DNA of 64,000 nucleotides from Pedobacter sp. Hv1 (GTDB lineage Bacteria > Bacteroidota > Bacteroidia > Sphingobacteriales > Sphingobacteriaceae), in assembly GCF_001412215.1 (NCBI RefSeq), contig NZ_LLWP01000004.1, forward strand, positions 682,001 to 746,000. The letters are read 5' to 3'. Position numbers and translations under genes: made by a program. Of the stretch, positions 1 through 64,000 are shown piece after piece. The notes beneath the pieces were generated by a model that saw only the letters and a list, made by a program, of their open reading frames with translations, was not told the origin of the DNA and ran no database searches. Within the stretch, counting starts at the first letter, position 1. The number at the start of each line of letters is the position of its first letter.

Positions 1-184
1 TATTGAGTTTGGGCAAAGCACCGGGCAAAGCCAATGATACTGCAGAAATGTGTTCATTTGGTCCTGCACCAAAAGCTGCACTATCTGAAGAAAATATTTT
101 TGACTGTGTATTTAACTGTACATGTATTTCTAAACCAGAAACCAGTTCGAATGTAACATTTTCAGTTGCAGTTTTTGTACTCAT
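1..184 (-). CDS. gatB: Asp/Glu-tRNA(Asn/Gln) amidotransferase subunit B, N-terminal fragment
   Basis: The reverse strand reads from an ATG at 184 off the left edge, giving 61 residues. It contains [18 protein letters not shown] followed by a GPN motif and [11 protein letters not shown], the N-terminal signature of GatB/GatE proteins. GatB, in the GatCAB complex, binds misacylated Glu-tRNA(Gln) or Asp-tRNA(Asn) and activates the tRNA-bound carboxylate for amidation in the cytoplasm. The rest of the gene lies outside the window. The forward reading frame over the same bases is a shadow. The gene is transcribed away from the secreted protein at 326, leaving a 141-bp divergent spacer. Identification rests on motif recognition and is strong despite the truncation. 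Confidence 0.9.
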
Positions 185-325
185 TAATGGGTAATATCTG
201 TTAAAAGGGTCATTTAAGACTAGCCAAAGATAAAGAATTATGTATCAAATCTATTGCACTAAGGGTAACAATATGCTTGTGGCACAGAATTGGATTTAAT
301 GAAGTACACACAAAATTAAATTACT

Positions 326-760
326 ATGAAAAAGTTCATCCTTTTAGCTGCGCTCGGAATTGCAGCAGCTAGCTACCAACCCGCAAAAGCTCAAGTTAGC
401 GTAAGCATTAACATCGGTTCGCAACCACAATGGGGTCCTAGGGGTTACGATTATGTAGACTATTATTACCTACCAGAGGTACAGAGTTATTACCATGTAC
501 CTACAAGGCGCTTTGTTTACTTAGATAGAAACAGATGGGTACACCGTAAATCGTTACCCAATAGATACCGTAACTATGATCTTTACCAAGGTAGAAAAAT
601 TGTAATTAATAGACCAAGACCTTACTTAGAGCACCACGTTTATCAAACCAATTATTCGAGGATAGACAGACGTTATGAGGTAAGAGGCAGAGACAAACAC
701 TATTATTCAAAACGAGATAAACACGACAATAGAAGAGGTCGTGACCGTGATAGACACTAA
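326..760 (+). CDS. Small secreted, Tyr/Arg-rich basic protein of unknown function
   Basis: This 144-residue protein starts with a clear signal peptide (MKKFILLAALGIAAA..., cleavage probably after the AKA near residue 22) and is therefore exported. The mature part holds a tyrosine-rich stretch around residues 39-60 and becomes strongly basic, ending in a run of Arg, Asp, Lys and His repeats. I recognise no enzymatic motif. Short proteins of this composition are common in Sphingobacteriaceae as hypothetical periplasmic proteins. It is monocistronic: divergent from gatB, and separated from the convergent gene at 794 by a bidirectional terminator. Function not assigned. Confidence 0.7.
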   Translation: MKKFILLAALGIAAASYQPAKAQVSVSINIGSQPQWGPRGYDYVDYYYLPEVQSYYHVPTRRFVYLDRNRWVHRKSLPNRYRNYDLYQGRKIVINRPRPYLEHHVYQTNYSRIDRRYEVRGRDKHYYSKRDKHDNRRGRDRDRH

Positions 761-762
761 CA

Positions 763-790
763 AAAAAGGCTTCCAATTGGAAGCCTTTTT
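763..790. terminator. Bidirectional intrinsic terminator
   Basis: A perfect 12-bp inverted repeat (763-774 with 779-790, AATT in the centre) has GGCTTCC/GGAAGCC at its core. The A-run on one side and T-run on the other let it terminate both converging genes. Confidence 0.85.
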
Positions 791-793
791 ATT

Positions 794-1366
794 TTAAAAT
801 CTTTTACCAATGGTAATTCCAATCCGTGGGTACTCTCTAATATATCTTCTTTCGCCCATTATACGTCCAACACCTAAATAAGCTTCGCCTAAAAAACCAT
901 TACGCGTTAAAAACTTAGCACCTGCAGCAGCTCCTAGGCCAAAATTGGTATGCGTTTTACCACTTCTGCCGTAAAATCCGCCACTATAATAGGAGCTTTC
1001 AGACACAAAATAAATATTCTCTCTGGTACCAATTAATGCCATATTTCCTTCAATAAAAAAACCATTGGCCTTTTTAGTTCCAAAATAGAGACGGTAATGC
1101 GGGGTAACGGCGAATCGATAATCCACATTATCTTCTAGGGCAACGCTTCCGCTAATCCCTAAACCCATGTTATCGCCTATCAAACGTTCATAAGTAATTT
1201 CAGGTATGCCAATAACGGTCATCAACAAATTGATTTTGATCTCGTTATTTCCACCATGCCCAATGGCTTCGGATCTTTTTTGGATGCTTTTAGACAAGCT
1301 ATCTGTTTGTGCAGACGCCAGCAATGTAGCACCCATCAATAGGCTACAAAGTAATAGTTTCTTCAT
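794..1366 (-). CDS. DUF3575-like outer-membrane beta-barrel protein
   Basis: The 190-residue product has a signal peptide (MKKLLLCSLLMGATLLASAQ) and a mature part opening with EIKINLLMTVIGIPEITYER, the pattern typical of DUF3575-type Bacteroidota proteins. The rest alternates polar and hydrophobic/aromatic residues, with glycine-rich turns and a C-terminal aromatic residue (GITIGKRF). That is what a small outer-membrane beta barrel of about eight strands would show. No catalytic motif is visible. It stands alone between the terminator at 763-790 and alaS (75 bp upstream, same strand), so it may also receive readthrough from alaS. The family call is moderate; barrel topology is inferred from sequence pattern. 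Confidence 0.6.
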   Translation of the reverse strand: MKKLLLCSLLMGATLLASAQTDSLSKSIQKRSEAIGHGGNNEIKINLLMTVIGIPEITYERLIGDNMGLGISGSVALEDNVDYRFAVTPHYRLYFGTKKANGFFIEGNMALIGTRENIYFVSESSYYSGGFYGRSGKTHTNFGLGAAAGAKFLTRNGFLGEAYLGVGRIMGERRYIREYPRIGITIGKRF

Positions 1367-1441
1367 TTCTTAGTTTTGGTTATACTTGGTTTATTTTAAC
1401 AAAACGATTAAAATAGGAAAAATGCAACAGCATGCATCGTT

Positions 1442-4072
1442 TTATTTTAAAAAGTCTTTTGCCTTAACCAATACTTGGGCTAAACCATCGGCATTTTTAC
1501 CACCTGCAGTAGCATAAAATGCTTGTCCACCACCACCACCTTGAATTTCTTTACCTAGTTCGCGTACAATTTTGGCAGCATTTAACTGCTCACTTACCTT
1601 ATCTTCAGCAATCATCACTGTGATACCTGGTTTATCATCAATTAAAGTAGTAAACACCAAATATAGATCTGGCACCAAAGCTTTAACTTCAAAGGCCAGA
1701 TTTTTAACGGCCTCGGCATTTGGAAGATCTACATGAGCAGCAATAAAATTAACCCCATTGATATTGGTTGCTGTGGCCGCAATATCTTGTTTCATATCGC
1801 CTGCTTTGGCTAAAATACTTTTCTCTACTTCTTTTTTAAGACGTGTATTTTCTTCAATCAAAGTTTGTACAGCTGCACTGATGTTCTGGTTACCCTTTAA
1901 TAAAGCCTTTAACTGATTGAGCTCTTTACTCTGATTGACAATAAATTGTTCTGCCTTAGCTGCTGTGATAGCCTCAATACGACGAACGCCAGCTGCCACT
2001 GCACTTTCAGAAACAATCTTGAAATAACCGATCTGTCCGGTGGCTTTAACATGGGTACCTCCACACAGCTCTTTAGAGAAATGATCATCGAAAGTAATTA
2101 CACGAACAAAATCTCCATATTTCTCACCAAATAACGCGGTTACACCAGAGCTAATTGCTTCTTCATAAGGCACATTGCGTTGTTCTTTTAAGTGGATATT
2201 CTCTCTGATTTTTTGATTAACGATGTGTTCTATTTCAGCAAGATCCTCTTCACTTATCTTGGCAAAGTGCGAAAAGTCAAAACGTAAGTTATCTGCATTT
2301 ACCAAACTTCCTTTTTGATTGACATGCGTACCCAATACCTTTTTCAAAGCAGCATGTAATAAGTGAGTTGCCGAATGGTTATCCTCTGTTAGCACTCTTC
2401 TATCCTCATCAATTACAGCCCAAAACTTACCATCTACATCTGTAGGTAAAGTATCAGTGTAATGAACAATTACGCCATTTTCTTTTTTGGTATCTGTAAT
2501 TTCTACCCAAAACTGACGGCTATGGTCTTCTAAACGACCAGTATCACCAACTTGACCACCGCTTTCTGCATAAAAAGGAGTTTGACGCAATACAATTTGG
2601 TATTGCTCTTTACCTTTTGCACTTACCTTGCGGTATTTTAAAATCTCAGTTTCTACTTCAAAATCATCATAACCAACAAATTCGGTATCATTATCTTCGT
2701 TTACAATTACCCAATCTCCAGTATCAATTGCTGTTGCAGCACGAGAACGGTTCTTTTGTTCGGCAAGGGCCAAATTAAAACCATCCATATCTACCGTCCA
2801 CCCTTTTTCACGAGCCATCAACTCTGTTAAGTCTATCGGAAAACCGAAAGTATCATACAATTCAAAAGCGAAATTTCCATCAATTGAACTTGTAGTCTCA
2901 TATTTCTCAAAACGTTGTATCCCTGTAGCTAAAGTTCTTAAAAACGAAACCTCTTCTTCCAATACTACCTTTTGTACAAATTCTTTCTGTAGGTACAGCT
3001 CATCAAAAACACCTTTAAACTGATCGGCCAAAACAGGCACCAATTGGTTTAAGAAAGGTTCTTTTAAATTTAAGAAGGTATAGGCATAACGTACAGCCCT
3101 ACGTAAAATACGACGGATCACATAACCTGCTTTATTGTTTGAAGGCAACTGCCCATCGGCAATTACAAAAGAGATGGCCCTGATATGATCAGCCATTACA
3201 CGCATGGCTACAGCTTCATTCCATCCCTGCTCTCCAGGTTCAGCACTGCTGCTGTATTCAAAACCAGATTTTTCTGCAATAAACTGAATTAAAGGTTGGA
3301 AAACATCGCTATCGTAATTTGAGGTTTTACCCTGTAAAACACGTACCAAACGCTCAAAACCCATTCCTGTATCTACATGTTGCGCTGGTAAAGGTTTGAG
3401 TGAACCATCTTTAACCCTATTGAACTGCATAAATACATTGTTCCAGATCTCAATTACCTGAGGATGGTCTGCATTAACCAAGTCTTTTCCACTGATGGCA
3501 TTTCTTTCTGCCAAAGGGCGACAATCTACATGGATTTCTGAGCAAGGTCCACAAGGTCCGGTATCGCCCATTTCCCAAAAATTATCTTTTTTATTACCTA
3601 AAATAATGCGGTCTTCTGGCACAAATTGTTTCCAAAGTTCAAAAGCTTCAGTATCTCTTGGTAAACCTTCCTTTTCGTCTCCTTCAAAAATAGAAACGTA
3701 CAATTGGTCTTTAGGAATTTGATATACTTCTGTTAATAACTCCCAGCTCCAAGCAATGGCTTCTTTTTTAAAGTAATCGCCAAAACTCCAGTTGCCCAAC
3801 ATTTCGAACATGGTATGGTGATAGGTATCAATACCCACTTCTTCTAAGTCGTTATGTTTACCCGACACACGCAAACAACGTTGGGTATCGGCAACACGGG
3901 CGTACTTAATGGCAGCTTCTCCTAAAAACAGATCTTTAAATTGGTTCATCCCTGCATTGGTGAACATGAGCGTTGGGTCATTTTTAACCACAATAGGCGC
4001 TGATGCTACAATATGATGTTGTTTACTTTTAAAAAAATCTAAATAGGTCTGTCTAATTTCTTTTGCTGTCAT
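1442..4072 (-). CDS. alaS: Alanyl-tRNA synthetase
   Basis: This 876-residue cytoplasmic enzyme charges tRNA-Ala with alanine and clears mischarged Ser/Gly. All expected parts are visible in order: the class II catalytic core (PIVVKNDPTLMFTNAGMNQF near residue 25; HTMFEMLGNWSFGDYF near 85), the tRNA-recognition region, the editing domain with HSATH (about residue 561) and CGGTH (about residue 669) as zinc ligands, and a C-terminal C-Ala domain ending in a glycine-rich GGGGGQAFYATAGG segment. The length matches the family. Start ATG at 4072 is the natural start (MTAKEIRQTYLDFF). It is divergent from the merR-type gene at 4189, across a 116-bp spacer. Housekeeping, no sign of damage. Confidence 0.98.
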   Translation of the reverse strand: MTAKEIRQTYLDFFKSKQHHIVASAPIVVKNDPTLMFTNAGMNQFKDLFLGEAAIKYARVADTQRCLRVSGKHNDLEEVGIDTYHHTMFEMLGNWSFGDYFKKEAIAWSWELLTEVYQIPKDQLYVSIFEGDEKEGLPRDTEAFELWKQFVPEDRIILGNKKDNFWEMGDTGPCGPCSEIHVDCRPLAERNAISGKDLVNADHPQVIEIWNNVFMQFNRVKDGSLKPLPAQHVDTGMGFERLVRVLQGKTSNYDSDVFQPLIQFIAEKSGFEYSSSAEPGEQGWNEAVAMRVMADHIRAISFVIADGQLPSNNKAGYVIRRILRRAVRYAYTFLNLKEPFLNQLVPVLADQFKGVFDELYLQKEFVQKVVLEEEVSFLRTLATGIQRFEKYETTSSIDGNFAFELYDTFGFPIDLTELMAREKGWTVDMDGFNLALAEQKNRSRAATAIDTGDWVIVNEDNDTEFVGYDDFEVETEILKYRKVSAKGKEQYQIVLRQTPFYAESGGQVGDTGRLEDHSRQFWVEITDTKKENGVIVHYTDTLPTDVDGKFWAVIDEDRRVLTEDNHSATHLLHAALKKVLGTHVNQKGSLVNADNLRFDFSHFAKISEEDLAEIEHIVNQKIRENIHLKEQRNVPYEEAISSGVTALFGEKYGDFVRVITFDDHFSKELCGGTHVKATGQIGYFKIVSESAVAAGVRRIEAITAAKAEQFIVNQSKELNQLKALLKGNQNISAAVQTLIEENTRLKKEVEKSILAKAGDMKQDIAATATNINGVNFIAAHVDLPNAEAVKNLAFEVKALVPDLYLVFTTLIDDKPGITVMIAEDKVSEQLNAAKIVRELGKEIQGGGGGQAFYATAGGKNADGLAQVLVKAKDFLK

Positions 4073-4109
4073 TCTTTTGGAAAATTAAGAGAACAAAATT
4101 AAAATTTTA

Positions 4110-4142
4110 TTGCGGTATTCTACTAAAATCCCTTTACATTTG
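4110..4142 (+). promoter_or_regulatory. Probable Bacteroidota-type promoter for the MerR/transpeptidase pair
   Basis: TTG at 4110-4112 and TACATTTG at 4135-4142 match the -33 (TTG) and -7 (TAnnTTTG) elements, with a 22-bp gap, slightly longer than usual. The box lies 47 bp before the MerR start. Inferred from sequence only. Confidence 0.45.
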
Positions 4143-4188
4143 AATACTTTAAGTAAAACCTACAAACAATTCATAATCAGATCAGAAC

Positions 4189-4524
4189 ATGCCATACAAG
4201 GAAAGAGAAATTAATAAAATGTATTATACAATGGGCGAGGTTACCGAAATGTTTGGCGTAAATGCTTCACAAATCAGGTTTTACGAAAAAGAATTTGACG
4301 TACTTCAACCTAAGAAAAACAAAAAAGGAAACCGACTTTTCACCCCAGAAGACATCGAAAACTTGAAGATTATTTTTCACCTGGTAGACGACAAAGGCTT
4401 CACCCTAAAAGGCGCAAAAGAACATTTAAAAAACAACAATAGTGAAGTTAAAGAAAACCAAAAGGTAATTGCTTCTTTAGAAAAGTTAAAAGATTTCTTA
4501 TTAAAACTCAACGAAGAGATCTAA
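4189..4524 (+). CDS. MerR-family transcriptional regulator
   Basis: The 111-residue protein carries a MerR-type winged helix: YTMGEVTEMFGVNASQIRFYEKEF is the helix-turn-helix, followed by the wing (NKKGNRLFTPEDIENLKII) and a short helical dimerisation tail. There is no C-terminal effector domain and no metal-binding cysteine pattern, so it is a minimal MerR of the kind common in Bacteroidota rather than a metal sensor. The upstream ATG at 4189 is used here; the Met at residue 11 (4219) is a possible alternative. The gene ends 9 bp before the L,D-transpeptidase and is probably cotranscribed with it. Target genes are unknown. Confidence 0.88.
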   Translation: MPYKEREINKMYYTMGEVTEMFGVNASQIRFYEKEFDVLQPKKNKKGNRLFTPEDIENLKIIFHLVDDKGFTLKGAKEHLKNNNSEVKENQKVIASLEKLKDFLLKLNEEI

Positions 4525-4533
4525 TTCCACTTT

Positions 4534-5241
4534 ATGAACAAATATATTTTCTGCTTTTTATTTGGCATTGGGTTTTCTTCTTGTTCCAATGCCCAAACCG
4601 ATAAAGTACTTTTTGCAGATACTGTACTTAAAATAAATGTATATCAAAGCGACCTAGACAAATATATTGACTATAAAAAGCTAACAGACACTACTGGCAA
4701 AACTTTAGATTACCTGAAGATTATCAGAAATGCAAAAGTAAGAATGTCCGGGTACTTTGCTAATGTAAAAGGCCAGGGTAATCTTCCATACGAAGAGGCG
4801 ATCAAAAAGTCAGAAGCATTTTTTGAGCTTAAAAACATGGTCAATAAAGTGCTGGTGGTTAAAAGTGAAAGAAAAATGTATCTGCAAAAGGATGGAAAAA
4901 CCATTAAAACATTTGCTATTGCACTAGGACCAAATCCGGTAGGACAAAAACAATACGAGGGTGATGGCAAAACACCAGAGGGTGTTTATACTTTAGATTG
5001 GCAAAGATGGGAAACTCCTGTTTTTCATTCTTTCCATATCTCTTATCCCAACCAACAAGACATTGACCGTGCTAAAAGCAAAGGATTAACCCCAGGGAGC
5101 AATATCATGGTGCATGGTACTTCTAAAGGAATCAAGAAAAAGAAGGATTGGACAAATGGCTGCATTGGATTATCCAATAGCGATATGATAGAATTTAGAA
5201 AGATTGTTTTTCAAGACACCCCAATTGAGATCACTAAATAA
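4534..5241 (+). CDS. L,D-transpeptidase (YkuD domain), probable lipoprotein
   Basis: YkuD enzymes form 3-3 crosslinks in peptidoglycan or attach proteins to it, using a catalytic cysteine. The C-terminal half of this 235-residue protein has the family motif: a His-Gly pair near residue 194 (MVHGTSKG) and NGCIGLSNSD with the catalytic Cys near residue 210. The N-terminus (MNKYIFCFLFGIGFSSCSNAQ) is a signal peptide with a plausible lipobox ending at Cys17, so the protein would be a periplasm-facing lipoprotein. It follows the MerR gene by 9 bp and probably shares its transcript. Family call strong; lipidation is inferred because the -3 residue is Phe rather than Leu. Confidence 0.88.
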   Translation: MNKYIFCFLFGIGFSSCSNAQTDKVLFADTVLKINVYQSDLDKYIDYKKLTDTTGKTLDYLKIIRNAKVRMSGYFANVKGQGNLPYEEAIKKSEAFFELKNMVNKVLVVKSERKMYLQKDGKTIKTFAIALGPNPVGQKQYEGDGKTPEGVYTLDWQRWETPVFHSFHISYPNQQDIDRAKSKGLTPGSNIMVHGTSKGIKKKKDWTNGCIGLSNSDMIEFRKIVFQDTPIEITK

Positions 5242-5323
5242 CAACCCTTCTAATTCCACCGGATTAAAATCATAGGTAGATCTTAATTTCTTTATATCAA
5301 TAGGATATCAAATACCCTATATA

Positions 5324-5953
5324 TTATTTCTTTTCTGGTTCTGGACTTACAACTGCCAAATTCAGTTGATTATTTTTGAACAACAAGTTCATATCCAATT
5401 TAACTTCTGCATTGTCTTTTAAAACTGCAGAGCTGAATTTAGAATCTTTGTTATAATCTTTCAGTTTGATTGATTTTGTTCCGAAAAGTGAAATCGTTTG
5501 GTCTTCGTTAACTGTAAAACTAAAATCAAGTTCCGTTCTACTGCTTACACCACCAACATCAAGCATTCCAACAATATGGATCAATCTCATGGTAGGTAAA
5601 ACCATTACATGGGTTAACTCAAAACCAATACTATCATTTGTTAAGGTTTCTGATGGAGACATATTTGAATTGACCATTGGCATCTTCAACTTAAATGAGC
5701 TGATATGATCTAATGAACCATCTTTAATGATAAAATTTCCTTCTGCATTAATGGCATTGGTACTACCCACTGCCGTAAAGTTATTTTTAATAGAATCAAC
5801 AGCTACTTTAATCTGAGAGTCTCCTTCTATCTTATAAGTTGACTGAGCATTGGCCTGTTGAAAAACCATTGTGCTTACAAAAGTTAAGAAAAACAGTGCA
5901 GTACTTTTTAAATAGGTTTTTCGTCTAGACGAAAAGGTGTAATTGTTTTTCAT
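5324..5953 (-). CDS. YceI-like exported lipid-binding protein
   Basis: The 209-residue product has a basic N-terminus, one hydrophobic signal segment (about residues 15-36, ending in QANAQ) and then a YceI-type fold: STYKIEGDSQIKVAV at the start, alternating beta strands, and a GGVSSRTELDFSFTV block. YceI proteins are periplasmic lipocalin-like barrels that bind isoprenoid-type ligands. The usual N-terminal HS motif is not evident, so this is a divergent member. It is transcribed alone and convergent with the transpeptidase gene (82 bp gap). Upstream lies a long AT-rich non-coding region. Confidence moderate to good for family, low for ligand. Confidence 0.75.
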   Translation of the reverse strand: MKNNYTFSSRRKTYLKSTALFFLTFVSTMVFQQANAQSTYKIEGDSQIKVAVDSIKNNFTAVGSTNAINAEGNFIIKDGSLDHISSFKLKMPMVNSNMSPSETLTNDSIGFELTHVMVLPTMRLIHIVGMLDVGGVSSRTELDFSFTVNEDQTISLFGTKSIKLKDYNKDSKFSSAVLKDNAEVKLDMNLLFKNNQLNLAVVSPEPEKK

Positions 5954-6697
5954 ATTTGAATTTTAAGGGTGAGTATCTTGCTTGTCTGTTATAAATGATT
6001 TTCAATCTTTCATTTATTGCGTGCCACAAATCTAATCTAGTGTAATTATTTTATAATTTTCAACTTTTTTAAAAAAATATTTTTCTTTAACACCGACAAA
6101 ATTAGCTAAATTTTATAACAAACCAACTAATTATTAACATTTTAACTATAAAAATGTTTTAAAAAAATATTTTTCAACACTATAATGACATATATTGGTA
6201 TGACAAGCTTATGAGAAATTATTTACACATATTGTAGAATTATATCCCCGTATTGTGGAATCATTTACTCCACGTTAAGATATCATTAAATATCAAGCTA
6301 TTTAAATCGAATAAATTCGACAAATCCATTCGATTCAATCAGTCAAATGAAATTTCTTTTTTGTCAAATAATTTTCAAACACTACCTGTTCCTGTGTGAG
6401 ACTAGCGTAAAGAAATGCTACCAGCAGAAAAAATGAAAATACAACCGTAAACAAAAACAAAACAAGTGGCAACACCAAAGCGTAAACTCTTTTGAACAAA
6501 ATGGACAAGTTCAGATATCAAAAGGTTTATTGATTAAGCTATCGATTAAACTTCCCCCCCCCCTTTAACTTAAATTAATATGATGCAAACACCTTTAGTT
6601 TAACCGTTTTTTACGCGCTATCAAATTGGTTAACAGGCACTATCATACCATAAAGCAATATTTTTTAAAATTTTATCAAATTATCCTTTTGAAATTA
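5954..6697. other. AT-rich intergenic region with repeats and a C10 tract
   Basis: About 745 bases without a credible gene. It holds a repeated AAAAAAATATTTTTC segment (near 6072 and 6158), a direct repeat TATTGTRGAAT with 21-bp period (6230-6240 and 6251-6261), a short inverted repeat CGAATaaATTCG near 6310, and ten consecutive C residues at 6554-6563. It presumably contains the promoter of the YceI gene at its left end. Confidence 0.6.
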
Positions 6698-6705
6698 TAT
6701 CTTTG
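6698..6705 (+). promoter_or_regulatory. -7 box of the tRNA-Arg promoter
   Basis: TATCTTTG is a perfect TAnnTTTG match 43 bases before the tRNA gene. A clear TTG at the expected -33 position is not present. Confidence 0.45.
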
Positions 6706-6748
6706 CAAACGAAATAAAAACAGGTATCCTATCTTTTTTATTTGAGTT

Positions 6749-6822
6749 GCCTCCATAGCTCAGCTGGATAGAGCACCGGTTTTCTAAACCGTAGGTCATA
6801 GGTTCGAATCCTATTGGGGGTA
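6749..6822 (+). tRNA. tRNA-Arg (anticodon TCT)
   Basis: A full cloverleaf of 74 nt can be folded. The acceptor stem GCCTCCA pairs with TGGGGGT (terminal G-U and one more G-U), with discriminator A. The D arm is GCTC...GAGC. The anticodon loop TTTCTAA has TCT at positions 34-36, reading AGA/AGG. The T arm is ATAGG-TTCGAAT-CCTAT. The anticodon stem has one mismatch at its outer end. CCA is not encoded. Confidence 0.95.
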
Positions 6823-6823
6823 C

Positions 6824-6859
6824 AAAACCTCTTCACAATACGTGAAGAGGTTTTTTTTT
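6824..6859 (+). terminator. Intrinsic terminator of tRNA-Arg
   Basis: A 13-bp stem (6824-6836 with 6842-6854, core CCTCTTCAC/GTGAAGAGG) with a 5-nt loop is followed by a run of T residues to 6859, directly behind the tRNA. Confidence 0.85.
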
Positions 6860-7065
6860 GTTTCAGCCACTTGTATTTCGCAAGAACCCTATTCTATTCA
6901 ACATTCTTTAAATTTTGCGTAATTGAAAGCTATTGCTTTATTCTGTTTCAAAATATAAGGTGAGTGTTAAATTTCAATCACAACTTCATCAATCAACTTC
7001 ACCAATGTGCTGTTGCTCAAAAGCATCCCTTTCTTAAATGGCACAAATAAAGTATCACCTTGTTT

Positions 7066-7129
7066 ACAACAAGTTTTAGCCTTCCCATCAACTCTCTATT
7101 CAATAGCGCTATCGCAAACAATATTTTTA
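7066..7129 (+). promoter_or_regulatory. Composite direct-repeat promoter element, copy E (before susC)
   Basis: Repeat 1 ACAACAAGTTTTAG (7066-7079), spacer CCTTCCCAT, repeat 2 CAACTCTCTATTCA (7089-7102), then TATTTTTA at 7122-7129. Repeat starts are 23 bp apart and the TAnnTT box begins 33 bp after the start of repeat 2, as in copies A-D at 13733, 14318, 14702 and 15953. The susC start codon follows 43 bp later. Likely activator site plus promoter; the binding protein is inferred to be the LytTR regulator at 15163. Confidence 0.6.
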
Positions 7130-7172
7130 TTACAAAACTATATTATTAACCAATTCTAAAATTTATTAATCC

Positions 7173-10100
7173 ATGAAAAAACTTGTACTAAGTTTATTCA
7201 TTTGGTGTGCTGTAACTATTGTAGTTTCTGCTCAAGAACGGACAATAACAGGTTCTGTAACATCAAGTGAAGACGGCTTGCCCATTCCAGGTGCATCCGT
7301 AAGAGTGAAAGAAGTGCCTACCCTCGTTGTAGCCACTGGCCCAGATGGAAAATTTTCGTTAAGAGTGCCAACTAACGGAAAAACATTGGTAATTACTTAT
7401 CTAGGGTTTATCACTAAAGAATTAACCATTGGCAATAACCGTGTTGTAAATGCAAAGCTTGAACCCGATGCTGCTACAAATCTTGATGAAGTAGTGATCA
7501 CTGCTGGTGGTGTAAGCATCAAACGTCGGCAACAGGGTAACCAAGCTACTACCATTAAATCGCAAGAGTTAACTCAAGCCAAAGCTTTTAACGTTGCCAG
7601 TGCACTCACAGGTAAAGTTGCCGGCTTACAGGTTAATGCAGTAAGTTCTGGTGTTAATCCAAGCGTTCGTTTGGTACTACGTGGCAACCGCTCCTTATTA
7701 GGCAATAACCAAGCCTTATTGGTAGTTGACAATTCAATTGTACCTACTGCCATGCTGGGCAACCTAAACCCAGAAGATATTGACAACATTGAAGTGTTAA
7801 ATGGAGCAGGAGCTGCTGCCCTTTATGGTTCTGAAGCATCAAATGGTGCATTGATCGTTACTACCAAGACCGGAAAAAGAGGTGTAACATCCATCACTTT
7901 ACAACAGACAACTGCAATAGAAACAGTTTCATACTTACCGCAATTACAAAAAAAATACGGTTCTGGTACCAGCCCAGACGATGTCCCTACATATACCCCT
8001 TTTGAAAACCAACAATATGGACCTGCCTTTGATGGCTCCATCAAACCAATTGGCAAACCAATTTCTGATGGGTCCATACAGATGGTACCTTATTCGTACA
8101 ACAAAACCGAAGGGAAGGATAACTTTTGGGAAACTGGTGCAGCCAGTCAATCAGATTTCAGCCTTTCTTCTGGTGATGATTTAGGTTCGTATTATTTTTC
8201 TAGCCAATATTTTAACCAAACAGGTACTGTACCGGGCGATAAATACAACCGATTTTCTATTCGTTTAAATGGAAAAAGGCAATTGAGCAAAAAGTTCAGT
8301 TTTGCCTTTAACGCCAATTATATCCAAAACAATTACGATAGAGGAAATTCAGGCACTGCTTTTCAAAATGTGTTAATGTCTCCTGGACAAATTCCGCTAA
8401 CCAGGTATAGTGACTGGAAAAATGACAAATACTCGACCCCTGATGGTTATTACAATGAGTATTTTGACAACCCTTACTTTACTTTAGGAAATGCCAGAAC
8501 CTTAACAAAGAACAATTACTTAAATGGCAACTTAGAATTTAGGTTCTCTCCTATCCAACCTTTGTCTTTATTGTTACGTGTAAACATGACCAATAGAAAT
8601 GCAGCAACAAAAAGCTGGTCTGATAAATATACCTATTCTGATTACAGGCTAAGTATTACCTCAGGCTTTGCCAATAGAACAGGTAGCATCTCTGATTCGG
8701 AATTGGTTGACACCCAATTGACACCAGAATTCCAGGCTTTATTTAATAAAAATTTGGGTCATAATCTTTCATTGAATGTTGTGGCCGGCACAAGCTTGCG
8801 TGACAACTGGACAAAAAACGTAGGTGCATCTTCGTCTGTAATGGTAGTACCAGGACTATACAATGTGAGCAATACCACAGGCAATACTTCTGGTACTGAG
8901 TCTATTTCTAGAAGAAGACAGCTAGGCGTATATGCCGATGCTCGTTTAGGTTATAAAAATTACCTTTTCTTACACGTAACCGGCAGAAACGATTGGCATT
9001 CGGTGCTCACTAAAGAAAATAGATCATTATTCTATCCCGCAGCCGACATCTCTTTTATTGCTTCCGATGCTTTAGAATTTTTGAAGCATTCTAAAGTTAT
9101 CCAAATTTTAAAGTTAAGGGGTGGTGTATCTAAGGTTGGTTTTGTAAATCTAAGCCCCTACGCACTAACACCTACATTTGGGCAACAAGGCGGTTATCCA
9201 TACGCTGGCATACCTGGATATGGCATTGGCGGCACTGTAGTTGCCCCATCAATTAAACCAGAGTTAACCAAAGGTATTGAAGCAGGTTTTGATATAGAAA
9301 TGTTAAAATCTAGGGTTATTGCTGGTGTTACGGTGTACAAAACAAGCACAACCGATCAGGTTATTGGTGTAAATATTCCAAGTGCTACAGGTTTTACCAC
9401 CTTTTTAACCAATACAGGCGATGTGCAGAATAAGGGTGTGGAGAGTACCGTTAGGTTAATTCCAATTCGTACACAATCGGGATTAGAAGTAAGCCTTGGC
9501 GCCAACTTTACATGGACACAAAACAAGGTTGTTTCCATTAGCTCAGACCAAAGTTTTATCAGTATTGGCGCTGGCGTTGTTGCAGAACAAGGCTTGCCTT
9601 TCCCAATGTTAAGAACCACCACTTATAACAAAGATCCGCAAGGGCGTGTAATTGTTGATCGCACTACAGGTATGCCAAGTGCAACTACTGTAAGTGGCAA
9701 TGTAGGCATTACTGAACCTACCCATCGTTTAGGTGTAGATTTAAGTGCTAGCTATAAAGGCTTCCGCTTAGCCACAGTATTCGAGTACCGTACCGGAAAT
9801 GTAATTTTAAGTAATGTGAGTACTGGTTTCGACTTCTCTGGAGCAGGCATTAGAACTACCTATTTTAACAGAGAACGTTTTGTGGTGCCTAATTCTTCTT
9901 ACTTAGACCCTGCTACCAACACTTATGTTGAAAACACCAACATTACCACTAGAACAGGAGGGGTAGATTTTTGGGGTAACGGACCAACAAATCTTGGTGT
10001 GGGTACCAATTACACCTATTCAGCTGCATTTTGGAAAATGCGTGAGCTTTCTTTGGCATACCAATTACCAAAATCTGTGTTAAGAAACATCAGATTTGTT

Positions 10101-10280
10101 AAAGGGGCCAGCATCAGCATACAGGGACGTAACTTGTTCCAATGGGCGCCTAAAACCAACATCTACACCGACCCAGAGTATAGCAACGCTGGATCTGACA
10201 GCAATGCAGTTGGTGTTACCACTTTAAGTCAAACGCCTCCAGGAAGATTCTATGGCATGACATTATCATTAACCTTATAA
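7173..10280 (+). CDS. SusC/RagA-family TonB-dependent outer-membrane transporter
   Basis: The 1035-residue protein begins with a signal peptide (through about residue 20, VSAQ), then a carboxypeptidase-D regulatory-like beta-sandwich (ITGSVTSSEDGLPIPGASVRVKE...), a TonB-dependent plug (DEVVITAGG; VPTAMLGNLNPEDIDNIEVLNGAGAAALYGSEASNGALIV in pieces) and a long 22-strand barrel ending in MTLSLTL. SusC proteins import oligosaccharides or peptides across the outer membrane using TonB energy. It heads a three-gene operon with SusD-like (11 bp downstream) and a DUF1735 lipoprotein. No glycosidase is attached, so the substrate cannot be read from context. A composite promoter element lies at 7066-7129. 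Confidence 0.95.
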   Translation: MKKLVLSLFIWCAVTIVVSAQERTITGSVTSSEDGLPIPGASVRVKEVPTLVVATGPDGKFSLRVPTNGKTLVITYLGFITKELTIGNNRVVNAKLEPDAATNLDEVVITAGGVSIKRRQQGNQATTIKSQELTQAKAFNVASALTGKVAGLQVNAVSSGVNPSVRLVLRGNRSLLGNNQALLVVDNSIVPTAMLGNLNPEDIDNIEVLNGAGAAALYGSEASNGALIVTTKTGKRGVTSITLQQTTAIETVSYLPQLQKKYGSGTSPDDVPTYTPFENQQYGPAFDGSIKPIGKPISDGSIQMVPYSYNKTEGKDNFWETGAASQSDFSLSSGDDLGSYYFSSQYFNQTGTVPGDKYNRFSIRLNGKRQLSKKFSFAFNANYIQNNYDRGNSGTAFQNVLMSPGQIPLTRYSDWKNDKYSTPDGYYNEYFDNPYFTLGNARTLTKNNYLNGNLEFRFSPIQPLSLLLRVNMTNRNAATKSWSDKYTYSDYRLSITSGFANRTGSISDSELVDTQLTPEFQALFNKNLGHNLSLNVVAGTSLRDNWTKNVGASSSVMVVPGLYNVSNTTGNTSGTESISRRRQLGVYADARLGYKNYLFLHVTGRNDWHSVLTKENRSLFYPAADISFIASDALEFLKHSKVIQILKLRGGVSKVGFVNLSPYALTPTFGQQGGYPYAGIPGYGIGGTVVAPSIKPELTKGIEAGFDIEMLKSRVIAGVTVYKTSTTDQVIGVNIPSATGFTTFLTNTGDVQNKGVESTVRLIPIRTQSGLEVSLGANFTWTQNKVVSISSDQSFISIGAGVVAEQGLPFPMLRTTTYNKDPQGRVIVDRTTGMPSATTVSGNVGITEPTHRLGVDLSASYKGFRLATVFEYRTGNVILSNVSTGFDFSGAGIRTTYFNRERFVVPNSSYLDPATNTYVENTNITTRTGGVDFWGNGPTNLGVGTNYTYSAAFWKMRELSLAYQLPKSVLRNIRFVKGASISIQGRNLFQWAPKTNIYTDPEYSNAGSDSNAVGVTTLSQTPPGRFYGMTLSLTL

Positions 10281-10291
10281 GTATAAATAAG

Positions 10292-11875
10292 ATGAAAAAA
10301 ATATATCAATATCTAGCGCTAAGCATGGCCATAGTTGCGGCCAGTTCTTGCAAAAAGTTCTTAGATGTAAATACAAACCCAAATAGCTTAACAGAAGCTA
10401 CTCCATCACTGATCTTGCCCCAGGCCATTGTTTCGGCGGCTGGGCTCAGTAATGCATTTAGCCAATCTTTCAATGCCTTTTCTGGCGCTGTAGCAAATGC
10501 AGGTGGCTATGGTGCCTTTGGCGCCTTTGTTACCTACGATTTTGGTACTGGCACTGGTGCTGGCTTGTGGTCTGGCACTTACGACAATGCTAACGATTTC
10601 CAATACGTAATCACAGAGACCAGTGGCGATCCAAAACTTGCTTTTTCTACTGCTGTGGCAAGAATCATGAAATCGTTTGATTTTGAACGTTTGGTAAATC
10701 AGTACAATGATGTACCTTATTCTGATGCCTTAAAAGCAGGTAGCGGTGTCGTAACACCGAAATATGATAAGGGTCCAGATGTTTATAAAGCATGTATTGC
10801 CGAATTGGATAAGGCCATGGCAGACATTACCACTGCGCAAGCCTCTAATGTAACCAATAAACTAACTGCCGGTGCAGACCCTATGTTTAAAGGCGATATG
10901 GACCTTTGGAAAAAATTTGCAAATACAGTTAAACTACGCATGCTGATCAAAATGGCAGGAGTACCGGATCTTAAAACTTATGCTACAACTACAATGAGCA
11001 GCATGAATACTACAACCATTGGTTTTTTAAGTACAGATGCTATAGTTAACCCAGGCTATGAAAAAACAGTTAGACCTAACCCTGTTTATAGTTCATTAGG
11101 TTTTGCCAGCAATGGTGCAGTAGTAAGCCCGAGCAATATCCCAACCAAATGGATGTACAGCTGGTATACAGGTGCTAAATTAATCGACCCGGGCAGGGCA
11201 AAAGTAATCTACAGAGGATTTCCTTCAACCATCATCAATCAATTGGGTGATGAGTCGGCAGGGGTACCAGCCGCAGCCGCAGCAGGCTCTGCTTTTAACA
11301 CCGGCACCAATGCCACCAATGTATTAGGCGTGTCTAAAGGTCCAACACAAGGCACACCAGTATTACTGGCTGCAGAGAGTTATTTTTTACAGGCTGAAGC
11401 TTATACTTATGGCTACCTAAGTGGCGATGCAGCAGCTGCGTTTAAAAATGGCATTACTCAATCGTTTACCTACCTATACAAGGATGTAAACAATACGGTA
11501 GATCCTTCTAAAAATGTAACGGCGGATGTAAATACCTATCTATCTGACAACAGCACTAGTCCATTGGTTAATTTTGCATTGGCCATAAGCAGGGAACAGA
11601 AGATTGAAGCCATTATTACCCAGAAATACATTGCCCTGAACCAAATTGCCAATGACGAGGCATTTAATGAATTTAGACGCACCACCTATCCTACTATTGT
11701 AAATGGTTCCTTAGACCCAATTGCAACTTTTGCTTCAAGACAGTCGATCTCTACACATGCAGACAAGTTGCCAACAAGGATATTGTATCCACAGGAAGAA
11801 TTTAATCTAAATCCATCTAATGTACCAGGCAATATAAATAAGTTTAGTTCACTTATATTCTGGGACTTAAACTAA
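10292..11875 (+). CDS. SusD/RagB-like nutrient-binding lipoprotein (SusD-like_2 type)
   Basis: The 527-residue product has a lipoprotein signal with lipobox ending at Cys20 (AIVAASSCKKFLDVNTNPNS). The following segment, NPNSLTEATPSLILPQAIVSA, is typical of the SusD-like family close to PF12771. The body is helical, TPR-like, and the C-terminus has an AFNEFRRTTYP-type motif seen in this group. Such proteins sit on the cell surface as the lid of the SusC barrel and capture substrate. It lies 11 bp behind susC and 29 bp before the DUF1735 gene, clearly one operon. Alanine/glycine-rich insertions near residues 320-345 look like surface loops. Confidence 0.92.
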   Translation: MKKIYQYLALSMAIVAASSCKKFLDVNTNPNSLTEATPSLILPQAIVSAAGLSNAFSQSFNAFSGAVANAGGYGAFGAFVTYDFGTGTGAGLWSGTYDNANDFQYVITETSGDPKLAFSTAVARIMKSFDFERLVNQYNDVPYSDALKAGSGVVTPKYDKGPDVYKACIAELDKAMADITTAQASNVTNKLTAGADPMFKGDMDLWKKFANTVKLRMLIKMAGVPDLKTYATTTMSSMNTTTIGFLSTDAIVNPGYEKTVRPNPVYSSLGFASNGAVVSPSNIPTKWMYSWYTGAKLIDPGRAKVIYRGFPSTIINQLGDESAGVPAAAAAGSAFNTGTNATNVLGVSKGPTQGTPVLLAAESYFLQAEAYTYGYLSGDAAAAFKNGITQSFTYLYKDVNNTVDPSKNVTADVNTYLSDNSTSPLVNFALAISREQKIEAIITQKYIALNQIANDEAFNEFRRTTYPTIVNGSLDPIATFASRQSISTHADKLPTRILYPQEEFNLNPSNVPGNINKFSSLIFWDLN

Positions 11876-11904
11876 TATAATAACTGATTTAAATGATTTG
11901 AAAA

Positions 11905-12891
11905 ATGAAAAAATATATCAATAAAATACCCCTGTTATTATTTGCAGTAATTGGGCTATCCTCATGTTTAAAAGACGATACCGCCATACTAGACCCTGCA
12001 AAAGGACATAACGTGATAGAGTTTTCAAACCCAACAGACATTGTTGTGCATGGCTCGTCTATCCCCCTATACGCCTTCTCTTACGAGTCGGTTCCATCTG
12101 TCAATCTACCCATTACCGTTAGTTATTCTGGTCCAGAGGCAGCAGCACCACAGGATATTACTGTAAAATTCGGGGTTAGTGATGATGCCAAGATTGCAGC
12201 CTATAATACGGAACAGAAAACATCATTAACAGCTTTTGCTCAAAATGCTTATTCATTACCTACTACAGAAGTGGTCATCAAAAAAGGAACCAGCAAGGCT
12301 ACCTTTAATGTGGTATTGAAACCAGAAAATTTTGATTTCAGCAAAACAGAGGTTTTGGGTTTAACCATCAGTTCGGTATCTTCTGGCATTTTAAGCGGTA
12401 ATTTCGCAACCATATTGATCAACGCCAGCGCCAAGAACAAATACGATGGTATTTATGCTGTTACAGGAACTATGGTTGATGTAACAGCAGCCAGTTTAAC
12501 CCATGTTAACAATGCCTTGGGCACTAAAGCACCAATGCAGTATGAGTTGAGAACAGTCTCTGCTACAAAATGTGCTGTATATGATAATTACGTATATGGT
12601 GGTTATTATGCCGTAATAGCTAGTGGAACTGCAACTTCACAATACGGTTCATTTTCTGCCATATTCGAGTTCGATCCAGTAACCAATAAGGTAATAGGCG
12701 TAACTAACCGTGCTGGAGAGCCTGCCTCAAATACGCGTTCTGGTCGTTTAGATCCAACAGGCGATAATACTGCTTTAACTAATGGCGTATTTAAGGTAAA
12801 ATATAACATGTTACAACCAAGTGTTATTGCTACCGCCCCTTATGTTAGAACAACTTGGGATGAAACTTGGACTTTATTGAAAAAACGATAA
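11905..12891 (+). CDS. DUF1735 (BT_3987-like) surface lipoprotein
   Basis: A 328-residue lipoprotein: signal with lipobox ending at Cys21 (VIGLSSCLKDD). Residues about 45-175 form a DUF1735-type beta-sandwich (VKFGVSDDAKIAAYN; EVVIKKGTSKATFNVVL; LGLTISSVSSG). The C-terminal third is a second, lipocalin-like beta domain found in proteins that accompany SusC/SusD pairs. The likely role is as an auxiliary surface glycan- or ligand-binding protein, equivalent to SusE/SusF. It is the last gene of the operon, followed by a terminator at 12911-12942. The ligand is unknown. Confidence 0.8.
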   Translation: MKKYINKIPLLLFAVIGLSSCLKDDTAILDPAKGHNVIEFSNPTDIVVHGSSIPLYAFSYESVPSVNLPITVSYSGPEAAAPQDITVKFGVSDDAKIAAYNTEQKTSLTAFAQNAYSLPTTEVVIKKGTSKATFNVVLKPENFDFSKTEVLGLTISSVSSGILSGNFATILINASAKNKYDGIYAVTGTMVDVTAASLTHVNNALGTKAPMQYELRTVSATKCAVYDNYVYGGYYAVIASGTATSQYGSFSAIFEFDPVTNKVIGVTNRAGEPASNTRSGRLDPTGDNTALTNGVFKVKYNMLQPSVIATAPYVRTTWDETWTLLKKR

Positions 12892-12910
12892 TACAAATAC
12901 ATGCTTCACA

Positions 12911-12942
12911 AAAAAAGGGTGCTCTTGGGCATCCTCTTTTTT
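12911..12942 (+). terminator. Probable intrinsic terminator of the SusC/SusD operon
   Basis: GGGTGC (12917-12922) pairs with GCATCC (12929-12934) with one G-U. The stem is flanked by an A6 run and a TCTTTTTT tail, 20 bp after the last gene. Confidence 0.65.
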
Positions 12943-12997
12943 GAACTATAAAGTCATTTTTTATATTTCTTAATCTTATCAAAAAATAATCAAGGCT

Positions 12998-13681
12998 ATG
13001 AAAATATTATTAACAACAAGTTTGGTATTAAGTCTGTCTTTTGTATCCTTTATTGAAAAAACAGCAATGTTGATCGATCAGTCTAAAGTAACCTATCAAA
13101 TAGGTGAAAATAAAAAGCTAAATGGATTATATACTATTGAGGACCAACAAAAAAACATTCGCATAAGAGGCAATTACAAAGAGAATAAAAGAATAGGAGA
13201 TTGGTATTGCTTTGATGCTAAGGGGCAAACAGTTTTAAGATACAACTACACCACTCAAAAAATATTGACATTAGATCAAGAATCAATTGCTACTGTTGAC
13301 ATTAAGGTATTGAGCAATGATACAGAAGTAAATGACAATGCAACTGTAGCCATACCGATCTGCTCTATAGATCAGTATAAAAAAATACTGATTGCAGAGC
13401 TCAAAGATCAAATGCCTCCCAAAGACAAATCTGAGGCAGCAAAGGTAACTGCATCCATTACTGCATTGGTAGACAAAGATGGTAAAGCAAAATATATAGC
13501 CACCTATATTTTAGATCAAGTAACGCATCAAAGCACTCTGTTTTTAAAGGATAAAGTATTTAATATAGAATGGCTACCTGCCAAATACAAGGGCCAATCT
13601 TATAGCGCTGAAGTTAAATTTGAAACCGCATTTAAAATAGACCCTTCGGCTGGCACAAGACGCTTTATTTGGAATTATTAA
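12998..13681 (+). CDS. Exported protein of unknown function
   Basis: 227 residues with a hydrophobic N-terminus (MKILLTTSLVLSLSFVSF) that is either a signal peptide or an anchor; no clear cleavage motif. Residues about 45-80 (NGLYTIEDQQ...RGNYKENKRIGDWYCFDAKG) resemble one or two antitoxin-YwqK/MORN-like repeats, a beta-hairpin repeat in which GxW and GxY recur. The remainder includes a KDGKAKYIATYILDQ segment reminiscent of TonB C-terminal-like or energy-transducing periplasmic domains, but I cannot assign it. It is monocistronic, between the SusC operon terminator and mscL. No function is proposed. Confidence 0.6.
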   Translation: MKILLTTSLVLSLSFVSFIEKTAMLIDQSKVTYQIGENKKLNGLYTIEDQQKNIRIRGNYKENKRIGDWYCFDAKGQTVLRYNYTTQKILTLDQESIATVDIKVLSNDTEVNDNATVAIPICSIDQYKKILIAELKDQMPPKDKSEAAKVTASITALVDKDGKAKYIATYILDQVTHQSTLFLKDKVFNIEWLPAKYKGQSYSAEVKFETAFKIDPSAGTRRFIWNY

Positions 13682-13732
13682 ATCATGTATATCCACTTAG
13701 CTTTAATGTACAAACAAAGTATCTATCGGTTC

Positions 13733-13796
13733 ACCACATGTTTTGGCCTTTCTGCCTACTCCCTATTTTACAAGTAGGTTTTGAGCAATATTTTTA
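13733..13796 (+). promoter_or_regulatory. Composite direct-repeat promoter element, copy A (before mscL)
   Basis: Repeat 1 ACCACATGTTTTGG (13733-13746), spacer CCTTTCTGC, repeat 2 CTACTCCCTATTTT (13756-13769), then TATTTTTA at 13789-13796, again 33 bp after the start of repeat 2. The mscL ATG is at 13812, so the transcript would have a very short leader. Confidence 0.65.
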
Positions 13797-13811
13797 ATTA
13801 AAAAACTAACT

Positions 13812-14189
13812 ATGGGATTTGTAAAAGAATTTAAAGAATTTGCTGTTAAAGGCAACGTAATGGACCTGGCCATTGGGGTAATCATTGGTGGGGCTTTTGG
13901 TAAAATTGTGTCTTCGGCGGTTGACGATTTGATTATGCCGGTTATTGGAACAATTGTTGGCAATGATTTCGAGAAACTAACCACAACGATAAATGGGGCA
14001 ACTGTAAAATACGGCCTATTTATTCAGAATGTTGTGAACTTTACCATTATTGCACTTGTGATCTTTATGATGATCAAAGCCATGAACAATATGAAAAAGA
14101 AAGAAGCAGCTGCTCCTGCTGCTGCCCCTGCACCAGCTAAAGAAGAAGTGCTTTTAACTGAGATTAGAGATCTATTGAAAAACAAATAA
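13812..14189 (+). CDS. mscL: Large-conductance mechanosensitive channel
   Basis: MscL is a homopentameric inner-membrane pore that opens under membrane tension and releases solutes during hypo-osmotic shock. The 125-residue protein matches the family in length and order: amphipathic N-terminal helix ([22 protein letters not shown]), TM1 ([24 protein letters not shown]), periplasmic loop, TM2 (about residues 70-92, [15 protein letters not shown]) and a cytoplasmic helix ending in EIRDLLKNK. An alanine/proline-rich linker ([11 protein letters not shown]) sits between TM2 and the C-terminal bundle. Its promoter region contains copy A of the composite element, which suggests it belongs to the same regulon as the neighbouring RNA candidates. 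Confidence 0.97.
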
Positions 14190-14211
14190 CGAGAGGGATG
14201 ATTTATGTTAG

Positions 14212-14247
14212 AGTTGGTTCTGAGTTTACTCAGGCCAACTTTTTTTT
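14212..14247 (+). terminator. Intrinsic terminator of mscL
   Basis: AGTTGG (14212-14217) pairs with CCAACT (14235-14240), and CTGAG (14220-14224) with CTCAG (14229-14233), followed by a T-run. It lies 23 bp after the stop codon. Confidence 0.85.
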
Positions 14248-14317
14248 ATATATTTTCTTCGTGATCATCCTTAATTTAAAGTAAGTTAATCTGTTCAAAA
14301 ACAGTATTGGTCCATTC

Positions 14318-14381
14318 GCCATTTGTTTTAGCCTTTCTACACCATTTGCATTTGTTTTTATTGTTCATTTATATATTTTCA
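14318..14381 (+). promoter_or_regulatory. Composite direct-repeat promoter element, copy B
   Basis: Repeat 1 GCCATTTGTTTTAG (14318-14331), spacer CCTTTCTAC, repeat 2 ACCATTTGCATTTG (14341-14354), TATTTTCA at 14374-14381. In this copy the two repeats match each other best. No ORF follows; a hairpin starts at 14383. Confidence 0.65.
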
Positions 14382-14382
14382 A

Positions 14383-14588
14383 ACTACATAAACAAGCTGA
14401 TTGGTAGCGGTTTATGTAGTCTTTTCATAAAAGTGTTTGTGCACACAAACGTATAAAGACATTTGCAAGTAATGATCAAAACGCCGTGCATGAACATGAT
14501 TTTTTTTTATTTTAAGGCCATACTAGGGTTCAGAATATTGTTCTTAGATTAGTAGTTAATTTGTTATTCTCCTGGTATGGCCTTTTAA
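14383..14588 (+). ncRNA. Candidate structured small RNA downstream of element B
   Basis: No start codon with a useful ORF follows copy B. Instead there are three inverted repeats: 14383-14393 with 14410-14420 (11 bp, 16-nt loop); a GTTTGTG/CACAAAC palindrome at 14435-14450; and 14514-14527 with 14571-14584 (AAGGCCATAC...GTATGGCCTT, 14 bp with one U-G) followed by TTTT. A transcript from the TATTTTCA box would run about 200 nt and end at this last hairpin. The last hairpin resembles the one at 14963-15029. Existence of the RNA is inferred. Confidence 0.45.
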
Positions 14589-14701
14589 TGTTACTCCATT
14601 TCTATTTTCAGTTATTAGTTCATCAACCTGAAATTTCACAGCAAATAGCATAAATCAACATTGACGAGTTAATTGATTTTAAAAACATTATCATTGCATT
14701 C

Positions 14702-14765
14702 ACCACCTCTTTTTGCCTTTCTACACCATCTTTATTTGAACCCATTTATGGCGCAGTTATCTTAG
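14702..14765 (+). promoter_or_regulatory. Composite direct-repeat promoter element, copy C
   Basis: Repeat 1 ACCACCTCTTTTTG (14702-14715), spacer CCTTTCTAC, repeat 2 ACCATCTTTATTTG (14725-14738), TATCTTAG at 14758-14765, exactly 33 bp after the start of repeat 2. A non-coding stretch with hairpins follows. Confidence 0.65.
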
Positions 14766-14769
14766 CGTA

Positions 14770-14930
14770 TAAACTAAACACTAAATCATAATTAGGGTTG
14801 GATCTATTTCAAACTCGACCCCACTATTAACCATCAATAGAAATGTCTATGCCTAAAGAAGAATGGAGTACTCATGGGTGATGATAAAAATTCTTCTGGC
14901 ATAGCTTTTCTTTAATCAATGGTTTTTTTT
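14770..14930 (+). ncRNA. Candidate structured small RNA downstream of element C
   Basis: From the expected start near 14770 the sequence has no ORF but forms a nested fold. An outer stem AACCAT (14829-14834) / ATGGTT (14919-14924) encloses CTATGCC (14847-14853) / GGCATAG (14898-14904) and AGAAGAAT (14857-14864) / ATTCTTCT (14890-14897), with a 3-nt bulge. Eight T residues (14923-14930) close it like a terminator. Length about 160 nt. Inference from structure and promoter position. Confidence 0.45.
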
Positions 14931-14962
14931 AGATGGCGTCAGCTCTAATTTAAAAACACACT

Positions 14963-15029
14963 AAACCATGCTCAGGACATTTACGTATTGTAATTTTAGG
15001 TTAATATTTAATTCCTGACATGGTTTTTT
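14963..15029 (+). ncRNA. Terminator-like hairpin homologous to the one at 14514-14584
   Basis: AAACCATG (14963-14970) pairs with CATGGTTT (15019-15026), and CAGGA (14973-14977) with TCCTG (15013-15017), followed by T residues to 15029. The loop shares TATTGT, a TTAG core and TTAATT with the loop of the 14514-14584 hairpin, while the outer stem bases differ in a compensatory way (GGCCAT/ATGGCC versus AACCAT/ATGGTT). It has no element copy of its own and may be the 3' part of the copy-C transcript. Confidence 0.4.
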
Positions 15030-15162
15030 AAATTTCAAGACAAGTCTACTCATTACAAACCGACTGAGTATATCAACCGTTCAATAAATGAGCACACACT
15101 TAGCTCACTTACCATTTAATCAAACTTGATCCTTGTGAGCTTCCAGAACCTATTTAGCGATG

Positions 15163-15861
15163 TTAGAGAATAGGCATGCGTCTGTTTAAAGCAGTTCGGT
15201 AGGCATCAGCAATCGGTACCATGTGACCATTTACCACCAATGTTTTTCCCTCAATCGTATCTACTTTACCTAAGTTAACAATAAAAGAGCGATGCACTCT
15301 AAAAAAGAGATTCTTTGGTAGCTTCTCTTCCAAAGAAGTGATAGAAGAGTGAATGGAATAACTCTGGCCCGACGACAGGTGAATGTTTACATAATTCACA
15401 CTCGCCTCAAGGTATAAAATATCAGCTATTTTAATTCTTCTAATGGTATATGAATCACGGATGAATACAAATTCATCATTTTCGCTAGACATTACCAAAT
15501 CCTTGGTTTTAGCTACTTTTTTTGCTTTCTCTACGGCTTTCAGAAACCTGCTTGGCTCTATAGGTTTGATCAGATAATCAATCACATTTAGATTAAATGC
15601 TTCTAAGGCATATTCTGTTTGCGAAGTTGTGAAAATAACCATAGGCCCTTTGTCTTGGATTATTTTGGCTAATTCTATTCCATTCATTCCTGGCATTTCA
15701 ATATCCAGAAAGAGCAGATCAATTTCTTCTTCTACAATAACTTTGTGTGCCATAAATGCATCAACATAGCTACCAATCAAAGTCAATGAGGGGTCGAGGC
15801 CAATTAAATTGCCTATAATTAAATGAAAAGCTTTCTGATCATCTACAATTAAACACTTCAT
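15163..15861 (-). CDS. LytTR-family response regulator (orphan)
   Basis: A receiver domain (residues 1-118; MKCLIVDDQ with the acidic pair, phospho-acceptor Asp53 in LDIEMPG, conserved Lys in DYLIKPIE) is joined to a LytTR DNA-binding domain (about 130-232; EASVNYVNIHL, VHRSFIVNL). LytTR regulators bind imperfect direct repeats about two helical turns apart. The ATG at 15861 places the receiver at the N-terminus; an upstream ATG at 15897 would add 12 residues. No LytS/YehU-type histidine kinase is next to it, which is unusual for this family. Five copies of a 23-bp-period direct repeat lie within 9 kb, making it the prime candidate for their binding protein (inference). Confidence 0.93.
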   Translation of the reverse strand: MKCLIVDDQKAFHLIIGNLIGLDPSLTLIGSYVDAFMAHKVIVEEEIDLLFLDIEMPGMNGIELAKIIQDKGPMVIFTTSQTEYALEAFNLNVIDYLIKPIEPSRFLKAVEKAKKVAKTKDLVMSSENDEFVFIRDSYTIRRIKIADILYLEASVNYVNIHLSSGQSYSIHSSITSLEEKLPKNLFFRVHRSFIVNLGKVDTIEGKTLVVNGHMVPIADAYRTALNRRMPIL

Positions 15862-15952
15862 TAGTTCAAATAGGTTAGATTTATCGAAAGATATCAATTT
15901 TTTTACAATAATAAATGGTCAATTAAATTTAAAAGATAGTATTTATCTTTTA

Positions 15953-16016
15953 ACAACATGTTTTAGCCTTTTTACCCACTTTCTATTCCATCTCCTTACC
16001 AATGCCTTTAATTTAG
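15953..16016 (+). promoter_or_regulatory. Composite direct-repeat promoter element, copy D
   Basis: Repeat 1 ACAACATGTTTTAG (15953-15966), spacer CCTTTTTAC, repeat 2 CCACTTTCTATTCC (15976-15989), TAATTTAG at 16009-16016. It points toward the receiver-like gene at 16131 and lies in the divergent spacer of the LytTR gene. A 12-bp palindrome TTGATCGATCAA follows at 16041-16052. Confidence 0.65.
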
Positions 16017-16130
16017 CAGCATGATCAAAAGTCAAATCAATTGATCGATCAAGGAAAATTATATTTTTTTTTATCGCATTCGGTAACTGAAAATAAGAAT
16101 ATCAATATGTTAAAACATCTGCTTTCTTAA

Positions 16131-16472
16131 ATGAATATTTTAATTTCCTTAGATTTCACTTTATATGAAATAGTTAAAAAAAACTGGCCAAAAGCTTTCA
16201 TCCAAGAAGTAAATAGTTTTGATGGCGTATTCAGAAGCATCTTTAACCTAAAGTATGAGCTATTGATCTTGGATGTGGATATGCCTGGAAATGAAAAATT
16301 AGCGATTTTTATTAGTAAAGCGGTTTTCTTTTGCAAGGTTGCTGTTTTTTCAAGTAAAAACAACATTGCTGCAATAAATAGGATGATGGTGGCAGGGGCT
16401 CATGTTTTTTTACCTTCAAAATTATCCAGCAAAGAGATTACTAACATATTAAATGAGCTCCAAAATAGTTAA
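16131..16472 (+). CDS. Stand-alone degenerate receiver-domain protein
   Basis: The 113-residue product folds like a lone receiver domain: strand MNILIS, LLILDVDMPG with a phospho-acceptor-like Asp48, a Ser in AVFSSKNN, and a Lys in GAHVFLPSKLSS. The acidic pair normally at the first strand is reduced to LD (residues 7-8), and there is no output domain, so metal binding and phosphorylation may be altered. It is divergent from the LytTR gene and sits behind copy D of the composite element. A 7-codon upstream ORF (16107-16130) ends with TAA directly abutting the ATG. Possible roles are phosphate sink, decoy or partner for the LytTR protein; these are inference. Confidence 0.7.
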   Translation: MNILISLDFTLYEIVKKNWPKAFIQEVNSFDGVFRSIFNLKYELLILDVDMPGNEKLAIFISKAVFFCKVAVFSSKNNIAAINRMMVAGAHVFLPSKLSSKEITNILNELQNS

Positions 16473-16517
16473 ATACAATTTTGACTGTTCAAATCACCCA
16501 CTAATACCATTGATAAA

Positions 16518-16555
16518 ATAGATGGAGATTAGAAACATTCCTAATCTCCATCTAT
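16518..16555. terminator. Bidirectional terminator-like hairpin
   Basis: A perfect 15-bp stem (16518-16532 with 16541-16555, core GATGGAGATTAG) with an 8-nt loop lies between the two convergent genes. On the minus strand it runs into a T-rich tail, so it mainly serves the aldo/keto reductase. Confidence 0.75.
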
Positions 16556-16574
16556 CTCATTAAAACTTTATGGC

Positions 16575-17594
<1,020 letters not shown>

Positions 17595-17801
17595 TCAACA
17601 CAAAATTAGGGTCGTATCGATGGCCGAGCTAACGAAAAAGAAACAATAACTTACAAAATTCAAACACTTCTAAATCACCACATATAAAAGAGTGGCTTTT
17701 TAGATCAGCAATTGTAATCCTTTCATCAATCGTTAATTTTGTTGATTAAATAAACCTTGTAACGTTAAGCAAATTGGTAAATTGCAATTTTAACAGGTTT
17801 C

Positions 17802-18695
17802 ATGAAAAAAGCGTTTATCAAACTTCATATTGCGATCTTATTGGCCGGTTTTACAGGGGTATTTGGCCGATTGATTACCTTGAACGAGAGTTTGCTCACT
17901 TGGTACAGGTTGTTTTTTTCTGGACTACTCTTACTCATCATTTTGTCTCTAACTGGTAAGCTGACCAAACTCTCCATAAAGCATAAATTGAATATTGCAA
18001 TAGCAGGTACTTTATTGGGTGTGCATTGGGTTTTCTTTTATGGCAGCATCAAATATTCAAATATCTCGGTTGGAGTGGTGTGTTTTTCACTTTGTAGCTT
18101 TTTTACGGCTATTCTTGCACCGATTATCAATAAAACAAAGTTCTATATCCAAGAATTATTACTCAGCAGTTTAACCTTGGTAGGCATTTCATTGATCTTC
18201 GGTCTGGATGCCACTTACCGCACCGGCATTATTCTGGGCGTAATTTCGGCTATCCTGGTTGCATTATTTACGATTTACAATGAACGATTGACCAAAAAAT
18301 TTGATAGCCAGACCATTACACTCTATGAAATGTTAGGTGGATGTTTAGGCTTGACCTTTATCTTGCCCATTTACTTGTTCTTCTCTCCCGTTCAAAATTA
18401 CTTACCAAGCTTAGCTGATCTGGGTTGGTTGGTTATCCTCTCTTTGGTTTGTACAGTATTGATGTATCTATTGCTTACACAGGCCTTACATAAAATTTCT
18501 TCTTTTACGGTCAATTTAAGTTTTAACCTGGAACCGTTATACAGCATTATTTTAGCAATTATCATCTATAAGGAAAACAGAAGTCTTTCTATAGCCTTTT
18601 ATGTAGGCCTATCGTTGATTATTCTTTCTTTGACACTACAGATGTACAGGGTACTGAAAACAGAGCGACACAAGGATAAGTTATTGGCCACTTAA
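17802..18695 (+). CDS. EamA-family (DMT superfamily) membrane transporter
   Basis: The 297-residue protein has about ten hydrophobic helices in two EamA repeats (residues about 5-140 and 150-285). Family traits include LLTWYRLFFSG in the first repeat and LEPLYSIILAIIIYKE in the second. Members export metabolites such as amino acids or nucleosides; specificity cannot be predicted. The ATG at 17802 follows a 216-bp divergent spacer shared with the aldo/keto reductase. It is convergent with the small peptide gene at 18744. Confidence 0.9.
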   Translation: MKKAFIKLHIAILLAGFTGVFGRLITLNESLLTWYRLFFSGLLLLIILSLTGKLTKLSIKHKLNIAIAGTLLGVHWVFFYGSIKYSNISVGVVCFSLCSFFTAILAPIINKTKFYIQELLLSSLTLVGISLIFGLDATYRTGIILGVISAILVALFTIYNERLTKKFDSQTITLYEMLGGCLGLTFILPIYLFFSPVQNYLPSLADLGWLVILSLVCTVLMYLLLTQALHKISSFTVNLSFNLEPLYSIILAIIIYKENRSLSIAFYVGLSLIILSLTLQMYRVLKTERHKDKLLAT

Positions 18696-18712
18696 CAATC
18701 TCGACCAACAAA

Positions 18713-18742
18713 AAAGCTGCCTCAAGAGCAGCTTTAAAGATT
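18713..18742 (-). terminator. Intrinsic terminator of the leader-peptide gene
   Basis: AAAGCTGC (18713-18720) pairs with GCAGCTTT (18728-18735), 7-nt loop. Read on the minus strand, the hairpin is followed by TTTTTTG, right behind the peptide gene. It could also slow transcription from the convergent EamA gene. Confidence 0.75.
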
Positions 18743-18743
18743 T

Positions 18744-18965
18744 TTAAGAAACACTTTGACACATCCATGGATCTCCGTAAAGGGTAGATCCATTGTACTC
18801 TCTTGAACATAGACAACCGAAAGTTGGACTACTAGAACAATTTGCAAACAGCGTTCCAACCCCAAAAACAAAGACTGCACAACTGTTATCCAGGTTACAT
18901 ACCGGTGGCACTCCACCGTTCACCTTTCTCATTTCGGCTTTACTTAATTGATTAAATTTTTTCAT
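18744..18965 (-). CDS. Double-glycine leader peptide, Cys-rich natural-product-precursor-like
   Basis: The 73-residue product begins with MKKFNQLSKAEMRKVNGG, a leader of the Bacteroidota GG type (compare the TIGR04149-like precursor family), ending in the Gly-Gly cleavage site at residues 17-18 recognised by peptidase-containing ABC exporters. The 55-residue core has six Cys residues, several Gly and Ser, and no strong charge, suggesting disulfides or modification. No exporter, radical-SAM or lanthionine enzyme is in the window. A TlpA-like thioredoxin is divergently encoded at 19326. The gene has its own terminator and a GC-rich hairpin (18990-18996 with 19007-19013) in its 5' leader. Two overlapping frames here are shadows. 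Confidence 0.75.
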   Translation of the reverse strand: MKKFNQLSKAEMRKVNGGVPPVCNLDNSCAVFVFGVGTLFANCSSSPTFGCLCSREYNGSTLYGDPWMCQSVS

Positions 18966-19325
18966 GATTTAGTAATTAATTTATGTAGGGTTGCCGTATC
19001 ACGCCTCGGCAACTTGGGCTGCACATTTACTAAAAAAATCCGTTTCATACACAGATAAGTACTTGATTACTAAGCCTTGCAACCGACTTAATGGAATTTA
19101 AATTAGGCTTTATTTTCTAAAGAATAAAAACCCAACTAAAAATTTACAGTTAACAAGCTGATATTCAATTTATTTAAAATCCATAGCAATCGGATTCAGC
19201 CTCTAGGACAACTCCTGTTACCCCCTATCTATCCATTTTTTATAAATAATTTGATTTTACGAATCTTATACCTAAATTTATAGTTATTGGAATTATTCCA
19301 ATAAGATCATAAAAACTAAACAAAT
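18966..19325. other. Divergent regulatory region
   Basis: 360 bases without a gene between the leader-peptide and thioredoxin genes. It holds the hairpin GTTGCCG/CGGCAAC (18990-19013), a stretch with CCCCCTATCTATCC near 19222-19235 and AT-rich DNA before 19326 suitable for a promoter. I see no complete composite element here. Confidence 0.5.
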
Positions 19326-20489
19326 ATGAAAACCCACATTTTTAAAGCATTTTCATTGTTAGGTCTATCCATTATTTCATTTTACTTTAATGATGAAAAA
19401 AAAGAAGTATCCACTAAAATACCAGATCCCAATTATACGATCAGCGGAACCATTCGAGGTATGAAATCAGACTGGGTATACATTGCACATAGCGATACGA
19501 CTAACAGATTCTCCAAGATCGATTCGGCAGAGGTGGTCAATGAAAAGTTTAGCTTTTCTGGCAGCGTTAGCAACCCCGAATTTTGCTACCTGGGCCTTAG
19601 AACACGCGACAAAAATGGCAAAAAAAGTGGTTTGGTATTTCAAGCCAAATTTGTGTTAGATAAAGGAAGCCTGACCATTAGCTGTCATAAAGATTCGATA
19701 GCTAAACTTAAAGCTAGTGGTACAAAAGGCCAAGATGAATTTGCAAGCTATATACAAAAAGTTAATCCTATTTCTAAAGAAATGAACAGTTTACATGGTA
19801 AGAAATTAGCTGCAGAGAAAAAAAAGGATAATAAATTGCTGATTGCTTTAACAAAGACTACCGAAATTAATGCAAACAAATTGAACCAAATTGCACTTGC
19901 ACAAGCTAAACAATACCCTAACTCTACCGTATCTGCTTACATCATCAATGAGCATCTATATAATCCAAACGAGCTTAACCTACAAACAGGCTATGACACC
20001 TTAACAGATGAAGTAAAAAACTCGCCCTATGGTAGATTGATACATAAAAAATTAATGGCCAGCAACAGAACAGGTATAGGCAAACAGGCCCCTTATTTTG
20101 AAATACCTGATGCAAGTGGTAAAATAGTGTCTGTAAATTTATTTAAGGGAAAGACAACTTTAGTAGATTTTTGGGCCAGTTGGTGTGGTCCTTGCAGAGC
20201 TGAAAACCCAAATCTAATTAAAGCCTACCAACAATTTAAAGGCAAAGGGTTTGACATTGTAAGCATCTCAATGGATAGCAGTAAAGAAAACTGGCTAGGT
20301 GCTGTAAAAGAAGATGGATTGCCTTGGCTACAACTAAGTGACCTCAAAGCTGGTAAAAGTGAGCTTAAAGACTTGTATGGCATTACGGTAATTCCAATGA
20401 ATTTTTTACTGGATAGTAGTGGTAAAATTATTGCCAGAAATTTAAGAGGAATTGAACTGCAGCAAGCGCTTTCCAAACATTTCAATTGA
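19326..20489 (+). CDS. TlpA-like thioredoxin with N-terminal DUF4369 domain
   Basis: The 387-residue exported protein has an N-terminal hydrophobic segment, a DUF4369-type beta domain (about residues 35-130, YTISGTIRGMKSDWVYIAHSD), a helical linker, and a C-terminal thioredoxin domain (about 245-387) with the redox motif WCGPC in FWASWCGPCRAENPNL and the cis-Pro region VIPMNFLLD. Such proteins are periplasmic disulfide reductases or oxidoreductases. Bacteroidota genomes carry many paralogues, often beside SusC/SusD loci or secreted Cys-rich proteins. Here the divergent neighbour is a six-Cys GG peptide, so a role in its folding is possible but unproven. Confidence 0.92.
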   Translation: MKTHIFKAFSLLGLSIISFYFNDEKKEVSTKIPDPNYTISGTIRGMKSDWVYIAHSDTTNRFSKIDSAEVVNEKFSFSGSVSNPEFCYLGLRTRDKNGKKSGLVFQAKFVLDKGSLTISCHKDSIAKLKASGTKGQDEFASYIQKVNPISKEMNSLHGKKLAAEKKKDNKLLIALTKTTEINANKLNQIALAQAKQYPNSTVSAYIINEHLYNPNELNLQTGYDTLTDEVKNSPYGRLIHKKLMASNRTGIGKQAPYFEIPDASGKIVSVNLFKGKTTLVDFWASWCGPCRAENPNLIKAYQQFKGKGFDIVSISMDSSKENWLGAVKEDGLPWLQLSDLKAGKSELKDLYGITVIPMNFLLDSSGKIIARNLRGIELQQALSKHFN

Positions 20490-20508
20490 TCTGGCGAACT
20501 TTAATTGC

Positions 20509-20540
20509 AAAAAAGCCTTAGCAAATACTAAGGCTTTTTT
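20509..20540. terminator. Bidirectional intrinsic terminator
   Basis: A perfect 13-bp stem (20509-20521 with 20528-20540; core GCCTTAG/CTAAGGC) with A6 and T6 flanks lies between the convergent thioredoxin and mannonate dehydratase genes. Confidence 0.9.
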
Positions 20541-20548
20541 ATGTCTTG

Positions 20549-21724
20549 TTAATAATTACCAGTTACCCCTATTTCAAGGCCTCTTAGCTCTGCCAAACCA
20601 CGCAAGCGACCAATTGCCGAATAACCGGGATTGGTTACTTTGTTCAAATCATCTAACATCTGATGGCCATGATCTGGTCTAAAAGGAATGGGTGTTAGCC
20701 TTTTTGCATTCTCGGCTGTTACTACTTTCATTACTTCGTACATATTTACGTCGCCCCCCAAATGGTCTGCTTCGTAGAAATTGCCTTCTTCATCCTTGGT
20801 TACATTGCGAAGGTGCAAGAAATAAACTCTTTCTTTTACGGCTTCAAAGATCTCAACCAAGTTATTATCCATGCCTGCACCCAATGAACCTGTACAATAA
20901 CAGATTCCATTAAAAGGTTGATCTACACTATTTAATATATATAAAAGATCTTCTTTGGTACTTGCTATGCGTGGTAAACCTAAAATAGGATAAGGTGGGT
21001 CATCAGGATGAATGGTCATCTTGATACCATGCGTTGTACAAGTTTCTGCTATTTCATTTAAAAACCAGGTTAAATTGGCTTTCAAACCTTCTGTACCAAT
21101 GTTTTTATATTCAGCTATACTTGCCCTCAAAGCTTCTATTTCGATCTCCTTTTCGTTAGGGATACCCATCAATACGTTGATACGCAGTTCGTCTAACTCA
21201 GCCGCTGTCATGGCCTCATACCTGATTTTGGCTTTAGCCAATATACTTTCAGAATAATCCGCCGCTGCATTAACTCGATTAAAAATATACAAGTCAAAAA
21301 CCGCTAAATCTATCCAGTTGAAATACAGGGCTTTAGAACCATCGGTCATGATCAGATCCAATTGGGTACGTGTCCAGTCTAATACTGGCATAAAGTTGTA
21401 ACAAATGGTTTTTAAACCACAGGCTGCTAGGTTTTTTAGAGAGGTATTATAGTTTTCTATATATTTTTCAGCGCCAGCTCGTCGGGTTTTAATCGCTTCG
21501 TGAACAGGTACGCTTTCTACCACTGCCCATGTTAAACCAGCAGCTTCAATAATTGCTTTTCTTTTTTTGATATCTTCTAATGGCCATACTTCGCCGTGTG
21601 GAATGTGGTGCAAGGCAGAAACAATTCCAGTAGCCCCTGCTTGTTTAACATCTTGCAAGCTTACCGGATCATTGGGACCATACCAACGCCATGTTTGTAG
21701 TAATTTATGCTTATTTGTACTCAT
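20549..21724 (-). CDS. uxuA: Mannonate dehydratase
   Basis: UxuA (EC 4.2.1.8) dehydrates D-mannonate to 2-keto-3-deoxygluconate in the glucuronate branch of uronate catabolism. The 391-residue protein shows the typical start LQTWRWYGPNDPVSLQDVKQAGATGIVSALHHIPHGEVW, metal-binding TIHPDDPP, and RNVTKDEEGNFYEADHLGGDVNMYEVM and PFRPDHGHQM further on, consistent with a TIM-barrel metal enzyme. The length matches the family. It sits just beyond the GH88/PL end of polysaccharide locus 1 on the same strand, which fits release of glucuronate from that locus, although a 330-bp gap separates them and no uxaC or uxuB is in the window. Confidence 0.95.
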   Translation of the reverse strand: MSTNKHKLLQTWRWYGPNDPVSLQDVKQAGATGIVSALHHIPHGEVWPLEDIKKRKAIIEAAGLTWAVVESVPVHEAIKTRRAGAEKYIENYNTSLKNLAACGLKTICYNFMPVLDWTRTQLDLIMTDGSKALYFNWIDLAVFDLYIFNRVNAAADYSESILAKAKIRYEAMTAAELDELRINVLMGIPNEKEIEIEALRASIAEYKNIGTEGLKANLTWFLNEIAETCTTHGIKMTIHPDDPPYPILGLPRIASTKEDLLYILNSVDQPFNGICYCTGSLGAGMDNNLVEIFEAVKERVYFLHLRNVTKDEEGNFYEADHLGGDVNMYEVMKVVTAENAKRLTPIPFRPDHGHQMLDDLNKVTNPGYSAIGRLRGLAELRGLEIGVTGNY

Positions 21725-21797
21725 CTTGTTTATTATAATGGATAGCCAATATTAAGGAATAAAAGATCCCTACCCGCTGAAATATCCAAAAATAGTT

Positions 21798-22054
21798 ACG
21801 GAAACGTTAGCGTAAAGTAGAAAGTTTAAAGTAATAAGTTTTAAGTGGTACGTTTTAAGTAATAAGCTCTAAGTAGAAAGACAAAAGTATAAAGACTAAG
21901 ATTTTAGCAGTTGCCAGTTTTCACCACCTATTCTCTATTCATTATTTCCTTCTTACATTTTCCATCTTACCTATTCCCTATTTACTATTCCCCATTCCCT
22001 ATTTCCCCTCTTACATTTCCCTTTTACATCTTACCTATTCCCTATTCCCCCCTT
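21798..22054. repeat. Low-complexity purine-rich then pyrimidine-rich tract
   Basis: From about 21815 to 21900 the sequence repeats variants of AAGTAGAAAG and TTTAAGTAATAAG. From about 21935 to 22050 it repeats variants of CTATTCCC and TTACATTTTCC. The pyrimidine part overlaps an apparent ORF whose protein is just Phe/Pro/Ile/Ser repeats and is rejected as a gene. The block fills the space between uxuA and the GH88 gene; no promoter can be named with confidence. Confidence 0.6.
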
Positions 22055-23236
22055 CTATTTTCCAAAGTTCTTATACCTCAACAAAGCCTCTAGATAATAA
22101 TAATCGGCATAATTGATCGGTACATCTATTTCAGATTTAGCTGGACGGTGGCCTGTACTGTGCTCGAGGATAAAACCATAGTTCGCACCCAATTTACTGG
22201 TATATTTCGTACTTAAAGAAGCTAGAATTTTATCAGCTGCTGCCTTATATTTTTTGCCCTCTTTGCTATATTTAGCCAACTCGTACAATGCAGAAGCCGT
22301 AATTGCAGCAGCAGAAGCATCTCTTGACACATTTGGAATCTGCGGGTCGTTGTAATCCCAATATGGAATGCCATCAGCAGGGGTTATTTTGCTACTTAAA
22401 ATAAAATTCGCAATCCCATCAGCCTGAGCTAAATAAGCAGCATTTTTAGTGTAACGGTAACATAAAGTATAACCATACAGTCCCCATGCCTGCCCTCTGG
22501 CCCATGCCGACTCATTTGAATAACCTTGTGCGGTTAATTTCTGACGAACATTTCCTGTCAAGGTATCATAGTCGATTACATGCCATGAACTAAAATCTGG
22601 TCTGAAATGGTTCTTGATAGTGGTATTGGCATGTTTTACTGCAATCTTGTAAAAACTAGAGTCTTTGGTAAACTTGGTGGCTTCGAACAACAACTCTAAA
22701 TTCATCATGTTGTCTATAATTACTGGATATTTCCATTTGTCGCCATTGTGATCCCATGATTTGATTACCCCAGCCTTGGCATTGAACCTTGTTGACAAAG
22801 ATTTAGCTGCCTGAACAATTACCGAACGATAAGCAGTGTCTTTGGTCAATTTATAGCCATTACCAAAGGGACAATAGATCATAAAGCCCAGATCGTGCGT
22901 ACCTCTGTTAAACTGTTCTTTTTTAATATCTTCTGTATATTTTTTGGCTAAGTTTAACCACTTTTTGTCTTTCGTATATTCGTAAAAATACCACAACTCT
23001 GCCGGAAAGAAACCACTCGTCCAATCTCTGGAAATGACCATTTTAAATTGTCCATTTTCAACCGTTCTCGGCGATACAAAAGTAGGTTTGATTACCCTGG
23101 CCGAATCTACATTTTTGATCAACACATCAGTTTGTTTGGCCGCAGCAGCAAAAGATTTCGACACATTGACCTGCTGTGCACTACTTAAACTATAAGACAA
23201 AGCAAATACTGCTATTAAACTAATTTTCAACTTCAT
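22055..23236 (-). CDS. GH88 unsaturated glucuronyl hydrolase
   Basis: GH88 enzymes remove the delta-4,5-unsaturated uronic acid that polysaccharide lyases leave at the non-reducing end. The 393-residue protein has a signal peptide (ending SSAQ, about residue 20) and an (alpha/alpha)6 barrel with DWTSGFFPAELWY, the Asp of THDLGFM (about residue 114), the catalytic Asp of DNMMNLELL (about 176), and SWARGQAWGLYG. The last gene of the long locus-1 operon, 50 bp behind the lyase whose products it would process. Family call is strong; the exact substrate (glucuronan, chondroitin, ulvan-like or other) is open. Confidence 0.93.
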   Translation of the reverse strand: MKLKISLIAVFALSYSLSSAQQVNVSKSFAAAAKQTDVLIKNVDSARVIKPTFVSPRTVENGQFKMVISRDWTSGFFPAELWYFYEYTKDKKWLNLAKKYTEDIKKEQFNRGTHDLGFMIYCPFGNGYKLTKDTAYRSVIVQAAKSLSTRFNAKAGVIKSWDHNGDKWKYPVIIDNMMNLELLFEATKFTKDSSFYKIAVKHANTTIKNHFRPDFSSWHVIDYDTLTGNVRQKLTAQGYSNESAWARGQAWGLYGYTLCYRYTKNAAYLAQADGIANFILSSKITPADGIPYWDYNDPQIPNVSRDASAAAITASALYELAKYSKEGKKYKAAADKILASLSTKYTSKLGANYGFILEHSTGHRPAKSEIDVPINYADYYYLEALLRYKNFGK

Positions 23237-23286
23237 AACAATTTATTTTTTATTTATTTCCGTTACTATTCTTCTCTATCCAATGC

Positions 23287-24447
23287 TTACAACCAAATCA
23301 ATGGATGTCTGATGGGTACATTTCTAATTACTTCTTCAACTGTTGGTTTTAAATCTAAACTTTTCCAGGTATTGAACCAACTTTGGTTGTGGTAGGTATT
23401 GGCTCCAAACAACAAAAAGGGTTGCGCTACCGGCCAATTCTCCCAGTACATTACGTCTGGCTTTAAAGTCCATTTGTTTTTATCTGCTATAAAAGGATAC
23501 AGGTATTTGATCCCTTTCTCGATCGATTTCCCATCTGCTGTTGCATATTGCCACAGGTTATCTTTTGGGGTAGATAAAATTTGGCAAATCATGGTCATGG
23601 CATCTAAATTAAAAATAGAATAACCATAAGCTTTGGTTCGTGCCAGCTCTAAAGGAAAACTTCCATCGGTAGCCATTTGCAAAGGCAAGAGTACATTTTT
23701 ATACCTTAAACACAGTGAATCCATCATTACTTGATCATTACACAATTTAGCAAAAGAAGCCACTTGCATTACCCAACAGGCACTATGGTTATTTTTGGAT
23801 AGTTTTTCTGCCACTCCATTTTTACTGGTATCTAACCAAAGCATATAATCGGCAAACCACTTCTTAATCGACTTTAAAGTTTGCTGATCAAAACTTTTGG
23901 CCTTTTGCATCACCAATATGCCTTGAGCAACTTCCATAAAATGAATGGTATCGATAATGCCCCAGCTTCTACCTGTTGAAGAGCCCTTAACAGCTTGCGC
24001 AAAAGACAAGTTGGGGTTCATTAATGTTGCTGGGTCTACAAACCAAGCCTTTAAATGAATAATGGCCTGTTTTACATATTTTTCATCGCCTGTTAGCTGA
24101 TAAGCTGAAGCCAATGCACCAATAACCTGACTAAAACGGATCATGGCCTTGCGATGAGCTACAAAGTTATTTGGATTGGTTTCGCCATCTCGATTGATGT
24201 AAGGGCCATCTGGATTGGCTGGATTTGGCCAGAAATAATCAGCTTCCGAAAAGAAATCGTGTTTACCACCCGCACTTCGAGGCGAACTTTCTGCTGTTAC
24301 CGTAATCGGGCTTTGTTGCATTGCCCAATCTGCTTCGGTTAAACTCTGTTTTTTTAATACGGCAATTGCCTGTTGTTTGATATTTCCTTGAGCAAAACTC
24401 AAAAACGACAACAGTACAAATAAACAGATCAGCTTGATTTTTTTCAT
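23287..24447 (-). CDS. Alginate_lyase-superfamily polysaccharide lyase (PL38/PL5-like)
   Basis: The 386-residue secreted protein (signal peptide through SFAQ, about residue 19) has the alginate_lyase helical fold: YFWPNPANPDGPYINRDGE, GRSWGIIDT, and the NNHSACW segment near residue 220, equivalent to the NNHxxW catalytic motif of PL5-like lyases. Such enzymes cleave uronic-acid glycosidic bonds by beta-elimination. It is 3 bp from the upstream GH2 gene, so translationally coupled within the locus-1 operon. The PL38 family (glucuronan/alginate lyases of Bacteroides) is my preferred family, but PL5-like alternatives cannot be excluded by eye. Confidence 0.8.
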   Translation of the reverse strand: MKKIKLICLFVLLSFLSFAQGNIKQQAIAVLKKQSLTEADWAMQQSPITVTAESSPRSAGGKHDFFSEADYFWPNPANPDGPYINRDGETNPNNFVAHRKAMIRFSQVIGALASAYQLTGDEKYVKQAIIHLKAWFVDPATLMNPNLSFAQAVKGSSTGRSWGIIDTIHFMEVAQGILVMQKAKSFDQQTLKSIKKWFADYMLWLDTSKNGVAEKLSKNNHSACWVMQVASFAKLCNDQVMMDSLCLRYKNVLLPLQMATDGSFPLELARTKAYGYSIFNLDAMTMICQILSTPKDNLWQYATADGKSIEKGIKYLYPFIADKNKWTLKPDVMYWENWPVAQPFLLFGANTYHNQSWFNTWKSLDLKPTVEEVIRNVPIRHPLIWL

Positions 24448-24450
24448 GGT

Positions 24451-26910
24451 TTATGGGTTTAAAAATACGGTTGGGATACCTTTGGTTTGAACAGCAACCA
24501 CACTTTTTGCCTGATTGGTTTTCATTTTGATAATAGCCCTTCCGTTGTACAACTGTACTTTAGCAGAACCTGTAGAAGTACCCTGATCTCGGATCAGCTC
24601 ACCATCACCTACCAAACTGAAAGACACCAAATTGATAGCATCTAGGCATAAAACGTTATTGGCATCAAACAACTTTACTTCCAACGTAGCAATCCCATCT
24701 TTTTCATCAATTTTAGCCAAAGTCATTTTTGCTGGTTTGCCCCACTTTTCTGTTTGATATTCTTGCGTAATTTCATCTGTAACCGTTACTTTTCCTTTTT
24801 TAGCCACCACTTTAAAAGTGTATTTACCTTTGTTCATGGGTATTTGCCAACGTAAACCCGCAGCCGGAAAATTCTGGCTATCTCTTTTTCTAACTCCATA
24901 ACTCTTGCCGTTCACAAATAGCTCTGCTTCATCACAGTTAGAATACACCTTCACCATTTTTTCTTCACCTTCTTCTCCCCAACGCACTGGCCACGAATGA
25001 CCATATAAATGAACCATTGGCGTGGTTGTCCAATAAGACTGGAAAATATAAAAAGCTTCCTTTTTGGTAAAATCTCGTTCTACTACCCCTTTTTGGTTCA
25101 CATAAGGCACCGGATTTTCTGGTCTAATTGGGGTAGAAAAATCTTTAAATGGCCAATAAGCGGTTCCACTTAGCCAAGGCATGGTTTCTTGTTCTTTTAA
25201 ATGCCAGTCAATTAGATTGGCAATGTAACTCTCGCTCCAATCGCCATCTTTACTTACCCTTGCTGCACCACCATATAATGAAGCATCGCCAGCTCTTTCG
25301 TCGGCACCACCGCCTTTTTTAATCTTGCTTAAGGCATTATCCGGGTTTTCTGAATGTCGGCGGGCATGACTATCTCCTCCCCATTCTACATGTAAAAAGC
25401 GATCTGATTTATTGAACTCTGCTAAGGAAACATCTTTATACTCGGTATAATCGCCACGATACCAACCCGCCCAAATAGATGGAGAATAGACATCTACAAT
25501 ATCTCTACAGAAATCGCATCGCCTAATGGCTGTACTTCTTGATGGATCTAATTGATGAGAAAGGTCATTCAGTTCTTTCATAAATGCCCTGATCTTTTGT
25601 TGGTCAAATTCTGTAAAATCTCCAGGCCAATCGTTCTCATTGCCTAAGCCCCAAATGATGATGGACGGATGGTTATAATGTTGCTCAATCATATTGGTTA
25701 ACATTCTTTTGGCCTGTGCCTGATAAATTGGCCCACCCAAACCACCTCTGCACCACGGAATTTCTTCCCAAACCAAAATACCCAGACTATCGCAGGCATC
25801 CAATACAATTCTCGATTGCTGGTAATGACCCAAACGGATAAAGTTCACCCCCATTTCCTTCATCATCTTCATCTCGGTGATGATCATTTCTTCTGTCATG
25901 GCCGCAGCTACGCCAGCATGGTCTTCGTGTCTATGGGTTCCACGCAACAATAAACGTTTGCCATTGAGCATAAAAGGTCCCTTTTTTACAAATTCAAAAT
26001 TTCTGAAGCCTACTTTTTGGCTGAGGGTTGACTTGGTTCCATTGGCAGTGATGCTCAAGGTAACCTGATATTGTTGAGGCAGCTCTGTTGACCATAGCTT
26101 TGGTGTTTTCACGGTAGTTTCCATCAACAACGAATCGCCCTTAAAAGTTAAAATCTCTTTGCTCCAATCAGCAATGCTTTTTCCAGATGGATCAGTAAGC
26201 TTAATTTGAACTGTGGCACCTTTTAAAGCCCCAGGATTAAGTAATCTTGCTGTAACACTCAATTTACCCAAACTACCTTTTGCATCAACCATAGCCTTTG
26301 CAAACAACTTATCAACAGAAAGCTCCGGCGTGTACACTAAATTGAGGTAGCGGTAAATACCTCCATACACATTAAAATCTGACAAACTTGAAGGAATCAT
26401 TTCCAGATCCCTAGAGTTATCGCACCTGATCACTACCGGAATTTTTCCTTTATATTGACTGTTAAAAACAGCTGTTTTTTTAAATGCGGCCACAGCTTCG
26501 GTAATGTCGGCAGTCCATTCGTCATAGCCCCCTACATGTTCAGCTACTTTGGTATTGTAAATGTAAACTTGTGTTTTTTGACCAGCGCCTTCAAAATGCA
26601 ACAATGTTCTCCCATTGGCATAAGGGTTGGCGATATCAATATAGGTTCTATACCAACCCGGACCTTGGTAATAGTTCACATCTGGATCAACCGCATCGGT
26701 AGCATTGAAACAATGTGGCAAGCTTACTTTTTGCCAAAATGGAAGTTCTTCAGGATTTCCTGCCTTAACTGGCCGTAATGCTTCCCAAACCCCACCAAGG
26801 TCTTGTTTCACAAACTCCCAATTGTTGTTTAAACGTTTACTGGTCTGCGCCTGTAAAAACAGATTAAAACCTAATAAAAGCAGTAAAATAGCGCTGATCT
26901 TCTTTATCAT
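24451..26910 (-). CDS. Glycoside hydrolase family 2 protein
   Basis: The 819-residue secreted enzyme has the GH2 order: jelly-roll sugar-binding domain (about 25-200, WQKVSLPHCFNATD; GYDEWTADIT), immunoglobulin-like domain, TIM barrel (about 310-620) and C-terminal beta domains. The acid/base Glu is in GLGNENDW (about residue 421) and the nucleophile Glu in LHVEWGGD (about 508). GH2 members are beta-galactosidases, beta-glucuronidases or beta-mannosidases; activity cannot be fixed by eye. In this locus of lyases and GH88, beta-glucuronidase is attractive. Gap of 11 bp to the GH18 gene. Confidence 0.92.
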   Translation of the reverse strand: MIKKISAILLLLLGFNLFLQAQTSKRLNNNWEFVKQDLGGVWEALRPVKAGNPEELPFWQKVSLPHCFNATDAVDPDVNYYQGPGWYRTYIDIANPYANGRTLLHFEGAGQKTQVYIYNTKVAEHVGGYDEWTADITEAVAAFKKTAVFNSQYKGKIPVVIRCDNSRDLEMIPSSLSDFNVYGGIYRYLNLVYTPELSVDKLFAKAMVDAKGSLGKLSVTARLLNPGALKGATVQIKLTDPSGKSIADWSKEILTFKGDSLLMETTVKTPKLWSTELPQQYQVTLSITANGTKSTLSQKVGFRNFEFVKKGPFMLNGKRLLLRGTHRHEDHAGVAAAMTEEMIITEMKMMKEMGVNFIRLGHYQQSRIVLDACDSLGILVWEEIPWCRGGLGGPIYQAQAKRMLTNMIEQHYNHPSIIIWGLGNENDWPGDFTEFDQQKIRAFMKELNDLSHQLDPSRSTAIRRCDFCRDIVDVYSPSIWAGWYRGDYTEYKDVSLAEFNKSDRFLHVEWGGDSHARRHSENPDNALSKIKKGGGADERAGDASLYGGAARVSKDGDWSESYIANLIDWHLKEQETMPWLSGTAYWPFKDFSTPIRPENPVPYVNQKGVVERDFTKKEAFYIFQSYWTTTPMVHLYGHSWPVRWGEEGEEKMVKVYSNCDEAELFVNGKSYGVRKRDSQNFPAAGLRWQIPMNKGKYTFKVVAKKGKVTVTDEITQEYQTEKWGKPAKMTLAKIDEKDGIATLEVKLFDANNVLCLDAINLVSFSLVGDGELIRDQGTSTGSAKVQLYNGRAIIKMKTNQAKSVVAVQTKGIPTVFLNP

Positions 26911-26921
26911 TCTTCTGTGTA

Positions 26922-28055
26922 TTATTTAAAACTCTTGGTAATCTGGTTCAAGAGATAACCTTTATTGTCTGAGCTGTACTCCCAAAACATCACTCCAGCC
27001 AATTTATGTTTGAGCACATAGTCACATTTGTGGACTACAGACCATTCATTGTCGTAAGAAATGAATTGTTTGGTGCTTGCATTGAACAGAAATGGCGCTT
27101 TAGCAGCTTCATCTTTGTACTCAACAAATCCTTTTTTGTTCACCAAGCTATCTTTGGTAAAGGTGTAGCCCCTTCCATAGCTATTTGCGACCAATACCGT
27201 ATCACCTATCCCTTTTTGTGCATTGGGGCTCAATTTCGAGTTTCTGCCATAAAAGGCGATACCCATTACAATTTTTGATGCTGGCACACCTGCCTCGACG
27301 TAGGCACGAACAGCTCTATCGGCAGAATTACTAGATGGATAACTTTTCGAATCGTACAAATTGGTATGGTGTGCGGCCTGTTTTGAGGGATAATAATCGT
27401 AAGTCATCAGGTTGATATAATCCAAATATTGCGAAGCTTTGCCCATTTCAGTTTTATCTAAAAAAGAAGCAAAACCTCCAGTTGCTGTGGTCAACAATTT
27501 CTTTTTCCCGGTTTCTTTTTCCAACACATTGAGTTCTTTTCTAATCGCTTCAAACATTAAAGTAAAATTCTGTTTGTCCTCAGGGCGATAAATATTCCCT
27601 TCCTCACCCGGCATACCTGGATATTCCCAATCGATATCTACCCCATCTAATTTGTATTTGCGAATGATCTGAACCGCACTCTCTGCAAAACCTTTCCTTA
27701 ACGAGTCGGTTAAAACCGCATCAGAGAAATTCTCACTCCAAGCCCAACCGCCAATAGATATTAAAACCTGTAGGCTCGGATTTTTAAGCTTCAAAGCATT
27801 TAAACGGGCAAAATTTACGGTATCGGTTTTTAAATTTTCTAAATAGGCTTTGTTGTTTTTGATATTGACAAAAGCGTAATTGATATGAGTCAATTTTTCT
27901 GCTTCAATATAAGTGGTATTGGTTAACCCATTAAAACCCGTTACATAACCAATTACAACTGGTTTTTGTGCTGGAATTTGAGTTGCGGATAACAATGCGA
28001 TTGCGATGAGCAAAAGAAAGCATTGGTTGATTCTGTGTTTTACAAATGTGATCAT
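26922..28055 (-). CDS. GH18 chitinase-like secreted glycosidase
   Basis: The 377-residue protein has a signal peptide (about residues 1-28) and a GH18 TIM barrel with the diagnostic DGVDIDWEYPG (DxxDxDxE, about residues 135-145), the SIGGWAWSENF strand-3 motif, and MTYDYYPS and GVMFWEYSSD further on. GH18 enzymes hydrolyse beta-1,4 bonds next to GlcNAc by substrate-assisted catalysis (chitinases or endo-N-acetylglucosaminidases). Its place inside a lyase/GH88 locus suggests that the target glycan contains N-acetylhexosamine in addition to uronic acid. Separated by 4 bp from the upstream membrane acetyltransferase-like gene. Confidence 0.93.
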   Translation of the reverse strand: MITFVKHRINQCFLLLIAIALLSATQIPAQKPVVIGYVTGFNGLTNTTYIEAEKLTHINYAFVNIKNNKAYLENLKTDTVNFARLNALKLKNPSLQVLISIGGWAWSENFSDAVLTDSLRKGFAESAVQIIRKYKLDGVDIDWEYPGMPGEEGNIYRPEDKQNFTLMFEAIRKELNVLEKETGKKKLLTTATGGFASFLDKTEMGKASQYLDYINLMTYDYYPSKQAAHHTNLYDSKSYPSSNSADRAVRAYVEAGVPASKIVMGIAFYGRNSKLSPNAQKGIGDTVLVANSYGRGYTFTKDSLVNKKGFVEYKDEAAKAPFLFNASTKQFISYDNEWSVVHKCDYVLKHKLAGVMFWEYSSDNKGYLLNQITKSFK

Positions 28056-28059
28056 GACC

Positions 28060-29235
28060 TTAGATTTTTAAACGGATACTTTTCTTTTCCATAAATGCCA
28101 CTACCCTAATGACCAAAAAGGCGATGAACATCGATCTGATGATCCCTCCAATGCCAAAATTAAAGTAGTGTGGATAATTGAAATCTACCAAATTAAACAC
28201 TGCATACAAAACATAGGGCACTAAATAACAAGTTAAAGTACTTGTACCCGCTGGTTTGATCATATTGAACCAATTCTTTTTCCCCTTCACATCAACGAGA
28301 TAGATGAGCAACTCGAACATTAAAATGGTAATGCCCATGCAGATGAACACCCAAGCTGGAGTTGAATAAATTTTTGAGATACCACCAGTATAAGGTCTGA
28401 TTACCAGCCCAAAAACAATCGTCAACACACCTGCCAATGCCAAGATTAGCCATAGGTTTTTATCTTTCTCTTTAGCGACTAAAACCGAATACAAAGTAGA
28501 AATTACTGCTCCACCCAACATCAAGGTAATAGAAGATGCATCGCCAATCATCCACAAGTCTATATTTAACAGGTGCATATGACTGGTAATATTGATCAAT
28601 GCAAAAACGATAAAAGCAGGCAATAGCACTACCAATTTTCCTTTGGTAATGAAATAGACCAAGGCCGAAAACAGGTATGCCCAACCAATAATCCCTAAAA
28701 TACCCCACCATTGTGGCTCCATACCCTTTGGCGCTGCTGCAGTACCGCCTTTATACAAATAAGCCATCGCAACTACTACAAATACCCCTAAAGCAATTAA
28801 GGAGAACTTTATGGTTTTAGCCATTTGCTGAGGATAGTCTAACCAGATTAAAAAGAAACCCACAGTTAACAAGATCACATAAACAGGGTAACTTAAAACG
28901 GCCAATTCGCTATTATAATTCTCTAAATTGACATGAAAAAATCCCATTACAATTAAGGCCAATGCTCTCAATAAAATATAAAGCAGCACAGCCATGGTCG
29001 AATCTCCTTTCTTTAACCGTGCTTGGATGGCAAATGGCAAAGACAAGCCAACAATGAAAAGAAAAGCTGGAAAAATGAGATCAGAAAAACCCATGCCATC
29101 AAAGTCTGCAGCAGTATGCTCAATCCATTTCGGAATTTGAGCCACGCCAGCTACATCGTTCACAAAGATCATGAGCAACATGGTGATGGCCCTTAATACA
29201 TCTATGGATAAAATCCTTTTGGGTAACTGTTTCAT
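28060..29235 (-). CDS. DUF5009 / heparan-alpha-glucosaminide N-acetyltransferase-like membrane protein
   Basis: The 391-residue integral membrane protein has about ten to eleven helices and an N-terminus ILSIDVLRAITMLLMIFVND typical of the HGSNAT/YeiB-like acyltransferase group. FSDLIFPAFLFIVGLSLPFA is the second conserved block. Relatives in Bacteroidota loci are thought to acetylate amino sugars across the inner membrane; HGSNAT acetylates terminal glucosamine in heparan breakdown. Next to GH18 and GH2 genes, it may prepare amino-sugar-containing products. Reaction is inferred from family only. In the operon, 4 bp before GH18 and 68 bp behind the GH2-malectin gene. Confidence 0.85.
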   Translation of the reverse strand: MKQLPKRILSIDVLRAITMLLMIFVNDVAGVAQIPKWIEHTAADFDGMGFSDLIFPAFLFIVGLSLPFAIQARLKKGDSTMAVLLYILLRALALIVMGFFHVNLENYNSELAVLSYPVYVILLTVGFFLIWLDYPQQMAKTIKFSLIALGVFVVVAMAYLYKGGTAAAPKGMEPQWWGILGIIGWAYLFSALVYFITKGKLVVLLPAFIVFALINITSHMHLLNIDLWMIGDASSITLMLGGAVISTLYSVLVAKEKDKNLWLILALAGVLTIVFGLVIRPYTGGISKIYSTPAWVFICMGITILMFELLIYLVDVKGKKNWFNMIKPAGTSTLTCYLVPYVLYAVFNLVDFNYPHYFNFGIGGIIRSMFIAFLVIRVVAFMEKKSIRLKI

Positions 29236-29303
29236 TATTTCTGGTTTATTTTTCAGCCAAAAGATAACATGAATTTTGATCAGCTTTGTTTAAAATTTAA
29301 TCT

Positions 29304-32009
29304 TTAATTAATTTTTTTAACCTGTAAGGCATTCAACACTGGTTTGCCTTTAATGCTCTTAAATAAAATTTTAATACCCCTATCGTCTGCAACTATACAT
29401 TCGAACTTCTTTTGCACACTATTGGCAATGCCATAAGTGGCTGCGATATTGATATTTTTAATGACCAATTTATCGTTTAAATACACATCGAAAATTCTTT
29501 GCTCCGGCACATCTTTGCTTACTGCAATAAGGCTATCTAAATTATAAGGTAAAACCGATTGGATTCCATTGCCCATTAGTTCTGCAAAATGTAAAGTCAC
29601 TTCATATTTTCCTTTAGGTACATCTAGTTGATAACTCTCTAAACCAAGTAATTGTGTTTGGTAAATTGGATCGTTAAAAGTGCCCCTGATATTTTTATCG
29701 GTACCATAACTTTGGCGACCGCTATTTTTGATTTTAAAGGCTTCGCCTCCATTGTGCCCCCAAGAACCAGGTTGATAAGGCTGACTAGGAAACCAGATTT
29801 CTTGTTTTTGCTCATCAATAAATTGTCTTTGGCTGCCCAAAACAATATTGATGGCTTTAAAATTGGCCAAAGCCTTAGGTATTACTTGGAATTCAATGGT
29901 ACTTCGATCTTCAATTTTCACTCCATTCACAAAAGAAACAGCTCGGATTTCATTTTTACCGTTTTTAAAAGCTACCTCCCAATTGCTTAACCTTTCTACT
30001 GTGTTCTTTTTGCCTAAGCTTTTGCCATTTACCCAAAGTTCAACTGTGTCGGTATTGCTAATCACTTGTAAACGCTGGATAGATTGATTCGCACCGGTAT
30101 TGGCAAGCCCTCCTCTTAATGTCCAGCTCCCATCGCCAATTTTTACAAATGGTTTGGTCTGAAAATTTGCTTTGTAGAGGTAAAAAGTGTTTTTAGGCTT
30201 TCTTGACAAAGTCAACAGGCCTTTATTATTCACATGTGGCATGGTTTCTTCACGGGTTTCTGAATTGAAATCTGATAAATTCCAAACCGCAGCCCCTGCC
30301 ACAAAAGGTCTTTTTAAAATGTCTTTGATATAAATCTGATGGTAAAGCATGGCATATTCTAAGCTTTTATCAAACCTGATCGGCTCAGCTGCATGGATCC
30401 TTGGATCTGCATCTGCACCATATTCTGTAACCAAAATTGGTTTATCAGGCATCAATTGATGGATTTTATCCAAGTTTGGCCCAAAGTCTTCCGACTTACC
30501 GCCATACCAGCCTTGGTATAAATTCCAACCAATGAGCATCGGTATTTTTGTTAAACCAGCCTTGGTATAACCGTTAATGTCTCCATGGTTAGCCATCATG
30601 GTATAACGAGTAGGGTCTGTTGCCCTAGTTAAGTCTTCTAACGATTGCGCCAATGTGGCAATATTGGTCAAATATTTTTGTTTCCTTTCGGGATCATTGT
30701 TAAATTTCATCTTCAGCAAAACCTCATTCATATAAGCCCATATAATTACGCTTGGATGGTTATAGTTTTGTTTGATCATTTCCAACTGCATGTTTCTGCT
30801 ATTGCGATAGAAATCTTCTGTTTCGGTAATTTCATTTACAATAGGAATTTCAACAGAAGTGAGGATACCCATCCGATCGCAAGCATCTAAAACGGCCTGG
30901 TCTTGTGGATAGTGGGCTACACGCAAAAAGTTACCCCCCACTCCTTTCAACAACGTAATGTCTTTTACCTGCAAGGCCGATGGAACCGCATTGCCCATGC
31001 CTTCAAAGTCTTGGTGGCGACTTGCGCCGATCAATTTATAAGGCATTCCGTTTAAAAAGAAACCCTTTTCTGCATCAAAGCTGAAAAATCTTAAACCTAC
31101 ACTTACCTTTACCTCATCCAGTACTTTGCCCGTTTCGGCCTCTAACAAACGTGTGCTGGCCTGATACAGGTAAGGATTTTCTGGCGACCATAAATTAGGT
31201 TGTTTAACAGCTATCACAGGTTGTTTAAACGAAATGAGTTGATTCAAATCTGCCGTAACTGAAGATTTAACCTCTTCGATCTTTTTTCCAGCAGCATCTG
31301 AGAATGTAGTTACAATGCTTAATTTTTTAACTGTTTTTGAGCTATTGATCAAATTCCCATTTACCACTACTTCGGCTCCAGTTTTAGAAACACGGTCGCC
31401 ATGCACATATACTCCTTTAGAAGCATACAAATTATCTTCGAAATGAACAGGCTGTAAAACCCATAGAGAAACATTGCGATAAATGCCTCCAAAAAAGGTA
31501 AAATCGGCAGTTAAAGGGGCAATACTTTCATTAAAGCTATTGTCAACCTTTACCGCTACCTCATCGCTGCCATCAAACTTTAGGTTTTCTAAAGGAATGC
31601 GAAAAGCATTGTAGCCGTCTACATGATAACCCGCTTTTTTACCATTGAGGTAAACGGTAGTTTCTTGATTTGCACCTTCAAAATAGAGGTATATTTTTTT
31701 GTTTTTCCATTCTGGTTTAAGGCTCAGTTTTTTCTTATACCAGCCTATGCCACGATAATAACCCGGCACATCGTCCATCACATCAAAAGCATTCCAAGTA
31801 TGCGGAATATGGACAACAGCCCATTTTAAATCCTTTAGATTTAAACTAGAAACTTGTTTACTGGGATCTTTAGCAAAAGACCAGTTCTGATTTAGGTTTA
31901 CGGATATCCTTGCGGGTAAAATGTCCTTTGGTTTCTGGGCAAAAGTAGAAGAGAAAGCAAAAAATAAAAGGAATGGGATAATTTTTTTCAAACAGGTAGC
32001 TTGGTACAT
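29304..32009 (-). CDS. GH2 glycoside hydrolase with C-terminal malectin domain
   Basis: The 901-residue secreted enzyme (signal peptide ending TFAQ, residue 25) has the GH2 sugar-binding domain (VVHIPHTWNAFDVMDDVPGYYRG), barrel with acid/base Glu in IIWAYMNEV (about 427) and nucleophile Glu in LVTEYGADADP (about 527), then a DUF4982/Big-like segment and a malectin-type carbohydrate-binding domain (about 745-900; WGHNGGEAFKIK, YEVTLHFAELMG, RIFDVYLND). Malectin domains bind sugars and are often appended to beta-galactosidase/beta-glucuronidase-type GH2 enzymes. It belongs to the same operon, following the small lipoprotein gene after a 154-bp gap that contains a hairpin. Confidence 0.93.
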   Translation of the reverse strand: MYQATCLKKIIPFLLFFAFSSTFAQKPKDILPARISVNLNQNWSFAKDPSKQVSSLNLKDLKWAVVHIPHTWNAFDVMDDVPGYYRGIGWYKKKLSLKPEWKNKKIYLYFEGANQETTVYLNGKKAGYHVDGYNAFRIPLENLKFDGSDEVAVKVDNSFNESIAPLTADFTFFGGIYRNVSLWVLQPVHFEDNLYASKGVYVHGDRVSKTGAEVVVNGNLINSSKTVKKLSIVTTFSDAAGKKIEEVKSSVTADLNQLISFKQPVIAVKQPNLWSPENPYLYQASTRLLEAETGKVLDEVKVSVGLRFFSFDAEKGFFLNGMPYKLIGASRHQDFEGMGNAVPSALQVKDITLLKGVGGNFLRVAHYPQDQAVLDACDRMGILTSVEIPIVNEITETEDFYRNSRNMQLEMIKQNYNHPSVIIWAYMNEVLLKMKFNNDPERKQKYLTNIATLAQSLEDLTRATDPTRYTMMANHGDINGYTKAGLTKIPMLIGWNLYQGWYGGKSEDFGPNLDKIHQLMPDKPILVTEYGADADPRIHAAEPIRFDKSLEYAMLYHQIYIKDILKRPFVAGAAVWNLSDFNSETREETMPHVNNKGLLTLSRKPKNTFYLYKANFQTKPFVKIGDGSWTLRGGLANTGANQSIQRLQVISNTDTVELWVNGKSLGKKNTVERLSNWEVAFKNGKNEIRAVSFVNGVKIEDRSTIEFQVIPKALANFKAINIVLGSQRQFIDEQKQEIWFPSQPYQPGSWGHNGGEAFKIKNSGRQSYGTDKNIRGTFNDPIYQTQLLGLESYQLDVPKGKYEVTLHFAELMGNGIQSVLPYNLDSLIAVSKDVPEQRIFDVYLNDKLVIKNINIAATYGIANSVQKKFECIVADDRGIKILFKSIKGKPVLNALQVKKIN

Positions 32010-32099
32010 TATAAAAGTAAAAAATCAATTGACAGCTGTTGATGCTAAACTTCAGCTCCATTGAAACCAAAAGGTTCGGGTTAAAATTTAAGATTTAGA

Positions 32100-32153
32100 A
32101 ATCACCAAAATCAGCCTATGCTTATCATTTCTAGCGAGCCGACTTTGGTGATT
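32100..32153 (-). terminator. Long-loop hairpin between the lipoprotein and GH2 genes
   Basis: AATCACCAAA (32100-32109) pairs with TTTGGTGATT (32144-32153), a perfect 10-bp stem with a 34-nt loop. It may be an attenuator or processing site that lowers enzyme-gene expression relative to susCD; no strong T-run follows on the minus strand. Confidence 0.4.
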
Positions 32154-32163
32154 CTGTTTTGTA

Positions 32164-32685
32164 TTATTTAACTTCTAAAAAACGTTTAAACGCTTGCGAA
32201 AAATTCCCAACTGTATAATCGCTGGTTTCATTTTTAATGATGTTAATTTCTATTTTACGCGTTCCTGCAATGCTGCTGTTCAATACTTTCACATAAATGG
32301 TATCGATCAATGCTTTTGCCTGTGGGAATTTTAAGGTGTAAACTCCATTGTTTCCTTGAATGATGTTTCCACTTTTATCTACAAAATTGAAATCCTGTCC
32401 AACAACTGCCGGATTGGGAAGACCTGTAGCCACTAAGGTATATTTGGCTTCTGCATCATAATTACGAACATAGGCAGAGTGAAACTGTACAGGAAACTTC
32501 ACCAATGTGGTTTGGGTTCTAAATACAGATTCTGTACCTGTATTGTTCCATGGCAAGAAACCTGCGTAATAGTAGTTTTCATACTCTGGTAAGCCAACAG
32601 GCCCTGTTGGGTCGTCTTTTTCGCATGCAGCTAAAGCAAGCGATATGAATGCTATAATTGATAAAACTATATTTGATTTTTTCAT
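32164..32685 (-). CDS. SusE-like surface lipoprotein of unknown ligand (locus 1)
   Basis: The frame is open from 32730, but that start overlaps susD. The ATG at 32685 gives MKKSNIVLSIIAFISLALAACEKDD, a proper lipoprotein signal with lipobox ending at Cys21, so it is preferred (173 residues). The body is beta-rich with a Calx-beta/DUF4843-like feel: FRTQTTLVKFPVQF, then GQDFNFVDKSG and a TRKIEINIIKN strand. In SusC/SusD loci the third lipoprotein usually binds glycan at the surface. Gap of 16 bp from susD. The domain name is uncertain. Confidence 0.65.
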   Translation of the reverse strand: MKKSNIVLSIIAFISLALAACEKDDPTGPVGLPEYENYYYAGFLPWNNTGTESVFRTQTTLVKFPVQFHSAYVRNYDAEAKYTLVATGLPNPAVVGQDFNFVDKSGNIIQGNNGVYTLKFPQAKALIDTIYVKVLNSSIAGTRKIEINIIKNETSDYTVGNFSQAFKRFLEVK

Positions 32686-32701
32686 CTTTTCGTTATTTAT
32701 T

Positions 32702-34342
32702 TTATTGCCAGCCTGGGTTTTGTTTAACATTGTTATTGCTTAATGCGATTTCATTTAATGGCACTGGATATAAATAATCTCTAGCTGCATTAAATTTGCG
32801 CTTGGTTGCATCTTCAACTACAAGCACTCCATCTGCATTAAGGTTAAGGGCCGATGCATTGGTGCCTACCCACTCACTTGCAATGTATTTTCCACCAAGA
32901 ATTGGTTTTGGCATTACGGTTTCAGCTGTTTTCCATCTAATCAAATCTCCAAACCTGAAATATTCTAAGGAGAGTTCTACAGTTCTTTCTCTTCTAATTT
33001 CTTCACGCATGCTTAAGCCATTTGTTGTTACAAAGGCATTGCTCAGTCTAGGCGCAAAACCTGCACGGGTTCTTAGTGCATTTACAGTGAGGTTAAGGTC
33101 AGCATCGCTAATCGATTCTGTCAATTCAAATTTAGCTTCAGCATAAATCAACAATACTTCTGCATAGCGGATAATGTTTCTTTGTACTGTAGCATTACCA
33201 TTGCTTGCCCAATCTGCCGCATCGAAACCTTTTTTACCCGCATAAGCTGTTCTTGAGCCCAATGAAGTTTGTGGCACCCAAGCTCTTTGGTAAGATTGCT
33301 CTCCTGCCCTATACACCAATGTGGTAATTCGTGGATCACGGTTATCTAAAATGGTATTGTAACTGGCTTCGCTAGCCTCTGGCACAAATAAAGTAGATCT
33401 TGTAGCCGATGGTGTCTGGTCTGAGTTCCATGCAGGAAGTCCATCGCTGTACAAAAACTGACGAATTAAATTACGTGTTGGTGCAATTCTTCCGTTTTCT
33501 AAATCACGAGAAGTATTGTGGGTAAGCACAGTCAATAAATATTGTTTAATCAACAGGTTCTCCGTGTTTGATATGCCATCTCCTAAATGCGTAAATTCAC
33601 CCAAATAATTAGCAAACAAAGTATGTCCTTGTCCCATTACCGAAGTGGCTGCAGCTACCGCTACGTTTAAGTGATCTTGCCAACCAGTAACCCCATTAAA
33701 CTTAGCTCTGGTTCCTTCTTCAAGACCTACACGAGCTTTTAATGCCCAAGCAGTGCTTTTGGTAATACGACCATATTGTGCCGCTGGTAAAGCCGCTCTT
33801 GTTGGCAACCATACCGATGCAAAGTCCAAATCATCATAAATTGCTTTGGCTACTGTTTCTCTGGCTGTTCTTGGCATATTCAAGTCTGGATCATCAACCG
33901 ATAATGTTTTCAATACCAAAGGCACATCTCCATATTTTTCGATCAATTGGGCATATGCATAAGCTCTAAAGAAACGGGCTTCTGCAAAATAGCGGTTCCT
34001 TACACTTTCACTAACTTTTGCCTTCACTCCTTTTTCAAGAATGTTGTTGGCCGTAAAGATCATGTTGTACGGGTTGTTCCAGTTGCCATCGGTACTGGGT
34101 ACACTTCTATTTCCTGTACTAATGGCATCAATATTTTGATTGGTATTGTCGTCAGCACGGTTATCTGGGCCATATCCGCCCATTTGTTGATATAACCTAT
34201 TGGCTGCATTCATTAAGTCGACCTCTGTATTCCAAAAATCGGTATCAGAGAAATTGGTTTCGGGTGCTCTATCTAGCTTTGCACAACTCCCTAACAGGAT
34301 GAGTGCTGCAAAAACCGAACTGATTAATATATTTTTTTTCAT
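32702..34342 (-). CDS. SusD/RagB-like glycan-binding lipoprotein (locus 1)
   Basis: 546 residues; lipoprotein signal with Cys20 in LILLGSCAKLD. N-terminal SusD domain (TDFWNTEVDLMNAANRLYQQM; YNMIFTANNILEK; RYFAEARFFRAYAYAQLIEKYGDVPLV in pieces) and the C-terminal RagB block (RRERTVELSLEYFRFGDLIRW; YLYPVPLNEIALSNN; NPGW). These are the standard surface lids of the SusC transporter. It lies 11 bp behind susC and feeds the same importer. Substrate specificity is inferred from the enzymes downstream: lyases, GH88, GH2, GH18. Confidence 0.96.
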   Translation of the reverse strand: MKKNILISSVFAALILLGSCAKLDRAPETNFSDTDFWNTEVDLMNAANRLYQQMGGYGPDNRADDNTNQNIDAISTGNRSVPSTDGNWNNPYNMIFTANNILEKGVKAKVSESVRNRYFAEARFFRAYAYAQLIEKYGDVPLVLKTLSVDDPDLNMPRTARETVAKAIYDDLDFASVWLPTRAALPAAQYGRITKSTAWALKARVGLEEGTRAKFNGVTGWQDHLNVAVAAATSVMGQGHTLFANYLGEFTHLGDGISNTENLLIKQYLLTVLTHNTSRDLENGRIAPTRNLIRQFLYSDGLPAWNSDQTPSATRSTLFVPEASEASYNTILDNRDPRITTLVYRAGEQSYQRAWVPQTSLGSRTAYAGKKGFDAADWASNGNATVQRNIIRYAEVLLIYAEAKFELTESISDADLNLTVNALRTRAGFAPRLSNAFVTTNGLSMREEIRRERTVELSLEYFRFGDLIRWKTAETVMPKPILGGKYIASEWVGTNASALNLNADGVLVVEDATKRKFNAARDYLYPVPLNEIALSNNNVKQNPGWQ

Positions 34343-34353
34343 GATAATTAGAA

Positions 34354-37300
34354 CTATAAAGTAACATTTAAACCAAATGCAAATGATCTGTAGAATGGAT
34401 AAGCCTGAGAGTTTACTCCGTTGCTTACTTCTGGATCAAATACACTTAACACTTTGGTGCTTTCCCACAGATCCTGTCCTGAGAAATATATCCTTACATT
34501 TTGAATGTATTTTTTGTTGAAAGGAACTTTATAACCAAGTTGTAGGTTCTTTAAGCGGATATAACTTCCGTTTTGGGTCCATCTGTCTGAAGGTTTATAG
34601 TTGTGATCACTGGTTTGGTACATGCGAGGGAAAAATGCATTTGGATTATCTGGTGTCCAACGGTCCATGTGGATGGTCCAAGGCATATTCGCTGTTCCAT
34701 TTAATGGTGCCAAAGTTTCTGTAGCAATTAAGAAAGAACGTTTTAAGGTACCTTGAAAAGCTACCGAAAAATCAAAACCTTTCCAGCTTGCGCCCACGTC
34801 AAAACCATACGAGTATCTTGCACTGGTATTACCTAAATAAACCAAGTCTCCAGAGTTTTCTGGTGTACCACCGCCTGCATTAATTACCCCATCGCCATTT
34901 AGGTCAAGGTATTTGATATCTCCAGCTGTTGGATTGGCAAAAAATGGATAACTCACCTTAGCTTTGTAAGCATTAGCTTCTTCGGCTGTTTGGAAGATAC
35001 CATCAGTTTTGTAACCCCAAACACTGTTTAAAGGATAACCCTCAATAGCACTCACTACCCCACCAGTTCCGATCAGGTTTTTACCAGCCATTTTAATCAA
35101 CTTGTTCTGGTTATCTGAAAAGTTAACACCAATATTATAACCAAAGTTTCCAATTCGATCTCTCCATTTCAGTTCTGCTTCCCAGCCCCAACTTTCTAAT
35201 TCGCCAGAGTTGGTTTTTGATACATCAATACCAATAATGTTTGGTTTGTTCAATAAGATCAACATGTTTTTGTTGCGGTTGTTGTAAAATTCAACCGTAG
35301 AGGTTAAACGCTCTTTGAACATTCCTAAATCGACACCAATGTTTGACGATTGTACTGTTTCCCATGTTTTACCTAAGGAAGGCAATACATTTTGGAAGAA
35401 ATAATTGGTTTTTAGGCCATTCAGCACTAAAGCACTACCACTGTTTAGAGTGGCAATGTAATCGTAGTTACCAATGTCTGTACCTACTGCATTACCTACC
35501 TGGCCCCACGATGCTCTTAATTTTAAGTTGGATACTACAGGCACATTACCTTTAAAGAAGTTTTCTTCGCTTATTCTCCATCCTGCAGAGAACGATGGGA
35601 ACAGGTTCCAACGAGAGCTTGGTGCCAAACGAGAACTTCCATCGTAACGAACAGTACTTTCAAATAAATACTTTTCATCATAATTATAGTTGAACCTGCC
35701 AAACAACGAACCAAAAGCATAAGTTTCTACGTTATCGCCATTTGTTCGATTTAAAAGATCAGAAAAGTTTAAGCTGAATGAATCATTACTGTACAAGTTG
35801 GTTGCTCCTGCACTGATTTCATCTTTCCTATATTGATCGTAAGCTGCACCGCCTAAAATTGTGAAATTGTGTTTATTGCCTAACTTAAAGTCGTACGTAG
35901 CCGTAGTTTGTAAATTGTCGTGGTAACCACGATTTTTAGTTAAACTGATGCCGTTTGGTACGTTGGCACTGAAACGTGGAGCCTCAGTATTGCTACGTCC
36001 GTACCAGTTTAAGCTTCTTCTGTCTTGTTCGTAATTATAGTTATCTTGGTTTCTCCAAGCTACCGCATTGATGCTTAAACCTTTGATAAAGTTTTTTACG
36101 GTTACATCTACTTTACCAGTAAAACTCTCGTAAATGGATCTAGTAAAACCTGCATTTTTCTCAATATCTACTGCATTGATCTGTAAATCGCCGTTATAAG
36201 GCTGCCCGGTAGTATCTTCTGGTGGTGTATATAAAGATTGTCTGGTACGCACACGATAAAGTGCACTTACAATGTTTCCGGTAGAGAACGAATTTGAATT
36301 GGTAACCTGGCCAATATAACCAGCAACCAAACCAATATTTACATATTTGTTCAATTCGGTATTCAAATTGAGCTTGAAGTTGTATCTAGAGTTATCATCT
36401 GGACCATAACGTAACACCCCATCTCTGGTTTGGAAACTTCCAGAAAGCAGGTAATTTAACTCTTTAGAGCCCCCGCCTACCGAAACAGAGTGGTTTTGCG
36501 CATGGTTTACTGTACTCATCCCCGCTTTGATCCAATCTGTATTGTCAAAATATTCCCAACGGTTAGAAGTTAGGTTAGGGCGGTAATTAAAGTTTGGATT
36601 TTTTAACCATTCGATCTGCTCAGGTGTAAATTCTCTAGCACCTGTAGCATTGAAACGTGCTTCATCAATTAAAGTCTGCTCATCCCATGAGTTTAAACGT
36701 TGAGGCTGTCTAGCTGTTACGTTGATACTGTAATAAGAATTGAAATTTACCCTAGTTTTTCCACTGGTACTTTTCTTTGTAGTTACCAATACAACTCCAC
36801 CAGCCGCTCTTGCACCATAAATAGCAGATGCTGCTGCGTCTTTTAGAAAGGAAATATTGTCTACATCGTCTGGATTGATGAGATTCAAATCCATCTCAAT
36901 TCCATCTACCAATACCAATGCAGCAGAACCGTTAATTGAATTGGTACCACGAATTCTTAAACCGTAGTTTTCTTGTCCAGGCTGTCCGCTATTTCTGGTA
37001 ATTACTACACCAGCTACTCTACCCTGAAGTGCTGAGGTTACGTTTGGCACTGGTCTATTCATTAATTCAGCCCCACTAATTGCAGTTACTGCACCAGTAA
37101 GATTTACCTTCTTTTGTGTACCATAACCTACTACAACTACCTCGTTTAAACCTTGGGCATCGTCTTCTAAAGTGATTTTTAATGAAGCTACTTCACCTAC
37201 GGTAACTTCTTTTGTTTTAAAACCAATACTCGTAAATACAAGGATGGCATCTTTATCAACGCCTCTGATCATGAATTTACCATCCTCATCGGTAACTGCT

Positions 37301-37545
37301 ACCTTTTGGGTTCCTTTAACCTTAATACCTACTCCGGGCAAGGCCAGACCTTTAGAATCGGTTACTACTCCAGAAATATCTAAAAATGCCTTTGCCAAAG
37401 CAAAATTGCTTGTTGAATTGGAGAGATAATTGGGGGTGGTTTTGCTTTTAGCAGAAATAGCTGAAGCATTGATTTGCAGAAAAAAACAACACAGTACTAA
37501 TGTCGGTAACTTCTGCAAAATTCTTTTAAATAGAATTTTCCTCAT
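34354..37545 (-). CDS. SusC/RagA-family TonB-dependent transporter (locus 1)
   Basis: 1063 residues: long signal region (residues 1-30), an unusual extra segment to about residue 52, carboxypeptidase-D regulatory-like domain (ISGVVTDSKGLALPGVGIKV), then the plug with EVVVVGYGTQKK and ALQGRVAGV, and the barrel up to FAFGLNVTL. It imports oligosaccharides captured by the partner SusD. It is the first enzyme-locus gene after the chimeric membrane regulator. Its promoter at 37590-37597 and upstream AAGCGTATC sites are shared in kind with locus 2. No N-terminal extension for anti-sigma signalling (STN) is evident, so control is probably not by a SusC/FecR relay. Confidence 0.96.
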   Translation of the reverse strand: MRKILFKRILQKLPTLVLCCFFLQINASAISAKSKTTPNYLSNSTSNFALAKAFLDISGVVTDSKGLALPGVGIKVKGTQKVAVTDEDGKFMIRGVDKDAILVFTSIGFKTKEVTVGEVASLKITLEDDAQGLNEVVVVGYGTQKKVNLTGAVTAISGAELMNRPVPNVTSALQGRVAGVVITRNSGQPGQENYGLRIRGTNSINGSAALVLVDGIEMDLNLINPDDVDNISFLKDAAASAIYGARAAGGVVLVTTKKSTSGKTRVNFNSYYSINVTARQPQRLNSWDEQTLIDEARFNATGAREFTPEQIEWLKNPNFNYRPNLTSNRWEYFDNTDWIKAGMSTVNHAQNHSVSVGGGSKELNYLLSGSFQTRDGVLRYGPDDNSRYNFKLNLNTELNKYVNIGLVAGYIGQVTNSNSFSTGNIVSALYRVRTRQSLYTPPEDTTGQPYNGDLQINAVDIEKNAGFTRSIYESFTGKVDVTVKNFIKGLSINAVAWRNQDNYNYEQDRRSLNWYGRSNTEAPRFSANVPNGISLTKNRGYHDNLQTTATYDFKLGNKHNFTILGGAAYDQYRKDEISAGATNLYSNDSFSLNFSDLLNRTNGDNVETYAFGSLFGRFNYNYDEKYLFESTVRYDGSSRLAPSSRWNLFPSFSAGWRISEENFFKGNVPVVSNLKLRASWGQVGNAVGTDIGNYDYIATLNSGSALVLNGLKTNYFFQNVLPSLGKTWETVQSSNIGVDLGMFKERLTSTVEFYNNRNKNMLILLNKPNIIGIDVSKTNSGELESWGWEAELKWRDRIGNFGYNIGVNFSDNQNKLIKMAGKNLIGTGGVVSAIEGYPLNSVWGYKTDGIFQTAEEANAYKAKVSYPFFANPTAGDIKYLDLNGDGVINAGGGTPENSGDLVYLGNTSARYSYGFDVGASWKGFDFSVAFQGTLKRSFLIATETLAPLNGTANMPWTIHMDRWTPDNPNAFFPRMYQTSDHNYKPSDRWTQNGSYIRLKNLQLGYKVPFNKKYIQNVRIYFSGQDLWESTKVLSVFDPEVSNGVNSQAYPFYRSFAFGLNVTL

Positions 37546-37589
37546 ACAGTTTAAGTTGGTTTGTTAATATTCCAAAATATTTGGTGAGG

Positions 37590-37759
37590 TAAATATAGCC
37601 GAATGCGATTTACATTTGCAAATAAAAAAATATCATAAATACTTGATAATTAATTAGTTATAAAATTTTTGATACGCTTAATTCGCAAGCTATAAAATTG
37701 ATAATCGGTTGATTTACTGCATGATTAGTGACGCAATAAAGAATTAGTCGATACGCTTT
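37590..37759 (-). promoter_or_regulatory. Promoter region of locus 1 with shared AAGCGTATY sites
   Basis: On the minus strand, TATATTTA (37590-37597) serves as -7 box and TTTG (37619-37622) as -33 element, spaced 21 bp. Upstream lie TTAAGCGTATC (37671-37681) and a second AAAGCGTATC (37750-37759), with a weaker TTGCGTCACTAATC between them. The segment 37613-37682 aligns with 47667-47737 before locus 2, including ATAACTA, AGTATTT and the T-run before TTTGC. Candidate binding sites for the chimeric regulators. Confidence 0.55.
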
Positions 37760-37832
37760 AACCACATCGAAAAAAAATTAAAAAAAAGTTAAATTTATTG
37801 CCTTTCTATAATAAAACAGGCGTTTTGAGGTC

Positions 37833-39752
37833 TTATTTATCCAGAACGAGCTTACTCCATCCAGATTTTCCGACACCTTTGAGGTCTTTTTTGCGCTCTT
37901 CCATTACTTTTTTAACCTTCGAAGCGTAGGTCCAACAGGTACTTTGTCTGATACCAAGCTTTTCTGACAGTTTATGAGAAGATATTGCCCCTTTATGGTT
38001 GTACATGAGATACACGAGGTAAAAGGCCTTGTTGATAGGAATACGATTATTTTCAAAAATAGTGTGGTGCAATACAGACTCTTCGTAGGCACATTTGGTA
38101 CACCTGCGGTTAAAAGGCACCTTACCATTACAATAGGTAGTATTGCTACATTTGATACAGGCATAACCATGCTCCCATTTCATATCGGCCAGAAATTTGT
38201 AACATGAATCGCGATCTGGGTACTTTTGACTAAACTCATCAAAATCAAGTTCGGTGGCATTTACCCTCGCATCGGTTACCTTTTCTATATTTGTTTTTAA
38301 ACTGATATTATCTTTTTCTAAAAGGATGTTCATTCTAGAAATCTCTTCAGCCTGATGCTCTAATAAAGTATTTTTAGACAGCAACTCTTCATTTTGTTGC
38401 TCAATAGTGATATTTTTCTGTTGCAGCTCTCTAGATTGTTGTTGTACTTCTTGAGTACGCTCTTGTACCTTAACCTCTAGATCTCTGTTGATACTGTCTT
38501 TTAAGTCGGCATTGACCTGCATCTGTTTGATGATCTGCTTACGGGCATTTTCCTTTTTCCTTTTCAAGATTCTTACCTGATCACCGATAGCGAATGATAA
38601 GAACACCATTTCTAATAAAAAGCCAAATGTTAAACTATAATAGCCCAAAGCACCCGGAATATGTCGGGCCCAACCCAAAATATGGATCACTTTGATAATG
38701 AAACCACTGAAAAGGAAAAAATAGCCCAATACAAAAAACCGTGCAGGCCTGTACTCTTTTCGCCACCAGATGTAGATACCGGTGAAAAAACAGATCGACA
38801 AAGGAATAAATTCTAAGAACTTGTATTTAAACCAATCGTTATTGTAAAACATACAGGCTAAAAAGAATGCCAAACGAAGTATCAGTACAATGTTGATCAA
38901 TTGATTGATCTTAGGCGCCTTTATTTTAACGTGTAATAATTCTTTGGTAAAAATCAGTCCAAAAGTACTCAGAAAATAGAGCGAAACGCCATAAGCATAT
39001 TCGTTCCACACCGGGTGATTTGGCCATAAGTATTGAAAGGCAATCCCATCGGTAGACATTTCGTAAATACCCACACTTAAAATATAGAGGATATAATAAA
39101 GGTATTGTCTTCGTTTGACGGCAATAAACATTAACAGGTTGTGAAAACTGAAAATCACGATCATGCCATAGAAAAAGCCGAAAGTAAAATACTCTGTTAA
39201 ACCGTATTGAATAAACCTTTCTACGGTTCTAAACACAATAATTACGTTAACCTGATCTTTTGATTTTACCCTGAAATAGTAAATGTGTTCTCCCTTTTTG
39301 GTGCTGTTTACTAAAAATTCGAAATTTTTATGCTGAAACATCCTATCCTCAAAGTTGAGATCCGCTCCAGCTTTACTGTGAACGTAATTGCCTTTCCCAT
39401 CTGGCATATAGGCATCTATTTGATCGGTAATCTGATCAAAAAATTCAATCACAGCCGATTTGTCAAGGTCTTTAGTAAAATTTACCTTTACCCGATACCA
39501 ATACGCAGAAGAACGGTTATAGTTTTTTGGATAGTAATTGATGTTGGGAATAAATTTGCTTTGATAAGCCGCACTACTAATTTCGTTAAAAGTTAAGCCA
39601 CCATTGGGGTCTTCTAACCAAACTACTTCTTCCGATTTAAAAATATGTTCTGGTAGTTTGCCATCTAAGGCGACTAATTTTTGCGCATAAGAAAGGTTAC
39701 AAGCAAATACAAAAAGTAAAAAGAGTAAAGATTTTGTGAACCTTTTTAACAT
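37833..39752 (-). CDS. 7TMR-DISM membrane sensor fused to an IS1595-type zinc-ribbon/HTH module
   Basis: A 639-residue chimera. Signal peptide (1-24); 7TMR-DISM extracellular sensor domain (about 40-180, typically a jelly-roll that may bind carbohydrate); seven membrane helices (about 195-395); long coiled coil (about 400-495, QQQSRELQQKNITIEQQNEEL); then the zf-IS1595 zinc ribbon (CIKC about 530, CTKC about 550) and the following helix-turn-helix (HKLSEKLGIRQSTCWTYASKVK). It stops exactly where a transposase DDE domain would start, so only the DNA-binding half is kept. No kinase or LytTR domain is present. It is upstream of susC on the same strand (287-bp gap), with a paralogue at 45647. Membrane-tethered regulator is inferred. 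Confidence 0.85.
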   Translation of the reverse strand: MLKRFTKSLLFLLFVFACNLSYAQKLVALDGKLPEHIFKSEEVVWLEDPNGGLTFNEISSAAYQSKFIPNINYYPKNYNRSSAYWYRVKVNFTKDLDKSAVIEFFDQITDQIDAYMPDGKGNYVHSKAGADLNFEDRMFQHKNFEFLVNSTKKGEHIYYFRVKSKDQVNVIIVFRTVERFIQYGLTEYFTFGFFYGMIVIFSFHNLLMFIAVKRRQYLYYILYILSVGIYEMSTDGIAFQYLWPNHPVWNEYAYGVSLYFLSTFGLIFTKELLHVKIKAPKINQLINIVLILRLAFFLACMFYNNDWFKYKFLEFIPLSICFFTGIYIWWRKEYRPARFFVLGYFFLFSGFIIKVIHILGWARHIPGALGYYSLTFGFLLEMVFLSFAIGDQVRILKRKKENARKQIIKQMQVNADLKDSINRDLEVKVQERTQEVQQQSRELQQKNITIEQQNEELLSKNTLLEHQAEEISRMNILLEKDNISLKTNIEKVTDARVNATELDFDEFSQKYPDRDSCYKFLADMKWEHGYACIKCSNTTYCNGKVPFNRRCTKCAYEESVLHHTIFENNRIPINKAFYLVYLMYNHKGAISSHKLSEKLGIRQSTCWTYASKVKKVMEERKKDLKGVGKSGWSKLVLDK

Positions 39753-39918
39753 TATTAACTGATAAAAATACTAGGATTAGTCGCTATATTTAAAATCTTA
39801 ATCATACAGTTGACCCCGTAGAGATCTAGAATTAAGTTCGAATTTCAAAACTTAAATATATTACAAATAATTAAGATTCCATTGTCATTTTATAGGTGAC
39901 CTAAGTTTAAATTTAGAA

Positions 39919-41094
39919 ATGAAAAAAACCGCTTTATACTTTCTTTTTTTAGTAGGCTTTTGCCATACTGTTGTAGCCAATACTTACCGCATCAGTTCGG
40001 AAGCAGAGTTTAAAAACCTGCTCGGCAAACTTGTTCCTGGTGATGAAGTGATCATCAAAAATGGCAATTATACAGATTGGATGCTAGAAATTACCAATCA
40101 GGGTACCCAAGTAAAACCTATACTAATTAAAGCTGAAACAGCTGGCCAAGTTATTTTTTCTGGCGAAGTCAATCAAACCATCTTCAAAATTACTGGCAAT
40201 TTTATTGTGTTAGACGGACTTACCTTTAAAAATTGTAACCTTAATAAAACAACTGGAAAAACTGGTGTATTGGTAGAGTTTAAAAACACCAAGAACTGTC
40301 GTTTAACGGCTTGTAGTTTTATAAGCAATAAGGTAAATGCCCAGTTTATGCCCTTGGTTATTGTTTCTGGAAACGGGCAACACAACCAAATAGACCATTG
40401 TACTTTTAGTGGCAATATAGATAACCAAGATGTGCAGGTTAAGATTACGAAAGAAAGTTGCCCTTTATACACCCTCATTACAGCAAATTTATTTACTGAT
40501 AAAAACAAAGTAAGCTGGCCCAATGGCAATGGTGGAGAATGTGTGCAGATAGGTCAAGATCCAGTACTGCTGGGTAATATTGAAGCCAAATCGATCGTGA
40601 GCAACAACAGGTTCATTCAATGCAATGGAGAAAATGAAGTGATCAGCAATAAAAGCAGCAGCAACCATTACCTCAAAAACTACTTTAAAGATAATGATGG
40701 CGAATTGGTGATGCGTGGTGGCCACGATTGCCTTATTGAAGGCAACATTTTTGAAGGAGGTACCGGAGGCATCCGGATCAATGGTACTGGGCATCAAATC
40801 ATCAACAATAAAATTGACCACATTAAAACGGCCATTAGGTTAATGTACGGAATGGCAAAAGGAAAAGACGAGGTTGGGTTTTATATTGCAGCAAGCAATT
40901 GCACCATTAAAGGAAATCAGATTGCCAATGCCACTACAGGCATTTTAATTGGCGACAGTAAAAATACCGATTGGAAAGGGAAATTTGATGTGGTTAAATA
41001 TCCCTCACGCACCCTACAAGATGTGGCCCCATTTGACAATCAAATTTCAGGCAATACCTTTAGCCACACCCAAAACAACCAAGTTACCCAATAA
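39919..41094 (+). CDS. Polysaccharide lyase family 6 (chondroitinase B/alginate lyase-like)
   Basis: The 391-residue secreted protein (signal peptide through VVAN, about residue 21) is a right-handed beta-helix. PL6 signatures are present: YRISSEAEFKNLLGKLVPGDEVIIKNG at the start, NGENEVISNKSSSNHYLKN with the catalytic Lys, and ELVMRGGHDCLIEGN with the catalytic Arg. PL6 enzymes cleave alginate or dermatan sulfate by calcium-assisted beta-elimination. The length is that of a single-domain enzyme. It is divergent from the chimeric regulator (166-bp spacer) and thus likely part of locus 1, supplying unsaturated uronates for GH88. Confidence 0.93.
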   Translation: MKKTALYFLFLVGFCHTVVANTYRISSEAEFKNLLGKLVPGDEVIIKNGNYTDWMLEITNQGTQVKPILIKAETAGQVIFSGEVNQTIFKITGNFIVLDGLTFKNCNLNKTTGKTGVLVEFKNTKNCRLTACSFISNKVNAQFMPLVIVSGNGQHNQIDHCTFSGNIDNQDVQVKITKESCPLYTLITANLFTDKNKVSWPNGNGGECVQIGQDPVLLGNIEAKSIVSNNRFIQCNGENEVISNKSSSNHYLKNYFKDNDGELVMRGGHDCLIEGNIFEGGTGGIRINGTGHQIINNKIDHIKTAIRLMYGMAKGKDEVGFYIAASNCTIKGNQIANATTGILIGDSKNTDWKGKFDVVKYPSRTLQDVAPFDNQISGNTFSHTQNNQVTQ

Positions 41095-41099
41095 GTGGC

Positions 41100-41561
41100 T
41101 TAAGCTATAAAATGATATAAGAACATCACATCACCTGTATACGCAGGTTTTGGTTGGTCTTTAATTTCCAATACTACTTCAATTACTACTTTGGTGGTAC
41201 CCCTTAGGTTTACAATAGATTTCAGTTTAGTTTTTAAACGTACCGCACTATCTACTACTACTGCTTGTCCAAATTTGAAACTTTCTATCCCATAGTTGAT
41301 TTCCATTTTCAGGTTACGGATTTCGGCAATCTGTTTCCATAGGTATGGGATTAAAGATAGCGTAAGATAACCATGGGCTATAGTTGCCTTAAACGGGCTT
41401 TCAACAGCTGCACGTTCTTGATCAATATGGATCCATTGATGATCTAAGGTAGCATCGGCAAATTTACTGATCTGTGCTTGATCAATGGTATGCCATCCAG
41501 AAATACCCAGTTCTTTACCCAAGTAAGCTTCAAACTCCTCGTAGTTGCTAATAATTAACAT
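41100..41561 (-). CDS. MaoC-like hot-dog dehydratase
   Basis: 153 residues forming a single hot-dog fold. The hydratase-2 motif is visible: FADATLDHQWIHIDQERA carries the catalytic Asp and His, followed by FKATIAHGYLTLSLIPYL. Relatives are (R)-specific enoyl-CoA hydratases or similar dehydratases of fatty-acid or ketide metabolism. Its stop is 5 bp from the end of the convergent PL6 gene. It follows the MazG-like gene by 12 bp and may be cotranscribed. The physiological acyl substrate is unknown. Confidence 0.9.
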   Translation of the reverse strand: MLIISNYEEFEAYLGKELGISGWHTIDQAQISKFADATLDHQWIHIDQERAAVESPFKATIAHGYLTLSLIPYLWKQIAEIRNLKMEINYGIESFKFGQAVVVDSAVRLKTKLKSIVNLRGTTKVVIEVVLEIKDQPKPAYTGDVMFLYHFIA

Positions 41562-41573
41562 AAATATAATGGA

Positions 41574-42053
41574 TTAAGCTTCAGTATTCACCAACAAACC
41601 TTTTAAGTCTGCAGGAGAATAATTAATTGATTTTAAAGTTTTATGATCTCCATCTCTATACACCAAGAATAAAGAATCGATTTCTTTGTAATGCGCATCT
41701 ACATTGCTATTATTTTTATAATGTGCAATGGTTTCATTTGCTTCTTCAACCGTTTTACAGGCTTTGCTCATATTAGAGCGGTGTACTTCATCAAATAAAG
41801 ATTTGAATTGATTACCCAAGCCAAATTCTAAAACAGCACCTGCAAGCACGTATTGTAAGTCGCAAAGCGCATCCGCAATTTCAACCATATTTCCATCATT
41901 CACAGCTTCTTGTAGTTCTTTCAACTCTTCTGCTAATAAATCTATCCTTAACTGGCATCTTTCCTTAGCAGGAATAGTGGCCTGTTCTAAAATAGGGTGT
42001 TTAAAGGTTTTATGAAATTCCGCAACTTGGCTTAATGCTTTTAAATCTTCCAT
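41574..42053 (-). CDS. MazG/PRA-PH-like nucleoside triphosphate pyrophosphohydrolase
   Basis: 159 residues, all helical. The metal-binding ExxE...ExxD pattern of all-alpha NTP pyrophosphatases is present: LLAEELKELQEAVNDGN followed by EIADALCDLQYVL. FGLGNQFKSLFDEVHRSNMSK is characteristic of the phosphoribosyl-ATP pyrophosphohydrolase-like subgroup in Bacteroidota. It is a single short domain, not the HisE/HisI fusion, so a nucleotide house-cleaning role is more likely than histidine synthesis. Operon-like spacing (12 bp) to the MaoC gene. Confidence 0.85.
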   Translation of the reverse strand: MEDLKALSQVAEFHKTFKHPILEQATIPAKERCQLRIDLLAEELKELQEAVNDGNMVEIADALCDLQYVLAGAVLEFGLGNQFKSLFDEVHRSNMSKACKTVEEANETIAHYKNNSNVDAHYKEIDSLFLVYRDGDHKTLKSINYSPADLKGLLVNTEA

Positions 42054-42152
42054 TGTATATTTTTATTTGATACACGAAGGTTGCATTATTTATGCTGAAG
42101 GGCAAATTTTCTTATCAACAAAAAAACCGATTTCCACAAAATTGATGCTGTT

Positions 42153-42965
42153 TTAGAGGTTAAAATCCATTACTTGATCTAGCCCCCTTTTCAGTCCTTT
42201 AAACGAACCTACCTTTCTAATGGCCAACAAGGCTCCATTTACATAAGGTTGTGCACTTGCCCCTGCCTCATGTTTAATGGTCAGTTTTTCGCTTTCCATG
42301 CCAAATATGGCTTCTAAGGAAATCACAAAACCTGGTAACCTAACCGAATGTACCTGCATGCCATTGATATCGGCTCCTCTTGTTTCTTTAATCCCTTTGG
42401 TTTCTGCTACGGGAACCGTAAGAACAGATTCGTTTACTTTGCCCAATCGGTTTGCCAACTCTAATGCACTTCCACTTGGCGAATCTACCTTCGTATTACT
42501 GGCATAATCGATAATTTCCCAAGATGGCATGTGTTTGGCGGCTATTTCGGCAAATTTGTTCAATAATACTACACTAATGGCAAAGTTGCCTACTGCAAGT
42601 ACCGATTGCTGTTGCTGCGTAGCTAAAGCTGCAATCTGTTCATATTGTTGGTCTGTTACACCAGATGTACCCACCACTACATTAATGCCATTGTTAATTG
42701 CAGTAACGATATGGTGTTCGGCAATTGCTGGTGAAGTATAATCGATCAATATATCATAAGGAATGCTTAAGGTTTCTTCCAAAGTAGCAAAAATGGGAAT
42801 CGGATTGTCAGTATTCAATTCCAATACTTGGTTTAAATCTTGTCCTGCACTTTTACGGGCTATGGCACAAACCAGTTCAAGATCTGGTGTGGCTACTATT
42901 CCTTTACAAAGTGCCGAAGCTGCCCAACCCGTGGCACCAGCAACGCAAACCTTTAATTTTTCCAT
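42153..42965 (-). CDS. DapB-like dihydrodipicolinate reductase homologue with altered active site
   Basis: The protein (270 residues from ATG 42965; an ATG at 42974 adds three) has a Rossmann N-terminus (VCVAGATGWAASALCKGI), DYTSPAIAEHHI, VVVGTSGVT, and the C-terminal substrate domain, as in 4-hydroxy-tetrahydrodipicolinate reductase of lysine and diaminopimelate synthesis. However, the usual catalytic His-His in EAHHRHKVDAPSGTA is replaced: here the segment is DYASNTKVDSPSGSA (residues 153-167). The Lys (159) and the PSG motif remain. The cofactor loop GATGRMG is also changed. It may be a divergent DapB or a reductase for another substrate. Confidence 0.8.
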   Translation of the reverse strand: MEKLKVCVAGATGWAASALCKGIVATPDLELVCAIARKSAGQDLNQVLELNTDNPIPIFATLEETLSIPYDILIDYTSPAIAEHHIVTAINNGINVVVGTSGVTDQQYEQIAALATQQQQSVLAVGNFAISVVLLNKFAEIAAKHMPSWEIIDYASNTKVDSPSGSALELANRLGKVNESVLTVPVAETKGIKETRGADINGMQVHSVRLPGFVISLEAIFGMESEKLTIKHEAGASAQPYVNGALLAIRKVGSFKGLKRGLDQVMDFNL

Positions 42966-43066
42966 AATTGACATTTTAAATAAGTATATGTTTAGATAAT
43001 GCCAATATAGTTAGCTTGAGCTAAAGCGATGTAATCAAAAAATCATTTAAGTAAATTGGTCTGTAC

Positions 43067-43477
43067 TTACTTCTTTTTCATACTGGCCGTTAGCCGTTTA
43101 ATGATTGCTTCTTTCTCCTTTTTTAACACTTTTCCATAAGCGAGCGCATCTGGATCAACAGGCAAATAAGCATCAGACCAAAGGATCAACTCAACCAAAA
43201 CCGGCAATAGATCAATCCCTTTGTGGGTCAAACGATATAATATTTTGGCTTTACTTTCTGGATGTTCTTCTTTAACCAATATTCCAACCGATTCTAGCAT
43301 CACCAATCGATCGGCCAACACATTGGTAGCAATCTTCTCTTTCGACTTCAAAAACTCATTATAGGTATTCTTGCCATTCATCATGATATCACGAATGATC
43401 AGCAACGACCATTTATCACCAATAATGTCCAAGGCAGAACTTATCGGACAACCAGACCTCTTTTTAATTTCTTTCAC
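43067..43477 (-). CDS. HxlR-family winged-helix regulator
   Basis: 136 residues with the HxlR pattern: RSGCPISSALDIIGDKWSLLIIRDIM (Cys in the N-terminal arm), then NEFLKSKEKIATNVLADRLVMLESVGIL as recognition helix and wing, and YRLTHKGIDLLPVLVEL. These dimers usually repress a divergent gene and often sense electrophiles or aldehydes through the N-terminal Cys. The divergent neighbour, 87 bp away, encodes a VOC-fold protein, which is a typical HxlR target. Autoregulation of this spacer is inferred. Confidence 0.93.
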   Translation of the reverse strand: MKEIKKRSGCPISSALDIIGDKWSLLIIRDIMMNGKNTYNEFLKSKEKIATNVLADRLVMLESVGILVKEEHPESKAKILYRLTHKGIDLLPVLVELILWSDAYLPVDPDALAYGKVLKKEKEAIIKRLTASMKKK

Positions 43478-43564
43478 TACTCAAAAATACAAAAACAACT
43501 TGCAAATAACAAGTTATTTATTTAGGTTTGATCATCAGACCACAACTTAAAAACTTAGCTCATT

Positions 43565-43915
43565 ATGCTTACAGCAATCAACCCAAAATTACCCATGCGC
43601 AACAAAGCCATTACCAGAGATTTTTATTTGAATAAATTGGGTTTTCAGGAATTTGGCAGTGCCGATTATGATGGCTACCTAATGGTAGAAAAAGACCAGA
43701 TCCAGATCCACTTTTTTGAGTTTGCTACCCTCGACCCGAAAGAAAATTATGGTCAGGTCTATATCCGTACGGATGATATTGAGGCATTTTACGACCTGGT
43801 TAGAGATAAAGATGTGAACAGTACTGAACTAGAACACAAACCATGGATGCAAAGAGAATTTTCGGTGCTCGACCCAGATAGCAACTTGCTTACATTCGGA
43901 CAACCTTTATTTTAG
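43565..43915 (+). CDS. VOC-family protein (bleomycin resistance/glyoxalase-like)
   Basis: The 116-residue protein has the paired beta-alpha-beta-beta-beta modules of the vicinal oxygen chelate fold: RDFYLNKLGFQEFG, IQIHFFEFATLD, QVYIRTDDIEAFYDLV, and REFSVLDPDSNLLTFGQPL. This arrangement matches bleomycin-binding-type proteins in Bacteroidota, which trap hydrophobic drugs rather than catalyse glyoxalase chemistry. His in IHFF and Glu/Asp near the C-terminus could bind metal. Divergent from hxlR and followed by a terminator at 43934-43966. Confidence 0.88.
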   Translation: MLTAINPKLPMRNKAITRDFYLNKLGFQEFGSADYDGYLMVEKDQIQIHFFEFATLDPKENYGQVYIRTDDIEAFYDLVRDKDVNSTELEHKPWMQREFSVLDPDSNLLTFGQPLF

Positions 43916-43933
43916 TTTTTTATTCAACACCTA

Positions 43934-43966
43934 AAAAGCCCATAAGTATTTAACTTACGGGCTTTT
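43934..43966. terminator. Bidirectional intrinsic terminator
   Basis: A 14-bp stem with one A-C mismatch (43934-43947 with 43953-43966; core AAAAGCCC/GGGCTTTT) and a 5-nt loop lies between the convergent VOC and NTF2-like genes. Confidence 0.85.
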
Positions 43967-43990
43967 ATACTTTTCCATTTTCTGTCTGAA

Positions 43991-44389
43991 CTAATTTTTC
44001 CAATACTCATTTTCAAGATCGAGATTCTCTGAGAAAACAACCACATTTGTAATACAACCTTCCTCAACAGTGTACACATCAATGTTGATCATCTCTAAAA
44101 AATCGCCATTGGCTTGTTGCACGCTCCAGTTTAAAACACAGGCAATTTGATTTTCATTTTCGGCCAATAGCTTGATCTCTGTTAAAGTTAGTGTGTTGAC
44201 TGAGAGCTCCATCATTTGCCCCACCATCTGAAATACTTCACCTGCCGAATTTTTAAGTCCAGAAACCAAATTATCACCTGGTTGAGACCATCTCACATTT
44301 GGATGTAATAAAGTACCCAATTTTTCAAAATTTCCTTTTTGTACAGCAGTTAAAAATTCTGTTACTACGTTCATTGCTTGATTTTTCAT
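43991..44389 (-). CDS. SnoaL/NTF2-like protein
   Basis: 132 residues with the cone-shaped NTF2-like pattern: an N-terminal helix (VVTEFLTAVQKGNFEKLGTLLHPNVRWSQPG) and a curved sheet ending in EEGCITNVVVFSENL. SnoaL-like members act as isomerases, hydrolases or ligand binders, and many lack catalytic residues. This one has a buried His near residue 29 and a polar Asp-Glu pair typical of the uncharacterised group. It is divergent from an AraC regulator across 142 bp, which may control it. A second possible start lies at the Met of residue 6. Confidence 0.8.
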   Translation of the reverse strand: MKNQAMNVVTEFLTAVQKGNFEKLGTLLHPNVRWSQPGDNLVSGLKNSAGEVFQMVGQMMELSVNTLTLTEIKLLAENENQIACVLNWSVQQANGDFLEMINIDVYTVEEGCITNVVVFSENLDLENEYWKN

Positions 44390-44531
44390 TTTCGTTGATT
44401 TTTAATTGTAAATAATTTCTACTGCAAAGAAAGGGACGAATGAGAACCTAATTGTTACCAATAAATGACAAGCTGTTACCTTTTCACGCCAACATGATCA
44501 GATCAACAAAGTAATTCTCTAACTTTAATCT

Positions 44532-45527
44532 ATGGAAAATCATCAACATCGATTTATACTCAGTTTGCTGGCTTATTATCCACAAAAAGATTTCGACACT
44601 GAAAATCTATGTGTTTTATCTGGTATCGATTTAAAGGCAGTACTGGAAGGAAAAACTACCTGTTTTACACCAAAACAAATGAATGATCTATGGCTCAATG
44701 CTGTGCAGATTAGTAAAGACCCCTTATTTGGTCTCCACTTTGGCGAATCTATGCAACTTGCCGCATTAGGTGCTGTTGGCGAGCTCATTAAAACAAGTAG
44801 CACTGTAGGCGAAGCAATAACTCAAGCAGCCACATTCATACACTTGATCACCGATCTGTTCAGTATGGAGGTGATTAAAGAAGACCTTGCGTTTAGCGTC
44901 ATTTTCCATCTGCATGAAGAAGTAAAACAGACCGAGTTTGTGTTGAAACAAAACATAGATTTTTTTATGGCTTTTACCATTCACGAATTGGACGGCCTGT
45001 TGTTAAAAAAAGTAAAACCTCAAGAAATAACCTATGCCTCCGCCATTAGCAACAAACAAGAATATGAACGGGTATTGCGCTGCGAGCCAACAATTGGTTC
45101 ATCTTATGTTATCCAATTTGATATTAGCTATTGGCATGAAACTATCATCACTGGTAATTATGCAATGCAAAAAGTATTGCTCCAACAAATTAATGAGCTC
45201 ACTGCACCACCGTTAGCTAAACTTGGAACTGTGGTTTACCAGCAGCTTTTGACAAAATCTTATCTAGGTATACCATCAGTAAAAGATATTGCAGGGAATT
45301 TTAATTTAAGCGTACGCACTTTACAAAGAAAACTAGAAGATGAAGGAACAAGTTTCCAGTTTATAGCAGATCAGGCCAGAAAACAATTGGCCTTAACATA
45401 CCTCGAATCTGGAGAGCATCAACTAAAAGAAATATCATATATGCTTGGTTACAATGAGCTCAGCGCATTTACAAGAGCTTTTAAGCGCTGGACTGGGACT
45501 GCTCCAACATTATATGCATTGCCATAA
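44532..45527 (+). CDS. AraC-family regulator with arabinose-binding-like N-terminal domain
   Basis: 331 residues. The N-terminal two thirds match the Arabinose_bd (PF12625) type found in OruR/ToxR-like AraC proteins: [37 protein letters not shown], and KQTEFVLKQNIDFFMAF. The C-terminal pair of helix-turn-helices is clear: AGNFNLSVRTLQRKLEDEGTSF and ISYMLGYNELSAFTRAFKRW followed by GTAP. Likely controls the divergent SnoaL-like gene. Separated by 119 bp from the chimeric regulator start that follows, with no obvious operon link. Confidence 0.92.
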   Translation: MENHQHRFILSLLAYYPQKDFDTENLCVLSGIDLKAVLEGKTTCFTPKQMNDLWLNAVQISKDPLFGLHFGESMQLAALGAVGELIKTSSTVGEAITQAATFIHLITDLFSMEVIKEDLAFSVIFHLHEEVKQTEFVLKQNIDFFMAFTIHELDGLLLKKVKPQEITYASAISNKQEYERVLRCEPTIGSSYVIQFDISYWHETIITGNYAMQKVLLQQINELTAPPLAKLGTVVYQQLLTKSYLGIPSVKDIAGNFNLSVRTLQRKLEDEGTSFQFIADQARKQLALTYLESGEHQLKEISYMLGYNELSAFTRAFKRWTGTAPTLYALP

Positions 45528-45646
45528 TTCTATTTATAGGTACAAATACCTGATAAAAAATTATATTTACGGCGATTAGTCTTTTTGACTGTTCCATCTC
45601 CCTATGGATTATGCTTTACTGTATAACCCGCTTACTGCAAAACACC

Positions 45647-47581
45647 ATGAAAATTTGTGTCAAACTTGATCTTCTTTTGAAACTGTGCCTATTTATTTTG
45701 TGTTCGGTTGTTAGCATCAATCTGAAGGCACAAAAATCAGTTAGCATTGACCAACATACCAGCAAATATATCCTCAGCTATGGCGAAATAGAATTCTTAG
45801 AAGACCCTCCAGGACATTTTAACATTTCGGATGTAAGTGCTCCTGCTTTTAACAAGCGCTTTAAACCCAGTAAGGTGTTTGTTCCAAAAAATGACAATGA
45901 AAAAAGCACTTATTGGTTTCGCATCAAAGTAAGTAATCAACATATAGATGATGAAGCAAGAGTAATCGAATTTTACGACCAGAGCATAGATAGCATTGCC
46001 TTTTACGAACCTATTGGCAACCATCAGTACAAACAGATTATGGGTGGTTCTAAATATCTTTTTAAGGATCGTCTTTATAAGCATAAAAACTTCACCATTA
46101 AACTCAATAGAAATTTTATTGGCGACCATGTTTACTATTTCTCCATCAAATCTGAACAACCTGCCAATGTAATGATGGCGCTTAAACCAATCAGTTCTTT
46201 CATTGAATACGGCCTTAAAGAATACCTACTATTCGGCATTTTTTATGGAATGATCTTGATCTTTAGTTTTTATAACCTGATGATGTTTTTTGCGGTAAGG
46301 CAGGTGCAATACCTTTATTACATTCTTTACAACATCAGCATTGCCATGTTCGAGATGAGCTCTAACGGAATTGCCTATCAATACCTTTGGCCCAATGCTC
46401 CAGAATGGAATGAAATTGCCTTTGGCGTTGCCCTTTTCTTTGCTACCAGTGCTTCTCTGTTATTTACGAGAGAGTTTTTGCAGGTCAAATCAAGGGTACC
46501 TTTATTGAATAAGCTGATGATTGCTGTGATTAGCTTAAGAGTACTATTTTTTCTGTACTGTTTGTTGGTTGATGAACATTTCTTCAATTATAAATACATC
46601 GAAATACTGCCCTTACTGGTGTGTTATTATGCTGGCTGGCATATCTGGAGAAAGGGCTACCCCTATGCCCGTTTTTTTGTGGCTGGTTATTCTTTCCTTT
46701 TATTAGGGGTAACCGTTAGGATACTCCAAACCGTATTGTCGGTAAATTTACCCTTTGGCCCAGCCAATTTCTATATCCTAAGTTTCTGTTTCATTATTGA
46801 AATGCTCTTCCTCTCGTTTGCTATTGGCGATAAAGTAAGGGTAATGAAGAAAAAGAAGGACAATGCCCAGCAGCAGATGATCCAACAGATGAAGATCAGT
46901 CAAGAATTAAAAGACAACATTAACAAAGACCTAGAAAAAAAGGTATTTGAAAGAACCAAAGAGGTATTGCATAAATCTGATATTATAGAGAAACAAAATG
47001 AAGAGTTGCTGCAACAGAATGAGCTGCTCAATGCACAAGCCGAAGAGATCAAACGGATGAATGCCCTACTTGCCGAAGACAACCAAACCTTGCAAACCAA
47101 TATCGAAGTGGTTACACAGGCTCGGGTACTATCTAAAAATGTCAATTTTGAAGAATTTAGCAAAACCTATCCTGATGACATTGCCTGTTTCAAATTTTTA
47201 TCTGAACTGAAATGGAATGATGGTTACCAGTGTGATAAATGTGGGGGTACCCATTATTATAAAGGTCGTGTGGCCTATAGCAGGCGCTGTTCTACCTGTA
47301 ACTATCAGGAATCTGTCATCATGAATACCATCTTCCAAAACACTAAAATCCCCATCAATAAGGCCTTTTATATGGTGTTTCTGGTATACACTACCAAAGG
47401 AGAAATCTCCTCTTATAAACTCTCCGAAATGCTCTCTTTACGCCAGGGTACCTGCTGGACTTTCAGCGACAAGATCAAAAAAATCATCAAAGAAAAGAAA
47501 AAAGAACTCAAAAGTGCTGGCGAAATGGGCTGGAGCAAGCTCGTAATAGAGAAAAAAGCACAAAAAACGACCTCTTTTTAA
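45647..47581 (+). CDS. 7TMR-DISM membrane sensor fused to an IS1595-type zinc-ribbon/HTH module, second paralogue
   Basis: The frame is open from 45611, but ATG 45647 (MKICVKLDLLLKLCLFILCS) gives a normal signal peptide (644 residues). Same order as the gene at 37833: DISM sensor domain (about 35-175), seven membrane helices (about 190-400) ending FAIGDKVRVMKKKK, coiled coil (about 405-495), zf-IS1595 zinc ribbon (CDKC near 529, CSTC near 549) and helix-turn-helix (YKLSEMLSLRQGTCWTFSDKIK), with no DDE catalytic domain. Both paralogues keep all four zinc-ligand Cys. It lies 210 bp before locus 2 on the same strand, with its own terminator (47613-47658) between. Regulator of the following locus by position. 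Confidence 0.85.
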   Translation: MKICVKLDLLLKLCLFILCSVVSINLKAQKSVSIDQHTSKYILSYGEIEFLEDPPGHFNISDVSAPAFNKRFKPSKVFVPKNDNEKSTYWFRIKVSNQHIDDEARVIEFYDQSIDSIAFYEPIGNHQYKQIMGGSKYLFKDRLYKHKNFTIKLNRNFIGDHVYYFSIKSEQPANVMMALKPISSFIEYGLKEYLLFGIFYGMILIFSFYNLMMFFAVRQVQYLYYILYNISIAMFEMSSNGIAYQYLWPNAPEWNEIAFGVALFFATSASLLFTREFLQVKSRVPLLNKLMIAVISLRVLFFLYCLLVDEHFFNYKYIEILPLLVCYYAGWHIWRKGYPYARFFVAGYSFLLLGVTVRILQTVLSVNLPFGPANFYILSFCFIIEMLFLSFAIGDKVRVMKKKKDNAQQQMIQQMKISQELKDNINKDLEKKVFERTKEVLHKSDIIEKQNEELLQQNELLNAQAEEIKRMNALLAEDNQTLQTNIEVVTQARVLSKNVNFEEFSKTYPDDIACFKFLSELKWNDGYQCDKCGGTHYYKGRVAYSRRCSTCNYQESVIMNTIFQNTKIPINKAFYMVFLVYTTKGEISSYKLSEMLSLRQGTCWTFSDKIKKIIKEKKKELKSAGEMGWSKLVIEKKAQKTTSF

Positions 47582-47612
47582 AGTGTATTAAAAAAAATTC
47601 ACCCCTATCGGT

Positions 47613-47658
47613 AAAAGAAGCTTTGTGCCACATTTACAGGCATAAAGCTTCTTTTTTT
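47613..47658 (+). terminator. Strong intrinsic terminator between chimeric regulator and locus 2
   Basis: A 17-bp stem with one G-U pair (47613-47629 with 47639-47655; core AGAAGCTTT/AAAGCTTCT) and a 9-nt loop is followed by T residues. It shows that locus 2 needs its own promoter. Confidence 0.9.
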
Positions 47659-47667
47659 ATGGAGATC

Positions 47668-47756
47668 AAAGCGTATTAAAACAATCATAACTACATGTAT
47701 ATCAGTATTTTATGTTATTTTTTATTTGCACATTGAATTTCTATCCTATAGATTTG
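47668..47756 (+). promoter_or_regulatory. Promoter region of locus 2 with AAGCGTATY site
   Basis: AAAGCGTATT (47668-47677), then ATAACTA, AGTATTT and a T-run leading to TTTG (47725-47728, -33) and TAGATTTG (47749-47756, perfect -7), 35 bp before the GH2 start. A related AAAGTGTATT lies at 47580-47589. The stretch aligns with 37613-37682 upstream of locus 1 in the same orientation relative to transcription. Confidence 0.6.
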
Positions 47757-47791
47757 CCTTAGTTAAAACCAAATAGATCAACCCAACCTTT

Positions 47792-49630
47792 ATGTACTAT
47801 TTATTCCGCAAACTTTTTATTGCAGTGTTATGGTGCTGTTGTATACTACAGCAGGCACAGGCACAGACTGATTTAATTACCAATGTTGATGCTCGCAAAG
47901 TAACCAGCCTTAATGGAAAATGGCAATACATTATTGATGCCTATGAAACCGGCTTTTACGATTACCGCTACAAAGAACGTGCTGAAACCGATAAAGAGGC
48001 TTATTGGAATACAGATAAACCTGCCAATAAAATGGACCGAAAGGAACATGGTTATATCGAACGGAACACCCTTAATGTTCCGGGCGATTGGAATTCACAA
48101 GATCCAAAATTCCTTTACTACGAAGGAACGGTATGGTATAAAAAATCGTTCGATTATGTGAAAGACCAAACTTCAAATAAACTTTACCTGTATTTTGGTG
48201 CGGTAAACTACAGCAGCCATGTGTATCTCAATGGCAAAAAATTGGGCAGCCATAAAGGGGGCTTCACTCCTTTTAATTTCGAGATCCCAGATTCGGTATT
48301 GAAAGCAAAAGATAATTTCTTGGTGGTTAAAGTAGACAATAAACGTTATGCCAATGAGGTACCCACACTCAATACCGATTGGTGGAATTATGGTGGCATT
48401 AACCGTGATGTAAAGCTGATTGAGCTGACAGCAAACTATATCAGTGATTATGTAGTGCAACTTCAGCCCAAATCGGCTACGGTAGTACAAGGTTTTGTTA
48501 ACCTTAAAGGTCCATCGATCCAAAAAACGGTAAGCGTTGAAATTCCTGAGCTTAAATTAAAAAAAACATTCCCAATTTCTGGAAATAGAGCCGAAATCAA
48601 CTTTACCATGACTAAGTTTACGCCGTGGTCTACAGAAAACCCCAAACTTTATACCGTTACCTTAAAAACCGCAACAGAGACGATAAGCGAGCGCATCGGT
48701 TTCAGAAACATAGAAACCCAAGGGCCAAAACTGCTTTTAAATGGTAAACAACTCTTTCTTAGGGGCATTAGTATTCATGCCGAAATACCTCAAGAAGGCA
48801 GACGTGCCTATAGCGATGAAGATGCCAGACAATTATTGGGCTGGGCCAAAGAATTGGGCTGTAACATGGTCCGTTTGGCACATTACCCACATGATGAGCG
48901 AATGACCAGACTTGCCGACTCGCTTGGATTGGTGGTTTGGTCTGAAATACCGGTGTATTGGACCATAGACTTTAGCAGTAAAGAAGTACTTCAAAAAGCA
49001 GAACAACAGTTAGCCGACATGATTACCCGTGACCACAATAGAGCCAGTGTAATTGTTTGGTCGGTAGGCAACGAAACACCAGTAAGTACGGTACGTACTA
49101 ATTTTATGCATTCGTTGTTAAATTATGCCCGCAAAAAAGACCCTTCAAGATTGGTGTCTGCTGCCTTAGAAGTCAATTACCACTCTAAAGAAAATATGAG
49201 ATCTATTGACGACCCATTGGGAGAATTTGTAGACATTGTAGCCTTTAATCAATACTTAGGCTGGTATGGTGGTACGCCAGAAAGCTGTAGAACCGCCAAT
49301 TGGACAACCAAATACAACAAACCTCTTTTTATTAGCGAAACAGGTGCTGAGGCCGTTGGTGGCTTCCATGCCGATGACCATACCCTATGGTCGGAAGAGT
49401 TTCAAGAATGGTACTACAAAGAACAGGTAGACATGCTCAAACGCATGCCCGCCAATTATTCGGGAATCTCTCCATGGATATTGGCCGATTTTAGATCGCC
49501 GAGAAGAAACAACCCAACTTATCAGGATGGGTGGAACAACAAAGGACTGATAGACCACAACGGCAACAAGAAAAAGGCCTTTTTTATCCTCAAGGACTAT
49601 TACCAACAAATGCAACAAAAATTTAAGTAA
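47792..49630 (+). CDS. Glycoside hydrolase family 2 protein (beta-glucuronidase-like layout)
   Basis: The 612-residue secreted enzyme (signal peptide ending AQAQ, residue 25) is a compact GH2 with only sugar-binding, Ig-like and barrel domains. NVPGDWNSQDPKFLYYEGTVWYKK opens the sugar-binding domain; WWNYGGINRDVKLIEL is typical of bacterial beta-glucuronidase-like forms. Acid/base Glu is in VWSVGNETPV (about 426) and nucleophile Glu in FISETGAEAVGG (about 515). It is the first gene of locus 2, overlapping nothing and only 2 bp before the GH5 gene, so coupled to it. Exact sugar specificity is not decidable by eye. Confidence 0.92.
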   Translation: MYYLFRKLFIAVLWCCCILQQAQAQTDLITNVDARKVTSLNGKWQYIIDAYETGFYDYRYKERAETDKEAYWNTDKPANKMDRKEHGYIERNTLNVPGDWNSQDPKFLYYEGTVWYKKSFDYVKDQTSNKLYLYFGAVNYSSHVYLNGKKLGSHKGGFTPFNFEIPDSVLKAKDNFLVVKVDNKRYANEVPTLNTDWWNYGGINRDVKLIELTANYISDYVVQLQPKSATVVQGFVNLKGPSIQKTVSVEIPELKLKKTFPISGNRAEINFTMTKFTPWSTENPKLYTVTLKTATETISERIGFRNIETQGPKLLLNGKQLFLRGISIHAEIPQEGRRAYSDEDARQLLGWAKELGCNMVRLAHYPHDERMTRLADSLGLVVWSEIPVYWTIDFSSKEVLQKAEQQLADMITRDHNRASVIVWSVGNETPVSTVRTNFMHSLLNYARKKDPSRLVSAALEVNYHSKENMRSIDDPLGEFVDIVAFNQYLGWYGGTPESCRTANWTTKYNKPLFISETGAEAVGGFHADDHTLWSEEFQEWYYKEQVDMLKRMPANYSGISPWILADFRSPRRNNPTYQDGWNNKGLIDHNGNKKKAFFILKDYYQQMQQKFK

Positions 49631-49632
49631 GA

Positions 49633-50856
49633 ATGAAGAAAATAGGCTTAATCATCGCATGTATCTGGTGTGCGACAGGGCAAATCATGGCCCAAGAATC
49701 AAAATTCATGAAAGTAAAGGGACGGGATATTATTGGAACAGATGGCAAACCTTTCTTGATCAAAGGCACCAATCTGGGCAATTGGTTGGTACCAGAAGGT
49801 TACATGTTCAAGTTTCAGAACACCAATTCGCCAAAGCTCATTCACGAGACTTTTGCCCAACTGATAGGCCCATCAGAAGCCAAACTCTTTTGGGATCGCT
49901 TTTTGGACAATTACATTACTCATGCGGATATCAAATACCTTAAAAATATTGGGGTTAATTCGATAAGGGTGCCTTTTAACTACCGCCTTTTTACCAATGA
50001 GGATTATTTGGGGCAAAACGATGCTTCACGTGGCTTTCAACTGTTAGACAAAGTGATCAATTGGTGTAAAAAAGAGAACATCTATGTCATTTTAGACATG
50101 CACTGTGCACCAGCTGGGCAAACAGGCGACAATATTGACGATAGTTATGGTTATCCTTTCCTTTTTGAGAGTGAAGATGCCCGCAAATTGACCAAAGACA
50201 TTTGGAAAAGTATTGCCCGTAAATACAGCAATGAACCTATTATTTTGGGCTACGACCTTTTAAACGAACCCATTGCCCACTATTTCAACAAAGATTCGTT
50301 GAACCACCTGTTGGTACCATTTTATAAAGAACTGACTAAAGAAATTAGATCGGTAGATCAGAACCACATTCTTTTTCTGGGTGGTGCACAATGGAATACC
50401 AATTTTAGTGTGTTCAATACCCCGATAGATCCTAATGTGGTGTACACCTTTCACCTGTACAAAGACCAACCCGTAAAAGGCAGCATCCAGCGTTTTTTAG
50501 ACTTCAGGGATAAATACAATGCCCCCATCTATGCCGGAGAAACGGGCGAAAATACAGACGAATGGATCTTCAAGTTCCGTAGCCTTTTAGACGAACATCA
50601 GATCGGTTGGCACTTCTGGCCTTATAAAAAAATGGATAGCCCTAAGAATATCGCTTCGGTTAAAATGCCAGAAAATTATAACCTCATTATCGCCTATGCC
50701 GAAAGCCCTAGAAACAGCTATAAACAGATGCGAGAGTTAAAAATTGACCGACCGAAGATCAAAAAAGCCCTAAAAGATTATCTGGAGCTCATCAAATTTG
50801 AAAACAACCAACAAAATGAAGGCTACATCAAAGCCTTAGGATTTAAATTAAAATAA
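49633..50856 (+). CDS. GH5-like cellulase-superfamily endo-glucanase/exo-glucosidase
   Basis: The 407-residue secreted protein (signal peptide through IMAQ, residue 20) has the GH-A clan GH5 motifs: KGTNLGNWLVPEGYMF at the substrate entrance, GVNSIRVPFNYR, VILDMHCAPAGQTGDN, acid/base Glu in YDLLNEPIAH (about 211), HLYKDQ, and the nucleophile Glu in YAGETGENTDEW (about 302). The GNWLVPEG opening resembles exo-beta-1,3-glucanase-like members. With GH128 in the same operon, a beta-1,3/1,6-glucan target is suggested. Two bp behind GH2. Confidence 0.88.
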   Translation: MKKIGLIIACIWCATGQIMAQESKFMKVKGRDIIGTDGKPFLIKGTNLGNWLVPEGYMFKFQNTNSPKLIHETFAQLIGPSEAKLFWDRFLDNYITHADIKYLKNIGVNSIRVPFNYRLFTNEDYLGQNDASRGFQLLDKVINWCKKENIYVILDMHCAPAGQTGDNIDDSYGYPFLFESEDARKLTKDIWKSIARKYSNEPIILGYDLLNEPIAHYFNKDSLNHLLVPFYKELTKEIRSVDQNHILFLGGAQWNTNFSVFNTPIDPNVVYTFHLYKDQPVKGSIQRFLDFRDKYNAPIYAGETGENTDEWIFKFRSLLDEHQIGWHFWPYKKMDSPKNIASVKMPENYNLIIAYAESPRNSYKQMRELKIDRPKIKKALKDYLELIKFENNQQNEGYIKALGFKLK

Positions 50857-50918
50857 ACAAACCTAATGACTGTGCTAACAGTCGCCAAACTATTTTATTA
50901 ACCATTTATATAAACCGT

Positions 50919-53900
50919 ATGATGAAGAAAAAACTTAAAAACTTAAGTGCCCTACTTGTGCTGGCCCTGTGTTTATGTTGCTTTTCTGAACAGCTTGCTG
51001 CGCAGCAAAATCAAACCATAAAAGGGCAAGTAAAGGGCATGGAAGACAACCTTCCTATCCCTGGGGTAACCGTTCAGGTAAAGGGAAGTCCCAACATTGC
51101 TGTATCAACAGATAAGGATGGTAAATTTCAACTCATTGTTAACAGCAATACAACCGTACTCCTTTTCAAAAGTATAGGTTATACAGAAAAAGAGCAACAA
51201 ATCTCCAAAAGTGGAGAAATGGAAGTATTGCTTAGTCCAAACGTATCGCTATTGAACAGTGTAGTGGTAGTAGGTTACGGTACACAAAAGAAAAGCCTGG
51301 TAACGGGAGCCATTTCATCCCTTAGCAAGAAAGACCTTGAAGTTCCGGGGCTCATGCGAGCCGATCAGGCCCTACAGGGCAAAGTTGCAGGGGTTACAGT
51401 AATGATGAATAGTGGACAACCAGGTGCTGGTGTAAGCATCAGGATTAGAGGTATAGGTACCAATGGTTCTAACGATCCACTTTTTATTGTAGATGGTTAC
51501 CCTGTTGGAGATATCGAATCGTTAAATCCAAGAGATGTAGAAACGATGGATGTGCTTAAAGATGCCGCATCAGCGGCCATTTATGGGGCACGTGGTGCCA
51601 ATGGTGTCATCATCATCACTACCAAAAAAGGAATTGCCGGTAAACCCAGAATAGATTACGAATATTATTATGGCATGCAGAATGTACGCAAATACATTGA
51701 TGTGTTAGACGCTACCCAATATGCAAGAATCCAGAATGAGGCCTATTTCAATTCTAACCTACCCCTGCCCTTTGCTGAAGATGAAATTATCAAAATGGGT
51801 AAAGGAACAGACTGGCAAAGAGAAGTATCTTATAAAAATGCGCCAGTGCAAAGTCATCAGGTTTCTTTTTCGGGTGGATCGGATAAATCGACCTACAATA
51901 CTTCCTTTTCTTATTTTAACCAAGATGGCACATTGGCCAAAGGAAAATCAAACTTCGAAAGATATACAGGCCGTATCAATACAGAACAAAAACATTTAGA
52001 TGGCTTTTTAACTACTGGCGTTAACCTCAACTTTACCAACGTAAAAAGAGCTTCCATTACCACCAATAGTGGCAATGCTGGCCCGATATTAAGTGCCATT
52101 AACATGGATCCAGTTACCCGGGTAATGAACGATGATGGAACTTTTGCCATCTCTAGATATGTATCGCAAGAAGTAGTGAACCCAGTTGCGAGAACCTATT
52201 ACAGCAATGGTACCTCAGGTTATTCACGCTTTAATGTGAATGCCTTTGGCGAATTGAACATTTTAAAAGACCTGAAACTACGCAGTACATTGGGTTATAC
52301 CCTACAATATGATGTAGCCAATGGTTACACCCCAATTTATTACCTCAATGCTACCAATTTCACTCTGGCTTCGGGTGCGAGTAAATCATCAGCAGAAAAC
52401 AAATACCTTAATTTTGAAAATACGCTAACCTATACCAAAACCCTTCAAAAAAATACTTTTTCTGCATTGATCGGTAATACATTAAATACAGGCAAAGGGA
52501 GTAACCTATCTGGTTCAAAAAATGGATTGTTATACGACAACCCCGATTTTGCCTATCTTGACTTAGCCAAAGACAACCTTAGTGCTGCTGCTTCAGGCGG
52601 TGCTTTCCACAGTGCATTTCTTTCTTATTTTGCCAGAGCCAATTATGATTACGATGGCAAATACATGGCCAGTGCTATTTTTAGGGCAGATGGTTCTTTC
52701 CGTTTCGGGCCTAAAAACAAATTTGGGTACTTCCCTTCATTTTCTGCCGGATGGAATGTTAAAAAAGAAGATTTCCTAAAAAATACCAACTGGATCAACT
52801 TCTTAAAATTAAGGGCCAGTTGGGGTAGAACAGGTAACGACAACATTGGCGATTATCGCTTTGTATCTACCATTAACACCTATGCCAGAAACTACTATTT
52901 CGGCCCAAATACACAATTTGTAGGGGCATCGCCTAATGCAGTAGCCAACCCAGACCTAAAATGGGAAACCTCCGAGCAATCCAATATCGGTATCGATATG
53001 GAATTTATGGAGCATTTCAGTGCCACATTAGAACTCTACAACAAAAAGACAAAAGACCTATTGGTTACCATTCCTATCCCACTTTATGTGGGTAACGGCG
53101 CACCAGTGGGCAATGCAGGTAATGTAAGCAACAAGGGTATCGAACTCTCCTTAGGTTACCACAAAAAGTTTGGCGAACTGTCTGTAAACCTCAATGTAAA
53201 CGGTGCCTATAACAAAAACGAGGTAACTTATGTAGGTAATGCCAATGGCTTTATTACCGGAAGCTCTGCAAGTAACCAGATGACAGATGTGACCCGTATG
53301 GAAGCAGGACAACCAATCGGTTACTTCTGGCTGTACAAAACGAAGGGCATTTTCCAAACCCAAAGTGAAGTGAATAATTACAAAGGAAAAGATGGCAACT
53401 TGATCCAACCGAATGCTGTACCTGGAGATTTCAGGTATGAAGACCTGAATGGAGATGGCAAAATCGACAATTTAGACCGTTCTAATGTAGGTAGTCCACA
53501 CCCTAAATACAATTATGGCTTCAATTTAAGCATGAACTGGAAAAACTTCGATTTCAATATCTTTTTCAGTGGTTTAGCGGGCAACAAAATATTCAACAGC
53601 CTACACAGGTGGGATTTACCAACTGCCAACTACCCTACTTCGGTAATGAACAGGTGGCATGGCGAAGGCACTTCAAATACTTTCCCTAGGGTTTCTACAG
53701 GCGACCTGAACGGTAACTTCTCCAAACCTTCAGATTTCTTCTTGGAAGATGGCAGTTACCTGCGCTTGAAAAATCTTTCATTGGGCTATACCATCAGAAA
53801 CTTAGAAAAGATTAAGGTTAAAACCCTAAGGTTATACGCTACAGGCACCAACCTTTTCGTATTGACCAAGTATACCGGTTTTGACCCTGAAGTTTCTGGT

Positions 53901-53981
53901 AGCGCATTGGGATTAGGTATTGACCGTGGAAACTACCCACAACCAAGAACATTCATTTTTGGTGCAACTGTTGGATTTTAA
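50919..53981 (+). CDS. SusC/RagA-family TonB-dependent transporter (locus 2)
   Basis: 1020 residues: signal peptide (ending LAAQ, about residue 28), carboxypeptidase-D regulatory-like domain (IKGQVKGMEDNLPIPGVTVQVKG), plug with SVVVVGYGTQKK and IYGARGANGVIIITTKKG, and a barrel ending in FIFGATVGF. It follows GH5 by 62 bp and precedes susD by 12 bp, so enzymes come first in this operon, unlike locus 1. The second Met (50922) could also start translation. Transports the oligosaccharide product of the locus enzymes across the outer membrane. Confidence 0.96.
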   Translation: MMKKKLKNLSALLVLALCLCCFSEQLAAQQNQTIKGQVKGMEDNLPIPGVTVQVKGSPNIAVSTDKDGKFQLIVNSNTTVLLFKSIGYTEKEQQISKSGEMEVLLSPNVSLLNSVVVVGYGTQKKSLVTGAISSLSKKDLEVPGLMRADQALQGKVAGVTVMMNSGQPGAGVSIRIRGIGTNGSNDPLFIVDGYPVGDIESLNPRDVETMDVLKDAASAAIYGARGANGVIIITTKKGIAGKPRIDYEYYYGMQNVRKYIDVLDATQYARIQNEAYFNSNLPLPFAEDEIIKMGKGTDWQREVSYKNAPVQSHQVSFSGGSDKSTYNTSFSYFNQDGTLAKGKSNFERYTGRINTEQKHLDGFLTTGVNLNFTNVKRASITTNSGNAGPILSAINMDPVTRVMNDDGTFAISRYVSQEVVNPVARTYYSNGTSGYSRFNVNAFGELNILKDLKLRSTLGYTLQYDVANGYTPIYYLNATNFTLASGASKSSAENKYLNFENTLTYTKTLQKNTFSALIGNTLNTGKGSNLSGSKNGLLYDNPDFAYLDLAKDNLSAAASGGAFHSAFLSYFARANYDYDGKYMASAIFRADGSFRFGPKNKFGYFPSFSAGWNVKKEDFLKNTNWINFLKLRASWGRTGNDNIGDYRFVSTINTYARNYYFGPNTQFVGASPNAVANPDLKWETSEQSNIGIDMEFMEHFSATLELYNKKTKDLLVTIPIPLYVGNGAPVGNAGNVSNKGIELSLGYHKKFGELSVNLNVNGAYNKNEVTYVGNANGFITGSSASNQMTDVTRMEAGQPIGYFWLYKTKGIFQTQSEVNNYKGKDGNLIQPNAVPGDFRYEDLNGDGKIDNLDRSNVGSPHPKYNYGFNLSMNWKNFDFNIFFSGLAGNKIFNSLHRWDLPTANYPTSVMNRWHGEGTSNTFPRVSTGDLNGNFSKPSDFFLEDGSYLRLKNLSLGYTIRNLEKIKVKTLRLYATGTNLFVLTKYTGFDPEVSGSALGLGIDRGNYPQPRTFIFGATVGF

Positions 53982-53993
53982 TTTTAAAAACAC

Positions 53994-55559
53994 ATGAAAA
54001 CGATATATACTAAAATGAGTTTAATTGCAGGACTACTGACACTGATATCTGTATCCTGCACCAAAAAAATTGACCTATATCCAATTACCAGCGATGTAGA
54101 AACCAATTTTTATAAAGATCAAAAGGATTGTTTACAAGGCCTAACCGCTGCTTACAATGTATTGCTTTGGGATGCTCCCCAAAACCAGAACATCCCATTT
54201 CAGCTGGTCAGCGAAGTACTGGGCGATAACTGTTTTACCGGAGGGGCAAATGCGACAGATATTCCCGGCACATTACGAATAGACAGAGGACAAATCCGTG
54301 TAGATGACCTTGCCCCAAAAGCATTTTGGTACAAATACTATACAGGGATTTACCGTTGTAACCTTTTGTTAGAAAAGATGCCAGCTGCTACCTTCGATTC
54401 GCCTGAACTTAGAAATAGGTTTACCGCTGAAACCAAGTTTTTAAGGGCCTATTATTACTTCGACCTGGTTAGACTTTTTGGAAATGTACCGCTATTAACA
54501 AAAACCATTTCTTCTTCAGAGTACAACCAAAAACAAAGTAGTCCAGAAGAAGTTTACAAACAAATTGCCCAAGATCTTACGGATGCCATTGCAGTACTGC
54601 CTTCTTACAAAAGCATGCCTACAACCGAATTGGGCAGGGCTACTTCAGATGCGGCAAGAGGTTTAATGATGCGTGCTTGGTTGTATTACACTGGTTATTA
54701 CAACAAACCAGAACTTCCGGGTGTACCAGCAACTAAAATATTGGAGATTTCTGAAACTTTGATCAACAGTAGTGGACACGATTTATTACCAAATTTTGCT
54801 GATGCTTTTGTGAATACTCCACCATACAATTTTAACAACAAAGAATCTGTATTCGAGATCCAGTATTCAAGTTTGGCCTACAGCGGTAACTTTAGCTATA
54901 GAGAAGAAGCCAATGGCAATCTTTCTACCATGTTATGGTCTATGAGAGATCCTTCAGCTGCTTCCATATATGCAGCAGGCTGGTCTTTTGCCCCTGTTGA
55001 TGCTGAGTTTTACAATAAATTTCAAGCTAATGATGCACGTAGGGCAATCACTTTTATCCTTCCACAGGCACAATCTGTTTCTTATACCCCAGGTTATCAA
55101 GATTCGAAGATATTTCCAAATAAATGGGCGGCTTTAAAAGTAAACAACTCTTCAAAAGGAAATGTGGCACTGAACTACCCTAACCACTTTATCGCCATCC
55201 GCTTTTCGGATATCTTGTTAATGGCTGCCGAACTACAATTGCTACATGGAGGCAGCGCAGGTAAGGCACAACAATATTTTGATAAGGTGGCCAAAAGACC
55301 TAGACCAACAGATTACGTTAGTCCAGCAGTAAGCCTAGATGCCATTTACGACGAACGTAACTTGGAATTGGCATTGGAAGGTGTACGTTATTGGGACTTA
55401 ATGCGCCGTGGCAATGCCTATGCACAAAGCAAAATAGACATTAACCGTGGCGAACCATTCATCAGTAAATTCAATGCTGCTGCCAACGGACTATTGCCTA
55501 TACCAGATCAAGAGATCATTGTTTCTAACCGCACATTGGTACAAAACAAAGGTTATTAA
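53994..55559 (+). CDS. SusD/RagB-like glycan-binding lipoprotein (locus 2)
   Basis: 521 residues with lipobox Cys22 in TLISVSCTKKI. Typical SusD blocks are seen: DQKDCLQGLTAAYNVLLWD, YTGIYRCNLLLEKM, RFTAETKFLRAYYYFDLVRLFGNVPLLTK in pieces, and at the C-terminus ERNLELALEGVRYWDLMRRG and LLPIPDQEI. It forms the lid of the SusC barrel encoded 12 bp upstream, and is followed by a PKD lipoprotein 23 bp on. Confidence 0.96.
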   Translation: MKTIYTKMSLIAGLLTLISVSCTKKIDLYPITSDVETNFYKDQKDCLQGLTAAYNVLLWDAPQNQNIPFQLVSEVLGDNCFTGGANATDIPGTLRIDRGQIRVDDLAPKAFWYKYYTGIYRCNLLLEKMPAATFDSPELRNRFTAETKFLRAYYYFDLVRLFGNVPLLTKTISSSEYNQKQSSPEEVYKQIAQDLTDAIAVLPSYKSMPTTELGRATSDAARGLMMRAWLYYTGYYNKPELPGVPATKILEISETLINSSGHDLLPNFADAFVNTPPYNFNNKESVFEIQYSSLAYSGNFSYREEANGNLSTMLWSMRDPSAASIYAAGWSFAPVDAEFYNKFQANDARRAITFILPQAQSVSYTPGYQDSKIFPNKWAALKVNNSSKGNVALNYPNHFIAIRFSDILLMAAELQLLHGGSAGKAQQYFDKVAKRPRPTDYVSPAVSLDAIYDERNLELALEGVRYWDLMRRGNAYAQSKIDINRGEPFISKFNAAANGLLPIPDQEIIVSNRTLVQNKGY

Positions 55560-55582
55560 GTGTTCAACTAAAATTAAAGAAA

Positions 55583-56494
55583 ATGAAAAATATATTATAT
55601 TTCACACTGATGGCCACATTGCTAGGTTCTTGCAGCAAAGACACACCCTCTTTAAGTGAGCCATTTGCGGTAGACGATGTTCAGATCATTGTACAAAAAA
55701 CAGATGTTCAAAATGTGTATCGATTTATCAACGGTAAAAAGGGGCAAACTGCCACCGCCAAATGGGATTTGGGCAATAGTGAAAAAGCTGTTGGCGATAC
55801 CGTAATTGCCAAATATCCTTTTAAAGGAGATTACACCATTGCTTTAACCGTTTTTAATGGCGTTACTGCAGTACAAAAAACAACCAAGCTTACCTTAGAC
55901 CAAGATAATGTAAGTCTAGATCCGGTGTATAACCTATTAACTGGTGGTGCAAGTGCCACGAACGGAAAAACTTGGGTATTGGATTCATTGGTTGATGGGC
56001 ATGTGAGATTGATCAATAGCAGTTCGAACACCCCATGGAACAAGTTGGCCAGAACCAACAAGGGCGTGTACGATGATGAAATGAACTTTAAGCTCAATGG
56101 TAGAGAATGTACCTACATCAACAACAATACCTCTTACGTACATGGTGGCACCATTGATGGCGTTACCCAATTCCGATTAAAAGAACTGAATGCCGTTTGG
56201 GGCGTAGCCACCAATCCAAAAGCTGATGGTGGAGACCTTACGATCAATTATACGCCCAAAAGTCCGGTGCAGAGCTGGTCTATGGAGATCAGAAATGGAA
56301 AACATTACCTCAAATTAAATGATGGAGCCTTCTTTTTCTTTTATAGGGGTTGTAGCAATGTAATTGAATATGAAATTACGGCGATTTCAGAAAATGAAAT
56401 GACGGTTACCCATTATGAAACGATTCCTGCCTCAAGAGCTTCGGCCAACTGGCGGGATGTTTATTCGCTTATTGTTAAAGGATACAAACGTTAA
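55583..56494 (+). CDS. PKD-domain surface glycan-binding lipoprotein (locus 2)
   Basis: 303 residues; lipoprotein signal with Cys17 in TLLGSCSKD. Residues about 30-110 form a PKD-like Ig domain (ATAKWDLGNSEKAVGDTVIAKYPFKGDYTIALTV in pieces). The remainder is a beta-rich, lipocalin-like domain with aromatic residues (TWVLDS; WSMEIRNGKHYLKLNDGAFFFFY) that could bind sugar rings. In beta-glucan and laminarin loci such proteins are surface glycan-binding partners of SusD. It sits between susD and GH128 in the operon. Binding role is inferred. Confidence 0.8.
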   Translation: MKNILYFTLMATLLGSCSKDTPSLSEPFAVDDVQIIVQKTDVQNVYRFINGKKGQTATAKWDLGNSEKAVGDTVIAKYPFKGDYTIALTVFNGVTAVQKTTKLTLDQDNVSLDPVYNLLTGGASATNGKTWVLDSLVDGHVRLINSSSNTPWNKLARTNKGVYDDEMNFKLNGRECTYINNNTSYVHGGTIDGVTQFRLKELNAVWGVATNPKADGGDLTINYTPKSPVQSWSMEIRNGKHYLKLNDGAFFFFYRGCSNVIEYEITAISENEMTVTHYETIPASRASANWRDVYSLIVKGYKR

Positions 56495-56515
56495 ACCCAG
56501 CTAGATTCCATAGAT

Positions 56516-57391
56516 ATGAAATTTTCAAGATTATTATTTTTAAGTGGTATCATGCTCACTTTAAGCTGTGCCAAAAGCAATGAATATGTCCCTACAAAAG
56601 CCAAAGTAAGTACTTTTGTAGCCACCGGCAAAAAAGGTGCGGCTTTTAGCACCAATACCACAAATGGCACCTGGTGGGGCAATACCATTAATCTACAGAG
56701 CCATTGGTTTTATACCTGGGGCTTAAATGTTCCGGTAGAGCTGGCGCCTCAAAACTGTGAGTTTGCTCCAATGTTCTGGGGAAAAACTACGGTAACCGAT
56801 CCCAATATTTTACAGGCCAAACAGCTCAAAGAACAAGGAAAAGCCAAATATGTGTTGACATTTAATGAGCCCGACCTTGCCGACCAAGCTAACATGACTG
56901 TTGCCGAAGCATTGGCCTTATGGCCACAATTGGAAACTGTAGGTTTGCCATTGGGCAGCCCGGTAACTTCTTGGCCTACTAGACAATGGAGCTACGATTT
57001 TTTGGATCAAGCCATTGCACAAGGTAAACGTGTTGATTTTATTCCGGTACACATGTACGTAGGCACAGACGATGTGGCCTTTGTAAAAGTACTACAAGAT
57101 CTGTATGACAAATACCGCAAACCCATCTGGATTACTGAATTCGCCACTGTTTCTGATGGGGCTAAGGTAATGAGCGATAATCCTTATACACCAGAAATGG
57201 TTTTAGCCTTTATGCAGCGCCTACTGCCCAAATTAGAAGCCTTACCTTTTGTTGAGCGTTACTCTTGGTTCTCTGGCTCTCCTACAAGCGCTAGGTTATG
57301 GCCATCGGCATTGGTAGACCAATTTGGTAACCTCACTACGTTGGGTAAATGGTATAGCGCCTATAAGCCGAATAGTCAGGTAAAAAGATAA
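56516..57391 (+). CDS. GH128-type glycosyl hydrolase (probable endo-beta-1,3-glucanase)
   Basis: 291 residues; lipoprotein signal with Cys18 in MLTLSCAKSN. The body matches the Glyco_hydro_cc (PF11790) TIM barrel: FYTWGLNVP, FAPMFWGK, acid/base Glu in VLTFNEPDLADQANMTV (about 119), DFIPVHMYVG, nucleophile Glu in WITEFATV (about 207), and RYSWFSG. GH128 enzymes cleave beta-1,3-glucan internally. As a surface lipoprotein it would generate oligosaccharides for the SusC/SusD pair. Last gene of locus 2, followed by a hairpin at 57423-57457. Family assignment is firm; substrate inferred from family. Confidence 0.9.
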   Translation: MKFSRLLFLSGIMLTLSCAKSNEYVPTKAKVSTFVATGKKGAAFSTNTTNGTWWGNTINLQSHWFYTWGLNVPVELAPQNCEFAPMFWGKTTVTDPNILQAKQLKEQGKAKYVLTFNEPDLADQANMTVAEALALWPQLETVGLPLGSPVTSWPTRQWSYDFLDQAIAQGKRVDFIPVHMYVGTDDVAFVKVLQDLYDKYRKPIWITEFATVSDGAKVMSDNPYTPEMVLAFMQRLLPKLEALPFVERYSWFSGSPTSARLWPSALVDQFGNLTTLGKWYSAYKPNSQVKR

Positions 57392-57422
57392 ACGTTTACA
57401 TCAATTTTATTTTACACTTCAC

Positions 57423-57457
57423 ACAAAGCCGGTTGCATGAGCTGCAATCGGCTTTGT
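57423..57457 (+). terminator. Terminator-like hairpin after locus 2
   Basis: A 15-bp stem with one G-U (57423-57437 with 57443-57457; core ACAAAGCCG/CGGCTTTGT) and a 5-nt loop, but no strong T-run afterwards. Confidence 0.65.
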
Positions 57458-57710
57458 ACCTATCAATTGCTCTAAAAGATTGATAAGCGAAGTCATTATC
57501 AATTCTTCAAAGCGTAATCAAATAAAGGATGTCAACGCTAATGAGTTTAGCTCGCCTAAAGGCTTTCAGAGCATGGAGGCCATATCTTTAATGATCCTGT
57601 GGCATAAGTTCAACATCTTAAAATGGAGTTGAGGGGATTATGGTCATTGCTTTTAAAGATCAGGAAACACATCTTTTCCTATAATAATTGAGTACTTCTA
57701 TTGAAAATAA
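57458..57710. other. Non-coding spacer
   Basis: Holds an inverted repeat ATTGATAA/TTATCAAT (57479-57486, 57496-57503) and an AAAGCGTAAT sequence at about 57510, a partial match to the sites before loci 1 and 2. No gene is supported; short open frames here have no start codon. Confidence 0.4.
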
Positions 57711-58787
57711 TTATGACCTACAGAAAAAATCATTCGCCTTCTGGATATAGGCAATCTCTCTGCCGGGAAGCTTGAGTTCGTCTTCTAGCGCATAATATTG
57801 CCTTTTGTGCAGTTCAATTACAGCCTTGGTTGCCTTGCTTGGCTTAAAGCTTGCCATGTCCTCCAGAAATTCTGCAGTAGGAAGGACAATTGATTCAAAT
57901 AGTCCAGACCTGTATCTGATTTTGTGAATGGCTAGATTCTCCTGGTACCTATAGAGCAGATCCTCGAGCTTGTCTGTGATCTCATACAGCTTGAGATCGC
58001 TCCTAGCCATTTCGTTAATCCAGTTCCTCAGTGCGAGCGACGCCCCGAAAGAATGGCGGTCGTTCTTAAAGTCTATCAATTGTTCCCAACTAGTCGAGTC
58101 GTCAGGAACGGGCAGCTTATCGATGATGACTTTTATAAGGCGTTGATTTCTGGAATCATCGTCCCATCTGTCATGCAAATAGCTTAGATTTATTTTCCTG
58201 GGAGCACTATCGGTTGTAACGAGCGGCGAATAGACTTTATCATCAAATTTCTTATTCAAAAAAACTGTTGCATATCTGGAGTATAGGCTTGAGAAATGAT
58301 TGATGAAATCCAAAATCGAATGAAGAGAGGTTCTATTAGACAGAAAATCTTCAAGCGGAAATTTTTCGCTTCCATCCCAACTAGGAGCTAGGATTTGGTT
58401 AAAATTGGAACGTCCAATGATCTCTATCCCGAAAACATCCTTTATGCTCTTGACATTTTTATAGAATTCCATGAGATTTTTGTCTACCTTTCTTTTTCCC
58501 ATCCCAAGGTATAAATTGATTATATTATTGTTGAATCCGCCATACTCGGGGAGTATTCTTGTTTCGATGTCTTCGTTTGCACTAATTACTCCAAGCTCAA
58601 ACAGGTATTCGATATCGCACAAAAATCGGTTAAGATATTCATTGTCCTCTCCCCTGCTTCCAGTAAAGCGAATGAGTTGTTCAAGATTGCCTTTTAGAAA
58701 TGCTTCCGATGTTTGCAGTTCTTCAAAAAAAAGAAAATTTCTTTTAAGGTCGCTAATAGAAGGGAAGGAATGGAAAATACCAATCAT
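57711..58787 (-). CDS. Unknown protein, 358 residues, cytoplasmic and helical
   Basis: I do not recognise a family. The frame is long and uninterrupted, starting MIGIFHSFPSISDLKRNFLFFEELQTSE, with no signal peptide or membrane helix. The composition is Asp/Glu/Lys/Arg/Leu-rich and mostly helical, with a Gly-rich GGFNNNIINLYLGMGKR region near residue 90 and a RDDD-type acidic patch (DRWDDDSRNQR) near 207. There is no obvious nuclease or NTPase motif. It is isolated between locus 2 and degraded sequence next to tandem tRNA-Pro genes, a classical place for acquired DNA, so a mobile-island or defence-related cargo gene is possible but unproven. Confidence 0.65.
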   Translation of the reverse strand: MIGIFHSFPSISDLKRNFLFFEELQTSEAFLKGNLEQLIRFTGSRGEDNEYLNRFLCDIEYLFELGVISANEDIETRILPEYGGFNNNIINLYLGMGKRKVDKNLMEFYKNVKSIKDVFGIEIIGRSNFNQILAPSWDGSEKFPLEDFLSNRTSLHSILDFINHFSSLYSRYATVFLNKKFDDKVYSPLVTTDSAPRKINLSYLHDRWDDDSRNQRLIKVIIDKLPVPDDSTSWEQLIDFKNDRHSFGASLALRNWINEMARSDLKLYEITDKLEDLLYRYQENLAIHKIRYRSGLFESIVLPTAEFLEDMASFKPSKATKAVIELHKRQYYALEDELKLPGREIAYIQKANDFFCRS

Positions 58788-59087
58788 GTGCTTAGAACTA
58801 GAGGGGTTAATACATAACTTGAAATTACCAAATAATTGCCAAAAAACCGACTATCACTTAATAACATTATCTGGGGCTGCAAGTTTGTTATTCTCATTGA
58901 GCTAAATCAAGATGTCCCCATTACTGGTGGAGCGAAGGGTTCCTTCCTCTTAGAAAATTTGAAGATGCATCATGAACAACAGTAAAGTCCTCAGATATGG
59001 ATTTCCACAAATCGACCACCATCGCTAGCATAACGGTAAATTAGAAGATCATCGGTAGATTTAAATTTCTCTATATTATTGAGAAAT
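58788..59087 (-). pseudogene. Degraded coding remnants next to tRNA-Pro
   Basis: On the minus strand a 35-codon frame from ATG 59031 reads MLAMVVDLWKSISEDF... then TVVHDASSNF before a stop. It resembles the C-terminal part of DUF3800-type proteins, but this is a weak impression. A second overlapping frame ends in YASDGGRFVEIHI. Neither has a convincing start, and both are interrupted. Best read as the decayed end of a gene related to the adjacent unknown gene, or as acquired DNA at a tRNA locus. Confidence 0.3.
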
Positions 59088-59122
59088 AAAAAAAGGCAAA
59101 ATGAAAATAAATTCACTTTGCC
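59088..59122 (-). terminator. Intrinsic terminator of the tRNA-Pro pair
   Basis: GGCAAAATGAA (59095-59105) pairs with TTCACTTTGCC (59112-59122) with one G-U. On the minus strand it is followed by a T7 run, 8 bp behind the second tRNA. Confidence 0.85.
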
Positions 59123-59130
59123 CTCTGAAG

Positions 59131-59204
59131 TCGGGATGGCAGGATTCGAACCTACGACCTCCTGCTCCCAAAGCAGGCGCGATACCGGGCTACGCTACAT
59201 CCCG
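59131..59204 (-). tRNA. tRNA-Pro (anticodon TGG), copy 2
   Basis: 74-nt cloverleaf on the minus strand. Acceptor CGGGATG/CATCCCG, discriminator A, anticodon stem CCTGC/GCAGG with loop TTTGGGA (TGG at 34-36), T arm GTAGG-TTCGAAT-CCTGC. It is the downstream member of a tandem pair. Confidence 0.95.
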
Positions 59205-59256
59205 AACTTGGTATCGATCTTTTTTTAACCCTGTTTTAAAAGTGGATTAACTTTTG

Positions 59257-59330
59257 TCGGGGTGGCAGGATTCGAACCTACGACCTCCTGCTCCCAAAGC
59301 AGGCGCGATACCGGGCTACGCTACACCCCG
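59257..59330 (-). tRNA. tRNA-Pro (anticodon TGG), copy 1
   Basis: Same 74-nt fold as the gene at 59131, differing in the acceptor stem (CGGGGTG/CACCCCG): the fifth pair is G-C here and A-T there, a compensatory change. 52 bp separates the two copies. Confidence 0.95.
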
Positions 59331-59631
59331 AAAATTGGTATCACCTTTTGAAGGACTGCAAAGATACGATTTTAATCTGGTAAAACATACAACTTTTGAT
59401 CCTTTTAGTTAAAGAACTAAGCCTTTTACTTGCGGCAAAGATAGAATCCTCAATGTATAAAAGCAAATTAAACTTAAATTTCGTGAGATTAAATTATATC
59501 CTATTGATATTCAATAAGCTTTATCCTCACATTATTGTTTTCATTGAAAAATTCTGCTCTACTTACCCTAAAAACATCCAATCAATACTGAAATAAATAG
59601 GCCATTTTTTTTTTAGAAAACTCAAATCTGA
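59331..59631. other. AT-rich spacer upstream of tRNA-Pro
   Basis: 301 bases. The part next to 59331 must hold the tRNA promoter on the minus strand (TATCTTTG-like GTATCTTTG near 59358-59366). The remainder is AT-rich, and the 66-residue frame on the plus strand has no family features and is not annotated. Confidence 0.5.
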
Positions 59632-60717
59632 TCAATGTAACTTCACAACTTCTCCTTTCTTCACCGATTCATCGCAGGCAAATGCAATTTTAAGACTATT
59701 TACGGCATCTTCGGTTGCTTCATCAAGGTTGATATCTTCTCTAATCGCTTTCAAGAAATACCGTTGCTCACGGCTGCATAGCTCTTGATGGTTGGGTTCG
59801 TCTGTTAGGTCGATCCATTCGTCAGCTTTGCTAAATTCATCATCGGCATCTAACGCGGCATGGTGAACTTTAATAGATTCGGTTTTTGTATGCGCATCAA
59901 TATTGTCTGAATTGCCTTGGGTACTGGCCTGTTTGGCCATGATAGACACCGAACCTTTAGGGCCGAAAACATCTTTGATAAAAAAGGCATTATCGCTTAC
60001 CATTGGCCCCCAACCCGCTTCGTACCAACCTATAGAGCCATCTTCAAAACCGATCTGCAATTGCCCGTAATTATAATTCCATTCTGGGATCTCGTCTGTT
60101 AACCTGGCACCAATGGCACTTACCTGTATCGGTTTTGAACGGGTCATTTGGCACATGATATCGATGTAATGTACCGCACAATCTACAATTGGGCTTAGGC
60201 TCTTCATCAAATTGCGGTGGATGGTCCATTTGCGGCCATGGCTTTGCTGGTTCAGGTTCATGCGCATGACCAATGGTTTACCCATTTGTTGGGCCAGCTC
60301 GGTAAATTTCTCCCACGAAGGGTGATACCGGAGAATATAGCCTACTAACAGTTTCTTATTGGCCTTTTTTGCGGCTTCGGCTACCCTAATAGCTCCCTCT
60401 ACACTATCTGCCAATGGCTTTTCTATAAATACATGACAGCCACTTTCAAAGGCTTTAACAGCGTAAGCTTCGTGAGTATCAGGATAAGTAGAAATACAAA
60501 CAGCATCAGGTTTGGTTGTTGCTAAAGCTTCGTAAAAGTCGCTATACAAAGTATATTGTGTACCTAATTTTTGATTAAGCAATTCTTTACTTTTTCCGGT
60601 AGAAACCAGGCCACATATTTCAAATCCATCTAAGGTATGGTAGGCCATTGCATGAGATGAACCCATATTGCCACAGCCTACTACCAATACCCTTAAGTTT
60701 TTATTTTCTATTGACAT
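59632..60717 (-). CDS. Gfo/Idh/MocA-family oxidoreductase
   Basis: 361 residues, cytoplasmic. N-terminal Rossmann domain VLVVGCGNMGSSHAMAYHTL, then AVCISTYPDTHEAYAVKAFESGCHVFIEKPLADS with the EKP catalytic Lys, and YILRYHPSWEKF and IVDCAVHYIDIM for the C-terminal sheet domain. These NAD(P)-dependent enzymes oxidise or reduce hydroxyl groups of sugars and cyclitols. It is third in an operon with a Tat-exported homologue (6 bp upstream) and a DUF1080 protein, a set known for 3-keto-glycoside chemistry. Substrate is inferred from that context. Confidence 0.93.
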   Translation of the reverse strand: MSIENKNLRVLVVGCGNMGSSHAMAYHTLDGFEICGLVSTGKSKELLNQKLGTQYTLYSDFYEALATTKPDAVCISTYPDTHEAYAVKAFESGCHVFIEKPLADSVEGAIRVAEAAKKANKKLLVGYILRYHPSWEKFTELAQQMGKPLVMRMNLNQQSHGRKWTIHRNLMKSLSPIVDCAVHYIDIMCQMTRSKPIQVSAIGARLTDEIPEWNYNYGQLQIGFEDGSIGWYEAGWGPMVSDNAFFIKDVFGPKGSVSIMAKQASTQGNSDNIDAHTKTESIKVHHAALDADDEFSKADEWIDLTDEPNHQELCSREQRYFLKAIREDINLDEATEDAVNSLKIAFACDESVKKGEVVKLH

Positions 60718-60723
60718 TGCTTA

Positions 60724-62178
60724 TTAAACGCCTAAAGTCCAACCCTGGCGATAGGTTCTTTTCACAAATTGGTTCACTTCGTCAAAATTGGTCACTTTCA
60801 TGTTCACTTTGTCCCAAAGCATTTTGATGTCTCTGCCTGGGTAACTGATTTTACCAGCTGCATCTTTGCGCTGCACATCAATTCCTCTAATGGCTAAATT
60901 GGCAATCAACAAAGTTTCCGTTAATGGTCCGGCAATCTCAAATGGCGAGCTGAGCTCCATTTTACCATAACCCGCAATTGCCGCTTCGGCAAACTGTGTA
61001 TAATGACCTTCTTCTTGGTTAACTATACGTGGAATACTGATTTTAGTACGATCTGATTCGTTTAGTGATAAAGGCAAGAGTTTTGGGTTTTTACCATAGG
61101 TTTCGCAGAGCATTTTGCCTTTTGTACCGATAAATAACACTCCATTGTCACCAAATTTTTCATTTGGCCCCAGCTCTTCTGGTCTTTCGGGCTTAATACC
61201 TCCATCCATCCAGTGTACCTGTATGTCGTGTTTTGTCTTTTCAGTTTTAGCAAAAGTCATCGTTACATGACTTGATGGCGGACAGCTTTCGGGCAAATAA
61301 GCCCGTTTAAATTCATCTACATAAACGCTGCCCACACTACATTCTACACTAATTGGGGTATCGAGGCCTAACACCCTAAATGGAGGTTCTACCAAATGAC
61401 ACCCCATATCGCCGATGGCTCCAGTACCATAATCCCACCAGCCACGCCAGTTGAAAGGAACCATTTTATCGATGTAATCTTTATAAGGTGCACTACCCAA
61501 CCAGAGATCCCAATCGAGCTCCTTTGGCACTTCGGCTTTGGCAGTTGGCCAGGCAATTCCCTGTGGCCAAACTGGGCGATTTGTCCAGCAGTAAACCGTA
61601 TGTACTTTTCCAATTTTACCCGCATCATACCACTCTTGTAGCCTTCGCACACCATCGCCAGAAGCACCTTGGTTGCCCATTTGCGTGACAACTTTGTAGC
61701 GTTTTGCAGCTTCGGTTAACATTCTTGCTTCGTAAATATCGTGCGTTAATGGCTTTTGCACGTATACATGTTTGCCTAATTGCATCGCCGCCATGGCAAT
61801 TTGTGCATGGGTATGATCGGGTGTAGACACCGTTACAGCATCAATGTTTTTGGCTTCTTTATCTAACAATTCGCGGTAATCTTTATAATATTTTGCTTTT
61901 GGGAAGTTTTTAATAGAATTAGCTGCCCTCCTGTCATCAACATCGCATAAAAAGGCTACATCTGTTCTACCACCCTTCACAATGCTGGCAATGTCGCTCT
62001 CCCCTTTTCCACCGGCACCAATACCGGCCAGTTGCAGGCGATCGCTTGGCGCTAAAAATCCTTTCCCTCCCAATACATGTCGGGGAACGATCATAAATCC
62101 TGCTGCTGCAAGTGCCGTTGTTTGAATAAATTTTCTTCTCGAATTATTGGTTGTTGGTTCTTTACCTTCAGTTGTCAT
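60724..62178 (-). CDS. Tat-exported Gfo/Idh/MocA-family oxidoreductase
   Basis: 484 residues with a twin-arginine signal (NNSRRKFIQTTALAAAGFMI, residues about 12-31), so it is exported folded with its bound cofactor to the periplasm. Rossmann domain with GIGAGGKGESDIASI, DAVTVSTPDHTHAQIAMAAM, GKHVYVQKPLTHDIYEARM (catalytic Lys in QKP), then the C-terminal domain with GAIGDMGCHLVEPPFRVL. Such Tat-dependent members in Bacteroidota oxidise glycosides at C3 in the periplasm. It overlaps functionally with the DUF1080 gene 28 bp upstream and the cytoplasmic homologue 6 bp downstream. Confidence 0.94.
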   Translation of the reverse strand: MTTEGKEPTTNNSRRKFIQTTALAAAGFMIVPRHVLGGKGFLAPSDRLQLAGIGAGGKGESDIASIVKGGRTDVAFLCDVDDRRAANSIKNFPKAKYYKDYRELLDKEAKNIDAVTVSTPDHTHAQIAMAAMQLGKHVYVQKPLTHDIYEARMLTEAAKRYKVVTQMGNQGASGDGVRRLQEWYDAGKIGKVHTVYCWTNRPVWPQGIAWPTAKAEVPKELDWDLWLGSAPYKDYIDKMVPFNWRGWWDYGTGAIGDMGCHLVEPPFRVLGLDTPISVECSVGSVYVDEFKRAYLPESCPPSSHVTMTFAKTEKTKHDIQVHWMDGGIKPERPEELGPNEKFGDNGVLFIGTKGKMLCETYGKNPKLLPLSLNESDRTKISIPRIVNQEEGHYTQFAEAAIAGYGKMELSSPFEIAGPLTETLLIANLAIRGIDVQRKDAAGKISYPGRDIKMLWDKVNMKVTNFDEVNQFVKRTYRQGWTLGV

Positions 62179-62206
62179 TTAACTTGTTGTTTTATTCCGT
62201 TTAACC

Positions 62207-64000
62207 CTATTTTTTATCATTTGCTGTTTTGGCACCCGTTTCTTTTGTGCTCAGGTCTTTGATTCTGATGTTGCGGAACTGAACTGGCGAACCATGGCCA
62301 AGAAAACCGATGTGCCCACTGTCTCTAAGTAGCCCCGGATGCTGCTGCTTATCTGGCGTTCCATCCTTTTTAAACGGTGTAATATCGCCATCTAAAATTA
62401 CAGTTCCATTTAAGATCACTTTTATTTTAGGCCCTTTTGCAATTACTTCTTGGTAATTCCACTCGCCAACAGGTTTTAAGAAGCCTCTTTTGGCTGCAAT
62501 GGTGCCATAAATAGAGCCATGGTATTGGTACACATGAAGGTCTTTATAAATTGGCGCATCATTGTCTAAGATCTGTAGTTCCATACCTACATAAGCAGCA
62601 TCGCCTTCTAAAGGTGCCCTTATACCCAATCCATTGTTAGCACCAGGGGTAAGTTGAAATTCAAAACGGTAAATAAAATCACTAAATTCTTCTTTGGTAA
62701 ACAAGTTACCTCCAGAACCCTTACCAGGTTGAGGTCTGATGGCGATGTTACCATCTTCGATCACATAATCGGTGGTATTTCCTGTCCAGCTGTGCATGTT
62801 GGTACCGTCAAATAAAACTTTATAGCCTTCTTTTTTCTCTTCTGCACTCAACTCAAAAGGTTTCGGACGTGGAATTTCTCTGATGTAAATATCGCGATAA
62901 GCTACTGGCGATCCATGTGCTTGTAACTCGATCTGCTCTTCGGCAAAAATAGGTAGACTCCTGTCCCAATAATTTTCAAGGATTACATTATCGGTCACCA
63001 ATTGACCGTTCAAATAAACAGTAACACGATCCCCTTTCATCAGAATTCTGAAAGTATTCCATTCATCTAATTTATTATCGGCCACTTTAAGTGGTTTGCT
63101 CTCATTAGCTTGGTTGTTGTACAAACCACCAGAACCTACCTGAGCACCTACTTTAGTGCGGGCAAGATCCCAGATTTGTACTTGTGGTGTACCACGAAGG
63201 TAAATACCAGCATCGCCTTCTCCTTTTTTGTCGTCAATAATTTTCCAGTCTACCAACATTTCAAAATCACCATATTTTTTTGTGGTAACCAGGTTGTTGC
63301 CATGGCTCTGAAATTGCAGTTCGCCATTAATTACCTTCCAACTATCTTGTGCCTCGGCATCAGCTTTTGTTTGTGCATCTGCTAATGTTTTCGGATCCAT
63401 TTTGGCTCTTTTGATCGGATCGGCCACTAAACCTTTCCATCCCGTTAGGTCTTTGCCATTAAATACTTGTACAAATCCTTCTCCTGCCTTCATGTCTGAG
63501 ATGTACTTGCGCATGCCTTCTTTCTCGTAACCTGCATCGCCACCAGTGATCACATTGATCGTTTTATTTAACAGACCTTTTACAATATCGCCATTGTAAG
63601 TTCCTGCCATGGTAATGTTCATTACCGCATTGGCAGCAGCTTGTTGTAAGGTTGGATTATCCAAATACTGGCCAGCAAATACAATGGCATTGAAACATTT
63701 GGCCTGTTCTGCATCTTTCAAGATGGTTTGTTGTTGCATTGGGGCTTTGGCTACGGCCATTGCATTGCGGAGCAACAGCAAACGTTGTTCGGCTGCATAA
63801 TTGGCATTTTTAACCAAATACAGGTAACCTTTAAGGGCTTGATTTAAAAATTCGGCATTGTTGGTGCTACGGGCAATTTTAATCAACTCTTCAGTCGAAC
63901 TCGCATCAGTCCATGCAGATAAGGCTTCGATGCTTGCTTTTTTAGTGGCATCATCTCCTGTAGCATAGGCATTCGCCACGGCTTTTAATGATTTTTGACC
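62207..64000 (-). CDS. DUF1080 (3-keto-disaccharide hydrolase) protein, 5' end outside the window
   Basis: The frame remains open at the right edge: codons before the GTG at 63979 (reading GQKSLKA) continue past 64000, so the true start is outside. The visible part has a HEAT-like helical region (about the first 170 residues: TEELIKIARSTNNAEFLNQAL, AANAVMNITMAG) and two tandem DUF1080 jelly rolls (FVQVFNGKDLTGWKGLV...; YKVLFDGTNMHSWTGNT...). DUF1080 enzymes include 3-keto-glycoside hydrolases acting after C3 oxidation, matching the two Gfo/Idh enzymes downstream. It leads the visible part of this operon. Confidence 0.92.
   Translation of the reverse strand, partial: GQKSLKAVANAYATGDDATKKASIEALSAWTDASSTEELIKIARSTNNAEFLNQALKGYLYLVKNANYAAEQRLLLLRNAMAVAKAPMQQQTILKDAEQAKCFNAIVFAGQYLDNPTLQQAAANAVMNITMAGTYNGDIVKGLLNKTINVITGGDAGYEKEGMRKYISDMKAGEGFVQVFNGKDLTGWKGLVADPIKRAKMDPKTLADAQTKADAEAQDSWKVINGELQFQSHGNNLVTTKKYGDFEMLVDWKIIDDKKGEGDAGIYLRGTPQVQIWDLARTKVGAQVGSGGLYNNQANESKPLKVADNKLDEWNTFRILMKGDRVTVYLNGQLVTDNVILENYWDRSLPIFAEEQIELQAHGSPVAYRDIYIREIPRPKPFELSAEEKKEGYKVLFDGTNMHSWTGNTTDYVIEDGNIAIRPQPGKGSGGNLFTKEEFSDFIYRFEFQLTPGANNGLGIRAPLEGDAAYVGMELQILDNDAPIYKDLHVYQYHGSIYGTIAAKRGFLKPVGEWNYQEVIAKGPKIKVILNGTVILDGDITPFKKDGTPDKQQHPGLLRDSGHIGFLGHGSPVQFRNIRIKDLSTKETGAKTANDKK

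Follow-up and report, generated by a model that had tools for sequence, protein, structure and literature searches.

The intergenic region between mscL and a convergent gene for a LytTR response regulator in the 4.9-Mb genome of Pedobacter sp. Hv1 contains several strong hairpins and copies of a repeated element, and the question was whether these belong to regulatory RNA genes and, if so, what controls them. All coordinates refer to the window, that is, the 64,000-nt stretch of DNA that was analysed. The region spans 14190-15162. Neighbouring protein genes and one further hairpin are listed first.

13812..14189, + strand: mscL, large-conductance mechanosensitive channel (PF01741, E 2.4e-43)
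about 14213-14247, + strand: terminator-like hairpin of mscL (terminator scan, sequence)
15163..15897, - strand: LytTR response regulator gene, presumed activator (PF04397, E 1.4e-19; PF00072, E 3.1e-18), with a reading frame that begins at TTG 15897
16131..16472, + strand: receiver-like ORF of 113 aa, located 3' of box 4 described below (PF00072, E 2.9e-4, a match below the curated cut-off)

Further upstream, an ORF of 227 aa at 12998-13681, between a SusC/SusD set and mscL, had no Pfam match.

Hairpins of the intergenic region

The hairpins of the original prediction were recovered at their positions together with one at 14383-14419, and for each of the four none of 200 shuffled sequences was as stable.

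14383..14419, + strand: 5' hairpin of RNA1 (z -5.0 for 14383-14430)
14514..14584, + strand: hairpin A, at the predicted 3' end of RNA1, followed by TTTT (z -6.0 for 14505-14590)
14829..14921, + strand: hairpin C, terminator-like, followed by T8 (z -3.6 for 14823-14932)
14963..15029, + strand: hairpin B, with a stem that runs into six T (z -4.8 for 14955-15035)

When the + strand of the larger intergenic regions of the window was scanned for folding, z was below -3 in 6 of 45 segments of 14190-15162 vs 6 of 187 segments elsewhere, so that half of all 12 such segments came from 45 of the 232 scanned. This is the most structure-rich intergenic region in the window. Strong folds were also seen directly 3' of genes at 57412-57491 (z -5.9) and 47582-47661 (z -5.2), and these are probably terminators. 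Within the window, tRNAs alone were matched by Rfam at the gathering threshold, RNA1 and RNA2 (defined below) falling in no family, and relaxed thresholds added only chance matches of no relevance. No ORF of at least 50 aa was found in 14190-15162, which bears out the original prediction that no reading frame explains the stretch. A decayed protein gene was also considered, and tblastn with the regulon's small proteins, the receiver and LytTR gave no credible match there.

Hairpins A and B had been described as sharing loop sequence while their outer stems change in pairs, and fold C as having the outer stem of B around a different interior. The stems GGCCAT/ATGGCC and AACCAT/ATGGTT are present, as are the runs of 4, 8 and 6 T after hairpins A, C and B, and the shared loop words of A and B can be read in the sequence. 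The similarity of the two loops is nevertheless at chance level, being equalled in 1313 of 5000 shuffles and in 1221 of 5000 with dinucleotides kept. For the arms it is marginal: out of 5000 shuffles, 82 equalled the left arm and 414 the right arm, and among 5000 that preserved the pairing 51 equalled the whole hairpin. The pair had been chosen post hoc. Fold C resembled A or B no better than shuffled sequences did. A genome-wide search with a covariance model built from A and B recovered these two alone (next best E = 4.3), and no further copy turned up. Given that the hairpins are not established as homologues and that their loops match no better than chance, the claim of covariation is unsupported; unrelated hairpins always differ in pairs, so GG/CC vs AA/TT alone is no proof of compensatory change. 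The case for structured RNA as such was supported, and it was strengthened by the promoter elements described next.

Promoter boxes and predicted transcripts

The repeated element was confirmed as four direct repeats, each a box of about 50 nt with the common core TTTDGCCTTTYTR, and two of the copies point into the hairpin stretch. The copies are predicted to be promoters, each made up of the box, 21 nt and the Bacteroidota -7 box TAnnTTTG. Boxes were scored by leave-one-out, and shuffled windows reached at most 5.0 bits.

7050..7100, + strand: weaker box 5' of a SusC-type gene at 7173 that contains a Plug domain (3 mismatches; 34.0 bits; L076)
13717..13767, + strand: box 1, LytTR-type activator box, predicted to feed mscL (direct repeat; 52.6 bits; L065)
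13789-13796, + strand: -7 box of box 1, TATTTTTA, at +21
14302..14352, + strand: box 2, predicted to feed RNA1 (38.5 bits)
14374-14381, + strand: -7 box of box 2, TATTTTCA, with 4/6 consensus bases at +21 and 5/6 at +19
~14385..14589, + strand: RNA1, predicted noncoding transcript with three hairpins and a start at 14384-14386 (z -4.3, 0/200 shuffles)
14686..14736, + strand: box 3, predicted to feed RNA2 (41.0 bits)
14758-14765, + strand: -7 box of box 3, TATCTTAG, at +21 with 5/6 consensus bases
14770..14931, + strand: RNA2, predicted noncoding transcript starting at 14770 (z -3.5; z -4.1 with hairpin B)
15937..15987, + strand: box 4, divergent to the LytTR gene, predicted to feed the receiver-like ORF (53.6 bits)
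16009-16016, + strand: -7 box of box 4, TAATTTAG, at +21

LytTR proteins bind direct repeats, and the repeats within a box, TTTCGTCG ... TTTCTGCC at about 20 bp from each other, would fit a tandem LytTR site. Boxes 2 and 3 both have the core and the upstream TTYRYC repeat. Each of the 13 distinct tabulated sites (14 entries, with box 4 entered twice) has an octamer resembling TAnnTTTG that starts 21 nt past the box; nine of the 13 are from other species, where the boxes were located without use of the -7 box. The octamer of box 2 is the weakest of those tabulated.

In a published Flavobacterium promoter map, the TAnnTTTG octamer is placed at -12 to -5 (PMC9723704). By this spacing, RNA1 is predicted to start at the first hairpin, with its first base among the opening bases of 14383-14419, and to be ~205 nt long. 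Since the terminator-like hairpin of mscL lies 5' of box 2, RNA1 should be a unit separate from mscL. RNA2 is predicted to be ~160 nt with a U8 terminator, or ~265 nt including hairpin B, for which the box scan found no LytTR box of its own; transcription may read on through hairpin B to 15034. As predicted from sequence, each RNA thus has the canonical features of an sRNA: its own promoter, no ORF, structure and an intrinsic terminator.

The hairpins might instead be mere terminators or processed ends, with the boxes driving short transcripts that have no function and perhaps came about by duplication of box and promoter. The T8 and T6 at the ends of C and B suit this, as does the 77% identity of boxes 2 and 3 over ~70 nt, which suggests duplication. 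RNA1 and RNA2 are also without homologues: none was credible in 145 genomes of the genus, in which matches were short and at chance level, and the DNA of the hairpin stretch had no credible homologue among 59 relatives, plasmids or phages. The two DNA matches seen in relatives lie inside a GrpE-like gene and were discarded as chance. Selection on the structure of RNA1 and RNA2 is therefore not demonstrable. Against this explanation, the hairpin at 14383-14419 sits at a predicted 5' end, which is a useless place for a terminator, mscL already has a terminator ahead of box 2, and box-driven RNAs recur in other species, one of them conserved (see below). We regard it as unlikely.

Alternatively, RNA1 and RNA2 could be mRNAs for very short peptides, given a 26-aa frame from ATG 14472 in RNA1, a 12-aa frame from ATG 14843 in RNA2 and the small proteins among the other targets of the box. 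These short frames cross stems, however, and fall below 50 aa as does every frame in the region; they bear no likeness to the small proteins of the regulon, and there is no homologue of either RNA in which frames could be compared. A coding role therefore seems improbable.

Distribution of the box and its presumed activator

When a weight matrix made from the four boxes was applied to other species, the same box turned up 5' of LytTR orthologues, oriented away from the regulator gene. The pattern of box and -7 box was present in 30 of 63 genus genomes with a close LytTR vs 0 of 62 without (p 2e-11, 125 genomes), where close means a best match better than about 1e-60, a cut chosen after the table was seen, and where a few of the matches with 3 mismatches may be chance. 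The reversed box pattern, used as a control, had 0 matches. Within the own genome, the pattern of box plus -7 box with up to 3 mismatches gave 16 matches vs 0 for the reversed control; several of the weakest are inside coding sequence, and eleven sites, scoring 32-54 bits when each was left out of the model, make up a coherent set.

The LytTR regulator encoded at 15163-15897 most likely activates RNA1 and RNA2, judging from the box and its position. The activator may be another LytTR protein, because the genome has several paralogues, and the boxes could then belong to that paralogue or to some other activator, with the neighbouring gene only adjoining the targets. In favour of this, the genome encodes four close relatives of LytTR with 52-100% identity. 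In many species, however, the box stands divergent to LytTR orthologues, and it is absent where a genome has no close LytTR, which leaves only the choice among paralogues. We consider this alternative as a whole improbable. A 67% identical paralogue on contig 1 (L184:7463-8167) is closer to the regulator of the window than all orthologues of the 144 other genus genomes, which suggests a lineage-specific duplication. In a scan of genome contigs for relatives of the regulator, the best match was in Pedobacter frigiditerrae, and loci were found at up to 53% identity. No histidine kinase gene lies beside the copy in the window, whereas in L035, and likewise for the paralogue on contig 6, the LytTR gene is followed by an ORF that, judged from its sequence, encodes a TPR-type sensor kinase.

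At least three other species have predicted box-driven RNA genes, and one case is conserved. In G059 (L201, about 75 nt, z -4.8) and in G109 (L216:1560-1692, + strand, about 133 nt, z -4.5) the box is followed by an ORF-less stretch and a strong terminator. A homologue of the G109 RNA occurs in G087 (L230:1498-1635, - strand), also behind a box and TAGTTTTG, and the neighbouring genes of the two differ. From G109 to G087 the terminator stem changes from GTAAGTAG/CTGCTTAC to GTAAATAG/CTATTTAC, with one double change of G-C to A-U and one change of U-G to U-A; a covariation statistic would need more than these two sequences. Conservation with compensatory change was thus found only for this pair and not for RNA1 or RNA2. 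The word AGGGTT looked enriched in four box-driven RNAs and was dropped as a post hoc find that is not kept in the G087 homologue.

ORF-less stretches with the promoter signature of the regulator's family and with strong hairpins make it probable that small regulatory RNAs under this regulator are encoded here. We consider it somewhat better than an even chance that RNA1 and RNA2 are LytTR-activated small RNAs that work like VirR and VR-RNA of Clostridium perfringens. The region would then consist of two noncoding transcription units, each with a promoter of the class tied to this LytTR subfamily, in which the activator box occupies about -34 to -85 and stands at a fixed spacing from a sigma-A -7 box. 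The phosphorylated regulator would bind the box and recruit RNA polymerase, so that RNA1 and RNA2 would be produced together with mscL, the receiver-like ORF, the SusC gene and small secreted proteins. Both would be trans-acting regulatory RNAs, and pairing to mRNAs is their most likely mode of action. Pairing with mRNAs had been proposed as a check, and with 32 start regions of the window neither RNA paired better than shuffled RNAs. Other possible modes of action are titration of a protein and a cis effect on the convergent lytTR mRNA.

VirR is a response regulator of the LytTR family, and its regulon in C. perfringens is the closest known system. The two have in common a box of direct repeats of ~50 bp, a response regulator, and protein genes together with ORF-less units under the same box. 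The VirR system differs in phylum and box sequence, and the -7 box here is that of Bacteroidota. VirR boxes lie 5' of core promoters and drive protein genes as well as VR-RNA, virT and virU, and the RNA genes of the regulon have been gained and lost between strains (PMC2838878). Two or three of the VirR-dependent RNAs are proven by mutants whereas RNA1 and RNA2 are predicted from sequence, so that they cannot be counted as part of a proven RNA cascade. In Staphylococcus aureus, the LytTR regulator AgrA likewise has a regulatory RNA gene, RNAIII, adjoining its own locus; RNAIII is ~500 nt long, also codes for a peptide and lies beside a quorum-sensing operon. The RNA genes here similarly adjoin a LytTR regulator, but an RNA of ~500 nt, an encoded peptide and a quorum-sensing operon were not seen. 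CiaR of streptococci is not known to be a LytTR protein. It has several csRNAs under its promoter box (PMC3091779) and these are highly similar to each other (PMC4507080), unlike RNA1 and RNA2. GibS (PMC7366714), which has its own start and terminator, and Rfp18 (PMC9723704) are, like RNA1 and RNA2, intergenic sRNAs of Bacteroidota; in the available text of these papers LytTR control is not described, and Rfam gave no sign that their sequences are related to RNA1 and RNA2.

A controller is known for only a few of the regulatory RNAs in Bacteroidota. In the literature searched, no paper covered both LytTR and Pedobacter, and just one, which by its title and abstract touches on the matter incidentally, combined LytTR, small RNA, Bacteroidetes and promoter. 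The LytTR-tied box provides a handle for finding such RNAs across the genus; five box-driven units, including one homologous pair, are predicted so far from four species. All box-driven RNAs can be tested by deletion of one regulator, and the fixed promoter type allows the gain of RNA genes to be followed. More tentatively, the genus might have a LytTR network in which one box serves surface or secreted proteins as well as a set of small RNAs that changes fast, with box duplication as the source of new RNA genes; the two RNA units here would be the post-transcriptional output or feedback arm of an orphan regulator. We hold this broader view to be possible, with more doubt than confidence.

Protein genes behind the box

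The majority of the box sites in other species drive proteins. In the loci that were read, the box beside LytTR orthologues feeds a secreted protein, about 200 aa long and similar to an M16-type fragment, with a weak NCBIfam match to an M16-related family. In the own genome, boxes at L069, L071, L072 and L073 (C2:327364, C1:923137, C3:142174 and C4:434103) precede small secreted proteins that contain cysteine. They terminate with a hydrophobic stretch plus basic residues (e.g. CPLDDY...FFIRKR), similar to sorting tags, and NCBIfam had no name for them. There is one exosortase-family match in this genome, at C1:493320. In L069, from 53 nt past position 1501, a leader of about 170 nt separates the LytTR box from the gene and contains complementary arms, AGCCTAC/GTAGGCT; it is perhaps a structured leader.
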